Assembly (NCBI GenBank): GCA_012976225.1
Contig: JAAVVG010000002.1
Coordinates: 186,001 to 250,000, forward strand
Direction of reading: 5' to 3'
DNA length: 64,000 nt
DNA from: Golubevia sp. BC0850
Taxonomy: Eukaryota > Basidiomycota > Exobasidiomycetes > Golubeviales > Golubeviaceae
Part shown: positions 1-64,000 of the stretch, piece after piece
Position numbering within the stretch: position 1 is the first letter of the stretch
How the letters are laid out: every line of letters starts with the position of its first letter
Notes under the pieces: generated by a model
What the model saw: only the letters and a program-made list of their open reading frames with translations
Database searches by the model: none
What the model was told of the DNA's origin: nothing
Translations under genes and position numbers: made by a program

Positions 1-2
1 AT

Positions 3-248
3 CCATTAGATCCATATGGTTATAGAGCCTTGGCGGGTCCAACTCTTTTACCTTCTCATGCCACTTACTTAGAAGAAAGGAGGAGAGAAAGATCTAGAGC
101 TAGACAACTTAGGAACCTGTTTAGACTGATTTTGGCTCTGATTGGATTGTTGGTTTTGGTATTATTGGGGGTTGGAGGGGTCAAATGGGTGGTCGATTGG
201 AGGAATAGGGAAAAGACTTTGATGGGGAGGTGGGTTTTGGCAGTTTGA
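3..248 (+). CDS. 3' end of a gene for a single-pass membrane protein (partial)
   Basis: An open frame enters from the left edge and stops at TGA 246-248, so only the last 81 codons are visible. Visible residues include an Arg/Glu-rich stretch (EERRRERSRARQ) followed by one strongly hydrophobic segment (LFRLILALIGLLVLVLLGVG) and a short basic tail. This is the pattern of a C-terminal membrane anchor with positive charges on the preceding side. I do not recognise the family. The first methionine is not in the window. A donor-like site could exist near the end, but no continuation is obvious. Moderate confidence that it codes; function unknown. Confidence 0.45.
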   Translation, partial: PLDPYGYRALAGPTLLPSHATYLEERRRERSRARQLRNLFRLILALIGLLVLVLLGVGGVKWVVDWRNREKTLMGRWVLAV

Positions 249-617
249 TCCAACATCTGTTTCTAGCCTCTTGGAAGCATTTATCAGACTTTCAAAATTT
301 CTTTAAAGAATTATGAGGTCCATCAAATTCTCAAATCCTGCTCCTAGTCTTATCCAATTTCTTCCAAATTTCACAAACCTTCTCGCGACGTCGTTTTCTC
401 TCTCAACAACAATCCTTTTTCTCAAAATTAACAAACTTCATCATCTTTCTTTTCACTTTCTTGAACAATGGCCATTCATTCTCTCATTATGTAACATTTC
501 TCAAGTTTACCGGATCGAACTTCACTCTTTGTCTCTTAATTCACATTTTTCGACTTCCAAGCTCTTCGCTTTGCTTTGTATCTTTCTTCTTTTTCATGAA
601 TCAATGAATTAACTCAA
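249..617. other. Intergenic, HRQ1 upstream region
   Basis: AT- and pyrimidine-rich sequence between the left partial gene and the HRQ1 leader. A 99-codon frame at 313-612 is compositionally unlike the neighbouring exons (runs of Leu/Phe/Ser from T-rich DNA), and I do not call it. It probably holds the HRQ1 promoter. Confidence 0.4.
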
Positions 618-683
618 ATGCCTGTCCGATTATTCTCGCTTTGCCACAGCACAAGTCGCGGTTACGCGTCAAGTCAAGAGTAA
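618..683 (+). promoter_or_regulatory. Upstream ORF in the HRQ1 leader
   Basis: A 21-codon ORF starts at ATG 618, in the same frame as the HRQ1 start at 726, and stops at TAA 681. Its product reads like a mitochondrial presequence (MPVRLFSLCHSTSRGYASSQ: basic, Ser-rich, no acidic residue until the last codon). It may lower translation of HRQ1. A GT..AG pair at 680-709 would remove the stop and keep frame, but 30 nt is below normal intron length. Confidence 0.3.
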
Positions 684-725
684 TTCTACTGGTCCTTCTT
701 CCTTCTCAGACATGTCATCTGCTTG

Positions 726-3700
726 ATGGCAGAATCCCACAGCAGCTCATCCAATACGTCCAACTCAAATTCACTTTCTCAATCCAATTCCAACCCAATT
801 GGAGCAGGATGGGATTCAAGCAGCTTCAGAACAGATGAGCAACCAAAAACACCTCAACCCTCCACCTCTTCTTCTTCTTCTACCAAGCCTGTAAGGGTCA
901 CCGAATTCACTTCAAGAGCAAAGGAACTTTTGAACAAAGTCAAAGGTAGAAGTAATGGTGGGAGGGATCCAAGCAAATTCTTCGTTCCGGAAGAGGAAGA
1001 TCCGTCAGCAAAGAGAAGGTGGAAAGCTAGTAGGAACGCTTCAGCCAAGGTGGCTGCCTTCTCTGCTGGGAATCCTGATCAGAATACTAGAGGCAAGGTC
1101 ATCAAGGCAAGTGAGAAGAAGAAGGAGACGCAGGGGGAAGGAGAGGGAGAGGTGCCAGAGGCTATAGAGAGAGCAAAGGGAAAGGGAATGCAGAAGGACA
1201 TGGAAGACTCCAGTCTCAATTCAAGCTCAAGAACTGCTGTTCAAATATATTCCTCGATTGGAGCTGCGCTGCAATCCGATCTTCATCTGGATCAAAGGCA
1301 GCAGGCCTCTTCAGAGGAATCCCTCTTCAATCCCACTTCAACTACGCCTCCTCCTCATTCCAAACGGAAACGATCTACCTCTGTAGAACGAGAAGAGTTT
1401 GAACCTCAAAACCAACCCATAACAAAACAGAAAGGGAAAGGGAAAGGAAGAGGGAAGGGGAAAGCCTCCTCCAAGCCGACAGAGAAAGTCGAACCTCTGA
1501 CTGAAGGACAAGTGCTGGGTGTTGAAGGATACGAGGGTACTCCTCCTCCTCTGGTCAGAGATTTCGAGTGGCCTGAGCATTTCATAATGTTGGAGAAGAC
1601 TTTCAAGGTGAGAGAGAAGCGTCAAGAGAGCCTAATTGCTCTCAACCTTTTCTGACGTCAGGTGTGCTCATTCACATCTTCCTATTTACCACAATCATTA
1701 TCGACCAATACAGGCCATCAACACAGTCTATGTCTTCTGTCAATCCCGGAAACACATGTCAACCACTTTCGAGACGATGAAATCAAGTGTGGAAGGTTTG
1801 ATCAAGAGAGAGCTTTTGATTTTTGATCTGGTCCAAATCAAGACCTTGTGTCCAGATTTAATCAAGTTGGCTTACGTTGATCTAGACTCTTTAGATATCG
1901 CTCTGGACGGTCAGCGATCTAACGAACCAGTAGACCAGGAGAAGGAGAAGTACAATTCGGATAGAAATCTCTTTAGAAAGAAAGGGAAGGGAAGGGAAGA
2001 ACCTCAAGTCGATATTTACGAACAAGCTATGAATGACATTCAATCTGGAGGTGGACTGCATCTCCCTGGAAGGAGAAGTTTTGGTTCTTCCGGAGCTTAC
2101 AATCCAGACAGTATGAATAACTCTGGTTTAGGAATCGGGTCCAGTTCTTCTCACGGAGGAGGATGGAGAGATGATGCTGAAGATGAAACGGACGAGAATC
2201 AAGAAAGAACTTTCTGGATGAATTCAGATCAGTCAGTTCAAGCTGAGATCACTAAGGTCAGAGACGAACATGTTCTTCTCTTCGAGTTTAACGATGGAAC
2301 TGTCATGGGCGGTCCGAAGGCTAGAAGACCTAACAGGCCCAGAATGATGAGAGGTCCTAACAGAAATGAGAAGAAGTGAGTCAGAACATTTTGAATTTCT
2401 TCCTTCTCTCTCCCATTAACATCGCATTTCTTTCGTTTACACCTTCGCAGATCGAAAGGTCCTCTTAGCGGAACTCCATCGAACGCTTCCATGCAGAAGC
2501 TGATCGCCAAAAGGAACTTCAAATTCGAACAGGCAGTAATCGAACTTCTCCTGGCCTGCTGCGCTAAAGATGAGGATCCAGTTCAGCTACTCGACGAAGC
2601 AGCTCGAGATCACGTTCCCGTCAATCCTCAGACCGCTTCCAAATCAACTGATGAATCACCTCAAAAGAAAAAAATCAGACTCAAATATCTAATGTCAAAC
2701 CCTCAAGATAGACCTCCGATCTCTGAAGTGATCGAGGAGATGAGTGTTCAACCTTGGTGGAAAGAACAAATCGTTCCAGGAGGCAGAAGAACCATAGAAT
2801 CTAGGACTTCCAAGTACGAAGGATTGAACTTTCTTTTGTCTCAAGAAATGGTCAATGCTCTTTGGATCACTTCAGAGATTGAAGAATTCTACTCTCATCA
2901 AGCCGAAGCTCTCAACGCCTTGGAGGAAGGATCCAACGTCATCGTCTCGACCTCTACTTCATCTGGAAAATCTCTGATTTACCAGATCCCGGTGTTGAGA
3001 GCTCTCGAGCAAGATTCCAGTGCGACCGCTCTCTACATCTTCCCCACCAAAGCTCTGGCTCAAGATCAAAGGCGGTCGTTGCAGAACCTCCTCAACGCTC
3101 ACGAGGGACTGGAAGAAACCTTCGTCGCCACCTACGATGGAGATACGGACAAGGAGCTGAGACAAGGTATCAGAGAGAAAGCAAACGTCATCTTCACCAA
3201 TCCAGACATGCTTCATCAAAGTCTACTACCATCTGAAGACGCTTGGAGAAGGTTTCTTCGAGGTCTGAGATTCGTCGTCGTAGATGAACTTCACTCTTAC
3301 AATGGACTCTTCGGAACTCATGTCTCTTTTATCATGAGAAGATTGAGAAGGATGTGCTCTGCTCTCGGGAACGACGAGGTTCAATTCGTTAGTTGCTCAG
3401 CTACTGTCTCGAATCCGAAGGAACACATGCAGACTCTCTTTGGGGTGGAAGACGTGAAGGTAGTTACTGAAGACGGATCTCCTTCTGGTCAAAAGGAATG
3501 GGTCATCTACAATCCTCCATACATCGATGAGGACGACAAAGGTCAAGGAAGAGTCTCTACCTACTCTGAAGTCTCCAGAGTCTTCCGTCATCTCATAGAA
3601 AGAGGTGTGAGAACGATCATCTTCACAAAGGTTAGAAGAACCTGTGAAATGGTTATGAGACAGGTTAAAGAAGATTTGCTCTTGGAGAACAGACATGATA

Positions 3701-5295
3701 TTTTGGATAAGGTGATGTCTTACAGATCCGGTTATTCTCCTCAAGATAGAAGGAAGATCGAAACTGACATGTTCAAAGGCTCTTTACTTGGAATCGTGGC
3801 TACATCTGCTCTGGAGCTAGGAATCGATATTGGAACTCTAGATGCTGTCATCATGCTCGGGTTTCCATATTCCATCTCAAGTCTTAGACAACAAGCTGGT
3901 AGAGCTGGTAGAAGACAGAAGGATTCTTTGGCGATGCTCATAGGGGACCCTTTCCCTATGGATCAATTCTACATGAACAACCCGGATCAAGTCTTCAATC
4001 AACCCGACGCTGCTCTGGCAGTCGATCTCTCGAACGACTTCATCTTAGAAGCGCACCTTCAATGTGCAGCTCAGGAAATGCCAGTCCACCCGTCTGATGA
4101 CCTCGTCTACTTTGGGAGTTCGCTTCAAGATCTCTGCAAGACTCGACTGGAAGCTGACGGAGACGGATTTTATCACTGCAGAGCCGAACTGAGACCCAAT
4201 CCGAGTAAAGCAGTGGCAATCAGAGGAGCTAGACAGGATTCCTACACCTACATCGATGACACTCCTGGAAGGAGATCAGGTCCGAAAGTGATGGAAGAGG
4301 TCGAATTGGAGAGAGCCATCTTCGAGGCCTTCCAAGGAGCAGTCTTCATGCATCAAGGGTCTTCCTTCATCTGTCATGAGATCTGTCATGAACGTAGAAT
4401 CGCAAGGATGGTTCAAGCAAACGTCAACTTTCACACTCGACCAATAGATCGAACTTCTACGGACGCAGTCGAAACCTACCGAGTCAGATCTCTCTCGAAC
4501 TGCCAAGCCAGAGCCTACTATGGGAAGGTCACGATCTCTTCTCACGTCTACGGATACTACAAGGTGGACAAAAGAGCCAACGTCTTGGACACGGTGAATT
4601 TGGACACTCCTCCTTTCATCAGACACACCAAAGGCTGTTGGTTGGACGTCCCTCTCTGGATCGTAGAAGAATTGATGCTCAAGACGATCAATGCTGCTGC
4701 TGCGATCCATGCAACCGAACACGCTATACTCAGTTTAACTCCGATTTTCGTAGTCTCTGCCACCGGAGAGGTCAAAACGGAATGCAAGATCGCAGACAGG
4801 GAATTGACAGACAAGCCGACTTCAAGAAAGAGACCTGCTAGACTGATCTTCTATGACCAGCCAGGTCAAAATGGAGGAATCTGCAACAAAGCTTTCGAAC
4901 ATCTAGATGGTCTTCTTCGAATCGCTTTAGCGGTCATAGAGAACTGCACGTGCTTGGACGGTTGTCCTTCTTGCGTAGCTTCTTCCACCTGCGCTTACGC
5001 AAACGTAGTCACTTCAAAAGTGGGAGCCAAAGCTGTTCTGAGAGGTCTGGTTGGAAAGGAACTGTTTGATCCGGATCTGCCTCAACAGAACGAACTTGGG
5101 AATGCCGCCATCAGTCTTGAGAGGTCTGGTCTGATGGCGGGAGAGGTGGTGCCTGGTTCTCAAATAGTTGAAAACTTCGTCGAAGCAATCCCTCCCTCGA
5201 TGCAAGCTCTAGAAGAAAGGATCACTGGCTCTACTCAGCTACCCGCTGCTCCGCGCTTCGAAGGTCCGATGACTTACGAAGAATCTGAAGCTTGA
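726..5295 (+). CDS. HRQ1: ATP-dependent 3'-5' DNA helicase Hrq1 (RecQ4-like)
   Basis: Exons 726-1607, 1714-2375 and 2451-5295 join in phase to give 1462 residues. Hrq1 is the fungal homologue of RecQ4, acting in nuclear interstrand-crosslink repair and telomere maintenance. Visible motifs: Walker A TSSGKS near residue 685, the DExH-type box DELH near 791, motif III SCSAT, and the helicase C core with QQAGRAGRRQ near 994. The C-terminal DUF1998/MrfA-like region holds a four-Cys cluster (CTCLDGCPSC...C) near 1346. The segment after intron 1 (NTVYVFCQSRKHM) is the conserved Hrq1 N-terminal block. The first about 290 residues are low-complexity Ser/Lys/Gly and poorly conserved, which makes the protein longer than yeast Hrq1. 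The start is ATG 726, preceded by a uORF. The box is DELH rather than the more usual DEAH/DECH, so Hrq1 family membership rests on the whole pattern. Confidence 0.93.
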
Positions 5296-5677
5296 GGGAA
5301 GGTGTTGATGCTGTTGAAATCACACATTTTGTGACCTGTTTCTTGGCCGGGGTGTCCCTCGATTGTAATTCTATTTCTTCTCGCATTCCATTCATGATCG
5401 TACCCAGTCCCCTTTAGGAGAGATCCTTCGCATCTGGACCAGGAGAAGCAAGTTCTGACTGTCAGCCACAGGGTTGAGAAGAGGAAGTAGCTATAGCTAC
5501 ATAGCTAGCACAAGAGTAGAGAAGATTATCAGGCCTCAGAGTCAAAAGTACGAACTGTCTCATTTTCTAGATGTGTCAGGCAAAGATGCGATTACAAAGG
5601 ATAGCTCTTCTTCCTGCCCCTCGCCCATCACTCCGAATCTTCCTCTACCAACCATCTTATCCCACGCCAATTTCCCT
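5296..5677. other. Convergent 3' intergenic region HRQ1/NDUFA9
   Basis: Holds the 3' ends of two converging genes. No ORF with coding character and no RNA gene was seen. Confidence 0.4.
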
Positions 5678-7442
5678 TTAATCTACAACCTTGTACTTGC
5701 GATTTTTATTTAATCTCAAACCAGAAGTTTCGTGAGGAGTTTCAAAGTAAAGATTAGATCTGTATCTTCTCAAATAAACCACCGCAACGTCTTCCAGATG
5801 ATCAGGAGTGATACCTAAATCCTTGAAACCAAGAGTTCCCTCTGCGTCCTGTAAATCATCATTGTATCTTCTAGTAACTTCATCTGGGCTTAACATTGGC
5901 CACCAGACCAAATCTCCAAGTTTAGCTGCTCCCATCATGACCGCTTTTGGAACATTAAGACCTGGTCTAACAATCTTGTTGAAAGTCATAGCTTGAACTA
6001 AAGCCATCATTTCGTTCACTGTGTAGGTCTTTGGTCCTCCTAATGAGAAAGTCTGTCCCATTGTTGAAAGATCTGCTTCGAGCATGATTTCTAAGGCGTG
6101 AGCTACATCTAGGGAATGAACTGGACGTAGTTTTGTCTGTCCGTAGTTGACTCTCCAAGTCATTGGCCAGGCTGAAGGAGTCGGTGAAAGGAGAGAAGAA
6201 GTGGGGGAAATGGAGGTCATCACATCAGTCTATCTTTCGAGCTTCGAATCTATGCGCTTTTCCAAATCTCCGCGACTCCCTTCTATCATCTAGCTTGCTA
6301 ATTTGCGGAATCTCAAAGATTTGTGAAACCACTCCCGCCTCTTTCTTCCCCACCGCCCACTGTCCTTGCATTGCTCTCAAAGAACCACTCACAAGCCATC
6401 TGATTTAATAACCTATCCTCGTGTCCAAACATAGGACCAGGTCTAACAATAGTAGCACCTTCAAAAGCCTTCTTGACAGCCTGTTCTCCTTCAAACTTGC
6501 TCTTCAAGAACTTTGATTCGGAGTCTTCAGTGGCGTTTAAATGAGAAACGTGAATTAGACGGGAAACTCCAGCGGATTCTGCGATGTCTGCGATTCTACG
6601 AGCTCCTTCTACGTTGACTGAGTTGAAGTCGAAGTTCCTGGAAGATTAAGGGATTCAGAGGTAGAATGAAGGACAAAGGTGACGGCAAGAGAGAGAAGGA
6701 CAAGGTCAACAAGGAGAAGGAGGAAGGGTTTGAGTGGGACAAGATTTAGAAAGATAAATTAGCTTTCGATGAGACTCACTTTGTCTCGTAATGGCGACCA
6801 GTTAGATTGTATACTACATCTGAATGACGAAGACACTCTTCGATCTGATCATCTGAGCGTAGATCCCATTCCTAGAGGAGAGGAAGGTGGGTGAGTGTGA
6901 GAGGTGGGATCAGTCCCGATTGGGTTCAGACAGCCCTCATTTTACAGACTCTAAAGCTGTTCTGACTCTCAAGGTCTTCCCAAATCGGCAAGCAAGCTTC
7001 ACAAAGTCAAGCTCTCCAGCTCCAAGGCAGCAGCATCTTCCTGTCTCCTCCTGTCCTCTCGCTTTCCCGCCTGACTACACGATTAAGTTGCACTAACCAT
7101 AGGAACTACCTGACCCAAATCCCCCATTAGTTTCAGATGTCTCTTCTCATCTTCGTCTCTGTAAGGAACAATGACTTGAGTACCCTTTTGAGCCAATCGA
7201 TTGACAACGTATCTTCCCAAGAAACCCGTGCAACCAAAGACGGTAGCTACGTGACCAGAGACTGAAGATCTACCTCCACCATAAGGACCTGAAGAAATGA
7301 TTGGTTTCCCGGTTTTGCGTTTGATGGAAAGATCGTGAAGTGAGCGAGTGGATGAGATGGTAGAAGTTGAAGGTAGTAGAGAAGACGAGAGACTTCTTGT
7401 GGTTGACCTTGTCAAGGAGCTTGAGACTGAAAGCGAGGCCAT
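5678..7442 (-). CDS. NDUFA9: Complex I 39-40 kDa subunit (NDUFA9 / NUO-40)
   Basis: Exons 7442-7098, 6871-6780, 6637-6393 and 6171-5678 join in phase to 391 residues, the usual length. It is a non-catalytic subunit of mitochondrial NADH:ubiquinone oxidoreductase, related to short-chain dehydrogenases, and binds NADPH in the matrix arm. The N-terminus is a Ser/Arg-rich presequence. The NAD(P)-binding turn reads [16 protein letters not shown]. Family blocks [33 protein letters not shown] and [13 protein letters not shown] follow in order and cross introns at the expected places. The introns (226, 142 and 221 nt) are longer than most in the window. The neighbour HRQ1 converges on it. Identification is firm; exon borders use GTTAGT, GTGAGT and GTGAGT donors. 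Confidence 0.95.
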
Positions 7443-8184
7443 TATGAGGTGTTGTGCAGCTTTCTTAAATCACTCCCAATTCAATGTAGGCGTTCCAAGA
7501 GAGTGTTATGTGAGGTGTGACAAGTTGGAATCTCGAGAGCTGCCATTGGTTCGATGTCGACTGTACTCGATCTTGAGCACATCGAGCACACCGGCCTCAC
7601 CTCCTCCCTCACCTATCTCTTCCTTCAATTTTGAAATTGACCATTTTTTGCAGAAAAAAATCTATCCACACATCATTCAATGACTTAGGAAGTGAAGTGC
7701 CCATATGTAGGAAGGCGGTATCATCCTCGCCTCCTCTACAACCACCTACTACCTCCATCTTTCAGATCCGCGTTCTAGGCGGTTGGAACCTTTGAGGGCG
7801 TATCAAAAGTCTTCAAGTTTCGAATTGTTCCCTTGCTCGAATTTGAAGCCGTGGACAAACTTGAGAGATTAGGTCAGACTGTTGATGGAGAGAGAAGCCG
7901 TGGAGAATTTTCTCAAACTGGTGGCAGCTCCTTTCCTTCAAAAGGTCCTTCTTTCCATTTTTTTCTTTCCTTCCTTCTTCCTTCCCGACATCTACAATCA
8001 ACCAACATATCTCTTCGTGAGTTCTCCTCTTTCTCTTTTCTCTCGGGCTTATTGGCTGACTAATTTTTCTCGTTCTGCGAACATTTCCTCATTCATTTCC
8101 TTTCTTTAGTCTATCGAGATCAATTCCAAGAACCACAATCAAGTACACCAACTCTCTTTCAAACCCTTATCTTGAAGAACAAAA
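7443..8184. promoter_or_regulatory. Divergent promoter region NDUFA9 / GMC oxidoreductase
   Basis: A 742 bp region between two outward-pointing starts. It holds T/C-rich tracts (about 7945-8110) typical of fungal leaders. No gene is supported; the small frames here are low-complexity Ser/Phe/Leu. Confidence 0.4.
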
Positions 8185-10424
8185 ATGTCTGCTAAGAAAG
8201 TACCCGGATTGAAAAAGGACTCGGACGCAGTTCATGGACAGACAGTCACTCCTCCCTCTCACCCTACTACCTCTCATGCGAGTGCCTCAGCACGAGCCAG
8301 ATTGGCTTCCCTCGCCTCCCATCTACTTCCATCTTCTGCGAAGGAGCAAATCTTCGACTACGTGATCGTTGGAGGTGGCAGTGAGTATCGCCTTTTCTTC
8401 GATCTCTCTCTTTGGTTTCCAAAACTGACCGAACTCTTCTCTCCCTCTCCTGTAGCTGCTGGTGCCGTCATTGCCAACAGATTGACTGAAGATCGAGATG
8501 TCAGTGTAGCTGTTATCGAAGGTGGTCCTTCTGATATCGGTGAAGATCGGTGAGTAACTACTCTTTCTGAGGGGATTGAGTGCTATGAAGCTGATCCTGT
8601 CCTAATCCTTCATTTTGCTCCTCTTTCTCTCGATCCTCAGTGTTCTCGATCTAGCTAGATGGTTAGAACTACTAGATTCTGACTTGGACTACAAGTACCC
8701 AAGTGAGTCCCATTCAACTACCTCTCTCAATCCATCTTTCCATTGGTCGCGTGATCTTTCGTTTAGCTAACCTCTCAACCTTAACCACCCTTTGCCTCCT
8801 CCTCCAGCTACTGAACAGCCAAGAGGGAATTCTCACATCCTACATTCGCGAGCCAGAGTTCTAGGAGGATGTTCATCTCACAACACTTTAATCTCTTTCA
8901 GACCTCTAAATGCCGATCTAGATGACTGGGCTGCCAATCGAGGATGTCCATCTTGGTCTTCCAAACAATTCCAACCTTACGGGGATCGTTTGAAGATGAA
9001 CACTATTCCAGTAGGACCTCAGCAACGTAACCAAGTAGCCAGAGATTGGGTTCAGTCAGCTTCAAAAGCAACTGGAGCTCCAATCATCGATGGAATGAAC
9101 TCTCATATCGTTCACAGAAATGGTTTAGATGAAAGAGGTCCAACTGGTGAATCTGGAGTTGGATTCTTCGACATTTCTTACGATCCTTATGATGGAAGTA
9201 GATCAAGTGCTAGTGTAGCTTATCTCCATCCTATCATGAATGGACCTCACAAGAGAGGAAACTTACACCTCTTTTTGGAGACTTGGGCAAGTGAATTAAA
9301 ATTTGATCAGAAAGATGATAAGAGAATCAGATCGGTTAATGTTAAGACGAAGTTGGGTTTGGAAAAGACTTTGACTGCTAGGAGAGAAGTCATTCTCTGT
9401 GCTGGTGCAATTGATACTCCAAGGTTAATGCTTCTTTCTGGTTTAGGTCCAAAGAATGAGTTGGAGAAATTGGGGATCAAATCTCAACACGATCTTCCGG
9501 GTGTTGGTGAGAACCTACAAGACCACCCAGAGAGCATCATCATGGTGAGTTTCGAAAGGCATGGAGAAGAGAAGCGAGATTGTTCTCTTCGAAGCTGACA
9601 CGATTTCTTTCTTCCCTTGTCATCTAGTGGGAGACAGAAGCTACTCCTCCAGAGACCGTCATGTCCTCCGACGCTGGATTGTTCATGAGAACTCTTCCAC
9701 ATGATACCGAACCTTTCCATCATCCAGGACCAGACACGATGTGGCACATCTATCAAGTTCCATTCGCCGACAACACGACTAGAGTAGGATACGAACGACC
9801 TGATCACGCTATCTGCATGACTCCAAACATCGCCAGATCTCAAGGAAGAGGAAAGCTATCTCTCAAGAATAACAACCCTCTAGAAAAACCTCTTTTAGAT
9901 TTCAAGTACTTCGAAGATCCAAATGATTACGACGCCAAGATTCTAGTCGAAGGAATGAAGATCGCCAGAAAGATCGCTCAACAAAGTCCTTTCAAAGAAC
10001 ATCTTTTAAGAGAAATCGCTCCAGGTCCAAAGGTCCAAACTGACGAAGAACTTTCAGAGTATGCTAGAAAGGTCTCTCATACTGTTTATCACCCTGCTGG
10101 AACTTGTAAGATGGGAATCCCAGAGAAAGACGACAAGGTTGTCTGTGATCAAAAGGATCTTAAGGTTGTTGGATTAAAAGGTCTTAGAGTCGTAGATGCA
10201 AGTGTTATGCCTACTCTACCTACCGTCAACCCTATGTTGACAGTTCTCATGATCGCCGAAAAAGCTGTGAGTAACCATTTCAATCTTGACAGCCAGCTTT
10301 GGAAGGGGGAACCTATCTTCTCGAACTCTCTCGCTGACCTTTCCATTTTCCTCCCTTTCCACAGGCTGAGCTTATTCGAAACGACGCTTGGAACAATGGC
10401 CTTCGTAAGACTGACTGGGCTTGA
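8185..10424 (+). CDS. GMC-family FAD oxidoreductase (choline-dehydrogenase-like)
   Basis: Six exons (8185-8380, 8456-8549, 8641-8702, 8808-9544, 9628-10266, 10365-10424) close in phase to 595 residues, typical for the glucose-methanol-choline family. Members oxidise primary alcohols using bound FAD. The ADP-binding fingerprint is VGGGTAGAVIANRL, split by intron 1, followed by AVIEGG. The GMC signature RVLGGCSSHN and the second signature around GAIDTPRLMLLSGLGP are present. The catalytic His lies in YHPAGTCKMG and the partner Asn in VNPMLTV near the C-terminus. There is no signal peptide or peroxisomal SKL; the protein ends KTDWA, so it is probably cytosolic. The substrate cannot be read from sequence; choline/aryl-alcohol type is only a guess. 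It converges on PRP24. Confidence 0.93.
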
Positions 10425-10786
10425 ACGTTTTAACGTTGGTCTTCATATTTCGTTTCTCGCTTCCAAGGTCCATTTCTCCGAAACAAAAAAAGACCCATCT
10501 GCTTTGCTCTAACTTATCTCCACCTAGATGCCACTTCTTTCTCTTCTCCACAGCCTCCTCTACACCTTGTTCAAACGCCCTTGAGTTCGCGATCTTCACT
10601 TTACAAGTTTACCTGTCTCATATCTTTCCCGTTCAATGTTTTGTAATTTTCCATTCTCTCTCAGTCAATCAATCAAAATTCAAAGTCAGTCAAACAAATC
10701 AGAACGGAAGAAAGGGGAGACAATTGAATTCGTGGATGTCTTTCTGTGAAGCTTTTGAAGTGAATCATTGCAAAACAATTTCACCG
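10425..10786. other. Convergent 3' intergenic region GMC/PRP24
   Basis: 3' untranslated sequence of two converging genes. Overlapping frames here are pyrimidine-rich and not coding-like. Confidence 0.4.
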
Positions 10787-13700
10787 TCACTTTCCGTCCT
10801 TCAACATTTGCCTGAAAGCATATTGACTCTTTCCTTTGCCCTTCTGGCTTCCATTTGTACTTGTCCCTTCGTTTCCAGTCCCACTCGAGTCCGTTCCTGC
10901 AGCCTGATCGACCTGCATACTTTCGTCTGAAGTAACTGGAGCTGCTTTGGGCCTAACGAAACCCAGTCCTCCTCTGCCCTTGCCTCTACCTCTTCCAGCA
11001 GCAACACGAGGCATAAAGCTGTTTGATGAAGCAGCTGGCATGGCAGAGTCAGAAGCAGTGACTGAGGCACTACGAGCAGCTCCTCGGTTGTAGTTGTCCA
11101 AAGAGGAGAGTCTCAAAGTGGAAGATTCGTAGGAGATCGAAGGGAGTAAAAGAACTCTTCCGGCGATCTGAGAGAAGAAGAAGTGGAAACGGAGGGAAAA
11201 AGCAGAGAAACAGATTTTGGTGAGAAAGATTCACGACGTCGAAAAAGCAAAATTCGAGGTTTACACTCACAGCAGCGTCCGAGAACTCCACGACGGCTTC
11301 TCCTCTCCCTTCCGGTCCTTCAGTCCATTGGACTTTACTGACACTTCCTGTACCATCGGTGAGAGACTCAAAGAGCTGTTGAATGAGAGGCTCTTTGGCG
11401 TCATGAGGTAAACCTAGAACTCTCAAGCTTCTAGATTTTTCCTCCGCTGCTTTCCCTTTGAAGATTTTCGGGTTGTTCTGACCAGAGCGATTCTTATCGA
11501 CCAGGGAAACCTTGATCTCTTTCCCACTAAGTCGATATCCATTCAGTTTTCCAATTGCGACTTGAGCTTCAAGAGGAGTAGAGTAATCAATGAAAGCGAT
11601 ACCTTTGTACTTTCCATCAGGATAGGTTGGCATTCTGAAAGCTTCAACTTGGCCATGAGATTCGAAGAGTTTTCGAATATCTTCTGGTTGAGCTGATCTT
11701 GGAAGGGCAGAGACGTAGAGCTCCTTGTCGTCCGCGTTGGCGTCCGAACGAGTCTTCTTGCGAGATGGATCGGAAAGAAGGACTTGAAGGGCTTGACCTG
11801 GAATCGTTTCTTGACCATGTTCTACCAAGGCGGCTTGGGCAGCACTCTGCAGGGAGAAGAAAAGATAAAGGAGGAGAGGAGAAAATATTTAGTACTTCGA
11901 GCCGAATGAGACGAGATTTAATGAGGGCATTCTCTACTTTCAATTACTCACTGCTTCTGTGAATTGAACATAACAGAATCTTCTGCTAGCCTGAAACTTC
12001 TTACTAGGCCATCTAACTCCAAATAGATCTCCATACTTCGAGAATCTTCTTCTGACTTCCGAGTCCGTCCAAGCTTCAGAGAAGTTGGTGACGAAGAGAG
12101 TGCACTCCCAACCCAATGAGATAGAGATTTGAGATCCATTGACTTTCTTCTTGTCCTTCGTTCTAGCAGCTGGAATGGCTGAACGATCAGAGAACTCTAC
12201 GACGGCAGCTGACAGACCAGCATCTTGACCTTGATCAGTGTCCATGGCTCCTTTTCCCTCGAAGATTGAAGGTCCAGCTCTGGTAACCTTTGGTCCATCT
12301 ATTTCCACGATCTCTCCGCATCCTTTGAAGAGGGTGTATAAATCTGCTTGAATGGCTGAGGCTGCAAGACCAGAAACCAGGACTGAGCAGTTCTCTCGAT
12401 CTCTGTAGAAGGTGAACATCGGAAAGAGAGTGATAATGAGCGTTAGTGTTGCTTCCGACGTAGGAGGATCTTCGAAAGCAATGAATCACCTGGTCTGTTT
12501 CTTATCTCCCATCTTGCCCTTCTTCGAATCGTCGGATGGACCAGCAGCTGGAGCTGCAGAGGTTGCTTCTTGATGATGCACTGGAAGTTCATCAACAGCT
12601 TTACGCTTCTGACCTACTTGACTCGTGTCGACAGCTGCAGAGGTAGATGCGTCTTCCATCTCTGCATCAGCGACTGGAGGAAGAGAGCGAGGGTAGCCAA
12701 GAGCGTCACCGAATTCGGCTTGAAGAGCGTGCATCTGCTGCTGAGAAGCGTACTACAAGAGAGAGTTAAGAGGAGAAAGAATCAGATTCGGTGAAACGAG
12801 AGATCCAGAGAGCGAAAAGAAAACACTCACCCAAGCTTCCCACATCTTCTCGCTCTCCTTCTTGCACCTTTCTCTGCAATACTGAACATCATTGACGCTT
12901 CCAAAGGCATGTTCGAACCTCTGCCATTCGACTAAAATTTCCTCCTTGTGAGTCATGTTGCCTTTTCCAGCAGCTAATTTGAGTAAATTCCTAGCTTTCT
13001 TCGGATCTCCATGCTTAGAATAAAACCTGGAAGCTTCAATTGAAACTCTACAATTGTTTGGTTGAAGTTGAAGAGCAGTTTCCCAAATAGAAGAAGCAAG
13101 AGAAGAAGTAGCTTCTCCACCTCTTTCCAGCCAAGTAGCAGCACATTTCTCCAACCTTAATTCTTCATCTTGTAGGCCAGCTCCGGCTCCTCTTTCTGAC
13201 AAAACGCTCAAACAATATGACTGAACTGCATAAATTTGCATGAACTTATCCAAATCTGAACTCAATTCGTTATGAGCTTGCCAAAGTTCGATCCCTCTTT
13301 CTGTCGAAAGTGCAGTTGCCATCTCTTCCCTTTCTATGTCCACTCTAGCTAGTAAAACTGAAACTAGGGAATCGACTGGAGTCTTGATCGAAGTCATCAT
13401 TCCTCCTGATATTGCAGATCCGAAGACTTCTTCTTGTTGAGCTTTGGATCGTCTTAGTTTCGAAAGAACTCGAAGATAATGAGCCCATAAAACTCCTGAG
13501 TCTGGTCTGGAGCGAACTGAACGTGAGCAGACGTCGGTGAGAAGCGTGGCTTCATTGGAAGCACTCTGTGTAACGAGACAGGAAGGGGAGGGGAGATCAG
13601 GATTGAATGAATGCCACGGCTTCCCTTCAACTTTTTACTTACCATGTAAAGAATGTAATCCTCCCAAATGTTCTCGCTCTCGCTCAGCATTACATCTCTC

Positions 13701-15319
13701 GACGTCTTCTCTATTTGACTCTCCTCGTGTTTCTTCGCCTTGGAAAGGTTCGATCTGGCCTTCTTTCTATTCTCTTCCCACTCCCCACTTGGTGGATTAG
13801 ACACCTCTTCCTTAGAGAGATTCGGTAAAAAGGCTTGAGTATTCAGAATGCATCTTTCATAAAGTGAAGAAATGAAGTCAGAATCGTACTTTTTCTTGTT
13901 TGCAGACCAACGAATGTAAGGTTTCCAAGAAGCGTAAGAACCTCTGTGAGAGCCATTTAATAGAACAGAATCTTCATGCTTCTCTCTTTCTCTCCAGACT
14001 TTGAGAGCTGCGGAATAGATTTGCTGAGTTGAAGCCATAGAGGACTCGTATTCGGAGGTTGAGAGATAAGTGCTGACGAAAGATGAGAAGTCTTGAAAGG
14101 TCTTATCGAGAGCTGTCGAGAGGTGGAATGAGAGGGAGCATGAATGAGTAAGGAAACGTCAGCCAAGAGGTGCATTTTGACCTTGGGTAGAACCTTCGTT
14201 TAAAGTAGGCAATCATGGACACTCACATCTACTTGGAATCCGAAGTCTGGCGAGGTAGACTTGCTTGACCAGTTCGATCCTCTCTTCGCTCTTGTCCGAC
14301 TTGAGGAGATGGGCCAGCTCAAAATCGCGATACAGGTTCCAGATTAAATGACTCTGAAATTTGTTCGAAAGGAGAATAGAAGGTGACAGTATGTTAGAAA
14401 TTGCTGAAGGCCAAGCGCAGCAACCTGCTTACAGTCCCAATCCTCCTCCTCTCCCTCCGTCTCTCTGCCCTGACCTCTTCTAGACGAGGAGACTCAGATG
14501 TCTACTCACCTGATTCCCTTCTAGAGCGATCCTGGTATAAGCCTCTCTGACTCTATTCCTCACGGCTTCTTCTCCCACGACAGCTTCCAACTGTTCCCAG
14601 ACTCCAGCTGCTTTAGCATTGCTCTGACTCATGACACTTGGTAGAGAGCTGGAAGAATAAGCACCAGATCTAGTCTCCAATCTAGGACCACCTGAAGTGT
14701 TGGTCCAAGCTAGTAAAGGATCTTCTTCTGTGGCTGTCTCTTCCTCCTCCTCATCTACCACCTTTGACGTATCGATTGAAGCCCATTGATAGTGCCAATG
14801 AAGAACCAAGCTAACATATCGCATGTAAGCTGATGGATCCATTGTAGAGCCGTTGGATGATCTAGTAGCTTGATCATGGAGGTTGAAGATGTCGAGTAGT
14901 AGGTTTGGATAGGATGAAGAATCGGGGTTGGAAGATTGGGAAAAGATTGAAAGAATTGAAAGAGATGATTGAATGACATTCTCTTGAGAAGTTAAAGATA
15001 AAGGAGCTTGGCTGATTTGTTGATAGATTTGAGATAACTGAGTGAGTAGAGTTGCTCTCTCTGAATCAGTTGAAGCGCTCAATCCTTGAGGGACTCCTTG
15101 ATTCAATGCCAACAGCTTTCTTTGAGTTGACCTTACCCAAGCTCTGAATGGAATTGGATCTAAAGGAGCATCAGGTTGAGGAGCTGGAGCTTCATCTTTA
15201 GAGTTAGCTGCACTCTTTCTACCTTTACCTCCTCTTTTCTGTTGCTGCTTTGAAGTAGAGGCTGATGACGAAGTAGCGTTGACATTCTCTAAATGAATAT
15301 CTTCCATAGAAGTATCCAT
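10787..15319 (-). CDS. PRP24: U4/U6 snRNA recycling factor Prp24/SART3
   Basis: Eight exons (15319-14510, 14353-14227, 14112-13643, 13565-12831, 12752-12490, 12402-11952, 11846-11271, 11167-10787) close in phase to 1270 residues. The factor anneals U4 to U6 snRNA in the nucleus after each splicing cycle. Order: a Ser-rich N-terminus, a long alpha-helical HAT-repeat half (about residues 270-720, with blocks such as WEDYILYM and LWAHYLRVLSKL), then RRMs. Visible RRM cores: SVLVSGLAASAIQADLYTLF, CTLFVTNFSEAWTDSEVRRRF, KELYVSALPRSAQPEDIRKLF and a fourth, LRVLGLPHDAKEPLIQQLF. The last residues (AFRQMLKDGK) match the conserved LSm-contacting tail. The HAT+RRM layout is that of SART3 rather than yeast Prp24, which lacks HAT repeats. 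The start uses the first ATG; upstream frame begins with non-ATG codons. It shares a 168 bp divergent promoter with the HAD gene. Confidence 0.93.
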
Positions 15320-15487
15320 ACTTGAAGGATAAGCTTGATTCAATTCGGAATTCAAGGGGTTTGGTTGGGAAGGTGAAGCTAAAGTTGAAGTTGTTCTCCA
15401 CAATCTCTTATATTGTGTAGGAACTTTCTTCCTCCTTCTCTTTCTTCTCGACCACTCACTAGTTCACCAACCAACGTAAGACGTAAG
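15320..15487. promoter_or_regulatory. Bidirectional promoter PRP24 / HAD hydrolase
   Basis: Only 168 bp separate the start codons of two divergent genes, so core promoters must overlap. The strand reading toward the HAD gene has a CT-rich tract before its ATG. No clear TATA box was seen. Confidence 0.4.
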
Positions 15488-16563
15488 ATGCCTCAAACCA
15501 AGCTAATCGTAGTCCATGACGTTCTAGGAACGGTTTTCTCCTTAGAAGCTCCAACCAAAGTTCTCTTGAATCAAAACCCAGACCTGGATCCCAAATTGGC
15601 AGAGTTGATCATCTACGATTGGTATCATGCCGTTCAAAGAGATTACACAAATTTATCGATCAACAATGATTATAAGCCCATCTCTCTAGTTTTCAAATCC
15701 ACTCTCGCCAGAATTCTATCTCAAGCCGCTCTCAAGCCCGAAGTCGAACCCTCTTCCAAAGTTCAAGAATCAGCTTCAAAGAACCTTTATCCTTCACTTA
15801 CTGAAGCTATTATGGCATCTCTACCTACTTTAGGCCCAAGGCCTAAGATGGTAGAGGCGTTTAATCACACTTATCGTGACAAAGAGAAAGTTCCAAAACA
15901 CATTGGACAGGTCGACATTTGGGGAGCGACAAACGGAGGTACCGAATTGGCCAGAAAATTGTTTAAAACCGCTTTAGGAGAAAATGGAGATGAACTGGTT
16001 CAAGGTTCTGGAAACGACAGAGGGAAAGGAGTGGGAATCTTCAGTTGCGATGAGATCAAGGTCGCTAAGCCTGCTCCTGAGGTCTATGAAGCTATCAAGA
16101 CGAAAGCTGGAGTCGGTAAAGATGGAAATGAGGTCGGATGGTGAGTTGAAAAAGGGGGGGATTTAATCTAATTCAAAGCTGACGTTGTCTGCCCTTCGAT
16201 TCTGTTAGGTTCGTCGCCACACACTCGTGGTGAGTATCCGCTCTTCTCGTCCTATGTTTCCCTTTCCAAGGAGATGATAAACACTCACGGCTATCATTAA
16301 AAATGGAGGTTGCTGCTAAAGGAAACTTCATTTCTCATCTTATCCTCTCTGAATCGTCTCTCCACTTCTCGCCACTCACACCTCTCTTCTCTTCCAGGGA
16401 TACCTACGCCGCCAAGAGAGCAGGTTTCAGGACCGCATGGGTAGCGAATGAAGAACATTTCACCTGTCCAGATGTCTATGGAACACCAGACATAATCGGA
16501 AAGGACCTCGAGGACGTAGCTACTCAAATTCTAGCTTGGGAAGGGAAGGATGCTCCTCAATAA
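15488..16563 (+). CDS. HAD-superfamily hydrolase, 2-haloacid-dehalogenase-like
   Basis: Exons 15488-16140, 16209-16229 and 16398-16563 join in phase to 279 residues. Motif I is VVHDVLGTVFS, with the nucleophilic Asp in the type II haloacid dehalogenase context (xDxxGTxF). Motif II appears as WGATNGG, the Lys motif as VAKPAPEVYEA, and the acidic motif III region as FVATHSWDTYAAKRAGFRTAWV. These match L-2-haloacid dehalogenases and related fungal enzymes that hydrolyse C-halogen or phosphate-like bonds via an aspartyl ester. No targeting signal is evident. The middle exon is only 21 nt, and it encodes the conserved strand just before WD. The actual substrate is unknown; many fungal members are uncharacterised. 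Confidence 0.85.
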
Positions 16564-16776
16564 TTAGATCATTTCGATCAACGATATGCTTGTATTTTGT
16601 TCTTGTTGTCTTTCTGTCATTTTCTCAGAGAAAGATTGTCTATTGTTGACGAGACACAGTTGGATCATCATAGCGGTGTGTAAATTTTTTCTGCTTTGAG
16701 AAGACTTCGAACGGAACCTGAGATATGTGTGGTTGTTGTGAAGGGTCTCGAAATTCTTGTGATCCTAGAATTGACC

Positions 16777-17465
16777 TTAAAATTTCAAAGCAGGTTCCCC
16801 CAAATCCCAACTTCCATCTTCTTTCCTAAGAATTTTCCTGTTAGAAGTGAAATCTTTCGATGGGTCCAAACCTCCATAGACGTGTCCGAATTTCTCTCCT
16901 TTTCGGATCCGAACAAATCCGAGTCCAAGAGATGATTGCCATGTCAGAAGAAAAGAGAAAGTTCAGTCAAGACTCAAGAGCCCAACCTTCAACAGATCAC
17001 GCTGAGCTGACTGCAGAAGTCAGAACCCAGAACTCACCACTACTAATTTCATCAAACTTGATCTTTTCCTCAATTTCCTTTCCTTCACCTCGAGGTAGAG
17101 CGAAAACATACAATTCATCTCCAACTCCAAACTCTTTCTTGAAGAATCGAGAGAGAACTATAGAAATTTGATGACATGTAGAGAGATGAATGAAACCGTC
17201 TTTTTGCTACCTTTCCTCAATGATATTCCAATGAGAGATCGAGACCAAGTTGAGGAGAGATTCAAGAGAGAGGAGTGAGCACTCTTTCTTTGACAGAAGC
17301 ATATATATAGGATCACGAGAAGGAACGAAGGATAATGAAAAAGAAAAGAAGACTCACATCGAATTCGGTTCCCATGAACAATCCTTCTTTTGGCAGGTTG
17401 TCTTTTTCTGAAGGAGTCAAGATTTTGTATAGGGTTGTGCAGGTCGTTGGATCTGATTCGGTCAT
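16777..17465 (-). CDS. DUF952-family protein
   Basis: Three small exons (17465-17358, 17206-17038, 16898-16777) close in phase to 132 residues, the normal DUF952 size. Family hallmarks are visible: the N-terminal LYKILTPSE, the central DGFIHLST (created only after splicing exon 1 ..TEFD to exon 2 QKDGF), the strand GDELYVFALPR, and the late FGHVYG equivalent to the usual FPHLYG. DUF952 proteins are small, ADP-ribosyltransferase-like folds of unknown role found in bacteria and fungi. The exon 3 acceptor is purine-rich (GAAAAG), which is unusual but supported by phase and by the FGHVYG motif. No single long frame covers the gene. It lies 3'-to-3' with the HAD gene. Confidence 0.8.
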
Positions 17466-18432
17466 GTTGAGTTTTGATGGAGATGGTTGGGAAGGAAGAA
17501 ATGAGAAGGACGAAATAGAGCTCCAAAACCCAAATCATTGACTTTGCGTACCACTCATCTCTTTTGGTTGAAGGTATTACAGAAATGACAAATTTCCTTC
17601 GGATTTTCGTGAAAGGACAGTTCGAGAGAGGCAGAGAGACAATTGGACTTCACGAAAGAATCTCCAACGCGTAGGAAGAAGCTTCCACTCAAAGCAGGCG
17701 CTCGATTTCGTTTTGGGTTGAATAGAAAAATTGGTTCATGGAGATATAAATACATGATTGCATAGAGAAAAAGAGGGGTGTTGATTGTTCAGAAAGAAGG
17801 GCTGTGAGGGATTGAATGGGAAAAGAAATTAATGGTGGTTCATTTTCTGCATCTTTGACAAGGAGTTTGACAGAAAGTTGAGAGATTGAAGGGATGGGGG
17901 AAAATAGGAGAGGTGGGATGGAGAATAGAGAAAGGGAGGAGTTGGATCTTGAGAAAGATCTCCTTTTTGAGTTACTTTTGGCGGTTGGAGATCTTCGGGT
18001 GATCTTTTGAAGGCAATTAGGATAACCGAACTTTTGTTTTTCTTCGAATCGGAAAAATCGATTCTTGAGAAGAAGAGGAGGGGGAGAGGAGAGGAAAGGA
18101 TATGATTGAGAGATGAAGCAATTGGGAGATCCTTGTCAGCTCAAAGGGACGGAGGTAAGACGAGGGAAGCTGTGCTTCTACGTGAGAGGATTTGGAAGCT
18201 GGAGTATTTCAAGTCTGATGACCGTCCTTGCTACCTGCAGAGATGTCGACTTGGAGAGAACCAAGAAGGAAACGGTCTCTCTACTTCAGATCCTTATCCC
18301 GAACCCCACCGCCTTTTAAAGAATCTTTCCAGTAGTTTAAGAACTCCATAGATTTACGAGCTCGACAGAACAGCAACTAAGGTCGGAAGAATCGAAACTC
18401 ACCTTCTTTTGGTCTCAACTCTCCAGCTACTT
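17466..18432. other. Intergenic, DUF952 upstream / uS8m downstream
   Basis: About 970 bp with purine/pyrimidine-rich tracts. Frames at 18106-18351 (+) and a short MEFLNYWKDSLKGGG frame on the minus strand near 18350 are too weak to call. A GTGAGT donor-like site on the minus strand just after the uS8m stop (about 18398) could mark a 3' UTR intron. Confidence 0.3.
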
Positions 18433-18891
18433 CTACGAAGCTCTAGCCACGACTTCGCCACCAGTACCTCTTCTAATAGCTTCTCTAGCTTCCATCCAAC
18501 CCAACCTAGTATTGACGATTCCAACTTCACCCATTTTTAAAGGAGTCACAAACTTTGCTCTCCTTCCAGTAACGAATCTTAACAATTCATCTTTATCCAA
18601 AGAAATCTTTCTACTAGGTTTTGAGATGAGGTTCAAGCTTTCTAAAACTGGTCTATCATTGGCTTTGTATTTGAGATCTACCCAAAGTCTTCTAGCTGGA
18701 ATTGAAGCGGTTGTAAAATTGGTTGGAGAAGGACCTGAAATAGTACCTCTGGTAATGTTATGGATGAAACCATGTTGTAAGAGAATTGAAACTATTGATA
18801 AATTGTCAATCGTTGATGGAATTGGAACTGAACGGATTCTAGCTCGAGCTGCATTTTGAAGTCGAACGCAAACATCTCCGTGAAGTGGCAT
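18433..18891 (-). CDS. MRPS8: Mitochondrial small-subunit ribosomal protein uS8m
   Basis: A single-exon frame of 152 residues. S8 binds the central domain of small-subunit rRNA and helps build the platform of the mitoribosome. The C-terminal signature is clear: GEVGIVNTRLGWMEAREAIR followed by GTGGEVVARAS, equivalent to the bacterial 'G(I/V)STSKGVMTDREAR...GGEVL' end. The N-terminal block with ILLQHGFIHN and RRLWVDLKYK fits fungal mitochondrial S8. The start is ATG 18891; the longer upstream frame has only TTG. It has no long cleavable presequence, as in yeast Mrps8. It is divergent from TOM22 across 117 bp. Confidence 0.9.
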   Translation of the reverse strand: MPLHGDVCVRLQNAARARIRSVPIPSTIDNLSIVSILLQHGFIHNITRGTISGPSPTNFTTASIPARRLWVDLKYKANDRPVLESLNLISKPSRKISLDKDELLRFVTGRRAKFVTPLKMGEVGIVNTRLGWMEAREAIRRGTGGEVVARAS

Positions 18892-19008
18892 CGTTGAGTT
18901 GAGGATGGAGAGCAAGGAAGAAGGAGAGGAAGAAGGAGAGGGAGAAGGAGAGAAAGTTCATCTTCAACAACCACAACTACTCGATCTGAATAATCCAATC
19001 AGGATAAA
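18892..19008. promoter_or_regulatory. Bidirectional promoter MRPS8 / TOM22
   Basis: Only 117 bp separates the start codons of two nuclear genes for mitochondrial proteins. The region includes a purine-rich repeat block (GGAAGAAGGAGAGG-like, about 18911-18955), which may be a shared regulatory element. Confidence 0.5.
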
Positions 19009-20060
19009 ATGGTTCAATTAGAAGAAGTCACAGATGAATCTTATCAGACCAAGCAGAAACAGAATCCATTAGCTACAGCGGAAGAGAATGAAGAAGATTG
19101 GGATGATGATGATGAAGATGATTCAGATGATGAGGTCAGTCTTCTATCTCCTTTGCTTCCTATCCTTCTCTATCTAACTAACTGACAATTCTAACTTAAT
19201 CCGTTGTCCGTCTTCCTTCAACCAGTCAACCTCATCCACCGATTCCTCACCTCTAAGTGAATCGATCTGGGATCGTCTCTCAGCTTTAACCGACATTATT
19301 CCACCTTCAACTCGTAGATCCATTCAACATACTTTCTTAACCACTCAAGCTTATTTATTCGGTGGAAGTAAAATCATCGGAAACTTGGCTTGGGCTTTCA
19401 CTACTAGTGCTATCTTGGTCGGTTTGCCTTTCATGTTGGCAGTGGAGGATGAGAGTAGATTCGCTGCTCAGGAAAGAGAAATGATGGCTCAACAACAGGT
19501 GAGTAACCTTGAGGGAATGCAAATACTTTTCAATACGGCTGGGATGGATTTACGAAGGATCAGAAAGAAGGCTGGACAAGGAGGAGAGGTTCCCAAAGAG
19601 CTCTTGGGAAAAAACAAAAACCTTCACTGCCTACTCAAGAGGTGGTAGCGCAGTAACAAAAACCATGTTAGGGAATCGATCAGCCCTTCCAGGTAGTTTC
19701 AGAGCTTTTTCTTTCACCAAGGAGAGGGAGCAGAGAGAAGTTCCGTGGAATTGGAATTGTGAAATGCTCTCTCTTTCTCCACCCTCTGCTGCCTCAGTTT
19801 CGAGAATTCTGATCACTCTTTCCTCCTCCCTTTTACCCTTCCTTCTCCTCTCTATTCTCTTCTCCGATGCTCCCCGCTTCAAATTTCTCCCTCCATCTCA
19901 AATCTCAACTCCCTCAACCGAACCTCAACCTCCACAAACCTCTATCCTTATCCTCGTCCTTCTCTTCACCAACAACTTTTTATTCAAATAGATGATGGCT
20001 CCTCAACAGCAACAAGCAGGACAGGATCAACCTCAAGGAATCAGACCTCCTGGATTCTAA
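19009..20060 (+). CDS. TOM22: Mitochondrial import receptor subunit Tom22
   Basis: Exons 19009-19134, 19226-19498 and 19992-20060 join in phase to 155 residues, the usual Tom22 size. Tom22 is the central organiser of the outer-membrane TOM translocase and a presequence receptor. The cytosolic N-terminus is strongly acidic (EEDWDDDDEDDSDDE), followed by the conserved ESIWDRLSALTDIIPPSTR segment. The single transmembrane helix is about residues 94-115 (NLAWAFTTSAILVGLPFML), and the short intermembrane-space tail is Gln-rich, ending RPPGF. Intron 2 (493 nt) is much longer than others in the gene and is followed by a 23-codon last exon. The donor of exon 1 is GTCAGT. Confidence 0.9.
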
Positions 20061-21892
20061 AAATTCTTTGGCTTCATTTCCTCCACAGTTTCGATTGGGT
20101 AGACATCCCAGCTCTCCCTTTCCCGTCATTTCTTTTCTCCGCATCTCCTTTCATTTCCTCTCTCCCTCTCTCTGTGTACGATTAGTCCAAACCTCAAAAA
20201 CGAGAAAATTTATGAAATAGAAGATTCATTCACCTCTCTCTTTTCAGGAAATCTAGAAGTATCTTCGTTTGGCGATTTTGGTTCGACTTTGATCTTTTGG
20301 GTTCTATGGGGATACGAAAGGCTATGCAAGAAAGCTTTGAGAGATAGAAATATCCATGCTGAAGCTTTGAGAAGTAAAAACCGACTTCGAATTTCTCTTC
20401 AAATACCAAAACTCTTGGATTTAGAACTTAGAACCAGACGTTTTGATTCATAATATGACCAACTTTCAACTTCAAGAACTTCTGGCACCTTTCCGAATCA
20501 TTTTGAGAAGGCTTGAAAACTTGGAGAAGAACAGTCTAGAATCATCAAGTCAAGGAAGTCAGACTGAAGGACAAAATCAGACGGAATCAAAGAAGTTCTG
20601 GGTCAGATCGACAGACTAGAACTCCGGGAAAAGCAGAAAAAGGAATGTTGTTTTCTTTTCGAAACATTGAATGTTCTGGGACAGATTTGAGAAATCAAAG
20701 CTAAACTCCTCGGTCTTGACAACGCGCTGCTCCTCTTGCAGCGCAAAAGCTCTGAAAGGCTTTAAATTTGAGCGGCCATACTAGGATTCCATCTCTGGTA
20801 AGAGAGTGGGTACGGGCCTTAGGGATGGTAGGCTCTTTGTTTCTGAGCTCATTGTCTGATGCTTGTACAAAGCGGTCTTTGAGCAATGTGGCTTGAAGAA
20901 GGTGGAAGGTCAGTAGAACTCTAGAAGATGCACTTCATCGCAAGTGAGAATCCTCAAGTCTTAGTCTGTTCTATAGCGGAGAGTCAAGTGAAGCAGACAG
21001 ATTTTGAGTTGGACAAGGTCTGAATCTAAAGGCTTTGAAACGTTTTGACTGACTGTATCGAGATCTCCTGTCAGAGTTGCCACCGATTTCTAGTTTTCTT
21101 TTCCTCCCCCGCCCCTCTTTCTCTCATCACTTCAACCTCTTCTTCATACTTCTCCTTTTCTTGTTTCTTATCTGGCTAACACTCCTCCCAGCTAACACCC
21201 GCCAACCCCAGACTTCCTGGCTGACATCCCCAACCCCTTACCTCTATCCACGGTCTCATCGAGATGGGCGACCCTCCTGAACTCTTGTAGATTCAAGGTG
21301 CATTCACAGGACAGGATCATCAATTTTTCTCAGTTCCTAGGAAGATCATCTTCCTTTCTTTTCAGGAAGTGAGTGGAAGGAGATCCTTTCACATCCTAGC
21401 TTGCTGACCTCTCCATCTTTGGTATTATTCCGAGACAAGGCGATCCATTCAACTCTCGGTCAAAATTCACAGCAATTTTGTTTAACGGCTCTTATCTGAG
21501 CTGTGTGATTTTTTGATTTTTCGGTCTTTTGTTTGGAAATTCAAATCAATTGCATTCCCAAGACTTAATGGTTGCAGTTCTTGGATACCTGGAGGAATTC
21601 CATGGTATTCTCGGCTTAAGTAGCCTCAGGGCTTAGCAGTTTCAACTCTGAAATATGGTCAGGGTTTTTTTTTGGGCTAACACTGACCGCAGCCTAGCCA
21701 AATAGGGTCATGGTTAGGGTTTGGGTTAATTTGTCACCACTGACTGACCACAGCCTAACAAGTCAGGGTTTACAGGCCAAGCGTTGGTGATTTACCTCCT
21801 CAAACAAGTCAGGCCCCGCACCTGCAAAAACAAGAGCTTTCTGAAGCAGGAAAAAGCAGGGGGGAAGATAAACCTAAAGCCAAAGGCAGGAC
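20061..21892. other. Long gene-poor interval
   Basis: About 1.8 kb holding the TOM22 3' UTR (possible UTR intron ending near 20247) and no supportable protein gene. Around 21655-21772 there are two diverged tandem copies of a roughly 58 bp unit sharing CACTGACC..CAGCCTA. A short GGTTAGGGTTTGGG stretch lies at 21712-21725. Confidence 0.35.
21655..21772. repeat. Diverged tandem duplication (2 copies, about 58 bp)
   Basis: Copy 1 (about 21655-21712) and copy 2 (about 21713-21772) share AGGGTTT...GGG.TAA, CACTGAC and ACCRCAGCCTARC. Copy boundaries are approximate because of small indels, including a CTGA duplication in copy 2. Confidence 0.4.
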
Positions 21893-21898
21893 AAAAAA
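21893..21898 (-). terminator. RNA polymerase III terminator of tRNA-Ser
   Basis: A run of six T on the minus strand begins four bases after the tRNA discriminator base (21902), the expected Pol III stop signal. Confidence 0.7.
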
Positions 21899-21901
21899 TG
21901 G

Positions 21902-22009
21902 AGACACTGAAGAGATTCGAACTCCTGCTCAGAAACTGAAATCGATGCACTCATGCAATGGTAATTAGAACATTCTAATCGATCACCTTGGCCACTCGGT
22001 CACAGTGTC
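21902..22009 (-). tRNA. tRNA-Ser(AGA) with a 26 nt intron
   Basis: On the minus strand, the acceptor stem GACACTG pairs perfectly with CAGTGTC. The A-box region reads TGACCGAGTGGCCAAGG and the T arm is AGGAG-TTCGAAT-CTCTT. The anticodon stem ATCGA/TCGAT brackets loop TTAGAA.., giving anticodon AGA. A long variable arm (TTCAG TTT CTGA) marks a class II tRNA. Exon 1 is 22009-21973, intron 21972-21947 and exon 2 21946-21902; the mature length is 82 nt. The intron sits one base 3' of the anticodon, and its TTCTAAT can pair with ATTAGAA of the anticodon arm, as expected of tRNA-splicing-endonuclease substrates. The discriminator base is U rather than the G usual for fungal tRNA-Ser. Confidence 0.88.
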
Positions 22010-22306
22010 GAGGAAGGATTGCAAACGTATTCACACGATGCGTTATTATTGCCTCGAAAAATATGTCAGACCGTGGCGCCGTTTTTTTAATCCTTTTGAA
22101 TGAGATGCGCTCCAAACTCTGAGTTTTGGGAATTTTGACATAGTTTTGTGTCGTGCTTGAGAGGACTTTGAGGAAGTTCTACTGGTTCTATGGATGGGTA
22201 GGCTTTTGAAATGGGTTCGATCCAGACCCTGAGTTTCATCTCTCACTTCTTCTTTCCCCTCTGAGAGTCTCATCCGACGAATCTCGGAGGAGTGGAAGAG
22301 CGAGGA

Positions 22307-22613
22307 ATGGACTACAGAGTTTCTCTTCCCCCACTTTCCTCTTATCTCCCTCCGGAACTTCAGACATGGATTATCGCGGCTACAGAATCTAGCGAAGTTG
22401 ACTCCAGTTGAAGAAGGAGGAAAAAACGCAGGCTACAAAATCATCGTCAAGAAGGCCGTCAGAAGAGCGATTCTCGAAAGGATTCTGAATCACAATTCTA
22501 AGGGACAAAGGCGGAACCGACCTCCCTCCCAAGTCATGGCAGCTGATATCGAAAGAGCCTCTGAGCTGACGGAAGGGTGGAAAGCATCGCATCCAGATAA
22601 GAAGACGAGCTAG
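22307..22613 (+). CDS. Small unidentified gene with an apparent +1 frame change
   Basis: Two overlapping frames look coding but are out of register. Frame one starts at ATG 22307 (MDYRVSLPPLSSYLPPELQ...) and stops at TGA 22409. Frame two is open through 22398-22613 with VKKAVRRAILERI.. and ends at TAG. Reading AGT then skipping the T of TGA would join them into about 101 residues. No GT..AG intron of realistic size fits the 12 bp overlap. It may be a sequencing or real indel, or a programmed shift. The basic C-terminal half is not one I recognise. Confidence 0.35.
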
Positions 22614-23619
22614 TTGAAAACTTCTAATTCAACTATCTTTCGGTAGAGTAAACCATCCTCAACCTTTCAACTCTCCTCAAGACTCTTCAACAATCATTGA
22701 GTCTCTCAAGCCAACCCTAATTCATTATCCCTCTTTGGTCCCTTCAAATCTTCAAGTCTCATTTACAGCTCCTCTTCACTTTCAACTTCATTTTCTCTCT
22801 TGTCCCATTTCTGAGATCTGTACCTTTGGCAGAGACCCGGGGTTCTTTAGGCCAATCTTCTTTGATTCTGACGAAATACCAATGTGCGAAGCTCGAACAC
22901 TGAAAAATCAGGCCTGGTCCCTGGAGTCTCAACATGAGACATCAACCATATTTTACGAGACCACCTCGCATTTCGAAACCCAGCGACAGGAATTCCCACT
23001 ACCTTTTTCAATCTGCGTTTGTATATACAGAAATGAGAACTTTTCCGTACCCAGGATCAAGATAGCAAGGAGAAAGAGAGGGGAGGGGGAGGGGCTGGAA
23101 CGAGTTTATCATAGAGTAAGAGGAAGAAATCTAAAAGGATTTTGTTCTTTTCGACATTGTTCTGAAATTGAGCTTGAACAATTTGAGTCGAGTTTGTGGG
23201 AAGGAGCTTAGTCGTTCACTGAAGGTGGCCTTTGCTAGAGGATTGTTCAAAGTGAACATGAGGTCTGGTTCTGTTTACTAAGTTCTTTCGTCAGTCTTCT
23301 GTTTGCTCGATCCGTTCGTCCCATGGAATGTCTCGTACTTCTTCTGTTATGATGAAACGAAAACAATCCTCACCACTCGCGCTTTAATTTTTGCGAGAAA
23401 GTCAGCAGCTCCTCTTCAGTTGGGATGGAAGCAATCAGCTAACCTCTATTAATCAAAAAGGATATCACAACTGTTGGATTAGTGACAATTCTGCTCGCAC
23501 AAGTTTTCCTCCTGCCACAATCTCTTATTGAAACAGGTTCAGAGTTTTGCACAAGAACTGGCGTTCAGTCAATTCGATATGTTCGCTCTGTGCAAGAATT
23601 TTGTGACATAACTACATGA
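22614..23619. other. Intergenic region
   Basis: About 1 kb with no supported gene. The 158-codon frame at 22735-23211 (+) lacks any recognisable motif, and its neighbours do not suggest splicing. Confidence 0.35.
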
Positions 23620-24985
23620 TTATTCGTCGTCGAAGCCACTGACTTCTTCGCGGGTCCTATCAGGGACTGAATGAACCAAGCACGAAACAGAGAAGAAGAT
23701 CCAGCAGCAGAAGAGAAGGCAGGAATAATGATCCCAGGGTCGAAGGTTGAAGGCAAGGGAGGCATCAAGCGGAGTTGGTCAAGTGCAGGCCAATAGATGG
23801 AAGAAAGAGAAGGTAGAAGCACAATTGAAAATGCAGGGAGAAAGGTAGATAGAGAAGAAGGGGAATTGTCAGCAAGAAGTCCTGTCCACTCAGATGCTTC
23901 GTTTTCACTTACGAGGATAGGATGTTGGGATTCTCTCAGCTGCTTTCCAGCCATACGATTTGCGAATGGGAGGGATTGTGAGGACTGCGACAGGACCTTA
24001 GAGACGAAACAAGAGAGAGAGAGAACGAGTGCGAGAGAGAGGGAGGAATGGGGAGAGCCCCAAGGTGAGGGGAGGAAAAGAGTAGGGTCAGTTGCTCTGA
24101 GTTCCGAGGTGAACACAGCATACCATCAGATACCGAAGCAAAGAACAAAGCCCCGGCAGGGAAGAATGACTTGGGATTGGGCAGAGAGGAAGCTGATAGG
24201 TGACCTCGAATCGTCTATGACAACCTGCCCATCTTCTCAGCTGACACCTTTCAAAGGTGAATTGAGCTGTTCTCCTTAATCCCCGTCGAAGCAGCGATTA
24301 CAGTCCGCCTCTCTGACCTTTCTTGTCCTACCTTCCGAGGGATGGAAAGAAAGAATGTGTGCCTAGTCTTCACTTTACTCCCATCTCTTAGAAGAACCCA
24401 ACCACGACCTCTAGCTCTTGCTGCATCTCAAGCATATTAGCTTATTTCCTCCAGCATCACCAAGCTCTGGAGGTTTCGTAGGAAAAAGGAGGCAGGAAGC
24501 TTTGTTTCCTTCCTTTGAGACGCCTTGGACCGTAAGCCCCATGTGAACTTACCAACACCTCCAATCAAAATTGAAAAGAACACTACTGGATGCTCATGAG
24601 CTGAACGTTGCTAGAAAGAGGGAAAGAGAGAAAGGTTAAAGATAAGTCACAGAGCCTGGCTTCCTCCTCCTCCTCCTCATCCTCATCCATCAAGAGCAAT
24701 CCCCCAAAGACGTCTACGATCTTCTGAGACAACGACTTCAGAAGAAGTAATCCAGAGCAATTGATCAAGTTTATTGAAGACCAACGAGCAACATAGAAGG
24801 AGCGTTTGATTGATATTAGGATTGAATTCAAGGCCGGCCTTGCTCCTCAAAGAACTATAGAACTCTTCTACCTCTGGTCTGATAGAGTTGAGCGAGCAAA
24901 AGGAGGAGTTTGGTTTCCTGATACTCACAAGATACCTGTAGGTATTACGGAACGGGCTGAAGACTGAAGAGGTGATTGATGCCAT
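23620..24985 (-). CDS. NDUFA3: Complex I 9.5 kDa subunit (NDUFA3-like, NUO9.5)
   Basis: Four short exons (24985-24929, 24610-24553, 23996-23913, 23666-23620) close exactly in phase to only 81 residues. It is a single-pass accessory subunit of mitochondrial NADH:ubiquinone oxidoreductase in the proximal membrane arm. The order of blocks matches the fungal 9.5 kDa subunit: SPFRNTYRYL, then AHEHPVVFFSILIGGVGP (the membrane helix), then VLTIPPIRKSYGWKAAERIP and TSYPLPDRTREEV, ending GFDDE. Neurospora's version has the same HERPAIFWSL...GP and PPIRRAFG blocks. Introns of 318, 556 and 246 nt make up over 80% of the gene. The exon 3 acceptor is CTCTAAG. Longer frames over this region on either strand are shadows. 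Confidence 0.88.
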
Positions 24986-25152
24986 CCTTGAAGATAGTGG
25001 TGGAAGCAGGATGAGTGAGACATCGCATCCTCACCCCCACCAGCTCAGACTCCCTTTGTCATTCCAATTTGCTTGATTCTAATCAAATGGCGGAACTGAG
25101 AAGATTTTGATACATTTTGAGGGGCGAATGACAACTAAAGATTTCAACATTG

Positions 25153-28100
25153 CTATACTCTGCGACAGACCAGCCCAATCCCATGTATCCAACGCTCAGA
25201 ACTACCTCTAAACCCAACGATTTTGTATCCTTCTGGAGCCTCTAAGACTTTCAGTGATCCACCTTCAGAATTTCCTTGCATTCCAGTACTTTTCCCACTC
25301 TGCAGATGAATGTTTATTCCATCGATCCATGCACCAGCTCGTACCTCGACCTTTGATATCCTGTCGTTCGGTTCCAGTAGAAGTCTTGCCTTTGACGAGC
25401 CTCCCAGTGGACCAAAGGCAGCTGAAGAAGATTGTGAGGAGTGCAACTTCAACCCATCGAAAGCTGCTCCGGCATAGATCTCGATTTCTCTGACGTCTTG
25501 AGGGATTGGAGTCAGAAGAGCATCCTTTGCCTCACCGCCCGCCACTTCGCAGAGTAGGATTGGTCGATCTCCAAAGAGTGGAAAGATCACCTCTCCAGAT
25601 GTGAGATCTTGACCGACTCCCCTTGAAACTGGAAAAGGCTGAGGTACGCTCTGACCAGCGTCTCTCGAGCAAATCAAACCAATCGACGTGACCCATTGAG
25701 ACGAAGTTCCGTAAATCCCTCGAATAGAATAGCCTTCCGGAGCTTCTAGAGTAGCGAGACTACCTCCACTGAGGTTTCCATGCATTCCACTAGTGGCTCC
25801 ACTCGAGAAGTGAATGTCGATTCTGTTGGCATAGGGGAGAAAACAGGTCAGACGAAGGCAAGCATTTCGACGGCCTTCTGTTCACTCACGCGTCTATCCA
25901 CGCTCCAGCTCTAAGTAATAGCTTAGTGATGGTATCTCCAGGGCAAACTTTGAATACGAAAGGTGATCCGCCGCCGAGAGGACCGAATGCTGCAGGTGGC
26001 GATGATGAGTTTGAGTGAAATCGCAAGCCATCGAAAGCGCCTCCAGAGAAAATCTGTGAAAAGAAAAGCTTTCTAGTTATTACACTGGTGAAAATGAAGG
26101 AATTCAATTGATCAACTCGCCTCGATTGCTTTGAGATCTTGGATAGGGACAATCCACTTGCGATCACCTTCTTGTCCTGAGAACATCGTCTTGACGACGG
26201 GAGAAGAGAATTCCTTCATTTGGATCTCTTTGAGGAAACCAAAGGCTTTATAATCCTTCAATTCCGACTGTCTCATGTTGCATGCTAACGCTCTGAGCAT
26301 GACCTTTCGGTCTCCAAGAAGGGGATCGAATCCGAGAGTGGAAGCGAGGTAAGAAGGTGAGATTTGAAGACTTGAAGACGGAGGTGTCCCGTTCTCTAGT
26401 CCAGTGAATTCGATAGAAGTCATGTATCGACCATCGACTTCTACTTCGATTGCTCCGATTCCAGAGCTGCATCTTGCTGTTGGGCCATTGGCTCCAGCGC
26501 TCCAAGAGGGCGAAGTGTCGTTCCATTCTCTCCGAGCACTTGCATCGCCTGACCTGAGGAAGGGCAGGTAAGGGTCTGATGGAAGTCGACAGGTAGGATG
26601 CCATCTTGCTCGAATCGCTTGAGCTCGATGAATGTGATTCTGTCCAGAGTCGTTGGACGAGTTGATGGGAGAGATGGAAGGACACCCCGATCGAGCGCAC
26701 GAAGGGGATCTAGTCATAAACGCTCGGTTGAATTCAACATATCCGCGACTCATCAACCCAGAAGGCCAATGAGGATTGTCAAGAGCATGACCCACTGAGA
26801 GAGAAGAAACAGGAAGGACAAACATGAATTGAGCTGCCTGCTCTCCTCTCTTCTCTTGTCAGTCCCATACTCACCTTCGTGCATAAAAGCTCCACTCCCG
26901 ATGTTCAAAGTCTCCCAAGCGGTTGGACATTCGTTGAGGTCATTGACGACACACGCTTCATCAGTCCTTTCTTCATCAAGAAACGCTGGCGTTACGTATT
27001 CTAGTCTCGAAGGAGCGGCCCATCTGGGGAAGAGAAGAGAGAAGAGAATGTTTCGATCTAACCTCTGGAACTCTGGCGCGAAAAGGAAAAATTGCATCGT
27101 TCTTGAAGAGGAGAATGATCAGTCTGTTCACTCACAGCCACCCACTTCCCATGCAACCAATAGAAGTCTGACCAGCTCCACCACTTCCTACAGCAGCATG
27201 AGCTCGAAGAAGCTTCATGTTAGGATCGTAAGTAGTGTCCAAGACCAAGACGGCCACTGGAGATTGATGTAGTTCTCGAGGAACTGATGGGTTAGAGAGA
27301 GCCTCCATCGCGAATTGATGCATAGCACCTCCGTTCCGAGCACCCTTGAATTGTTGAGCATTGTTCGGATCTCTAAATTCCTTGAGAGTGTGTCTCGATT
27401 TGAGGATGTGGATCTTGGGCAGATGTTCAATTTCTCGAAGAGAGGAATTTGACTTTGGAGTAGGGTCTGAAGCTGTGTCGTCGAGGCTGAAAGTCCTGCT
27501 TCCTAGCTGATGCCTTCTCATCTGTTCACTATGAAAAGCCTGCGATGGAAGTAGGAACAGCAGACTTCTGAGTCGTTGGTTCCCTATGTCCTCTACCTTC
27601 CCTCCACCTCTCTATTCAAAGACTCACCTGCCACAGATATGCCTGTATCGCAAACCTTCTCTTGACCTCATCCAGACCTCCTTCACTCAGCACCTGCTTC
27701 CTCCAGTTGTTCGGACAATCCACAATAGGACGATCTCCAGAGTCTGAGCTCCCGAAGTTGCTCTTGAGTGGAGTCAAAACTCTCTTGAACATAGATCCAT
27801 GAGACTGCTGTTTCGATGGCTGCTGCTGACTAAGATCGACTCTTCCATTGTTTCGAAGCGAAGGAGAGTCACTTGCTACGAGGATTGCTAGGTGAAGAGG
27901 AGGGGCGTTTGAAGGTTGAAAGTTGAGATTGAAGTGGGTAGAAATTGGAGAAGACGATTCTGTTTGAAGCCAATCCAATTTGATGTCATTGTTTCCAGGA
28001 GTGAGAGATACTAATGCTTTGAAGAATCCATGATTCACCTCCCACTTCACAGGAGAGAACCCTGAGGATGAGTCAGGATGAGCAAGGAGATGAGAGAAAG

Positions 28101-28227
28101 GAGGTGGGTGGCTTCCTCCTGCTCTTCCTTCTAATATGATCAGCCTTTGGGATACAGTGGATGAGGTTTCTAGATTTTCAACCATTGGTCCTTGTTGCTG
28201 ACCCTGGTACTTGCCAGTCGGCGCCAT
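25153..28227 (-). CDS. Zinc metalloprotease with two C-terminal jacalin-like domains (PF12044 type)
   Basis: Exons 28227-27628, 27539-27136, 27023-26875, 26794-26121, 26053-25890 and 25822-25153 join in phase to 886 residues. Fungi have a conserved, poorly characterised family (yeast YIL108W type) that couples a zinc metallopeptidase to a jacalin lectin fold. The zinc site HEVGHALDNPHW is assembled across an intron (..MHE|VGH), followed by PSGLMSRGYVEFNRAF. Two jacalin-like repeats follow, each with GGAFDGL/GAAFDGL, AFGPLGG, RAGAWID and EAPEGY, and end in GIGLVCRRV. There is no signal peptide, so a cytosolic protein is likely. The intron at 26120-26054 starts with GC (GAG|GCGAGT) and is required for phase. 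The start at 28227 is the first ATG with conserved sequence after it; the long upstream extension of the frame is 5' leader. Confidence 0.88.
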
Positions 28228-28576
28228 TGTTGAAATTTTGACGTTGAGGACGAGCGGGGAGAGAAGCAGGAATGAGAGTGAGAAAGAGAACAACACTCCG
28301 AGCTGTATGGCCCGTTTCTCTCTCCCTTTGTCAACTGTCTGCTGTCTGGCGAGTTTCTTCCTTCTGAAGGGACCATGGCCAAGTAGTGATAGCTCATTTG
28401 AAGCTTCAAGGGAGACCAAAGCAACGCGACATCTCCAAGACTCAAGCCATTCTTCCTCTCTACAAATCAGATGAACTTCATTTTTTGCTTGAGAATTGTA
28501 CGTTGTCGTATATACAAATGCTGATTTTGAGAGAAAACGAGGTGACAGATAGAGCAGAGGACACAGATCTTCAACC

Positions 28577-30414
28577 TCAAGCGATCTTGACGACCATCTT
28601 TCCCTTGTTCTTTCCAGCAAAGAGACCGACCAATGCATCAGCACAACCATCGAGTCCACCCTCGTTGATAGTGAATTGTTGCTTTAGTTTTCCTTCTTTC
28701 ATGAGCTTGGACATCGCTAGAGCAGCTTCTCCGTATCTGAAAAGGGAAAGCAGGAAGGTCTGGTCAGCTGGGCATAATCTCGCATGGATATCCACATTGA
28801 TGAGATCTGCATTCCAAGAAGAACAACTTACCTGCTCTTATAATCGAAGACAATGAAACCGATTAGATAGGCTCTCATGGCGATGAGAGTTGTGTAGTTC
28901 TTCAAACCTGGCGGCTTTGACGTATTGTAATCACTAACGGCTCCACAAAGAGCAATTCTAGCTCCAATCTTTAGAGAGTTCAAGCTCTGTGAGGATAGTA
29001 GGGAAAGAGAAGTCGGTATAAGCTCAGACCATTGAAACGTTTCAAGGAAAGAGAAGTCAACGCAGCTCAGACGATGCAAACGTTTCAAGAACTTACCAAG
29101 TCCAAGAGTTCTCCTCCAACATTTTCAAAGACACAGTCAGCGTATCCAGAGTCCTTGAGGAGCTTTCTGAAGTCCTTTGCGAAACCTTCGGCTTTGTAGT
29201 CCAAAGCGTGATCAGCACCAAGGACATCCCTGACCCATTGGCATTTGTCTGCTCCACCAGCTACTGCAATGACCTTGGTATCCGGAATGCTCTTTGCGAG
29301 TTGAACAACGATGGATCCAACAGATCCTGGGAATAAAAAGCAAGCAAGATGATAGGCGGTTAGAGTTGAGGCGAGGGGAAAGGAGAGGGTAGAGAATCAA
29401 TTTTCGCTGTTCTCAGACTCACCTGCGGCACCAGTGACGACTACTACATCTCCTTTTTTGATCTTAGCAACATCGAAAAGTCCCCCTGGGAGAGTTCGGT
29501 AGAGAGGTTAGAGAGTGGGATGCCGGGAAGGTCAGAACTGAGATTAGCTGCCCTGTTACGTCTTGCAAGAGTCAACTTCCCCTCCTGCTCCAGATGAACT
29601 ACGTCATTGAATCTGAAATCTTTCCAACATGCTATCTAGAAGTCAGGTTCCGCAATGAGGGTCCAGTTCGTTCTTGGTTCCCTTCTCTTCCACCTTCCAT
29701 TCCACCCCCTTCCCTCCTCCCATCTTCTCCATCATCTTCTTCTATCCCATTATTTCCTCTCCTCCCCTCTCGATCCTCTTCTTCGATTCCATTCTCTTCT
29801 CTCGTCCCATCTCCATCACCTTCTTCAAACTCACAGTAAGCGGTTTGTCCGCTTGACCCTAAGACACCTAGATAGTCAAGATTTTCCCCTTCAGAAGGTA
29901 GCTTCTCATACTGTCCGTCCTTGACCACAGCATATTGCTGCCAGCCCAGAGTTCCAGACACTCTGTCTCCGACCTTCAAGTGCTGGGAATTGGATTTGAC
30001 GACTGAACCAACTCCACCAGCTCTCATGACTTCTCCAATCTTGACTGGTGGGAGGTAACTACGGGCATCACGGAGCCAACCTCTCATTGCTGGATCTATC
30101 TGAAGAGAAGGTGAGAAGAAGAGGTGAGGACAAGCAGATCGATAGAGCTGCTGGAACTGAAGAAAGATTCTCTGACGTAGAATTTGGACTACCACTCCTT
30201 ATTAAACTTCTTCCAGCTATCGGGAATCTAGCAGGTGTTGAACTAGCTCTTGATATGTACTTACAGAAACGTATTCAATCTTGATTAGAGCTTCACCGGA
30301 TTTCAATTCCTCTGAGATTTGAGAAGAGTTCCTTTGGAAAGTACCATCTCCGTTCAATCGTGGGTCGATGTCGTTTACTGGCCTTTCTCTGAGTGTGATC
30401 TGGTTGTTGAGCAT
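28577..30414 (-). CDS. Medium-chain reductase, NADP-dependent alkenal/enone reductase-like
   Basis: Six exons (30414-30265, 30099-29835, 29485-29423, 29326-29097, 28986-28832, 28736-28577) close in phase to 340 residues, the family length. Members of the PTGR/AtDBR branch reduce the C=C bond of alpha,beta-unsaturated aldehydes and ketones with NADPH in the cytosol. Visible blocks: YVSIDPAMRGWLRD at the substrate domain, TAYWGLFDVAKIKKGD, the nucleotide-binding VTGAAGSVGSIVVQLAK, FENVGGELLDL and CGAVSDYN. No zinc ligands of classic alcohol dehydrogenases are present, as expected for this branch. The exact substrate is unknown. Its 3' end lies 350 bp upstream of the metalloprotease start on the same strand. 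Confidence 0.92.
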
Positions 30415-31225
30415 TTTTGATGCAGGCGATTTGAATGAGGGATATGATGAAGAAATGGATCTCTTTAAAGTCTTTATACGCAAAAGGGAGATAGGGTCAC
30501 GGCAACGTGTATACCCGAATTTATTCCGTGGGTAACCCGACACTCACCCTAACTCCAATGGGTGCGATTCTGATTCTATTTGAGTTTTGATTCAGTTTGA
30601 ATTAGGTCTGGGAGACTAGTGAGGAGAGGGAAGCACCCGGCAGGAGAGTAGACCCCTCCAACACTCCTTCCCTCTTCCTCTTCTATTTGTTTCCCTTTGC
30701 TGTCCACCTGCCGTCCCATCGAGGAGCTGTAGCTCCATTACTTCAACACAGATTCTCTACCTTGTGTGTCTATACCCTTGTCAAATTGTCTTTCGAGAGA
30801 GAGGTCTGAAATTTCTTCTCTCACGTCACGTCGATCCAAGACTCTCACTTGACGTTCCTTTTGACTTCAATCAGGTATTTTGACGTGTTCTCAGGTTCAG
30901 TGTAAATTCTAACAGCCTCTGAAACATTGTTTTTTGCTGGGAAAGAGAGAAGTGCTCCTGTTCGGCAGCTCTTGTTCGGTAGGTCACAGTGTTGTGAGGT
31001 AGATTTTTTCTTCTTTAGACTCTCCTCTCTTCTCCTTCTCCTTCTTCCTCATGTTCGAGGTTTAAAACATCTGCACTCATCAACAAAATCAACCTCAGAA
31101 CCTCAAAGCATCAACTTGAAAGAGAGAGAGCTCGTGGAAAGTGAAAGAGACACGCAACTACACTTTCTTCCAACTTTTTCATCAAGCTACCTTCTCCATC
31201 TAGCTCTTCTTCAAATCACGCTTGC
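30415..31225. promoter_or_regulatory. Divergent promoter region, enone reductase / URA2
   Basis: An 811 bp intergenic region with CT-rich tracts close to the URA2 start (about 31010-31050 and 31160-31205). No protein gene is supported; the frame at 30927-31289 overlaps the URA2 leader. Confidence 0.4.
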
Positions 31226-34200
31226 ATGTCTTCTGCTCTTCGCGCAGCCACTAATGCAGCAGCCAATGCAGCTGGTCTTAGCAACCTAGTCTCTTCTGAC
31301 AAGGATGCTTCCACTACTCCAGCTGCTGCTGCTGCTACTAGGCCAACCGTCTCTCGTACTGCTTCAAGGTTAGACGTTCCATCCAACCCAGCTACTGCTC
31401 CTCCATTGGGAAAAGAAGGTTCAGAAGAGATGGTATTGGAATTAGCTGATGGTAGCTCTCATAAGGGAATCAGCTTTGGTGCTGAAGGAAAGAGCATCTC
31501 TGGAGAGTGTGTCTTCCAAACTGGTGAGTCACCTATAAAGGAGGCCAGAGCGTGGAGTTGAGGTCATTTAAGGAGAGAACAAATTGAAAAGGAATAGAGG
31601 GGAAGGGAAGAATTACGAGAAGAAAAGGCAGCAACTGCAGAGGTTCTAATCCCTCTCCTTTTCTTCCTTCTCATCCCTCCCTCAGGTATGGTCGGATACG
31701 TCGAGTCACTCACCGATCCATCCTACGAAGGTCAAATTTTAGTCATGACCTTCCCATTGGTCGGAAACTATGGAGTTCCTTCTCGTAAGGAAGCTGAATC
31801 CTCCATTCAAGCTCTACTATCCTCTCCATTCGAATCCAACCGAATCCACGTAGCTGGTCTGGTCATCGCCTACTACTCTCACGACTTCAGTCACTACTTA
31901 GCTGAATCTTCTCTAGGGACTTGGTTAAAGGAGAACGGAGTACCAGCCATCTACGGAGTGGACACTAGAGCTTTAACCAAGAAGATCAGATCAAAAGGTT
32001 CTATGCTTGGAAAGCTCTTAAACAAACGTGCCTCTGGAATTACTGATGGAATTGCTCCAGGATCCATCCCAGCAGCTGAGGCTTGGAGATTGGAATACGA
32101 AGACATCCCATTCGCTGATCCAAATTCTCAGAATTTGGTAGCCAAGGTTTCGGTCAAGCAACCAGTTCTTTACACTCCAGCTAATACTTCAGCCGGAGGA
32201 TCTCTAGGAACTTCAACTTCACCTCTACTTCACCCTTCTGGAAGACCTATCAGGATCTTAGCTTTGGACGTTGGAATGAAGTACAATCAAATCAGATGCT
32301 TCACCTCTAGAGGAGTGGAATTGAAGGTTGTTCCTTGGGATCATGACTTTTTGAGCTCATCTGTCGAACCTGAACCATTCGATGGATTGTTCATCTCTAA
32401 TGGTCCTGGAGATCCAACTTCCTGTGGACCAACCATCGAGAGGATCAGACAATTCATCTCTCTCAAAGGAACTTCGATGATTCCAGTCTTCGGTATCTGT
32501 CTAGGACATCAACTTCTAGCTTTAGCTGCTGGAGCCAAGACTGAGAAGATGAAGTTCGGAAACAGAGGTCACAACATTCCATGCACGGATCAAATCTCTG
32601 GAAGATGTTACATCACTTCTCAGAATCACGGATACGCTGTCGATGGAGAATCTCTACCAAATGGATGGAACGAGCTTTTCGTCAACGCAAACGATGGATC
32701 AAACGAAGGAATCTTTTCAAACGAGGGACCTTTCTTCAGTGTTCAATTCCACCCGGAATCAACTCCAGGTCCAAGAGATACCGAGTTCCTATTCGATGTC
32801 TTCATTCGTTCCGTCGTCGATTGCGCTGCTGTCAAAGCGGCTCCTGCTACCACTCCTTCTACTCCTCTTCCACCTGTCGCTTTCACTGGAGGTCTATTAG
32901 CAGACAACGCTGCTGCCAACCCAAGAGTTCACGTTCGTAAGGTCTTGGTCTTAGGTTCTGGAGGTCTATCTATCGGTCAAGCTGGAGAATTCGATTACTC
33001 TGGATCTCAGGCCATCAAGGCTTTGAAGGAAGAAGGAATCTACACAGTACTCATCAACCCAAACATCGCCACCATTCAAACTTCGGCTGGTCTAGCTGAT
33101 AAGGTCTATTTCTTACCAGTCACACCGGAATTTGTTCTCAAAGTAGTTCAACATGAGAGACCAGATGGTCTTTACTGTACTTTCGGAGGTCAAACTGCTT
33201 TAAACGTTGGTATCAAGGTTAAGAAGGATATGGAAGATATGGGAGTTAAGATTCTAGGTACTCCTATTGACACTATCATTACTACTGAAGATCGAGATCT
33301 TTTCGCTAGAGCTATGGAAGAAATCGGAGAGAAATGCGCTCCTTCCGCAAGTGCTACCACTTGGGAAGAAGCCTTGGCTGCTTCTAAGAATATTGGTTTC
33401 CCTGTCATCGTTAGAGCTGCTTTCGCTTTAGGTGGACTTGGTTCTGGTTTCGCTAGTAACGAGAATGAATTAAGGAAACTTTGTCAAGCTGCATTTGCCA
33501 ATTCTCCTCAGGTTTTGGTTGAGAAGAGTATGAAAGGTTGGAAGGAGGTTGAATACGAAGTTGTTAGAGATTGTAGGAACAATTGTATTACAGTTTGTAA
33601 CATGGAGGTGAGTGGCTCAGAATCGAAACCAGATCCTGTGGATTAGAGAAGCTTGAACTTGGAATCTAATTCGAGCTTTCCTTTCTCCCTCTCTCTTCTC
33701 AGAACTTCGATCCTCTCGGAATCCACACTGGAGACTCTATCGTCATCGCTCCTTCTCAAACTCTAGATGATTCTGATTACAACATGCTTCGTACAACAGC
33801 AGTCAATGTCATTAGACATCTAGGAGTCGTCGGAGAGTGTAACATTCAATATGCTTTGAACCCTCATTCTAAGGAGTACTGTATCATTGAAGTCAACGCT
33901 CGTCTATCTCGTTCCTCTGCTCTAGCTTCCAAAGCTACTGGTTATCCTCTAGCTTTCATCGCTGCCAAGTTAGGTCTCGGAATCCCTCTCAACGAAATTA
34001 GAAACTCAGTCACTAGAGAAACTTCAGCTTGTTTCGAACCTTCCTTGGATTACGTCGTTACCAAGATGCCAAGATGGGATCTTAGAAAATTCGTCAGAGT
34101 TTCTTCGAAACTGGGTAGTTCGATGAAGTCGGTTGGAGAAGTAATGAGTATTGGAAGAACTTTCGAGGAGAGTATGCAGAAGGCTATTAGATCGATTGAT

Positions 34201-37200
34201 CCTCAGTTCGATGGATTCGGAGAGGTGAGTTATCGAGATCAGTTTCTTTGACTGAACGAACCCAAAGATCTGAAAGCTCAAAGTCTTTCCCTTTTCCCCT
34301 TTGTCTAATTCCAATCAGAACACCCAAGTTGAAGATGCAGACATCGAAGAGGAGCTAGTCAACGCAACTGACAAGCGTATCTTCGCTATCGGAAACGCTT
34401 TCCATCGTGGATACAGCGTGGAGAAGATTCACGACCTCACCAACATCGATCTCTGGTTCTTGAGAAAGTTGGAAGGAATCGTCAACGCAGCCAAGCTTTT
34501 CGCTAAGTACAACACTAGTCAGCTACCTCCAAACCTTCTTCGTCAAGCTAAGCAGTTGGGTTACTCTGATAGACAATTGGCCAAATGTCTTGGTTCTACC
34601 GAGTTGGCTGTCAGAAGACTTCGTCAAGAGAACGCCATCTTCCCATTCGTCAAGCAGATCGATACTGTCGCTGCCGAGTTCCCAGCTTACACCAACTATC
34701 TCTGTGAGGCTCGTCTCTGATCTCTAGACTACCAAATTTCTGAGATTGAAAAGTTGAAGACTGACTCCTTTCCTCCTTTCTTTTCTCTCATTCAGACACC
34801 TCCTACAATGCTTCTGAGCACGACGTCAGCTTCGAGGATCAGGGAATCATGGTCTTGGGATCTGGAGTCTATCGAATCGGATCTTCGGTCGAGTTCGATT
34901 GGTGTGCCGTTCGTGCTATCAGAACTCTCCGTGAGAGAGGTTACAAGACCGTCATGGTCAATTACAATCCAGAGACCGTCTCTACTGATTACGACGAGGC
35001 TGACAGGCTCTACTTCGAGAACATCTCTCTCGAAACCGTCATGGATATCTACGATCAGGAACGATCCTCAGGAGTCATCATCTCGATGGGAGGTCAAACT
35101 CCAAACAACATCGCTTTGCCTCTTCATCGTCAAAATGTCAAGATTCTTGGAACCTCTCCAGAGATGATCGACATGGCTGAGAACAGATACAAGTTCAGTC
35201 GTATGTTGGACAAGATCGGAGTCGACCAACCTCTATGGAAGGAACTCTCCAGTTTCGACGAAGCTCACGAAGCTTGTGCTCGTTTCGGATACCCAGTCTT
35301 GGTTCGTCCTTCCTACGTTCTTTCTGGAGCCGCTATGAACGTCGTCTACTCTGCTGAGGATCTCTCAAGCTACCTTTCTCAAGCTACTGCTGTCAATCGC
35401 GAGCACCCAGTCGTTATCACCAAGTACCTCGAAGGAGCTAAGGAAATCGAGATGGATGCTGTGGCTAAGGATGGAAAGATGGTCATGCACTACGTCTCTG
35501 AACACGTAGAGAACGCTGGAGTCCATTCTGGTGACGCTACTCTCATCCTACCTCCTCAAGATTTGGATCCAGAGACCGTCAGGCGTATCGAAGGTGCCAC
35601 CGCCAAGATCGCTGCTTCTCTTCACATCACTGGACCTTTCAACATCCAGTTCATCGCGAAGAACAACGAGATCAAGGTCATCGAATGTAACGTCAGAGCT
35701 GCTCGATCCTTCCCCTTCGTTTCAAAGGTCACTGGAATCGACGCCATCGAGATGGCTACTAAGGTCATGCTAGACATTCCAGTCGAAGCTTATCCTCAGA
35801 TGACTCTGCCTCGTGATTACGTAGGAGTCAAGGTTCCTCAATTCAGTTTCAGTCGTCTGGCTGGCGCCGATCCTATTCTGGGAGTCGAGATGGCTTCCAC
35901 TGGAGAGGTTGCTTGTTTCGGAAGGAACAAGTACGAGGCTTACCTCAAGGCTATGATCGCCTCTGGACTCAAGATGCCAACTAAGAACGTTCTTCTATCT
36001 ATCGGTTCCTTCAGCGAGAAGCAAGAGCTTTTGCCAGCTGTCAGAACTCTTCACGCTCTCGGATTCACTCTCTTCGGTTCATCTGGATCCGCTGACTTCT
36101 ACACCGAACAAGGTGTTCCAGTCACTCACCTAGAAGCCCTTCCAGAAGACGACGAGCAGTGGGGTGGAGAGGAGAACAGCAAGGCTGCTTACTCTCTCTT
36201 AAGTCATCTTACTTCTGGACTCAGTTCCCTCTTCATCTCCCTCCCAAGTAAGAATAAGTACCGTCGTCCGGCAAACTTCACTTCCATGGGTTACAGAGCT
36301 CGTCGTCTAGCGATCGACAGATCTATTCCTCTGATCACAAACGTCAAGAACGCTAAGCTCTTCGTTGAAGCTCTTGCTCTTTACCGCAAGCAAGGTTCCA
36401 AGTTCGACATCTCTCCAGTCGACTTCAAGACCAGTCACACTACCTACACCTTCCCAGGTCTCATCAACATCCAGGCTTACGCTCCAACTCTCGCTGACCC
36501 AGCTGTTGGAGCCAGAGAGGTCGCTGATCTTACCAGAGCTTCTCTCGCCGGTGGTTTCACCACTGTTCAGATCTTGCCAGCTGGCGCCAGCTCTATCACT
36601 GACGCCGGATCTTTGGCCGTTGCTGAAGGAAAGATCGCAGGAGCCGCTCACTGTGACGTCTCTCTCTCCCTAGCAGCCACCTCCACCAACAGCTCTCAAG
36701 TCACCGAGCTCGCTCCAAGGACTCACTCCCTAGTGGTTTCTGGAAAGGATCTCAACCCAGCTTCTATCGCCGCTCACTTCAGCAGCTGGCCAGAAGACAG
36801 GCCGATTGTCACTGACGCAAGAGGAACTGATCTCGCATCCGTGCTCCTCCTAGCCAACCTCCACAACCGAACTATCCACGTCACCAACGTTCGCACCAAG
36901 GACGATCTTCAGCTGATCGCTCTAGGAAAGGCCAAGGGACTGAAGGTCACTTGTGACGTCGCTGTCTACGCTCTCTTCTTCTCCACCACCGACTACCCTC
37001 AAGCTACCTGCCTTCCATCGCCAGAAGATCAGAAGGCTCTTTGGGATCAATTGGACGTGGTCGATGTCTTCTCTATCGGAACCACTCCTTATGAGCTCGC
37101 CAAGGAACTAGGAGAGGTCGCTTCCGCCATGTCTGGTATCGAAGAGACCATGCTCTTGCTTCTCGACGCCGTCAACGAAAGAAGACTCAAGCTCGACGAC

Positions 37201-38810
37201 ATTCTCGCTCGTCTCTACACCAATCCATGTGAGATCTTTGGAATTCAAGAGCAGCCAGACACTCACATCGAAGTCGAAGTTGAGAGGCCCTCTGCCTCCA
37301 CCAAGCGCTCCTTCTGGTCTCCAATTGAGAAGCGTGCCACCTTTGGATCGATCCACCGAGTCATCGTGAAGGGAAAGACCATGGTGGTGGACGGAGAATC
37401 TCTTTCGAATGGAACGATGGGTCTCAACGTCTCTGCTGTCTCTGGAGGAAGAGCTGTTCCAATCAAATCAGCTCGTCGTTCTTCTACAGACCATCTCAAT
37501 GTCAGACCGCCTCCTGGAACTCTTGGACCAGCGCCGACGATGCCAATTGAAGCTCCTTCATCCCCACCAAGCTTCGCTCTAGCTCGTTCGCCTCAACTCG
37601 GAGCCACTAGCACGCTAGCTGCTTCTGCTGCTGTGCCAGCTTCGAACTTGATGTCAGCTTTCCAAGATGTTCAGCCAGCAGGAGCTGCCCAAGCTCCTCT
37701 CCCATCTCTCCGATCGCTGGTCGTCAACCCAACCTTCTCCAGAAGACACATCCTCTCTGTCAGGCAATTCAACAGAGATGATCTTCACGCACTTTTCACT
37801 GTCGCTCAAGAGATGCGTCTTATGGTTGAGAGGAACGGAGTCCTGGACATCCTTAAAGGAAAGGTTCTCTGCACTCTCTTCTACGAGGAGTCCACTCGTA
37901 CCAGTTGTTCATTCGAAGCTGCAATGGCTCGTTGTGGAGGTCAAGTCGTCACTGTCAACACCAGTCGCTCTTCTATCAACAAGGGTGAAACTCTTTCGGA
38001 CACCATCAGAACTCTAGGTTGTTACGGAGACGCCGTCATTCTTCGTCACCCTGCTGTTGGATCTGCTCAACAAGCTGCCAAGTTCTCTCCAGTTCCCATC
38101 ATCAACGCCGGTGATGGAATCGGTGAGCACCCTACTCAAGCTCTTCTCGACGTCTTCACCATTCGTGAGGAACTAGGAACCGTCAGTGGATTGACTGTCA
38201 CCATTCTGGGAGATTTGAAGAACGGACGCACTGCCCACAGTCTAGTCAAGCTTCGTGAGTATCTCTGGTTCCAGAAATGACACCAGTTTACGTGACACTC
38301 ATATTCACCCTTTTTTTCGAGCAGTCTGCCTGTACGGAGTCACCATCAACTACGTCTCCCCATCTTCGTTGGCCATGCCAGCTGATGTCAAGGCAGAGGC
38401 TGCCAAGCGCGGAATCTCTCAATTCGAGACATCTGACCTGAATGCAGTAATCGAAAAGACCGATGTTCTCTACGTCACCCGAGTTCAAAAGGAGAGATTC
38501 TCAAGTGAAGCTGAATACGATTCTGTCAAGGATTCCTACGTCGTCAACAACGATCTATTGAAGAAGGCTAAGGAATCCATGATCGTTCTTCACCCTCTAC
38601 CAAGAGTCAATGAAATTGATCCAGAGGTCGATTTTGATATCAGAAGAGCTGCTTATTTCAGACAGATGCGTTATGGTCTTTTCGTTAGAAGTGAGTAGGA
38701 AGAGTTCGGTTTTTCTGAAAAGGTGGGCAACCAACTGACTCTTTTCTGCCTTTTTTTTCTCAACAGTGGCACTTCTTGCTATGGTTCTACAACAGTCAGA
38801 AGCTAGGTAG
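31226..38810 (+). CDS. URA2: CAD-type pyrimidine synthase: carbamoyl-phosphate synthase-aspartate transcarbamylase
   Basis: Seven exons (31226-31523, 31686-33607, 33703-34224, 34319-34703, 34796-38254, 38325-38690, 38767-38810) close in phase to 2331 residues. It catalyses the first two steps of de novo pyrimidine synthesis in the cytosol. Order: glutamine amidotransferase with nucleophile in FGICLGHQ (about residue 367); CPSase large subunit starting [22 protein letters not shown] (about 516), with the second half from [17 protein letters not shown]; a dihydroorotase-like domain (about 1590) where the metal site HxH is replaced ([10 protein letters not shown]), so inactive as in other fungal URA2 proteins; and ATCase from about 2015 with the carbamoyl-phosphate loop STRTSCSF and HPLPRVNEI. 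Expect UTP feedback on the CPSase. Length and domain order are standard for fungi. Confidence 0.97.
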
Positions 38811-39111
38811 TTTACATTATAGAATACAAATCCAAAAAATACTTTAGAATCCTTCCCTTCATCTCCTTTATCTTAATCATTGTTGTTCTCTTAAAACGTC
38901 GTGTATATTTGAATCGAAACGTAATTTATGACTCTTTTCTATCTCGTCATCAGAATATCTCGGTCTCCTGAGCTTCTACCAGTTTCCACGTCGGATAGCA
39001 CGGCCACCTGCGAGAGAAGGTATAAAACCCCCAGCCCCACAGTGACTTCTTCCTTCTTCTCCCACACACACACTTCCCAAAATCTTATCCAACTTACCCA
39101 GAACTTTCACG
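38811..39111 (+). promoter_or_regulatory. Promoter region of the aldo-keto reductase with TATA box
   Basis: A 301 bp region between the URA2 stop and the next start. A TATAAAA element at 39021-39027 lies about 91 bp upstream of the ATG at 39112, a plausible core promoter position, followed by a CT/CA-rich leader. Confidence 0.5.
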
Positions 39112-40748
39112 ATGACTTCCACTCAAACTTTCAAGCTTAACACTGGAGCCGAGATCCCAGTTGGTGAGTATTCCTTTGAGAAGATCTGGTAAACTCCACC
39201 TCACTCCCTCTGACCCTTTCACCATCACTGCCTTCTTCCTCTCTCACCCTTCTTCTCCTTCTTCTAACACTTAATTAGTCGGATTAGGAACATGGCAAAG
39301 TAAGCCAGGTGAGTAGTCAGTCTAGGAGCAGAGGGAGGAGAGGGAGAAGAATCAGAGTGGGGGAGAGAAGCAGAGAGGGAAGAAGGTAGCAGAACGGAAA
39401 GAAAGAAGGAAAGAGAGAAGGAAAGAAAAGGAAGAGAGAACCATGGAATTGGAATAGAATAAGCAGATGATTCATTAGAACCACTGTTTCCTTGAGAGAG
39501 CAGAAGAGTTGGAGAGCTATACAAGATCTGCCCTCAGTCTCTCATTGACCCTGTCATCCTCTCTTCCTCTCTCTTCCTTCATTCTCCAATTTCAGGTGAA
39601 GTCGAAAAGGCAGTCGAAGCAGCTATCAAGGCTGGTTACAGAGCCATCGATTGCGCTTGGATGTATGGTGAGTAAATCTTCTTGTCCTGCCTCCCCCATT
39701 CCACTCTTCCTCACCTCATGTCCATGCCCTCCTCTTCCAGGAAACGAACAAGAGGTCGGTAACGGAATCAAAGCCTCCGGAGTTCCAAGAAGTGAGCTGT
39801 TCATTACCACAAAGGTTTGGGGTACTTACCATCGCAAGCCAGAAGCCAACTTGGACGAATCTCTAGCCAGCTTGGGACTAGATTACGTAGATCTGTTGTT
39901 GGTGCACTGGCCAGTGCCTCTAGAGGGTGGAGGAGAGAAGATTCCTCTAAGAGCCGATGGAAGCAGAGCTATCGATGAGGAATGGTCTCCAGAACAGACT
40001 TGGGGTTTGATGGAGAAGATTCCAAAGAGTAAGGCTAAGGCTATTGGAGTCTCCAACTGGAGGTGAGCACAGATCACACGAACACGAAAAGCGAAATATT
40101 GAAAGTGACAGAAAGAACGTTGAAGGTAGTACAGCAGAGCTTCTCGGAGAATTCTTCATTGTTCTGTGATCCCCGTTCTCACTTCTCTCTCCCTCCACTC
40201 CCATCTTCCTCCACTCTCTCAGTGTGCCATACCTCGAGAAGCTTCTCAAGAACGCCACTGTCGTACCAGCTGCCAACCAAGTAGAGAACCATCCATTCCT
40301 ACCTCAACACGATCTCCTCAAATTCTGTCAAGACAAAGGGATCTTGCTTCAGGCCTATTCTCCGTTAGGTTCAACTGGAGCTAGTGTGCTCTCTGACCCA
40401 ACAGTGGTCGCCATTTCCAAAGCCCACTCAGTAGACCCAGCTCAAGTCGTCCTCTCATGGCAAGTCGAGAGAGGTGTGAACCCACTACCAAAGAGTGTCA
40501 CTCCTTCCAGAATCGAGACTGTGAGTATCCTTCCCCAAAGCTCTTTCAAACGCTGTAATCAAAACTGAGCCGTTTCTTTATTTTTCATTGTGCTCTCTTC
40601 TGCTTCTCAGAACGGAAAGCTAGTCTCGCTATCTAAGGACGAGGTCAAGCAATTGAACGAACTTCACCTCCAAGAAGGAAAGTCTCAAAGACTCATCAAG
40701 CCTAAGTGGGGAGTCGATTTGGGATTCGAAGGCTGGGGAGCCAACTGA
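39112..40748 (+). CDS. Aldo-keto reductase
   Basis: Six exons (39112-39163, 39279-39308, 39596-39667, 39741-40062, 40223-40520, 40611-40748) close in phase to 303 residues. It is an NADPH-dependent carbonyl reductase of the AKR superfamily, presumably cytosolic. The catalytic tetrad is visible: Asp in AIDCAWMYGNE with Tyr of the same block, Lys in ITTKVWGTYH, and His in LLLVHWP. The cofactor region has VSNWS, NQVENHPFLPQ and LPKSVTPSRIE. Exon 2 is only 30 nt and encodes VGLGTWQSKP together with its flanks. A clean TATA box precedes the gene, which suggests regulated (for example stress or carbon source) expression. The substrate cannot be inferred; yeast Gcy1/Ypr1-like glycerol or xylose reductases are nearest by motif. 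Confidence 0.94.
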
Positions 40749-41781
40749 AGAGAGTCGATCTCATTTGAAAAAGACCTTCGTGCTCCATTTAATGTCGTGT
40801 ACAAGTAGATAGAACATGAAAGAAGCAAACCACTTACGATAGACAAGTGCTGCACCTACCTGCGAGATTTCTTTCTTCCCTTGCTGTGACCTGAGCAAAA
40901 GCCCTGAGTTTCCCTGATCGTTTATGGAGGATGAAATAAACAGATGCGAGGAGCGAGAAGAGTCGGAGTCTTCGAGCTTCAAGCATAGCTCTTCCCTCCC
41001 TCTGCCTTGCCTAAATCGAACGTTCAGGGGCCAGTTCCTTGTCTCGACTTCCAAACGTCTAAAGCTAAGATCAGAATCGAAGAGGGGGGAGTTAGGTGAG
41101 TGGCAAAGAACGTTTGAGCCGGACAACACTACTTCATCAAACAACCAGTCTCTCAAGAGTTCAAAAGATTTCAACTCTAGACCGGAACCCTTTTTTCCTT
41201 TCAACTCTAGAATGAAACCATCCTCAAGAAAGCGCCCCCTGACTTTGAACAAGAGTGGCGAAGATAATCAGCCACGAGTGAGGGATTTCAATCTTGCCCT
41301 CGTGATTTCAAAGACAAGAATTCTACGATACAATGGAAGGGAACGAGAAAGGAGAGAAAGGAATGGAAAAACTGAGAAGCAATCAAGAGAGAAAAGGAGA
41401 GTGGAAAGTGAATCGAAAGTGGGAATGGAGTTATGGAGAACAGAGAGAGGAAATTGAAAGGAAAAGGGGTTCTTGTGTGCTGATGTTCTACTTGGAGGCT
41501 GATAAGTCTTGTCGTTCTGCTTGAGCAGGAGCTAATAAACGACCTAGCTTCGTTTTGATTTTGTAGTAGTGAGATCAAAAAAAGATAGGCAAGTGAAGAA
41601 GATTCATTTCTTCAAAGGAAGGTTTGGAAGAGGAGGTAGCGGAAGTTGAGAGTCAGCATTTGATGAATTCAATTAAGAGGCATAGTTCCGTAAGCTTCAG
41701 AGAGCGCCTTACTCACGATTCGTTCTTCCAACAACTTCTCCATTTCTTCCATCTTGCCATCTCCGACTCCATCCCTTCCAT
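40749..41781. other. Interval between AKR and SEC66, no confident gene
   Basis: About 1 kb of 3' flanks of converging genes. Two overlapping frames, 40927-41457 (+, 177 codons, charged and Ser-rich) and 40761-41252 (-), cover the same DNA without any recognised motif. A 13 bp word TTTCAACTCTAGA occurs twice near 41168 and 41200. I do not call a gene. Confidence 0.35.
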
Positions 41782-43338
41782 CTAAGCTTCATTCTCCTTC
41801 TCCTCCGTACTACCACTACCATTTCCATTAACCTGACCATTCTGCTGCTGCTGTTGTTGTTGCTGCTGCATCTGTTGCGCTCTCATCTTCATAATATTTT
41901 GAAAGTTCCCCACCGCATTCTGAACGTTTTGTTGAGCTACAGTATCACCACTTTGAGCAGCTTGTAACATACTCTGAGCTCTAGTTTTCGCTCTCTCAAT
42001 GTCTTCTTGCGTAGGTTGACCATTCGGACCAGTTCCTTCTAATTGTGAAGCCATGGCAGCTTGGAAAATCATTTGTTGCATTTGTTGAGGATTTAATCCT
42101 CCATTAGCTTGTGGTTGAAGTGGATTACCAGAGGAAGAAGAGGAGGTAGGAAGGTTCGGAACTAATTGAGGACCTTGTGGAATTCCAGGTGAAGATTCAG
42201 TTGGAGCTTGAACTGAAAGTGTAGTGTTTGAAGAAGAACCTCCTGAACCTTCAGCGTTACTTGGAACTTGAACGTTGATTTGAGTTCCAGGTGGTGTCAT
42301 TAGAGGCGGCATTTCAATGGTTGGTTGTGGAATTGGCTTGCCTGCTTCTTTTAGTTTCTTGACTGTTGGTAGGGAGGTTGGGAGATACGAAAGAGGAGAG
42401 AAAGGTCAATAAAGGGTAAGCGATCTCGTCGATGACATTCTCTCCTTCCCTTTGGAAATCAGATCAAGCATCTCATCGAGGACTTGAAGAATCAAGAGGC
42501 ATTAAACTACGAGGAGAGCAAGACCTTCCATGTCGACCTCTCCTGCCCTTCCTTCAGCTGCCTATCGTCTGCTTCCTGGACAAGGCTGCAGCTAAATCGC
42601 CTCTGTAAGCTCTTTTCATGAATATGATGCAATCGTAATGACTCTATCATTTACTCGCTAGCCACCTGAGAGTAGGGTTGACATTCTCCAGTTGTTCTCT
42701 CCCTGCCAGCTCATCTCCACCCTTCCTGCGAATGCACTCCAGCTCACTTCTGATCCCAACCTCTTCTCCCACTCACCTTCATCTTCTCTCTGTTTAGCGA
42801 TATCATAATAAACTTCCTTATGTTTCAAATGATTTACCATTTCACTAGCCGTAGGGAAAATCAATTGACCCCAACCTTCTCTAAAAGTATTAGCTTCACT
42901 AACCACATCTAAAATCTCCGCTTCCAATTCCTTCTCAGCCATTTGAAATTTCTTCATGGTATCATCACCGATTGAACCTTTTGCCAAAAGAATAGTTAGA
43001 GCAGCTTTATCGTCTCTCATTCTCAAAATCCTTCTAACGTCAGTCATGGCTCTATTCAACAAAGCAGCTTTTAATGGAACTTCTAAAGCTTCTAAAGTGG
43101 CTGAGGCAGCTGCTTTCTCTGAAGCGTCTGTCACGTTTGAAACATGGTTCTTTGCTTTCTCTGAAGCTCCAACTAAAGTTTGATAGATGTCTCTTTCTAA
43201 ATGACCTTCTGGGAACCAGGACGATTGATTCGAGGCTAGAGTTGCTAACGTCTTTTTACGATAAATCTTTGAGAAGACTAGCATTGAAACTACTAGAAAG
43301 GAAATGTAGGCCACTGGAACGTAGATCGGTAGTCCCAT
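41782..43338 (-). CDS. SEC66: ER translocation complex subunit Sec66/Sec71 with Gln-rich extension
   Basis: Exons 43338-42777 and 42362-41782 join in phase to 380 residues. Sec66 belongs to the Sec62/63 complex that drives post-translational import into the ER. It starts with one membrane helix (VPVAYISFLVVSMLVFSKIY), then the conserved cytosolic block: RDIYQTLVGA, LKAALLNRAMTDVRRILRMRD, LAKGSIGDDTMKKFQMAEKE and GWGQLIFPTASEM. Exon 2 begins KKLKEAGKPIPQPTIE. It then adds a long Pro/Ser/Asn/Gln-rich tail with a run of Gln near the end (about 41843-41878), ending STEEKENEA. Yeast Sec66 is only about 206 residues, so most of exon 2 is an added low-complexity region. It is divergent from RTS1. 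Confidence 0.9.
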
Positions 43339-43809
43339 CTTGAAATTTAGTATGATCTGGAGGCGTCGAGGTTGGAGGGAGAGAGCTGTTCACAATTCCA
43401 GCTGGAGGCTCGCTGTTGGTCTGGCACGTGGCAGGTGGCAGGTCTGGAAGAGAGCCATGGATTCATGGCTACATCAGGTTGAAGATTGAATGTTGGATTG
43501 TATCTGATTGAATATTGAACTCTTACATAGAATGATATGTACGACAGCAGCAGGTGGCGAGTGAGTCGATCCTCAAAGGGAAGGCAAGGGAAGGCACCAG
43601 GGAGAATCAAACCCAGCTGCTGCAGCAACAACGCTCGCTTGTTCTCCTCCTAAAACCACATCTTGATCCTCCTCTATCCGCTTGAATCGATTCTAATTCA
43701 GTCAATCTTTTCTACTTCTACTTAAACTTCAAGTCAACAATTTCAACTCGCCATTCATCAAGCGAACCAGTCCCAAGTTTAACTGCTTCCCTAAGCCCTC
43801 CCACCCATC
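43339..43809. promoter_or_regulatory. Divergent promoter SEC66 / RTS1
   Basis: 471 bp between two divergent starts. CT-rich leader sequence precedes the RTS1 ATG. No other gene was seen. Confidence 0.4.
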
Positions 43810-46800
43810 ATGAAGGGTCTCAAGAAGGCGATGGTGAGTCTCCTCCTCCCATTCCTCTTATCTCTTTTGCCTTCCTTTACTGACTTAATTCAATTTGTTG
43901 ACTTCATTCCAACCATCTCTGACAGAACCTGAATCGATCTAAATCGTCAGATTCTTCCTCCTCTTCGTCTAATAACCCAAACTCTCGCTCTTCCTCTTCA
44001 TCCTCTTCTTCAGTTCCAGCTCCACCCCCCAAAGGTTCAATCGTACCAAACAATTCAAATTATCAAGGTTCGTTGAAATCAAACAATTCAACTTCTTCTT
44101 CAAACGCTGGTGGTGCAAGTTATAACAACTCATCAGCTGGTGCTGGTGCTGGTGCTGGTGCCTCATCAATCACCAACAGATCATCTTCTTCAACTTCTTC
44201 AAAGTCAGCTTCTAACCCAACAACTTCATTAGATAAAACTTCACCTGCACCACCAGTGGTAGTAGTTTCATCTGAAATGCCATCGGATCCAATTCCACAC
44301 AGTACGACTTATGGAGGAGGTGCACCTTCCTCACCACCTCTACCTGCTGGAAATCAAATCCCAAATCTAAGTGGTTCTCCAATGGGTTTAGGAAACAATT
44401 CTTTAGATCCAAATTCACCTTCTGCAGGAGGCTTGGGTAATGGTCCTGGTCAACCTCCAAAAGCTGGAGCTCTTAATAGATTGAGACAAGGTGGGAATCA
44501 AACTCCTGGAGCTAAAGATACCATCCCTATGAATTCCACAAAGACTCCTCCAAGGAAACAGAGATCTAGTAGATTTCACGTCACTGAAAAGGTCGAGTTG
44601 GAAAAGTTACCGGGATTTAATGGTAAGTTCTTTTAGATGAGGGGGGAAGACACGTCTAGGAGAGGAGAGGAAACGACATCAATGGGGTTTCGCATTTCAA
44701 GAAGGATGGGAGTTTGGAAATCAAGAACCGATGAAACTCATCTACTGCAGAATTTGAGATAGCATGTCAAAGATGGAATCGGCAGGAAGGGACAAAGGAA
44801 GATGGGATCTAGTCTAGTTCAAGAGCGCGTCTGTGCTCTGCACGAGGTGGCTTCGGAGGAGTCGATGAGCTCCTGGAAGAAGACGCTCTGGCATTCAGTC
44901 TCGTTGCAAGAACTGGAACCTTTGTTCGGTCGTCGAGCAACCTCTGGGGACCTCTCTGAAGGTCGATCCTCTCGGAGTCTAGTTCCCTTCTCAAGATCGC
45001 TAGACTTATGCGTAGAGATGCTGCCGACTCTTGATCTCCAGCTTTGATCGGACACTGCGAAAGCAATGTTCGACTTAGGAGCTTTCGATCAATCCAAAAG
45101 GGGAGGTTCCGATCAAGAACAGGCAGATCTTAGAAGCTTATCTGTGGAAAGAATATCGAGATTCTGTCGAAGCAATGTAATCTTCTCTCTTTCTCTTCCT
45201 TGGAACCTTCGGTCTGCAGTTTCAACATTCTGTACACCAATTCCCGGTCTTTGAAATCTGTCACTCATAGTCGCGCGCTCCTTCCCTCCTCCACATTTGC
45301 TGATCTTCTCTCTTCCCCATTCCTTGTTACCCGCACTTCTATCCTTTCCCATTTCCTTCTCTCTACGCTCTTCTCACTCGCAGAGGTAGTTCCGGCAGAT
45401 CGACCAGAACTGTTTGTTCGTAAATTGAGACAATGTTCAGTGGTTTTCGATTTCAATGATGCTTCACAAGAATTGCAGGGAAAGCAAATCAAGGCTCAGA
45501 CCTTACATGAAATGTTGGATTACATTACTAGTCAGAGAGGGGTTATTACTGAAGTCGTTTATCCTGAGGTGGTTGGAATGGTGAGTTCAGAGGATTCTGA
45601 TTATCGAAGCTCCATAGGTCGAAGTCGATAAGAGCTGTTCTTGTACTCACGCCTTCTACCCTTCTTCTCCTTGTTCTTTAGTTCTCTTCGAATCTCTTCC
45701 GTTCTATCCCACCTCAAGTGAATCCAACTGGTGATGCTTTCGATCCAGAAGAAGATGAACCGGTCTTGGAGTTGGCTTGGCCACACCTTCAGATCGTCTA
45801 TGAGTTCTTCTTGAGATTCGTAGAGAGTCCTGATTTCAATACTAATGTTGCTAAGAAGTTCATCGATCAGCACTTTGTGTTACAGGTGAGTCGCTTTGAG
45901 AAAGTAGGCCTAAAGAGAGAGCAAACGTCCACAGCAGCTCTTTAGCTAATCTCTATTGTTCTCTTCACCTCACAGCTACTCGAACTATTCGACAGTGAAG
46001 ATCCAAGAGAGAGAGATTTCCTCAAGACTACACTTCATCGAATTTATGGAAAGTTCTTGAACTTACGAGCCTTCATTCGTAGGAGTATCAACAACGTATT
46101 CTTCCAATTCATTTATGAAACTGAAAGACACAATGGAATCGCTGAATTATTAGAAATCTTAGGATCAATCATTAATGGTTTCGCATTACCTCTCAAAGAA
46201 GAACACAAGACCTTCCTTACTCGAGTTCTGATTCCACTTCACAAAGTCAAGTCTCTAGCTTTGTACCATCCTCAACTTGCTTACTGTGTGGTTCAATTCT
46301 TAGAGAAAGATTCCAATCTAACGGAAGAGGTTCTTTTGGGTTTACTAAGATATTGGCCAAAGGTTAACAGCCCTAAAGAGGTCATGTTCTTGAATGAAGT
46401 CGAAGAAATCTTGGACGTCATTGAACCAACTGAATTCGTCAAGATTGAAGTTCCTCTCTTTCAACAGCTTCAGAGATGCATCAACAGTCAACATTTCCAA
46501 GTCGCTGAAAGAGCTCTTTACTTTTGGAATAATGAATACATCGTCAACCTTATTGGTGACAATGTTCAGGTCATTCTACCAATCGTTTTTGCTGCTCTTT
46601 ATCAGAATTCGAAGAGTCATTGGAACAGGTGAGTTGATTGAGAGTTTGAAAGGATGGGTGCTCAAACAGTTTGAATCTGAACTGACTTTCTCCTCCTGCT
46701 CGAATCGGATTCCCGACAGAACTATTCATGGACTGGTTTATAACGCCCTCAAACTCTTCATGGAGATCAATCCAAGTCTCTTCGATCTCTGCACAAATGA

Positions 46801-47521
46801 CTTTAAGCAGCAACGTCAACTTGAGAAACACAAAGTCAAAGCTCGTGATGATGCTTGGCGTAGGTTAAGAGAATCAGCTATCACAAACTCCAAAATCATT
46901 GGAGCTCCAGTTCCAAAAACTTTAGCAGATGATGAGAAAGCTCTACCTCTGGTCTTCTCCGATACTGATTCTTTAGATTCCAATCAAGACATCTCAGGAA
47001 CTGAACAGATGGGGAATTTAGGAATGGGAAATGGTATGTCGAATGAAGACGAAGATGACGAAGAGAATGAAATGAATTCGAATGATAATGATCAAGATGG
47101 AAATGGTGGTCATAGATCAAATGGAGAAATCTCCACAACGGATTTTCAGGACGCTCCTCAACATTTGGGTCAATCTTCTAGTGATAGTCAAGATGGAAAT
47201 GATTGGGATCTGAAGAGCAACAAAAATAATCCATCAACACCTAAATTGAATGATTCGGAAAATGGTTTGGAAGATATGAAAGGTTTCCCTGAAACTAGTA
47301 GGCAGAATGTTGGGAAAGGTCAGGAAAGTCCTCATGTTAGGAGGAAGAGTGTCATTCCTATGGATCCCGCTGTTTTGCAGGAGTTGGCTGGTCATAAGAG
47401 TTTGGATGAGTGAGTAATTTGATTCGAGATTCGGAGGGTCGATTCTACTCGAGTGAGAACTTGTTCTGACCCTCATGCCCTTTCTTTGTCGCCTTCTCCG
47501 CCTTTCAGAGCTAGCAAGTGA
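43810..47521 (+). CDS. RTS1: Protein phosphatase 2A B56 (B') regulatory subunit
   Basis: Seven exons (43810-43833, 43926-44622, 45384-45580, 45682-45885, 45976-46628, 46720-47409, 47509-47521) close in phase to 825 residues. B56 subunits direct the PP2A catalytic core to substrates bearing LxxIxE motifs, in stress and mitotic control. The first about 230 residues are Ser/Asn/Gly/Pro-rich and probably disordered. The HEAT-like B56 core follows: [79 protein letters not shown] and [11 protein letters not shown]. An acidic tail follows. Exon 1 has 8 codons and exon 7 only 13 nt. Without the last splice the protein simply ends three residues earlier. Intron 2 is 761 nt, the longest in the window. 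Confidence 0.94.
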
Positions 47522-48868
47522 TTTGGTTAGGAATAGAAAGCGGATTCTTTCGATCAAGGATTTTCCCTCAAGATGAAGGCCAATTCTCAACTCTCCCTCT
47601 CAAGTCCTTTCACATCAAATCTCACTTCTTTTTCTTACCCTCTATTCCCTATGAAGCTTCTCAACCTTGGGATTTCCTCTTGTCACGAAATCGCCAGAAC
47701 CGCTCTTCTACGTTCCGAACTCTTTCCAACTTCTTTCTATTCACAACTTCGTTTCTCATCTCACCCGGAGTTCAACTCAACCAAACAGACTTTCAAATCC
47801 AGATCCAAAAGAACACCACTTCCCGCAAAATACGCATACAGTCACAAAAAACCTCCACCTTTTCCTGTTCATTTATTCTCTAATCTCTCCTGGGCGTGTT
47901 AGAAACATCCCTTCCTGAACGTTCTGATTCCTCATCCACTCTATAATCCTTACTACTTCTTTGTTCTTTGGGTTTATGTCTTCGTATTTCTAACTCCCTT
48001 TCTACAAAATACACCACCTCGCTTCTTTCATTCCAATGTACGAAGCTGAACGCAAACTTCCTTTCACTCTGTTCTTCGTTTCTGTTTTTCCTGACACAGC
48101 TACTTCTTCTTCCTTTTACTTTTCACTTTTTCATCTTCTTTGTTTCCTCCTTTCTTTTTTTCTCTGTTCCTTCGTGGCTTTAAAAACTCCCACCATTTTT
48201 TCTCAGTATCAGAATCCTCATTGAAAAATTTCCAGGCGTCGCATCTATTGCTGACTTGTGGTCCCATGTTTGAAGACGTGGGTTGAATATCCAGACCAGA
48301 AAGAGTTTTGAAAGAACGAAAAAGATGAGTAGACATCGGATGAATTTGAGCAAGGCTTTCTATCTTTTCTTTTCATTTTCTTTTTTGTATACTTAAATAG
48401 GGATGTCTGGTGGATCGTAGCGACTGGTTCGTACAACATAAGTGTACTGTATAGACTGAAAAGTTGCAGAGCTTGAAACCTCTCGCCAGCGAGATCGAGC
48501 TCGGTCGTTCTGCTGATGCGCTGATCGCTCCTTCTCTTGGAAGAAAAAAAAAGCAGATTGGAAGTAATTCAGAATTGGTAGATGGTCCTTTCTGTGGGAT
48601 CCAAAGTTTCTTGCGTCCCTGTGGAACCAGGAACTCGGTTTTGGTCACTAAAATCGACAACAAAAGACGTCTTCAGATTCTTCAGTCCACTTATGTTCAT
48701 CTGGAATGGCACTCGTGACATTTATTCGTGACAAGTTTTGTAGAAAAGACGTGGAAGAATAACAGGAACATGGTATAGGTCGTTAATGAAGTAGCGAAGA
48801 GTGACGAGGTGTACGAGAAGGAGATGGAGATAGAATCGTGGGCGGCGAAAAGTTTCGGAGAAGGAAGT
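47522..48868. other. Intergenic region RTS1 / membrane protein gene
   Basis: About 1.35 kb of converging 3' flanks, very T-rich between 48080 and 48200. Frames here (for example 47518-47883 +) are Ser/Phe-rich and low-complexity. Nothing is called. Confidence 0.35.
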
Positions 48869-51800
48869 TTACTCTAGATCGAGACCTGAATTGGCTGGCT
48901 TTTCTCTGAACGAAACACTGCTAGGAAATCCAGTTCTAGATGGAGTGTTGATTGGTAGAGTGTGAGGAGAAACTCTGGAGGAGAGCAGAGCCTGCTCGGA
49001 CATGAGAGCTGATCCACCGGCGTCTAGACCAGTTTTGAATCTACCATGTTCTCTCATTCCATGGAAAGTAGAAGGAGAAGAGCGCATCCTCTCGGGAATG
49101 TCCGAGACAGAGAGAAGCCTGGTAGAGAGTGAGGTGAAGAAATAGAAGGGTGAGAAAGAGGTCGCTCCTAAAGACAATCGGAAACTCAGTTGGCTTAAAA
49201 ACGACTCGCTTTGTTATATGGATCAATTCAGTGCCCCGAACGAACGGTGTACCTTCAGGTAACGGCCTGAGTAGCACGAAAGCAATCACCAAGGTGATAC
49301 AAGCACCACAGATGCCAATGACCAAAGGCCACTTGTTAAGCGTAAGCTGCAGGAGAGAAACCAGTGAAAATGTCAATGTTCTAGAGGCCGCAGGGTGTTT
49401 GCTGGCGAGTCCAACTCACTTTTGTCCTTTGGATTGTTTTCTGAGCAGTAACGTCTACATCTTGAAAGTGAGCTAAATTTTCGCTCTGATCAAGCTTCTG
49501 AGAAGACGGATTCAGATCTTTTGTTCCCTTTACTTTTCGGATAAAAGATGCTGCATTGGCAAGAGCGGTTGTAGTGACGTTTGCCAATGCCAGCTCAAGA
49601 CCAGCCAGTTCGTTCGTGTTGTTAGGAATTTGGGCGATTTGAGTGTTCAAGTAGTGTTCCACGAGTGTGGTAGGATGGCAGGCTCCTGTGGTCACAAAAC
49701 AATCGGCGTTGGGGTGGATGTCCTCTTTTGCTGTCGACAGAGAGTTTTCGTTGATGCTGGCGTATAGAGGAGCTCCACTGCGAGAGAAAGAAGGAGGTTA
49801 CGAGGAGGTGTAGTGAGTATCGGATATCTGACACCCAATTCTAGGGAAAAGTCGTGCTCACAGAGGGTCTAGGATTTCGTTCAGACGGAACAAAGCGTTA
49901 TTCACGTGGGTTGGTTCTGGTTCTGGTTCTGAGTAAAGTTCCCAGGTTCGATGTTGGATCTTCTCTTTGGGATCAGCGAAAGAAGTGATGGTATTGGCGG
50001 GAAGCGAGACCGTAACTGATTTGGGGAGATATATTGAGGTTGAGAGACTCGCTTTCAGTTTCATCAGAAGACAACTTTAACTTCATGGAAAGTTCTTCCA
50101 CTGAGATAGGTGACTCACCAGGTTTGGTCTTTTTAGCCGAAGCTGAGCACGCTAGGAGCGAGACGGATAATCCGAAATCTAGTAAATGACCGTTGGCATC
50201 ACTTTCTGTCTGTACCACACTCGTCCAACTCTGATTGAGCATGTCAGATGTCAACGCTGGAAAGAGATCTGTAGCCGGGGCTGGTACTCCATCGGCGTCT
50301 CTGAGAGGCTTGCAGTCATTCAAAGCTGTTTCATAAGAAGAACCATAAATTGGTCATTAAAAAAGGGGAGCCAGGTAGGAAGAGGTTAGGAAGAGGTAAG
50401 ATCAACGTTTTACTCACTGCAGTTCTGAGGAGCGGGATCCTTTGAACAAGAATAATGAAGAATGAAGGCAGTTGGATGGGCTAGAAGAATACGACCAGCA
50501 CTGAAGCATTTAGAAAAATGAGATAGACCTTCAATTTAAGGGAGACGACTTGCCAAACAAACCGGCCGATTCATTACTCACGTCTCGCCACTCAACAGTA
50601 TCTCCCCATTTTGAACAGGGCTTCCAGGGGATCATGTCTGTGATGCAATGCTTCATCTCATCGATTGTGAACGAATGTTTGACAAAGATTGGATAGCCAA
50701 TGAAAGGGCCTTGGTGGGAGAACGAGCATGTCAGCGTCTGTATAAGAAGAAACAGGCATTGAATCACTTTCGGCTGATACACTCACTTTGTAGATCTCCA
50801 GCATAATTGAGAGTTACATCAGCTCCTGCAAATTCGATGTCAATATCAGTGGAGTCTGAAAGGACGGAGCCACTGAGAGAAGAGAGAGAAGAAACAACAA
50901 ATTAGCTCCCTGATTGAGTGCCAAAAATCAGCAAGCAGCGCGAGTTCGCGAAATAGAATCTTTCTTTGAATCCATGTAGGAGTACATTCGGTTGTGGTTG
51001 AATCCAGGTAATTGATTCTCATCCTGAAGCACGTTTGTGTAGACTGCAGAGCTAAAAGGACAGAAGCGAGATTAAGAGACGGATCAGCTGTCAGCGATGT
51101 CTTGCAAAAAGTCAGCCAAAAATCTCGAATTCCCTTGTTCTGATCGGATTCTCTTTTTGCTGATGTACTGACGCCATAGTGTTCCATCTTCCAGCCACAA
51201 AGTAGCCATAAGTTGAGATGTTAGAAAAGGCAATCTGATTCAAAGGAACAACTGAGATGAGAGAGGGGATGCTAAAAGAAGGCGAAGGCTTTAGAGGTCA
51301 GAGCTAAAGATCAGTGTAGTCTTCAAGAATTCTGCAAACTCACCTCGTGTCGTAGACTCCCAGCGTAAAGATAGAGGTGAAGATAGCTCCCATGAGGGCA
51401 CAGATCACTAAATAGATCGAAATGAATACAAGCTCTACTGTCAACTTGTTTTGCTTGATTTGCTCAGTTGCGTGGTTAAGTAAAGACTTTAGAGCAGCGA
51501 AAGGGCCGACCCAAGCTGCTAGCGAATCCGAAAGGTAAGTGAGATCCTGTCTTCTTTCGAAGAATCGATGAGTAGCAGCTCTTTGGGCTAGAGCAGCGAC
51601 CAAAGCGGTCAGGAGAACTCCAAATCCTCCAGTCTTGATCAGAAAGAGGGAGAAGGTACAGATTAAGTGAGCGTCAGGTTCGACCTCGAGCAGCGAGAGA
51701 TTTTGCTTTCTCACTCACGACCAAGTTGATAGCGGATTGTTTGATGTCCAAGTTGAGAGGAGGGATAGCTGTATCGAATCCGTTGTTCCTGAAACCTTTG

Positions 51801-52371
51801 AGTCCGAGAACGATGGCGAAAAACAAGAGCTGTGGAAGGAAGAGATGAGTAGAGCAGGGGTCAGTTGTTGTCAACAAAAGCATCATGCTTTTTCTCTGGA
51901 CCTCCTTCTTTCCTTTTTTGAACTCACCAGAAGGACATGAATGAAGAGAGTAGCTATGTAACTGTAGTTGATTGGTCTTCTAAGATCTTTGACGTCGACG
52001 AATGACTTTCTGAACTCGTCGAGGGAGATACAATAGCTATTTCTCTTCTTCTTTTCCTCAGGAAACACGGCATCTTCACTTCTACTGCTTCTTTTAGAAT
52101 AAATGTTTCTTTCTTCGAAATAAGGTTTTGCTGAAGCGTATTGAGCTTCTCCCTCGGCCGCTGGAGTGGGTGAAAGTTGACCGTCGTTTTGGTTTTGGGC
52201 TTGAGAAGGCTGAGTGGCTGCCGAATCTCTGAAGAGTTCGGGTATCTGGAAAGAAGTTCTTCCTGTGATAGAAGTAGACTTAGGAGAATGAGCAACCGAG
52301 TTGGGAGAATAGGTAGGAGTGGGAGGGACGATGCCTTTTGGTAGCTGGAGTTTTGGTGGCGGTTGAGTCAT
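48869..52371 (-). CDS. Multi-exon membrane protein with large ectodomain, family not recognised
   Basis: At least 13 exons. Well-supported ones: 52371-51928, 51829-51719, 51633-51344, 51271-51173, 50500-50418, 50325-50119, 50051-49862, 49777-49420, 49346-49253 and 49167-48869; these join in phase with their neighbours. Between 51051 and 50585 the borders are uncertain. The protein has a Ser/Pro-rich cytosolic N-terminus (MTQPPPKLQLPKG), hydrophobic segments YIATLFIHVLLLLFFAIVLG, GGFGVLLTALVAALA and VFISIYLVICALMGAIFTS, and a Cys-containing ectodomain (HPTAFILHYSCSKDPAPQNC, DCFVTTGACHPTTLVEHY). A last helix WPLVIGICGACITLVIAFVL and a cytosolic tail complete it. Such layouts occur in basidiomycete plasma-membrane proteins of unknown role. 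No enzyme motif is visible. Confidence 0.65.
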
Positions 52372-53222
52372 TTCGAAGACGTTCTTCTCTAGAGGCTTGA
52401 AGTAGTGAAGAACGAAATATGGAAGAAGTATGAGAAAGGAAACGAAATCGAAAAAAAGAAGAGATTTGACTCTTTTTAAGCTGCTGCAAGTCACGTCCTC
52501 GCTTGGGCTACTGAATACTGAGTCCTCTGCTTACTGAGTCTCGCAAGAAGCACCAACTCAGGTACTCAGGAGTAAGAACCTTCCGACAGTAATCTTGCAG
52601 CAGGCGAAACCCCCCTAAACAGATGATCACTCCAAGTGAGCACACAAGGTCTGCACACATAGACCAGCTCGTGATTGCAGAACAAGGGGAAGAGGTGAGA
52701 AGAGGTGAGACGTTGGGTACATAAGCTTTGGATAGCTGTACAAGGAAGTCGAGATCGACAAGGAGACAAAAGAACGATTGAATTGAACAGATAAAATCAT
52801 TGGATTCTCTTCTGGATTCGAAAGATGTAATGGGTCAGCTGAAACAGTAGAGATGAAAGCCAAGGAGGATTGGATCTCTCCGATCTTATCTCTTTGACGT
52901 TTACGAGTTCTGATGGAACCCAAAGGAAAAGGGAGAACAAAGAATCAGTCAGTTTTGAAATTCAGAGCGAGGCGACAAGCAGCATTCTCTTGAAGATAAA
53001 GAAAGAAAGAGAGAGATACTCACGAGCCTTCATCAGCTTCAAGCTTCATCCAAGCCAGCAGCTCTTTTAGTTCCAGAATATCACAACTTCTCTAGATCTT
53101 CCTCTTCATAGACTCTCTAATATCAACTGCTGCCCAAGATTTCAATTCTCACTAAACTTATTAGCAACTTTGGATCAACTTCAAGAGCTGGAGTCAGAAC
53201 TGCAAGTCATTCTTCCTCGACA
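52372..53222. promoter_or_regulatory. Divergent promoter, membrane protein gene / DUF2237 gene
   Basis: 851 bp between divergent starts. Small frames on both strands lack motifs. A 10 bp direct repeat GAGAAGAGGT..GAGAAGAGGT lies near 52696-52708. Confidence 0.35.
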
Positions 53223-53840
53223 ATGTCTCTATCTTCCTCTTTGAATGTCTTCAATCAACCTCTAGAGATCTGTTCTAATTCTCCTCTCACTGGATTCTTC
53301 CGTGATGGGTACTGCAATACAAACGCTCAAGATCAAGGTTCTCATACTCTAGCAGCTCAAGTAAGCGATGAGTTTCTTACTTTTTCTGCTTCTAGAGGTA
53401 ATGATCTTAGACCTATCTTGAAGAAGGATTGCAAGTGGTGTCTATGTGTTGGCAGATGGAAAGAATCTCTTGATGCCTTCAAGAGAGGCGAGTTGAGTCA
53501 GGAAGGCGTTCCAAAGTGAGTAGAGCTGGCTGTAGAGCACAGGGAATGGTAGGATTTAGGAGTGGAGGGGTTGGAAGTTGGACAGATCCTGTGGCTCAGA
53601 ATGGCATTGCTGGTGGCATACATCCCTTCCCTTTCTATGACTTCATTTGCTCTCTTTCCTTTTCATAGATCGGCTTCATCTCATGCTGCGACACTTTGAC
53701 TTAAGCTCACGTCTTTCCTTCTCAATCAACCAACCAGGGTCATTCTTCCAGCCACTCATCACTCTGTTCTGAAGACAGTCTCTATGCAAGATCTACAAGC
53801 CTTCTCAATTGACAAAACAGCCTCAAAGGTCGAGCTCTGA
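53223..53840 (+). CDS. DUF2237-family protein
   Basis: Exons 53223-53515 and 53738-53840 join in phase to 131 residues, the normal size for this family. Hallmarks: NVFNQPLEICSNSPLTGFFRDGYC near the start (given here only as positions 8-31), GSHTLAAQVSDEFLTFS, the SRGNDL box, and CKWCLCVGRWKESLDA. The end block VILPATHHSVLKTV..LQAF follows. The several conserved Cys (residues about 17, 31, 73, 76, 78) suggest a redox or metal site, but the function is unknown. DUF2237 is common in bacteria and fungi. The intron is 222 nt. No targeting signal. Confidence 0.9.
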
Positions 53841-54308
53841 GGAATGAGTCTGGATCTCCAGCGAACTTTAGATGTCCCCTACAATTCCGTTCTTCTTCAA
53901 GTCTTTTCTTCTGCCTTTGTTTTTGTGTTTGTATTCTGACTTCCAGCACTGATCTTCTCTGTCTATCATTTCCGTTATCTGCATAATCACATTAAGCTCA
54001 ATCCTGCATTTCTCGTCGTCATTTCGTAGCTCTCTTCTTTCAGTCTTTCGTCCTCAGTCGTCCTCATTCACGTTCTAATAACGATTTAAGATCTAGTTGA
54101 ATAGGACCGATGAAAGATTCTACTACCCCTTTACCTGCTTAAACCCGATGGCAGCTTCAGTCTAATTCACTTCCCCCGTCCCTGGTCAAGTCTGATCTTT
54201 GAATTTTACGGTTCCACACTTTCCCTTTCAATGGAGTCAGTACCTGGTCAAAATTAAGGAACTTCGGAGCTTGCGCTTTTATGAGCTGTACGTTTACATC
54301 CGAAAATT
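53841..54308. other. Convergent 3' intergenic region
   Basis: Between the DUF2237 stop and the stop of the ubiquitin-like array on the other strand. T-rich 3' flank; no gene supported. Confidence 0.35.
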
Positions 54309-54779
54309 TCAACAGTTGTCGATCCCCCAACCATCGTCTCCTCTCTCCCCTCCAAGAGAGGACGCAGCCTCCCAAGGCAAATCAAATCCTCCTCCGACAG
54401 CAAACTGCACCGAAGCAGAGCAACCACAGCGACAACCTCTGAGTCTGAGTACCATGTGGAGAATGCTTTGATGAATGACGTTATCTACGGGATCGAGGTG
54501 AGAGAAAGGAAAGGAGGTCAGCGAAGCTGCTCGACTCTAGAGCTCAGAGCCCATGCTGCCGATGATTCAAGACTTGGAGAAAGTTGAGTCACGGTGCCAC
54601 TCACAATCAAACATAGTCCTCCCGTCGTCCAGCTGTTTTCCAGCGTAGATCAACCTCTGTTGGTCAGACGGGATCCCTTTCTTATCTTGAATTACCTTCT
54701 TCAACACGTCGATAGTGTCACCAGGGAAAACTTCACAGGTCAAGGTCTTCCCAGTCAAAGTTTTGATAAAGATTTGCAT
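54309..54779 (-). CDS. Terminal ubiquitin unit of the array, Gly76 replaced, with 40-residue tail
   Basis: The last unit begins [12 protein letters not shown] and runs 58 codons to a GTGAGT donor at 54604. It resumes at 54484, so Tyr59 is split by the intron, exactly in phase. By my count 53 of 76 positions match ubiquitin. Kept: Leu8, Ile44, His68 and Val70 (the interaction patch), Lys6, 11, 27, 33 and 48, and the LRLRG end. Changed: Lys29 to Val, Lys63 to His, Gly76 to Cys. After LRLRGC comes a 40-residue tail rich in Cys, Gly and acids ([10 protein letters not shown]...GIDNC). Loss of the Gly-Gly end suggests it is neither cleaved by ubiquitin hydrolases nor conjugated. It may be translated as part of the upstream array; an independent start at 54779 is possible. 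The fold itself looks intact. Confidence 0.7.
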
Positions 54780-56535
54780 TGAAGAAGTTGTGGCCTGTGT
54801 GGTATCGTAGCTCAAGATCAAATCTTGAATCCGTTCGAAACCAAGTTGACCGAGTTTCTCATCATCTCTGAGCTCTTCATCTTGCAACAAAAGTGTCTGA
54901 TCTACCGCAGGGATATTAATGAGACTGTGGATTCAGCCTTTGACTGGTAAATGAAGGAGAGAGGGAGATGGATCGAAGGATTGAGCATTAAGTAGACATC
55001 TCTTATTCTCCGCTGCTCTCCTTCGCTCCTTCTTTCAAGGGAAAAGAACTCACTGATTCCGATTATATCCGGAGCCCTAGTTGAAATCCCACGCTTGATT
55101 TTGGCTCCAGTGAGGGTCACAAAGATTTCGAAGAACGAAAGGTAGACGTCGATTGTGTCCGAGTGGGAGACGTTGTACGTGCTCAGAGGAAATTGTTCTT
55201 CCAGGGACCGACCTTTCAGCCTGAGTTCTTGGTGTTTAGTAAGACATCCAGACTTTACTCTGACCATTTCCTTGACTAATCGAAATGGTCAAGGGGCATG
55301 GGGAAATGTCAGAGGAAAGTGCGAGAAAAATTCGAAGCAGAGTTGGTCGGAATCGCTATCTCCATCCATCCCAACCGCTTTCATTTCATTTCAGAATCAT
55401 ACACCTGACTCACTTTCAACGATGATAGGATAGGGGAAAACGCTTTCCCCCAAAGCCTCTCAGTTGTCATTTTGAAAGTCGACTTGAAATCCGGAAGTCG
55501 GTCCTACTATCAACTTCAGCAGAGAGCCGTCCTCGATCTCATGGTCTCCCATCAGAGTGTTCTCATATAATCGAGAATCTTGCAACATCACATGAAGCAT
55601 GCGAGGATTCAACCGGACGCCCAGGGTCGAAGACTTTAAGTTTAAGAGGTTGACCTTCAAGTTTCCAATTCTCTTGTAGATGGGTACCTTGGTTTTCAAT
55701 GTAGAAGTAAAGGAACTGAATCTATCGATTTGAGGAATCTCGACCTCTGAATCAAATTCCTTGTGTTGAAATATCATGTAGTGTGATTTCAGCCCGATGG
55801 AGTCGAGGGTTGTGTTCAGGTCCAGGAGAGAAACTCCTTTCCATAGCAAGACTCCTCTTTTGACCAAGGAGCCAAACTGACTTCTGGCTTCAAGGGCTTC
55901 ATGAACTGGAACAGTGAAATTGTCGGAAGAAGTTTCAAAGGCTGAAGTACTCGAAGGCTCAAAGGATGGGATGAAACTTACCATGACGAACTCTGGGTAT
56001 GGATGATGGACTTAAGTAGAGCTCGTGGCAGACAAATCCTTGGATCCATTCGTATAACACGACGTACCGACTTCCAGGAACCTTCCATCTATAATCAACA
56101 AGAAGTTCGCTGGCAACGTCGAGGCGAACTCCCATTTATATCCTTTCCGAAAGCAAAGTGGATTCTGGAGGAAGCTGACGTCCTCCATGAAAGAGTTGTG
56201 GAGTTTGAATCTTATGGTCTACTGAATTCAGAACTGAAAGAGAGAAAATGCGAAAGGAGCAAGGTGTAGGCAATGGGCCGGTTCACCGTTCAGTAATAGA
56301 TTCTGGTCTCTCACTCAACTATCCAAGCTCCTCAAGGCAGCTGGAAACGATCAAGATAGATCGTGCTCGAGGAAGAACTACTCACTTTCTTGAACTGTAA
56401 TGGTTTGCTTGTACGAAACATCTTGAATTCATCTTCGTCCGCAATTTTCAAGCTAAAGATGATGAGACTGGGATCTGCGACTGCAGGATCATACCGGTAG
56501 CGAAGATCGATTTTGTCAAGTGTCTCTAGTGGCAT
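54309..56535 (-). pseudogene. Tandem array of divergent ubiquitin-like units (degenerate polyubiquitin-like gene)
   Basis: Reading exons 56535-56386 (or 56382), 56340-56320, 56233-55982, 55941-55414, 55275-55054 (or 55050), 54924-54605 and 54484-54309 gives at least six ubiquitin-like units head to tail. Each shows the pattern strand, helix ending Q/H, then L.x.G..L....TL..Y.I....[76 protein letters not shown] and finally near-true ubiquitin [14 protein letters not shown]. Unit 3 ends ..TSG and unit 4 begins FQVDF with no spacer, as in polyubiquitin. Two in-frame stops break it: TAA at 56136-56138, aligned to ubiquitin Gln62 of unit 1, and TGA at 55460-55462, aligned to Gly10 of unit 4. Between them ATG 56135 opens a clean 211-residue two-exon frame. 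Either a decaying gene or one translated in pieces. Introns are only about 40-120 nt, except 220 nt. Confidence 0.65.
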
Positions 56536-58440
56536 CTGGAGGAGCAGAGAGAGAGGGAATGGCGGAGTGAGTCAGAATTGAGAAGTCGAACTCGGACAGA
56601 CGAAAGCGGAAGACAAACCGAAATGACAAGCACTCAAGATCCTTTCTCTGGCGACCACGAAAGGGACGATCAGGAATTATGAAACAATGTTCACTTTGAC
56701 TGAAAGGCTATAGTGAGAGAATAGACGAGTGAAGAAGGGGAAGAGATCTCTCTTTTTGCTTTAGCTATACCAGCTCAGCCAGCTGAAGCGTGACGAACAG
56801 CACCACCCGAACGGAACAGGCCACTTGATTCTATGGGGGTCAATTTTGATGAAGAATATCAACTTCAAAGCAGGGAATAGCTATGGAGTTGGGTCCCTTT
56901 CATCGCTCTGCAATCTGCGTTCACTCTCAGACTCAGCCGACTTTCGCTGTAGCTTTAAATCGGATGGATCGCTTCTCATCATCACGCCACACACTATCCA
57001 CAATTCAAAATGATCTTTTTCCAGACAGCTGTTGCTCTGAAGGGCAATCAGTACAGCAAGTACCGAGGCTCGTATCAACAGAGCAACACCAGAACGTGCA
57101 ATTTCAGAGATCGATAGCACCAGTAGGTCTTCCAGTCCCGAACCTACCAGGAGGAATATTTTTGGGATCTTTGACGTAACTTCAGATGATAGAAGGCGAA
57201 GGTGAAGTTCAACTACTCGGAACCCGCCCCTTGGACTCAAGTTGCAAATCGAGACTCACAGATTCAACTCAAAGAACAAGTCATGTCCTTCACATCTGTA
57301 ATTCTTGTAATTGTGGGCTTCTTCATTCCACCAGAGCTGAGAGCGTCTTCTAAAATCTCAACGAACATCTTTGCGACGTCGTCACGTAAGAAATAGTGTT
57401 TCGAATTTGGACTTGGAGCATAATTGATCTGTTTGACCAGTTGAATAATCCAAACTAGAGGACTGGAAAGCTTTCAGCTGTTTCTGGAGAGGAAAGCAGG
57501 ATAGAAGTCGAAGCTGAATTGAGGGTTTTGGCGTAAGCGTAATCCTTGAAACTTTGGAAACGAGGTTCGAGAGAGGTGCGAGTTGGACGGAAGGGGGAGA
57601 TGGAAGAACAGCAGAAAGGTGTTGTAGTGTTAGTCATTTTCTTGAAGAAAGGAAGAAGATAGTGAAAGTTTTGGAGAGAAGAATCAAGAAGGAAGATAAA
57701 CTTCAAAGTAACGAAAGGCATCACGGAGCGCAGGGAAAACGCTTGCGCAGATTGGCTTGTCTCATTCAGTCAGGTCTAGACCCGGACTTTTCGGATTGAA
57801 TATCTATCATTTTGGAATGATTGATAGATCCTCGTTAAGGTCTCAAGAGGGTCACTGTCTTGTGAGAGAGGATCAACAAGACAGTGGATTTTGCGATCAT
57901 GGCGACGCACCTTGTCATCGCTCCTCGTTTTCCAGGAGGTGAACCTTTCATCGAAGACATGTGAGGACGACTTTTCTTCGGCTTAAAATGAATCCTTGAT
58001 GTTCTTTCATGATCCAGAGGACCAGAACCTTCTGCTTTCATTCACCTCTTCGTGACCTCTTCCCCATTCCCGCGCTCTCTATCTCCTCTATCCCCAAACT
58101 GGACGGACTTATCGAAAAGAGCTACTCCGTGAAGGAAAGAAGGAATCCATTTGGTAGCAGAGATGTAATTTTCTCCTTTCAATGGGTCTCCGACTTAGAG
58201 AAAAAAAAACCCGTGACTTCTACTTGAGCCCAATCTTTGATTAACTTGACGAATGAAGGTATAACGTGTTCTGGAAGAGGGAAGGTTCTGACTTATGACT
58301 TCTGTGTTGAAGTTCTCTTTGACGACTCTCTGGTTGCCCTTTGGAAGAGTGAAGGAAGAAGGCAGTGGCGTCTCTTGATCGGATCTTAGAAGCCTTGGTT
58401 TTCTGGATGCAACTGACTCGATAAAGATCAATTTCAAGAA
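56536..58440 (-). pseudogene. Probable upstream continuation of the ubiquitin-like array, decayed
   Basis: The same strand carries further fragments with ubiquitin spacing but no continuous frame. Around 57170-57060: IPKIFLLVGSGLEDLLVLS, where GxxLED aligns to Gly47-Asp52. Around 57895-57800: ILSHKTVTLLRP followed, past a stop, by SINHSK, aligning to Thr12-Leu15, Ile23 and Lys27. Around 58170-58070: FLHGVALFDKSV, aligning to the Gly47 loop. The first unit shown at 56535 is preceded by a CT-rich acceptor (CTGCTCCTCCAG), so it had an upstream exon. I cannot build a joined model here. The plus strand shows nothing better. The region abuts the start of the PPR-like gene. Confidence 0.35.
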
Positions 58441-58554
58441 TGTAGAGAGATTGTGGCGAGAAGAGAGAAGAGGGCCAGTCAGCGATCGCTCAAAAGAGCA
58501 ACACTTTTTCGAGTCTTCTCAAGCGATCTTCTGAATCCCCTCTACCCACCTTCC

Positions 58555-61500
58555 ATGGCGACATGTTCTGCATGTCAGTCGTTTTACCGATCAACTTCAG
58601 GTGAAAGAATTTCATCAATACTGGATTCCAGCATTGGACTGGGACCTGCAAGTTTAAGGAGAATCGAAAGGAGAAGAGCAACTTCAAGTCAGATTACCAA
58701 TCCAACTTTAAGGCATAGTCTTTACAGCTGGAATAGGACGCAAACCTCAATCGAAACCTTCAATAGAAGATCTTATTCGACTCACAATTCTACTTCCAAT
58801 CATCAAACTCAGGAATTAGATTTGGACACTCCAGGTCAACTGCCTCACTCAGCAGAAGATGCTTCTGATTCTTCTCCTTCAGCTTCAGCTTCAGTTTCCT
58901 CCAGTCATCAACCTCCAATAACCGATCCATTGATCGATCCAATCTTTCTATCTTTTCAATCTGCAACCTCAACTTCTGCTTCATCAATTCAGCGCCGACA
59001 TCCATTACCCAAATCAAAATCAAAATCAAAATCTTCTTCTTCATCATCCCCATCTCTGATCCCAACTTCTACTCAAATTTCTCAATGGGAAGGTTCATCA
59101 ACTCTAAGAAACCTTTCACTCCCATCTTTTTTATCCTTCCTATCCTTCAAAAGCAAGAACAATCTCAATCTCAGCAACTCTTCCCTATCTGAATTGTCAG
59201 CTTTAAAAGCTTTATTGAATGGAGATGGAAAGACTCTTGAGACTCTGCACGATGAGGAATTAGGTAGTTTAGGGTATAGGATAGCTAGAGATGGCTGGGA
59301 TGCAGCTTTGAGCAGAGTTTTGAAGGCTCTGGAGGGAGAAGTGGTAGAAGATGGTGAGAAAGGGAAGGGTAAAGGAAAAGAAAGGCAGGTTGAACCAGAA
59401 GATCAAGAACAGGGATTCGAGTTGAATTGCTCAGAGAAGGGTTCAAGGAGAAGAGAACTGCTTATACAAGAGATTTGGAGAGGGTTGTCAGATTCAGATC
59501 CTACTTCTGGTCGAAGCAGCTCAAATTCAAGCGCCCGTACATCACCTAATACTTACTCTGAAGACATTCTATTACGAGTATTCAACCTTTTAGTTCAAGA
59601 GAAGAGTTATTCCATGTCTCAGATCAACAGGAAGAGGAGATTACTACCATTCAGAACTTCTTTAAATCAACAAGAGACCTCGAACGATCTGAACCAAAGC
59701 CTGTTCGGTTCTACTTTAACTTTCCATAAGGCTTCCGAAGTACTCAAACAATTCTTGGAGAGAAGAGAGGTTAGAGAGAGGGCGGAGCGAAGGCTTTATC
59801 TTAGTGTTCAAGAATCTGAAAACCTCAAATCGAGGGAGAAGATGTCTTTTCTGGAAGAAGAAGCCGAGAACAGATTGATCTTCGAGCTGCTCAAACATCT
59901 AGATTCCAAATCGAACTCGTTTCAGAAGAGGCGGGAACTGCTGGAAGAATTACATGGAAACCTCAATCAACCCAAAGACGTAGAGCTGGAGAAAGACATG
60001 GAAATCGAATCCAATTGGCCTTGGAGTTTTCTTCAAGGAAGTCAACTTATAAGGTTTCTGTTAGAACGGAATGCAGCATTCAATCAAACTGAGGATCTAT
60101 ATTGGAGTAACAGTCCTGAAAGCGATTCATCTGTCTTAGAGTCAGAAGCTCATTTAGATTCCCAAAATTCGGACAAAAAATCTCTTATCATTTCGATTCT
60201 ACGAAAATTAACTTCATCAACTTCAACTCCGATTTCAGCAGAATCTTTAAGACAAGGTAGAAAAGTTGGACAAGATTGGTTGAAGAATGAACTTTCAAAA
60301 CGTGATTCTAACAATCTAGAAAATGATCTACATGTCAGGAAAAGGCTGAAATTGGTTTCTTTTGGGATAAGTGTTAGAAGTGTTTTGATTAGAGGTTGTT
60401 TGAAAGAGGCGTTTAGTAAGCTGAATTCAGAGAGCAAGGAAGATCGTCAAGATTTGATGGCAAGGTATCATTTAGATGAAGCAGTGCAGTTGTTGAAAGC
60501 TCTTCTAGATCAGAGTTTGATAATCAAGACCAAGCTGGAAAACAAGTGGAAAGTTGAGAAATTAGGAATTGGAGAAATTAGTAGAGCTAATTCCTTGAAA
60601 GTTGATTTCGAACGATTCAATGAGGTTCTAAGAGATGAGGTTGCAATGGTTTGGAAGATTGTTTCTAACTTTCCAGTTTCAGTCGGTGGTGGTATCTACG
60701 ATAGAACTGTCAAGCAAGTTGGAGATCGAGCTGCAAGTGAGACCGAGTTATCTGCATTAGACGAAGAGAAGACTCTTAACCCCTTAGTCTTGATTAATGA
60801 TCTACTGCGGTATCTTCAAATTAATCATGGAGATTATCTAAAGAGTTTGTTTAGTGATGGAGTCAAGACTCCTATTTCAAGAGTAGGAGAAGATCAACAT
60901 GTTGAGCAGATGAAAGTTCTCTTGAATAACTGGATTGAGAATTGCTTTGCACTTTCGAAGAGTTTGAAATTTGAGAAGATTCGCTTTCAGAATCAAATTG
61001 GAAGTCTCGTATCTTCGTCAAGACTTCAGTCAGTGGTTCAGAAGGAGAAGAAAGACTTGGATGCCTTCTTGCTCTCTTTAGGTCCTGAGTGGGCTTTGAA
61101 CGGAGTCATGTCTATCATCAAATCTTCCTCTTCCTCACCGCAAATTTCCGAACCTCAGTACCCTCGAGGAATTTCAACTTTCGATTCCACAAAATCACTC
61201 GAATTGGAGTTATCACCCCTCAAGCTCCTGCAACCGATCCATTACATTCAGTTGGTTGAATACCTGGATAAGATGGATGGCGGCAATGGAGGAAGGGTGA
61301 GAGAATATTTGAAAGGAGATGTGATTGCCAATGGAAATCAAGAGGTAGTGAGTTGAGTTTAGATCGGGAGAACGGGAGAGAGGACATTCTGCTCCTTAAC
61401 TGACCTTTTTTACTGACGAATTGTTCTACCAATTCACTCCTGACCTTCCTTTTCACAGTACCGACCTTCTCCGGCTCTACTGTCATTGCCTCCTTATCTC

Positions 61501-63534
61501 AAACCTCGACTTCTTCAATGCCTCTCAAATTCAAATCTGGTTCCTCAAGCAATCACTCTTTACAAGTCTTTCTTTCTACAACAAATGTCTTCCAATCCTT
61601 CGCTATTTGACATCGTCAGGAAACCAATCCAAGACCTCGAAACCGAGGAGATCGATCAACTTTGGCTGGTAGCAGTTGAAAGACTCGGTCTTGGGGACAA
61701 GAATTTGATTGGAAGAAGAAGGAAGAAGAAAGAGAGAGAAGAGAGGAATTGGATGAATGGCAAGTTGATCATTCATAAGGAATTGAAAACTGAGATTTTG
61801 AACTCTAATTTACTCTTGAAATTAACCAAGTCTTTAGTTCGATTCGGAGAACTTCCTCAATTCAAATCTATTGCTTCTCTGACCTCAAAGTCCTCCAGCT
61901 CAATTTCAATCTATCGGCCCTCCTCAACTTCGCCAAGCTCAGTCAAGTCCTTTGCAGAACTGCTGTTCAGGTTCTTCATCCTCTCTAATCCTATCTCGAC
62001 CCTTTCACATTACGATTTAACCTCTCTATCCAGAACATGTTTTCTTTTGAAGAAGGACGATTTGGCATTCAGGTGTTTCACTGAGATTACTAGTAGAAGA
62101 GTCCTACCAGATGAGAAAGATTTAGGTGTGCTGCTAGGTGGACTTTTAGATGGAGATTCTGGGAAAGAAGATCTAGTGATCGATCTGTTTTTAGGTGAAG
62201 GGAGTTGGTCGAAGCAGCAAAGAATCAATGGCAATTACAAAGAAGATCTAGATACTGATGTCAAGAACTTGGGCGTGGAAAGATTCAAGAATGCTCAAGA
62301 CAGATTACCGCCTAATCGATTTTCTCACAGACTATTTCAACCGACAACTCAACTTTACAATCTAGTAATTTCCTCGCTTTTGAGGAAAGGCAGACTGGAT
62401 CTCGCTTCTAGAGTGCTTAGAGACGCAAGAAAACTGGGAATGAATCAGGATTTGAACATTGGGAACAAAGGTCTATTGTTGTCTTCTAGCAATTTACCAC
62501 CTCGAATTCTAGTCAAACAAGTTCTGGATTCTTTCAAAGGTTCAAGCTGTCTGGAAACAGCAGGGAACAACAGCCTGTTGTTGGATTCGAATCACGCATC
62601 AACTCTGAACAGAAAAGATCTGAACTGGTTATACGAGCCTAGAGTGATCGCCTGGATCATGAGGTGTTCGGCTATGAATCAATCTCCAAAGGAGGCTCAC
62701 GAGTCAAGATTGGAAAACGGAACTCAAGAGAAAGTCTCAAGCACGTCGACAAGTCTTCTTTCTTCAAGTTTTTCAAGCTCTTTAATCGCTGCTCTAGATC
62801 TTCATTCTTTACTTCACGTTGAATTCGGTCAGGTTCATCTCTCCGAGACGAAAGTCATTCTATCGCAGATACGTAAGAGAATCAAGGCGATCTCTTCTAT
62901 CTATGTCTTAGGCAACAGAGATCTGAAATCTTGGGAGCCTAGTTTGGAGCCCACGAATGGACGACTAGAAAAGAAGGATCTGAAAAGAAAAATCCAGGAA
63001 AGATGGATAGAGAGAATGGATAAGCTGATAGGAGAGATCAGGTGGTCTGATGAAGTGGTCATAGGGGAATTTTGGAAATTTCGAGGAGGTGCTCAATCTG
63101 AAGAATCAAAGTTCACCAACTCGTCTATCAAGTCTTCGTCCAAGCGACAACCTAATTCAATCTCTTCAGCTATCTTCGACTCGATCCTTTCAATCTACCA
63201 ACGACTCGAAGACAAGGAAGGAGTTCAAGAAACAATTTCGTGGATGATGCAAGATGGCATTCACATTACTTCAAAGCTGTCGAACGAAGTAGCAAGAAAG
63301 GAAGAGGAGAGGCTATTGAGGATAGAGAAGACTAAAGAAATTTTGAATGGAATCTCATTTGATGGAAGAAAAGGTCAGAGGGTGATATGGTGGGCTTTCG
63401 AGACTGAAAGGAAATATTTGGTCGCAGGGGCAGAGGAGGTGGGGAAGAGGGGGGGCTTCGCCAAGTTGGGAGATGAAGAAAGGGTCAAGAGAACCAAAAA
63501 TTGGTGGCAAGAGAGAAGTGTACCTCTCGCATAG
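58555..63534 (+). CDS. Large PPR-like, probably mitochondrial, protein
   Basis: Two exons (58555-61347 and 61459-63534) join in phase to 1622 residues. The N-terminus is rich in Arg/Ser with few acids and contains RRSYSTHNSTS, typical of a mitochondrial presequence. The body is strongly alpha-helical and Leu/Glu/Lys/Ser-rich. In exon 2 the segment LYNLVISSLLRKGRLDLASRVLRDARKLGM fits one pentatricopeptide repeat (given as residues around 62354-62443 nt). Neighbouring stretches such as CFLLKKDDLAFRCFTEITSRRVLPDE resemble further degenerate repeats. Fungal PPR proteins act in mitochondrial RNA processing and translation; the target here is unknown. The start is the first ATG in frame. The acceptor is TTTTCACAG. 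Low-complexity Ser/Lys tracts (about 59020-59060) are present. Confidence 0.75.
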
Positions 63535-63958
63535 CAGAAGTGAGAGCAAGTTTCATGTACTTTTATTTTGATTGGGAATGAAACGAAAGGCCGCGGAAAG
63601 CCTCTATCTCTTTATGGGCCTGCTTGTTGATTATGCAGATATTCAGGATCACAAGTCAACATCCCCCATCTCTGAAGATTTCTCAAGCTTTTCAAATCAA
63701 AAGGAAGATCGTTATCGACTTGACAATGAAATTCTAACAGAGATTGCTGCTCGACCCACGAGATGCAACTGAACGCTCGACGAACTCGGAAGCCACCGAA
63801 AAGGGAAGGCGAGAAAAGAAAAAGCAGACTGAGATGGAAATGGCAAGCAAAGCCGAAAATTGATATTTGTAAATCCCAGACAGGTATTTACAAAAAGCTG
63901 CGTTGAAATTGAGCTGATAATGGAACAAGTTCTGGCGATCTTGAGCAGTTGTATCCAC
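63535..63958. other. Intergenic, right end
   Basis: 3' flank of the PPR-like gene. Frames on both strands are short and motif-free. Confidence 0.3.
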
Positions 63959-64000
63959 TCAGCCCCACCGATTGCTTCCTGCTCCCGTTTCCTCCTCATC
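63959..64000 (-). CDS. Possible last codons of a minus-strand gene running off the window
   Basis: From the right edge a minus-strand frame reads DEEETGAGSNRWG and stops at TGA 63961-63959. An acidic stretch followed by a short Gly/Asn/Trp end looks like a natural C-terminus, but 13 residues cannot prove it. Confidence 0.25.
   Translation of the reverse strand, partial: DEEETGAGSNRWG

Follow-up and report, generated by a model that had tools for sequence, protein, structure and literature searches.

The locus and its gene model

The window analysed here is the whole stretch of 64,000 nucleotides, and the array under study lies on its minus strand at 54309-56535. One side of the array is occupied by a plus-strand DUF2237 gene (Pfam 2.5e-30). 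Two long ORFs, also on the plus strand, lie on the other flank, and one of them matches PPR weakly. The ORF with the PPR match has 696 codons and adjoins a plus-strand ORF of 979 codons at 58417-61353, for which no Pfam match was found at E 0.01. Other genes in the window code for an HRQ1-type helicase, a GMC oxidoreductase, a carbamoyl-phosphate synthase/ATCase, and Sec66 (Pfam). In addition, minus-strand ORFs at 25156-28683 have Metallopep (PF12044) matches and lie beside an ORF with a jacalin-like lectin domain (PF01419). Judged by these neighbours, the DNA would be fungal.

The original prediction had described six head-to-tail ubiquitin-like units, here called A to F, on seven exons. The features of the array are collected in Table 1. 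Our gene model contains five introns of 75-167 nt, against the seven exons proposed; introns within units, as proposed, are present.

Table 1. Features of the array and their positions in the window
Feature	Position	Strand	Basis
Unit F, ubiquitin-like	54432..54779	-	Pfam PF00240 99.2 bits, identities, PDB ubiquitin matches
Tail of 40 residues and stop codon, after the RGC end of F	54309..54431	-	Translation of last exon
Spacer between E and F, 8 residues	54780..54803	-	Sequence and spliced alignment
Unit E, divergent ubiquitin-like	54804..55132	-	Second half: Pfam E 0.0011 and shuffles
In-frame TGA in E, ubiquitin position 29	54933..54935	-	Natural reading
Unit D, divergent ubiquitin-like	55133..55489	-	Pfam 23.9-24.6 bits
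In-frame TGA, ubiquitin position 10 if D starts at 55489	55460..55462	-	Natural reading
ATG, possible start of a stop-free D-F model with exon 4 from 55270 and exon 5 from 54901	55468..55470	-	
Unit C, 77 residues, probable ubiquitin-like domain	55490..55720	-	Shuffles; 12.3 bits within its exon
Proposed unit B, frame open and coding-like, no support for a ubiquitin relation	55757..55992	-	Codon usage backs the frame
Proposed unit A region, ambiguous structure, ubiquitin relation unsupported	56068..56535	-	
Exons of the A region	Exon 1 56386-56535; exon 2 56068-56218, or another frame from 56233	-	

Ubiquitin-like units of the array

Unit F, the only one that keeps near-ubiquitin sequence, matched the Pfam ubiquitin family PF00240 with 99.2 bits (1.1e-28), above the curated cut-off of 25.4 bits, and 53 of its 76 residues (70%) are identical to ubiquitin. 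Leu8, Ile44, and Val70 are kept, while the changes include Lys29, Lys63, and Gly76, the last of which is replaced by cysteine. An intron (54485-54604) lies in codon 59 (phase 1). The unit ends with Arg-Gly-Cys and is followed by a tail of 40 residues with several cysteines and glycines (54312-54431). The terminal glycine is needed for ubiquitin activation. Since it is replaced and the tail runs on behind it, unit F would not be releasable or conjugable as an ordinary ubiquitin.

The cut-off of PF00240 was not reached by A to E: D scored 23.9-25.2 bits, E 15.9-19.1 bits, and C 12.3 bits at best, and A and B gave no match. Taken literally, this outcome of the ubiquitin HMM check, with all but the last unit below 25.4 bits, goes against the original prediction, but D and E are significant by E-value. 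In Pfam, unit D with the start of E scored 23.9 bits (E 3.6e-5), and unit D alone, after its TGA, 24.6 bits (E 2.2e-5). The 63 residues behind this TGA align without a gap with ubiquitin 11-73 (17/63 identical), and in the PDB search the gapless match covered ubiquitin 17-71 across the splice of the intron 55413-55276. The very low PDB E-values for D stem from chains with many ubiquitin copies; single-ubiquitin chains gave 0.003 to 0.02, and the single-domain i-Evalue was only 2.3. FAT10 chains in the PDB were also matched.

The second half of unit E alone scored 19.1 bits (E 0.0011, Pfam) from its first residue on, and its score was reached by 0 of 400 shuffles with a mixed profile and by 27 of 400 with a ubiquitin-type profile. 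Its 43 residues directly behind the TGA align gaplessly with ubiquitin 30-72 (10/43 identical). In the first part of E, 11 of 27 residues are shared with ubiquitin. The first 26 residues alone gave no Pfam match, and the score of the first 29 was reached by 47/400 and 81/400 shuffles with the two profiles. Unit C scored 12.3 bits (E 0.15) in Pfam within its exon; tested alone, it had no Pfam match, and the PDB search returned no ubiquitin match for it. With our home-made profiles, the score of C was reached by none of 400 shuffles for the mixed profile and by 6 of 400 for the ubiquitin-type profile, and 16 of its 71 residues are identical to ubiquitin. Two MAFFT alignments of the units were poor and were left out of the results, and single-sequence AlphaFold2 models were uninformative (the exon with B and C reached a mean pLDDT of 36, that with E and F one of 52). 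Taken together, D, E, and F are three real units of the array, and C is likely a ubiquitin-like domain.

The very low identity claimed for the units was borne out: C, D, and the second half of E share 23-27% of their residues with ubiquitin, against 70% in F, and these counts show that the near-identity of repeats is absent. Gly-Gly unit ends are absent as well: C ends with PTSG, D and E lack an LRGG end, and F ends with RGC. When the profiles were compared, D hardly distinguished the ubiquitin-type from the mixed profile (27.5 vs 25.6), while C (19.9 vs 15.4) and the second half of E (24.7 vs 13.8) favoured the mixed profile. The proposed descent from polyubiquitin is backed in part, in that the units passing our tests are ubiquitin-like, extremely divergent, and have escaped homogenisation, and for descent of every unit from ubiquitin, as against a generic ubiquitin-like domain, the profiles are evenly divided on D and lean to the mixed profile on C and the second half of E.

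The proposed units A and B behaved like chance in the shuffles, so that of the six units claimed, F, D, and E are shown and C is likely. For five pieces of A and B, between 19 and 340 of 400 shuffles reached the score with the first two profiles, and for seven pieces and their joins between 6 and 152 of 200 did so with an enlarged profile; the best results, 19/400 and 6/200, come out of several tests. A and B had appeared as clear units in the alignment by eye and were dropped, as shuffling does not separate them from chance. In exon 2 of the A region (56068-56233), two overlapping frames look ubiquitin-like by eye, and neither is convincing on shuffling (19 and 249 of 400 shuffles vs 208 and 37 of 400). 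Codon usage in this exon (6.6 vs 1.3 bits) speaks for the frame that contains another in-frame stop, TAA at 56136-56138, as do two of three spliced alignments with the ubiquitin profile; none of our conclusions depends on this choice.

The stretch upstream of F (about 56700-54790) was also examined as a whole by spliced alignment of the DNA with a repeating ubiquitin profile. At a low stop penalty, this region without F scored 48.1 bits with the ubiquitin-type profile and 50.8 bits with the mixed profile, whereas none of 61 other window segments exceeded 21.0 and none of the 40 dinucleotide shuffles run per setting exceeded 14.6. When stops were forbidden, the target scored 29.6 and 36.5 bits, against at most 19.9 in the controls. 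Lowering the stop penalty from 12 to 4 raised the target from 29.6 to 48.1 bits (ubiquitin-type, +18.5) and from 39.7 to 50.8 bits (mixed, +11.1), while the mean of the other window segments rose by 0.2 at most. The spacer-free joining of units proposed earlier held for the C/D and D/E joints in two of the three ubiquitin-profile alignments, the third of which stops short of C; it did not hold for E and F, which are separated by a spacer of 8 residues, and the mixed-profile runs placed the joints differently.

Introns, in-frame stops, and competing readings

The intron in D (55276-55413) lies in codon 26 (phase 1) and was used in all nine spliced-alignment runs. In the natural reading, the intron in E (54944-55053) also lies in codon 26 (phase 1); it was used in three of the nine runs, with the ubiquitin-type profile. 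Four of the remaining runs joined the same donor to an intron end at 54902, and two, with the mixed profile, used 55092-54938. We prefer 55053-54944 because with it the ubiquitin alignment of the flanking pieces is gapless up to the joint on either side. Both introns then have one base of codon 26 before them and two after, with an isoleucine codon split in each case, and GTGAGT is the donor in D, E, and F alike. A third such intron is possible in A (56385-56234, in two of six later runs), a unit that is itself unproven. An intron position common to D and E is likely, and would suggest the duplication of an intron-bearing unit.

The natural reading contains two in-frame TGA codons, in D and in E, which were overlooked in the original prediction. 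Of the introns of 35-400 nt that keep the frame, no acceptable one removes the first TGA: the best candidate had a site sum of -3.4, whereas six reference introns lie between 4.8 and 6.7. The second TGA is removable by the intron 55053-54902 with a site sum of 4.8. According to a codon-usage table trained on 11 ORFs of the window, the same frame is favoured behind the first TGA (4.9 bits in 15 codons; other frames -1.9 and -4.6) and behind the second (23.9 bits; other frames -11.6 and -8.9). From D to F there are 254 codons with no stop besides the two TGAs, whereas the off-frame rate would predict 13.3 stops (P about 2e-4). Over all seven blocks, the figure of 2 stops against 30.5 expected is flattered by the upstream exons, which were picked for openness. 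The stop depletion in D-F suggests that the frame was still maintained during the loss of most of the units' identity, and that the damage, if real, would be recent. An out-of-frame ATG overlaps the first TGA at 55460-55470. Counted from the first base of this ATG to the last base of the TGA, the overlap is 11 bases long, and such a layout would be suitable for a second reading frame downstream.

We give about an even chance to the explanation that the array is a diverged polyubiquitin-type gene that escaped homogenisation and was recently inactivated. The codon usage behind the first TGA, the better acceptor of D (1.3 vs -0.5), and the E residues that would otherwise be discarded each favour the natural reading modestly. 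On the other side, stop-free models exist for both D and E, and the first TGA could be the end of an upstream gene, since the nine residues before it carry no signal (231/400 and 308/400 shuffles reach their score). The intact donors and the coding-like codon usage would fit a living gene equally well. The main rival, though an unlikely one, is a pair of living genes, or a single mRNA that carries two overlapping frames. Its gene 1 would run from an ATG at 56535 to the first TGA, and its 277 open codons over three predicted exons would code for units A-C or unrelated sequence; as a whole it had no Pfam match up to E 10, though its last exon alone contains the 12.3-bit ubiquitin stretch. Gene 2 would start at the ATG at 55470, use exon starts 55270 and 54901, and yield a non-conjugable product of about two and a half ubiquitin-like units. 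It is free of stops, its D part scored 25.2 bits in Pfam, no worse than the 24.6 bits behind the TGA, and a version from an internal Met further in reached 111.6 bits in three stretches. The stop-free D scored slightly higher than the natural one with the mixed profile (27.5 vs 25.6) and lower with the ubiquitin-type profile (25.1 vs 27.5), and the E exon start at 54901 was chosen in four of nine runs, including the one with stops forbidden. Against gene 2, its D acceptor is the weaker one, the frame of its first exon scores worse in codon usage (-1.9 vs 4.9 bits), and it loses ubiquitin-like residues of E, the whole shortened unit scoring 15.9 bits against 19.1 for the second half.

The remaining explanations are less probable. 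It is quite improbable that the array is intact and divergent and that the TGAs are errors of sequencing or assembly, or come from a broken haplotype whose counterpart is intact; the disruptions are few in a long frame and the donors of D, E, and F are intact, but two separate substitution-type stops without a frameshift in D-F would be unlike typical long-read indel errors. Read-through or recoding of the TGAs in a living gene, giving the full chain, fits a frame that remains coding-like behind each TGA, yet we consider it very improbable. The code looks standard, given the uninterrupted long ORFs of two conserved neighbours, the HRQ1-type helicase (966 aa) and the carbamoyl-phosphate synthase/ATCase (1171 aa), and the bases after both TGAs do not seem to match the known read-through context. 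Reassignment of TGA was rejected in view of these long, open, conserved neighbouring ORFs. The least credible explanation is that only F is real and everything upstream is a chance resemblance. No upstream unit reaches the Pfam cut-off, A and B fail on shuffling, and the single-domain i-Evalue of D is weak, but the Pfam E-values are about 2e-5 for D and 1e-3 for E, and the 48-51 bits of the upstream region stand against a control maximum of 21.0.

Origin of the array and comparison with known systems

A recently disabled or restructured gene is more likely than a working scaffold. The claim of a living scaffold is unproven and in part contradicted: two stops lie inside units in the natural reading, only one unit is near ubiquitin, and the terminal glycine of that unit is replaced. 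On the explanation we prefer, the locus would have started as a polyubiquitin-type gene whose tandem units were ubiquitin or ubiquitin-like, the codon-26 intron being present in two or more of them. This gene would have escaped homogenisation, which introns inside the units may have helped to block, and its units would have diverged for a long time while the frame was still held. The intact frame would then have been lost through the in-frame stops in D and E, probably recently. While the gene was alive, its product may have been a fixed or processed ubiquitin-like chain whose last unit was presumably non-conjugable, because the glycine needed for activation is replaced. If the locus is still living, which we regard as distinctly unlikely, it might produce a non-conjugable diverged ubiquitin-like chain, possibly from two overlapping frames, that acts as a fixed mimic of ubiquitin chains for ubiquitin-binding proteins.

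Polyubiquitin is the textbook case of repeats that are kept alike. With a drifted tandem array that has introns in its units, one could naturally examine whether homogenisation is blocked by introns, and also how far a ubiquitin-like unit can drift under a held frame. Should the array be alive, a fungus would possess a fixed chain of ubiquitin-like surfaces, which would be unusual. Searches for relatives covered viral and prokaryote genome contigs. Single-exon searches of the viral contigs gave no relative (no pattern match; one stretch, unrelated), and none of the 95 stretches from a single-exon search of prokaryote genome contigs was a relative. No fungal array of this kind was found among the literature matches listed, judged by titles and abstract starts, which is weak evidence of absence.

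FAT10 and ISG15 resemble the array in having more than one diverged ubiquitin-like domain in tandem, and they are intact two-domain proteins with a usable C-terminal Gly-Gly. Ubiquitin pseudogenes, such as human UBB pseudogene 4, are similar in being ubiquitin-derived with unclear coding status; unlike them, the array is not a retro-copy, since it appears to keep introns. In human UBC, splicing takes place at unit borders (PMC10809524), which differs from the introns inside units described here. The divergent ubiquitins of Plasmodium are also copies outside the extreme conservation of ubiquitin. There, the L40-fusion ubiquitin is changed at 15% or more of sites, the S27a-fusion ubiquitin is highly divergent, the polyubiquitin has gained a codon, and an intron within a repeat was suggested as a possible explanation of the weaker concerted evolution of the first repeats (PMC10457151). 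The introns in our array would fit this idea, without testing it. Unlike in Plasmodium, several units of one tandem row have lost most of their identity in our array.

The array resembles polyubiquitin genes of the UBI4/UBC type in its head-to-tail ubiquitin-fold units, some of them spacer-free, and in the extra residues behind the last unit. It differs from them in its low identity, an F without Gly76, a spacer before F, introns inside units, and in-frame stops in the natural reading. The array has the same domain and the same layout as polyubiquitin, but without near-identical repeats and Gly-Gly ends.
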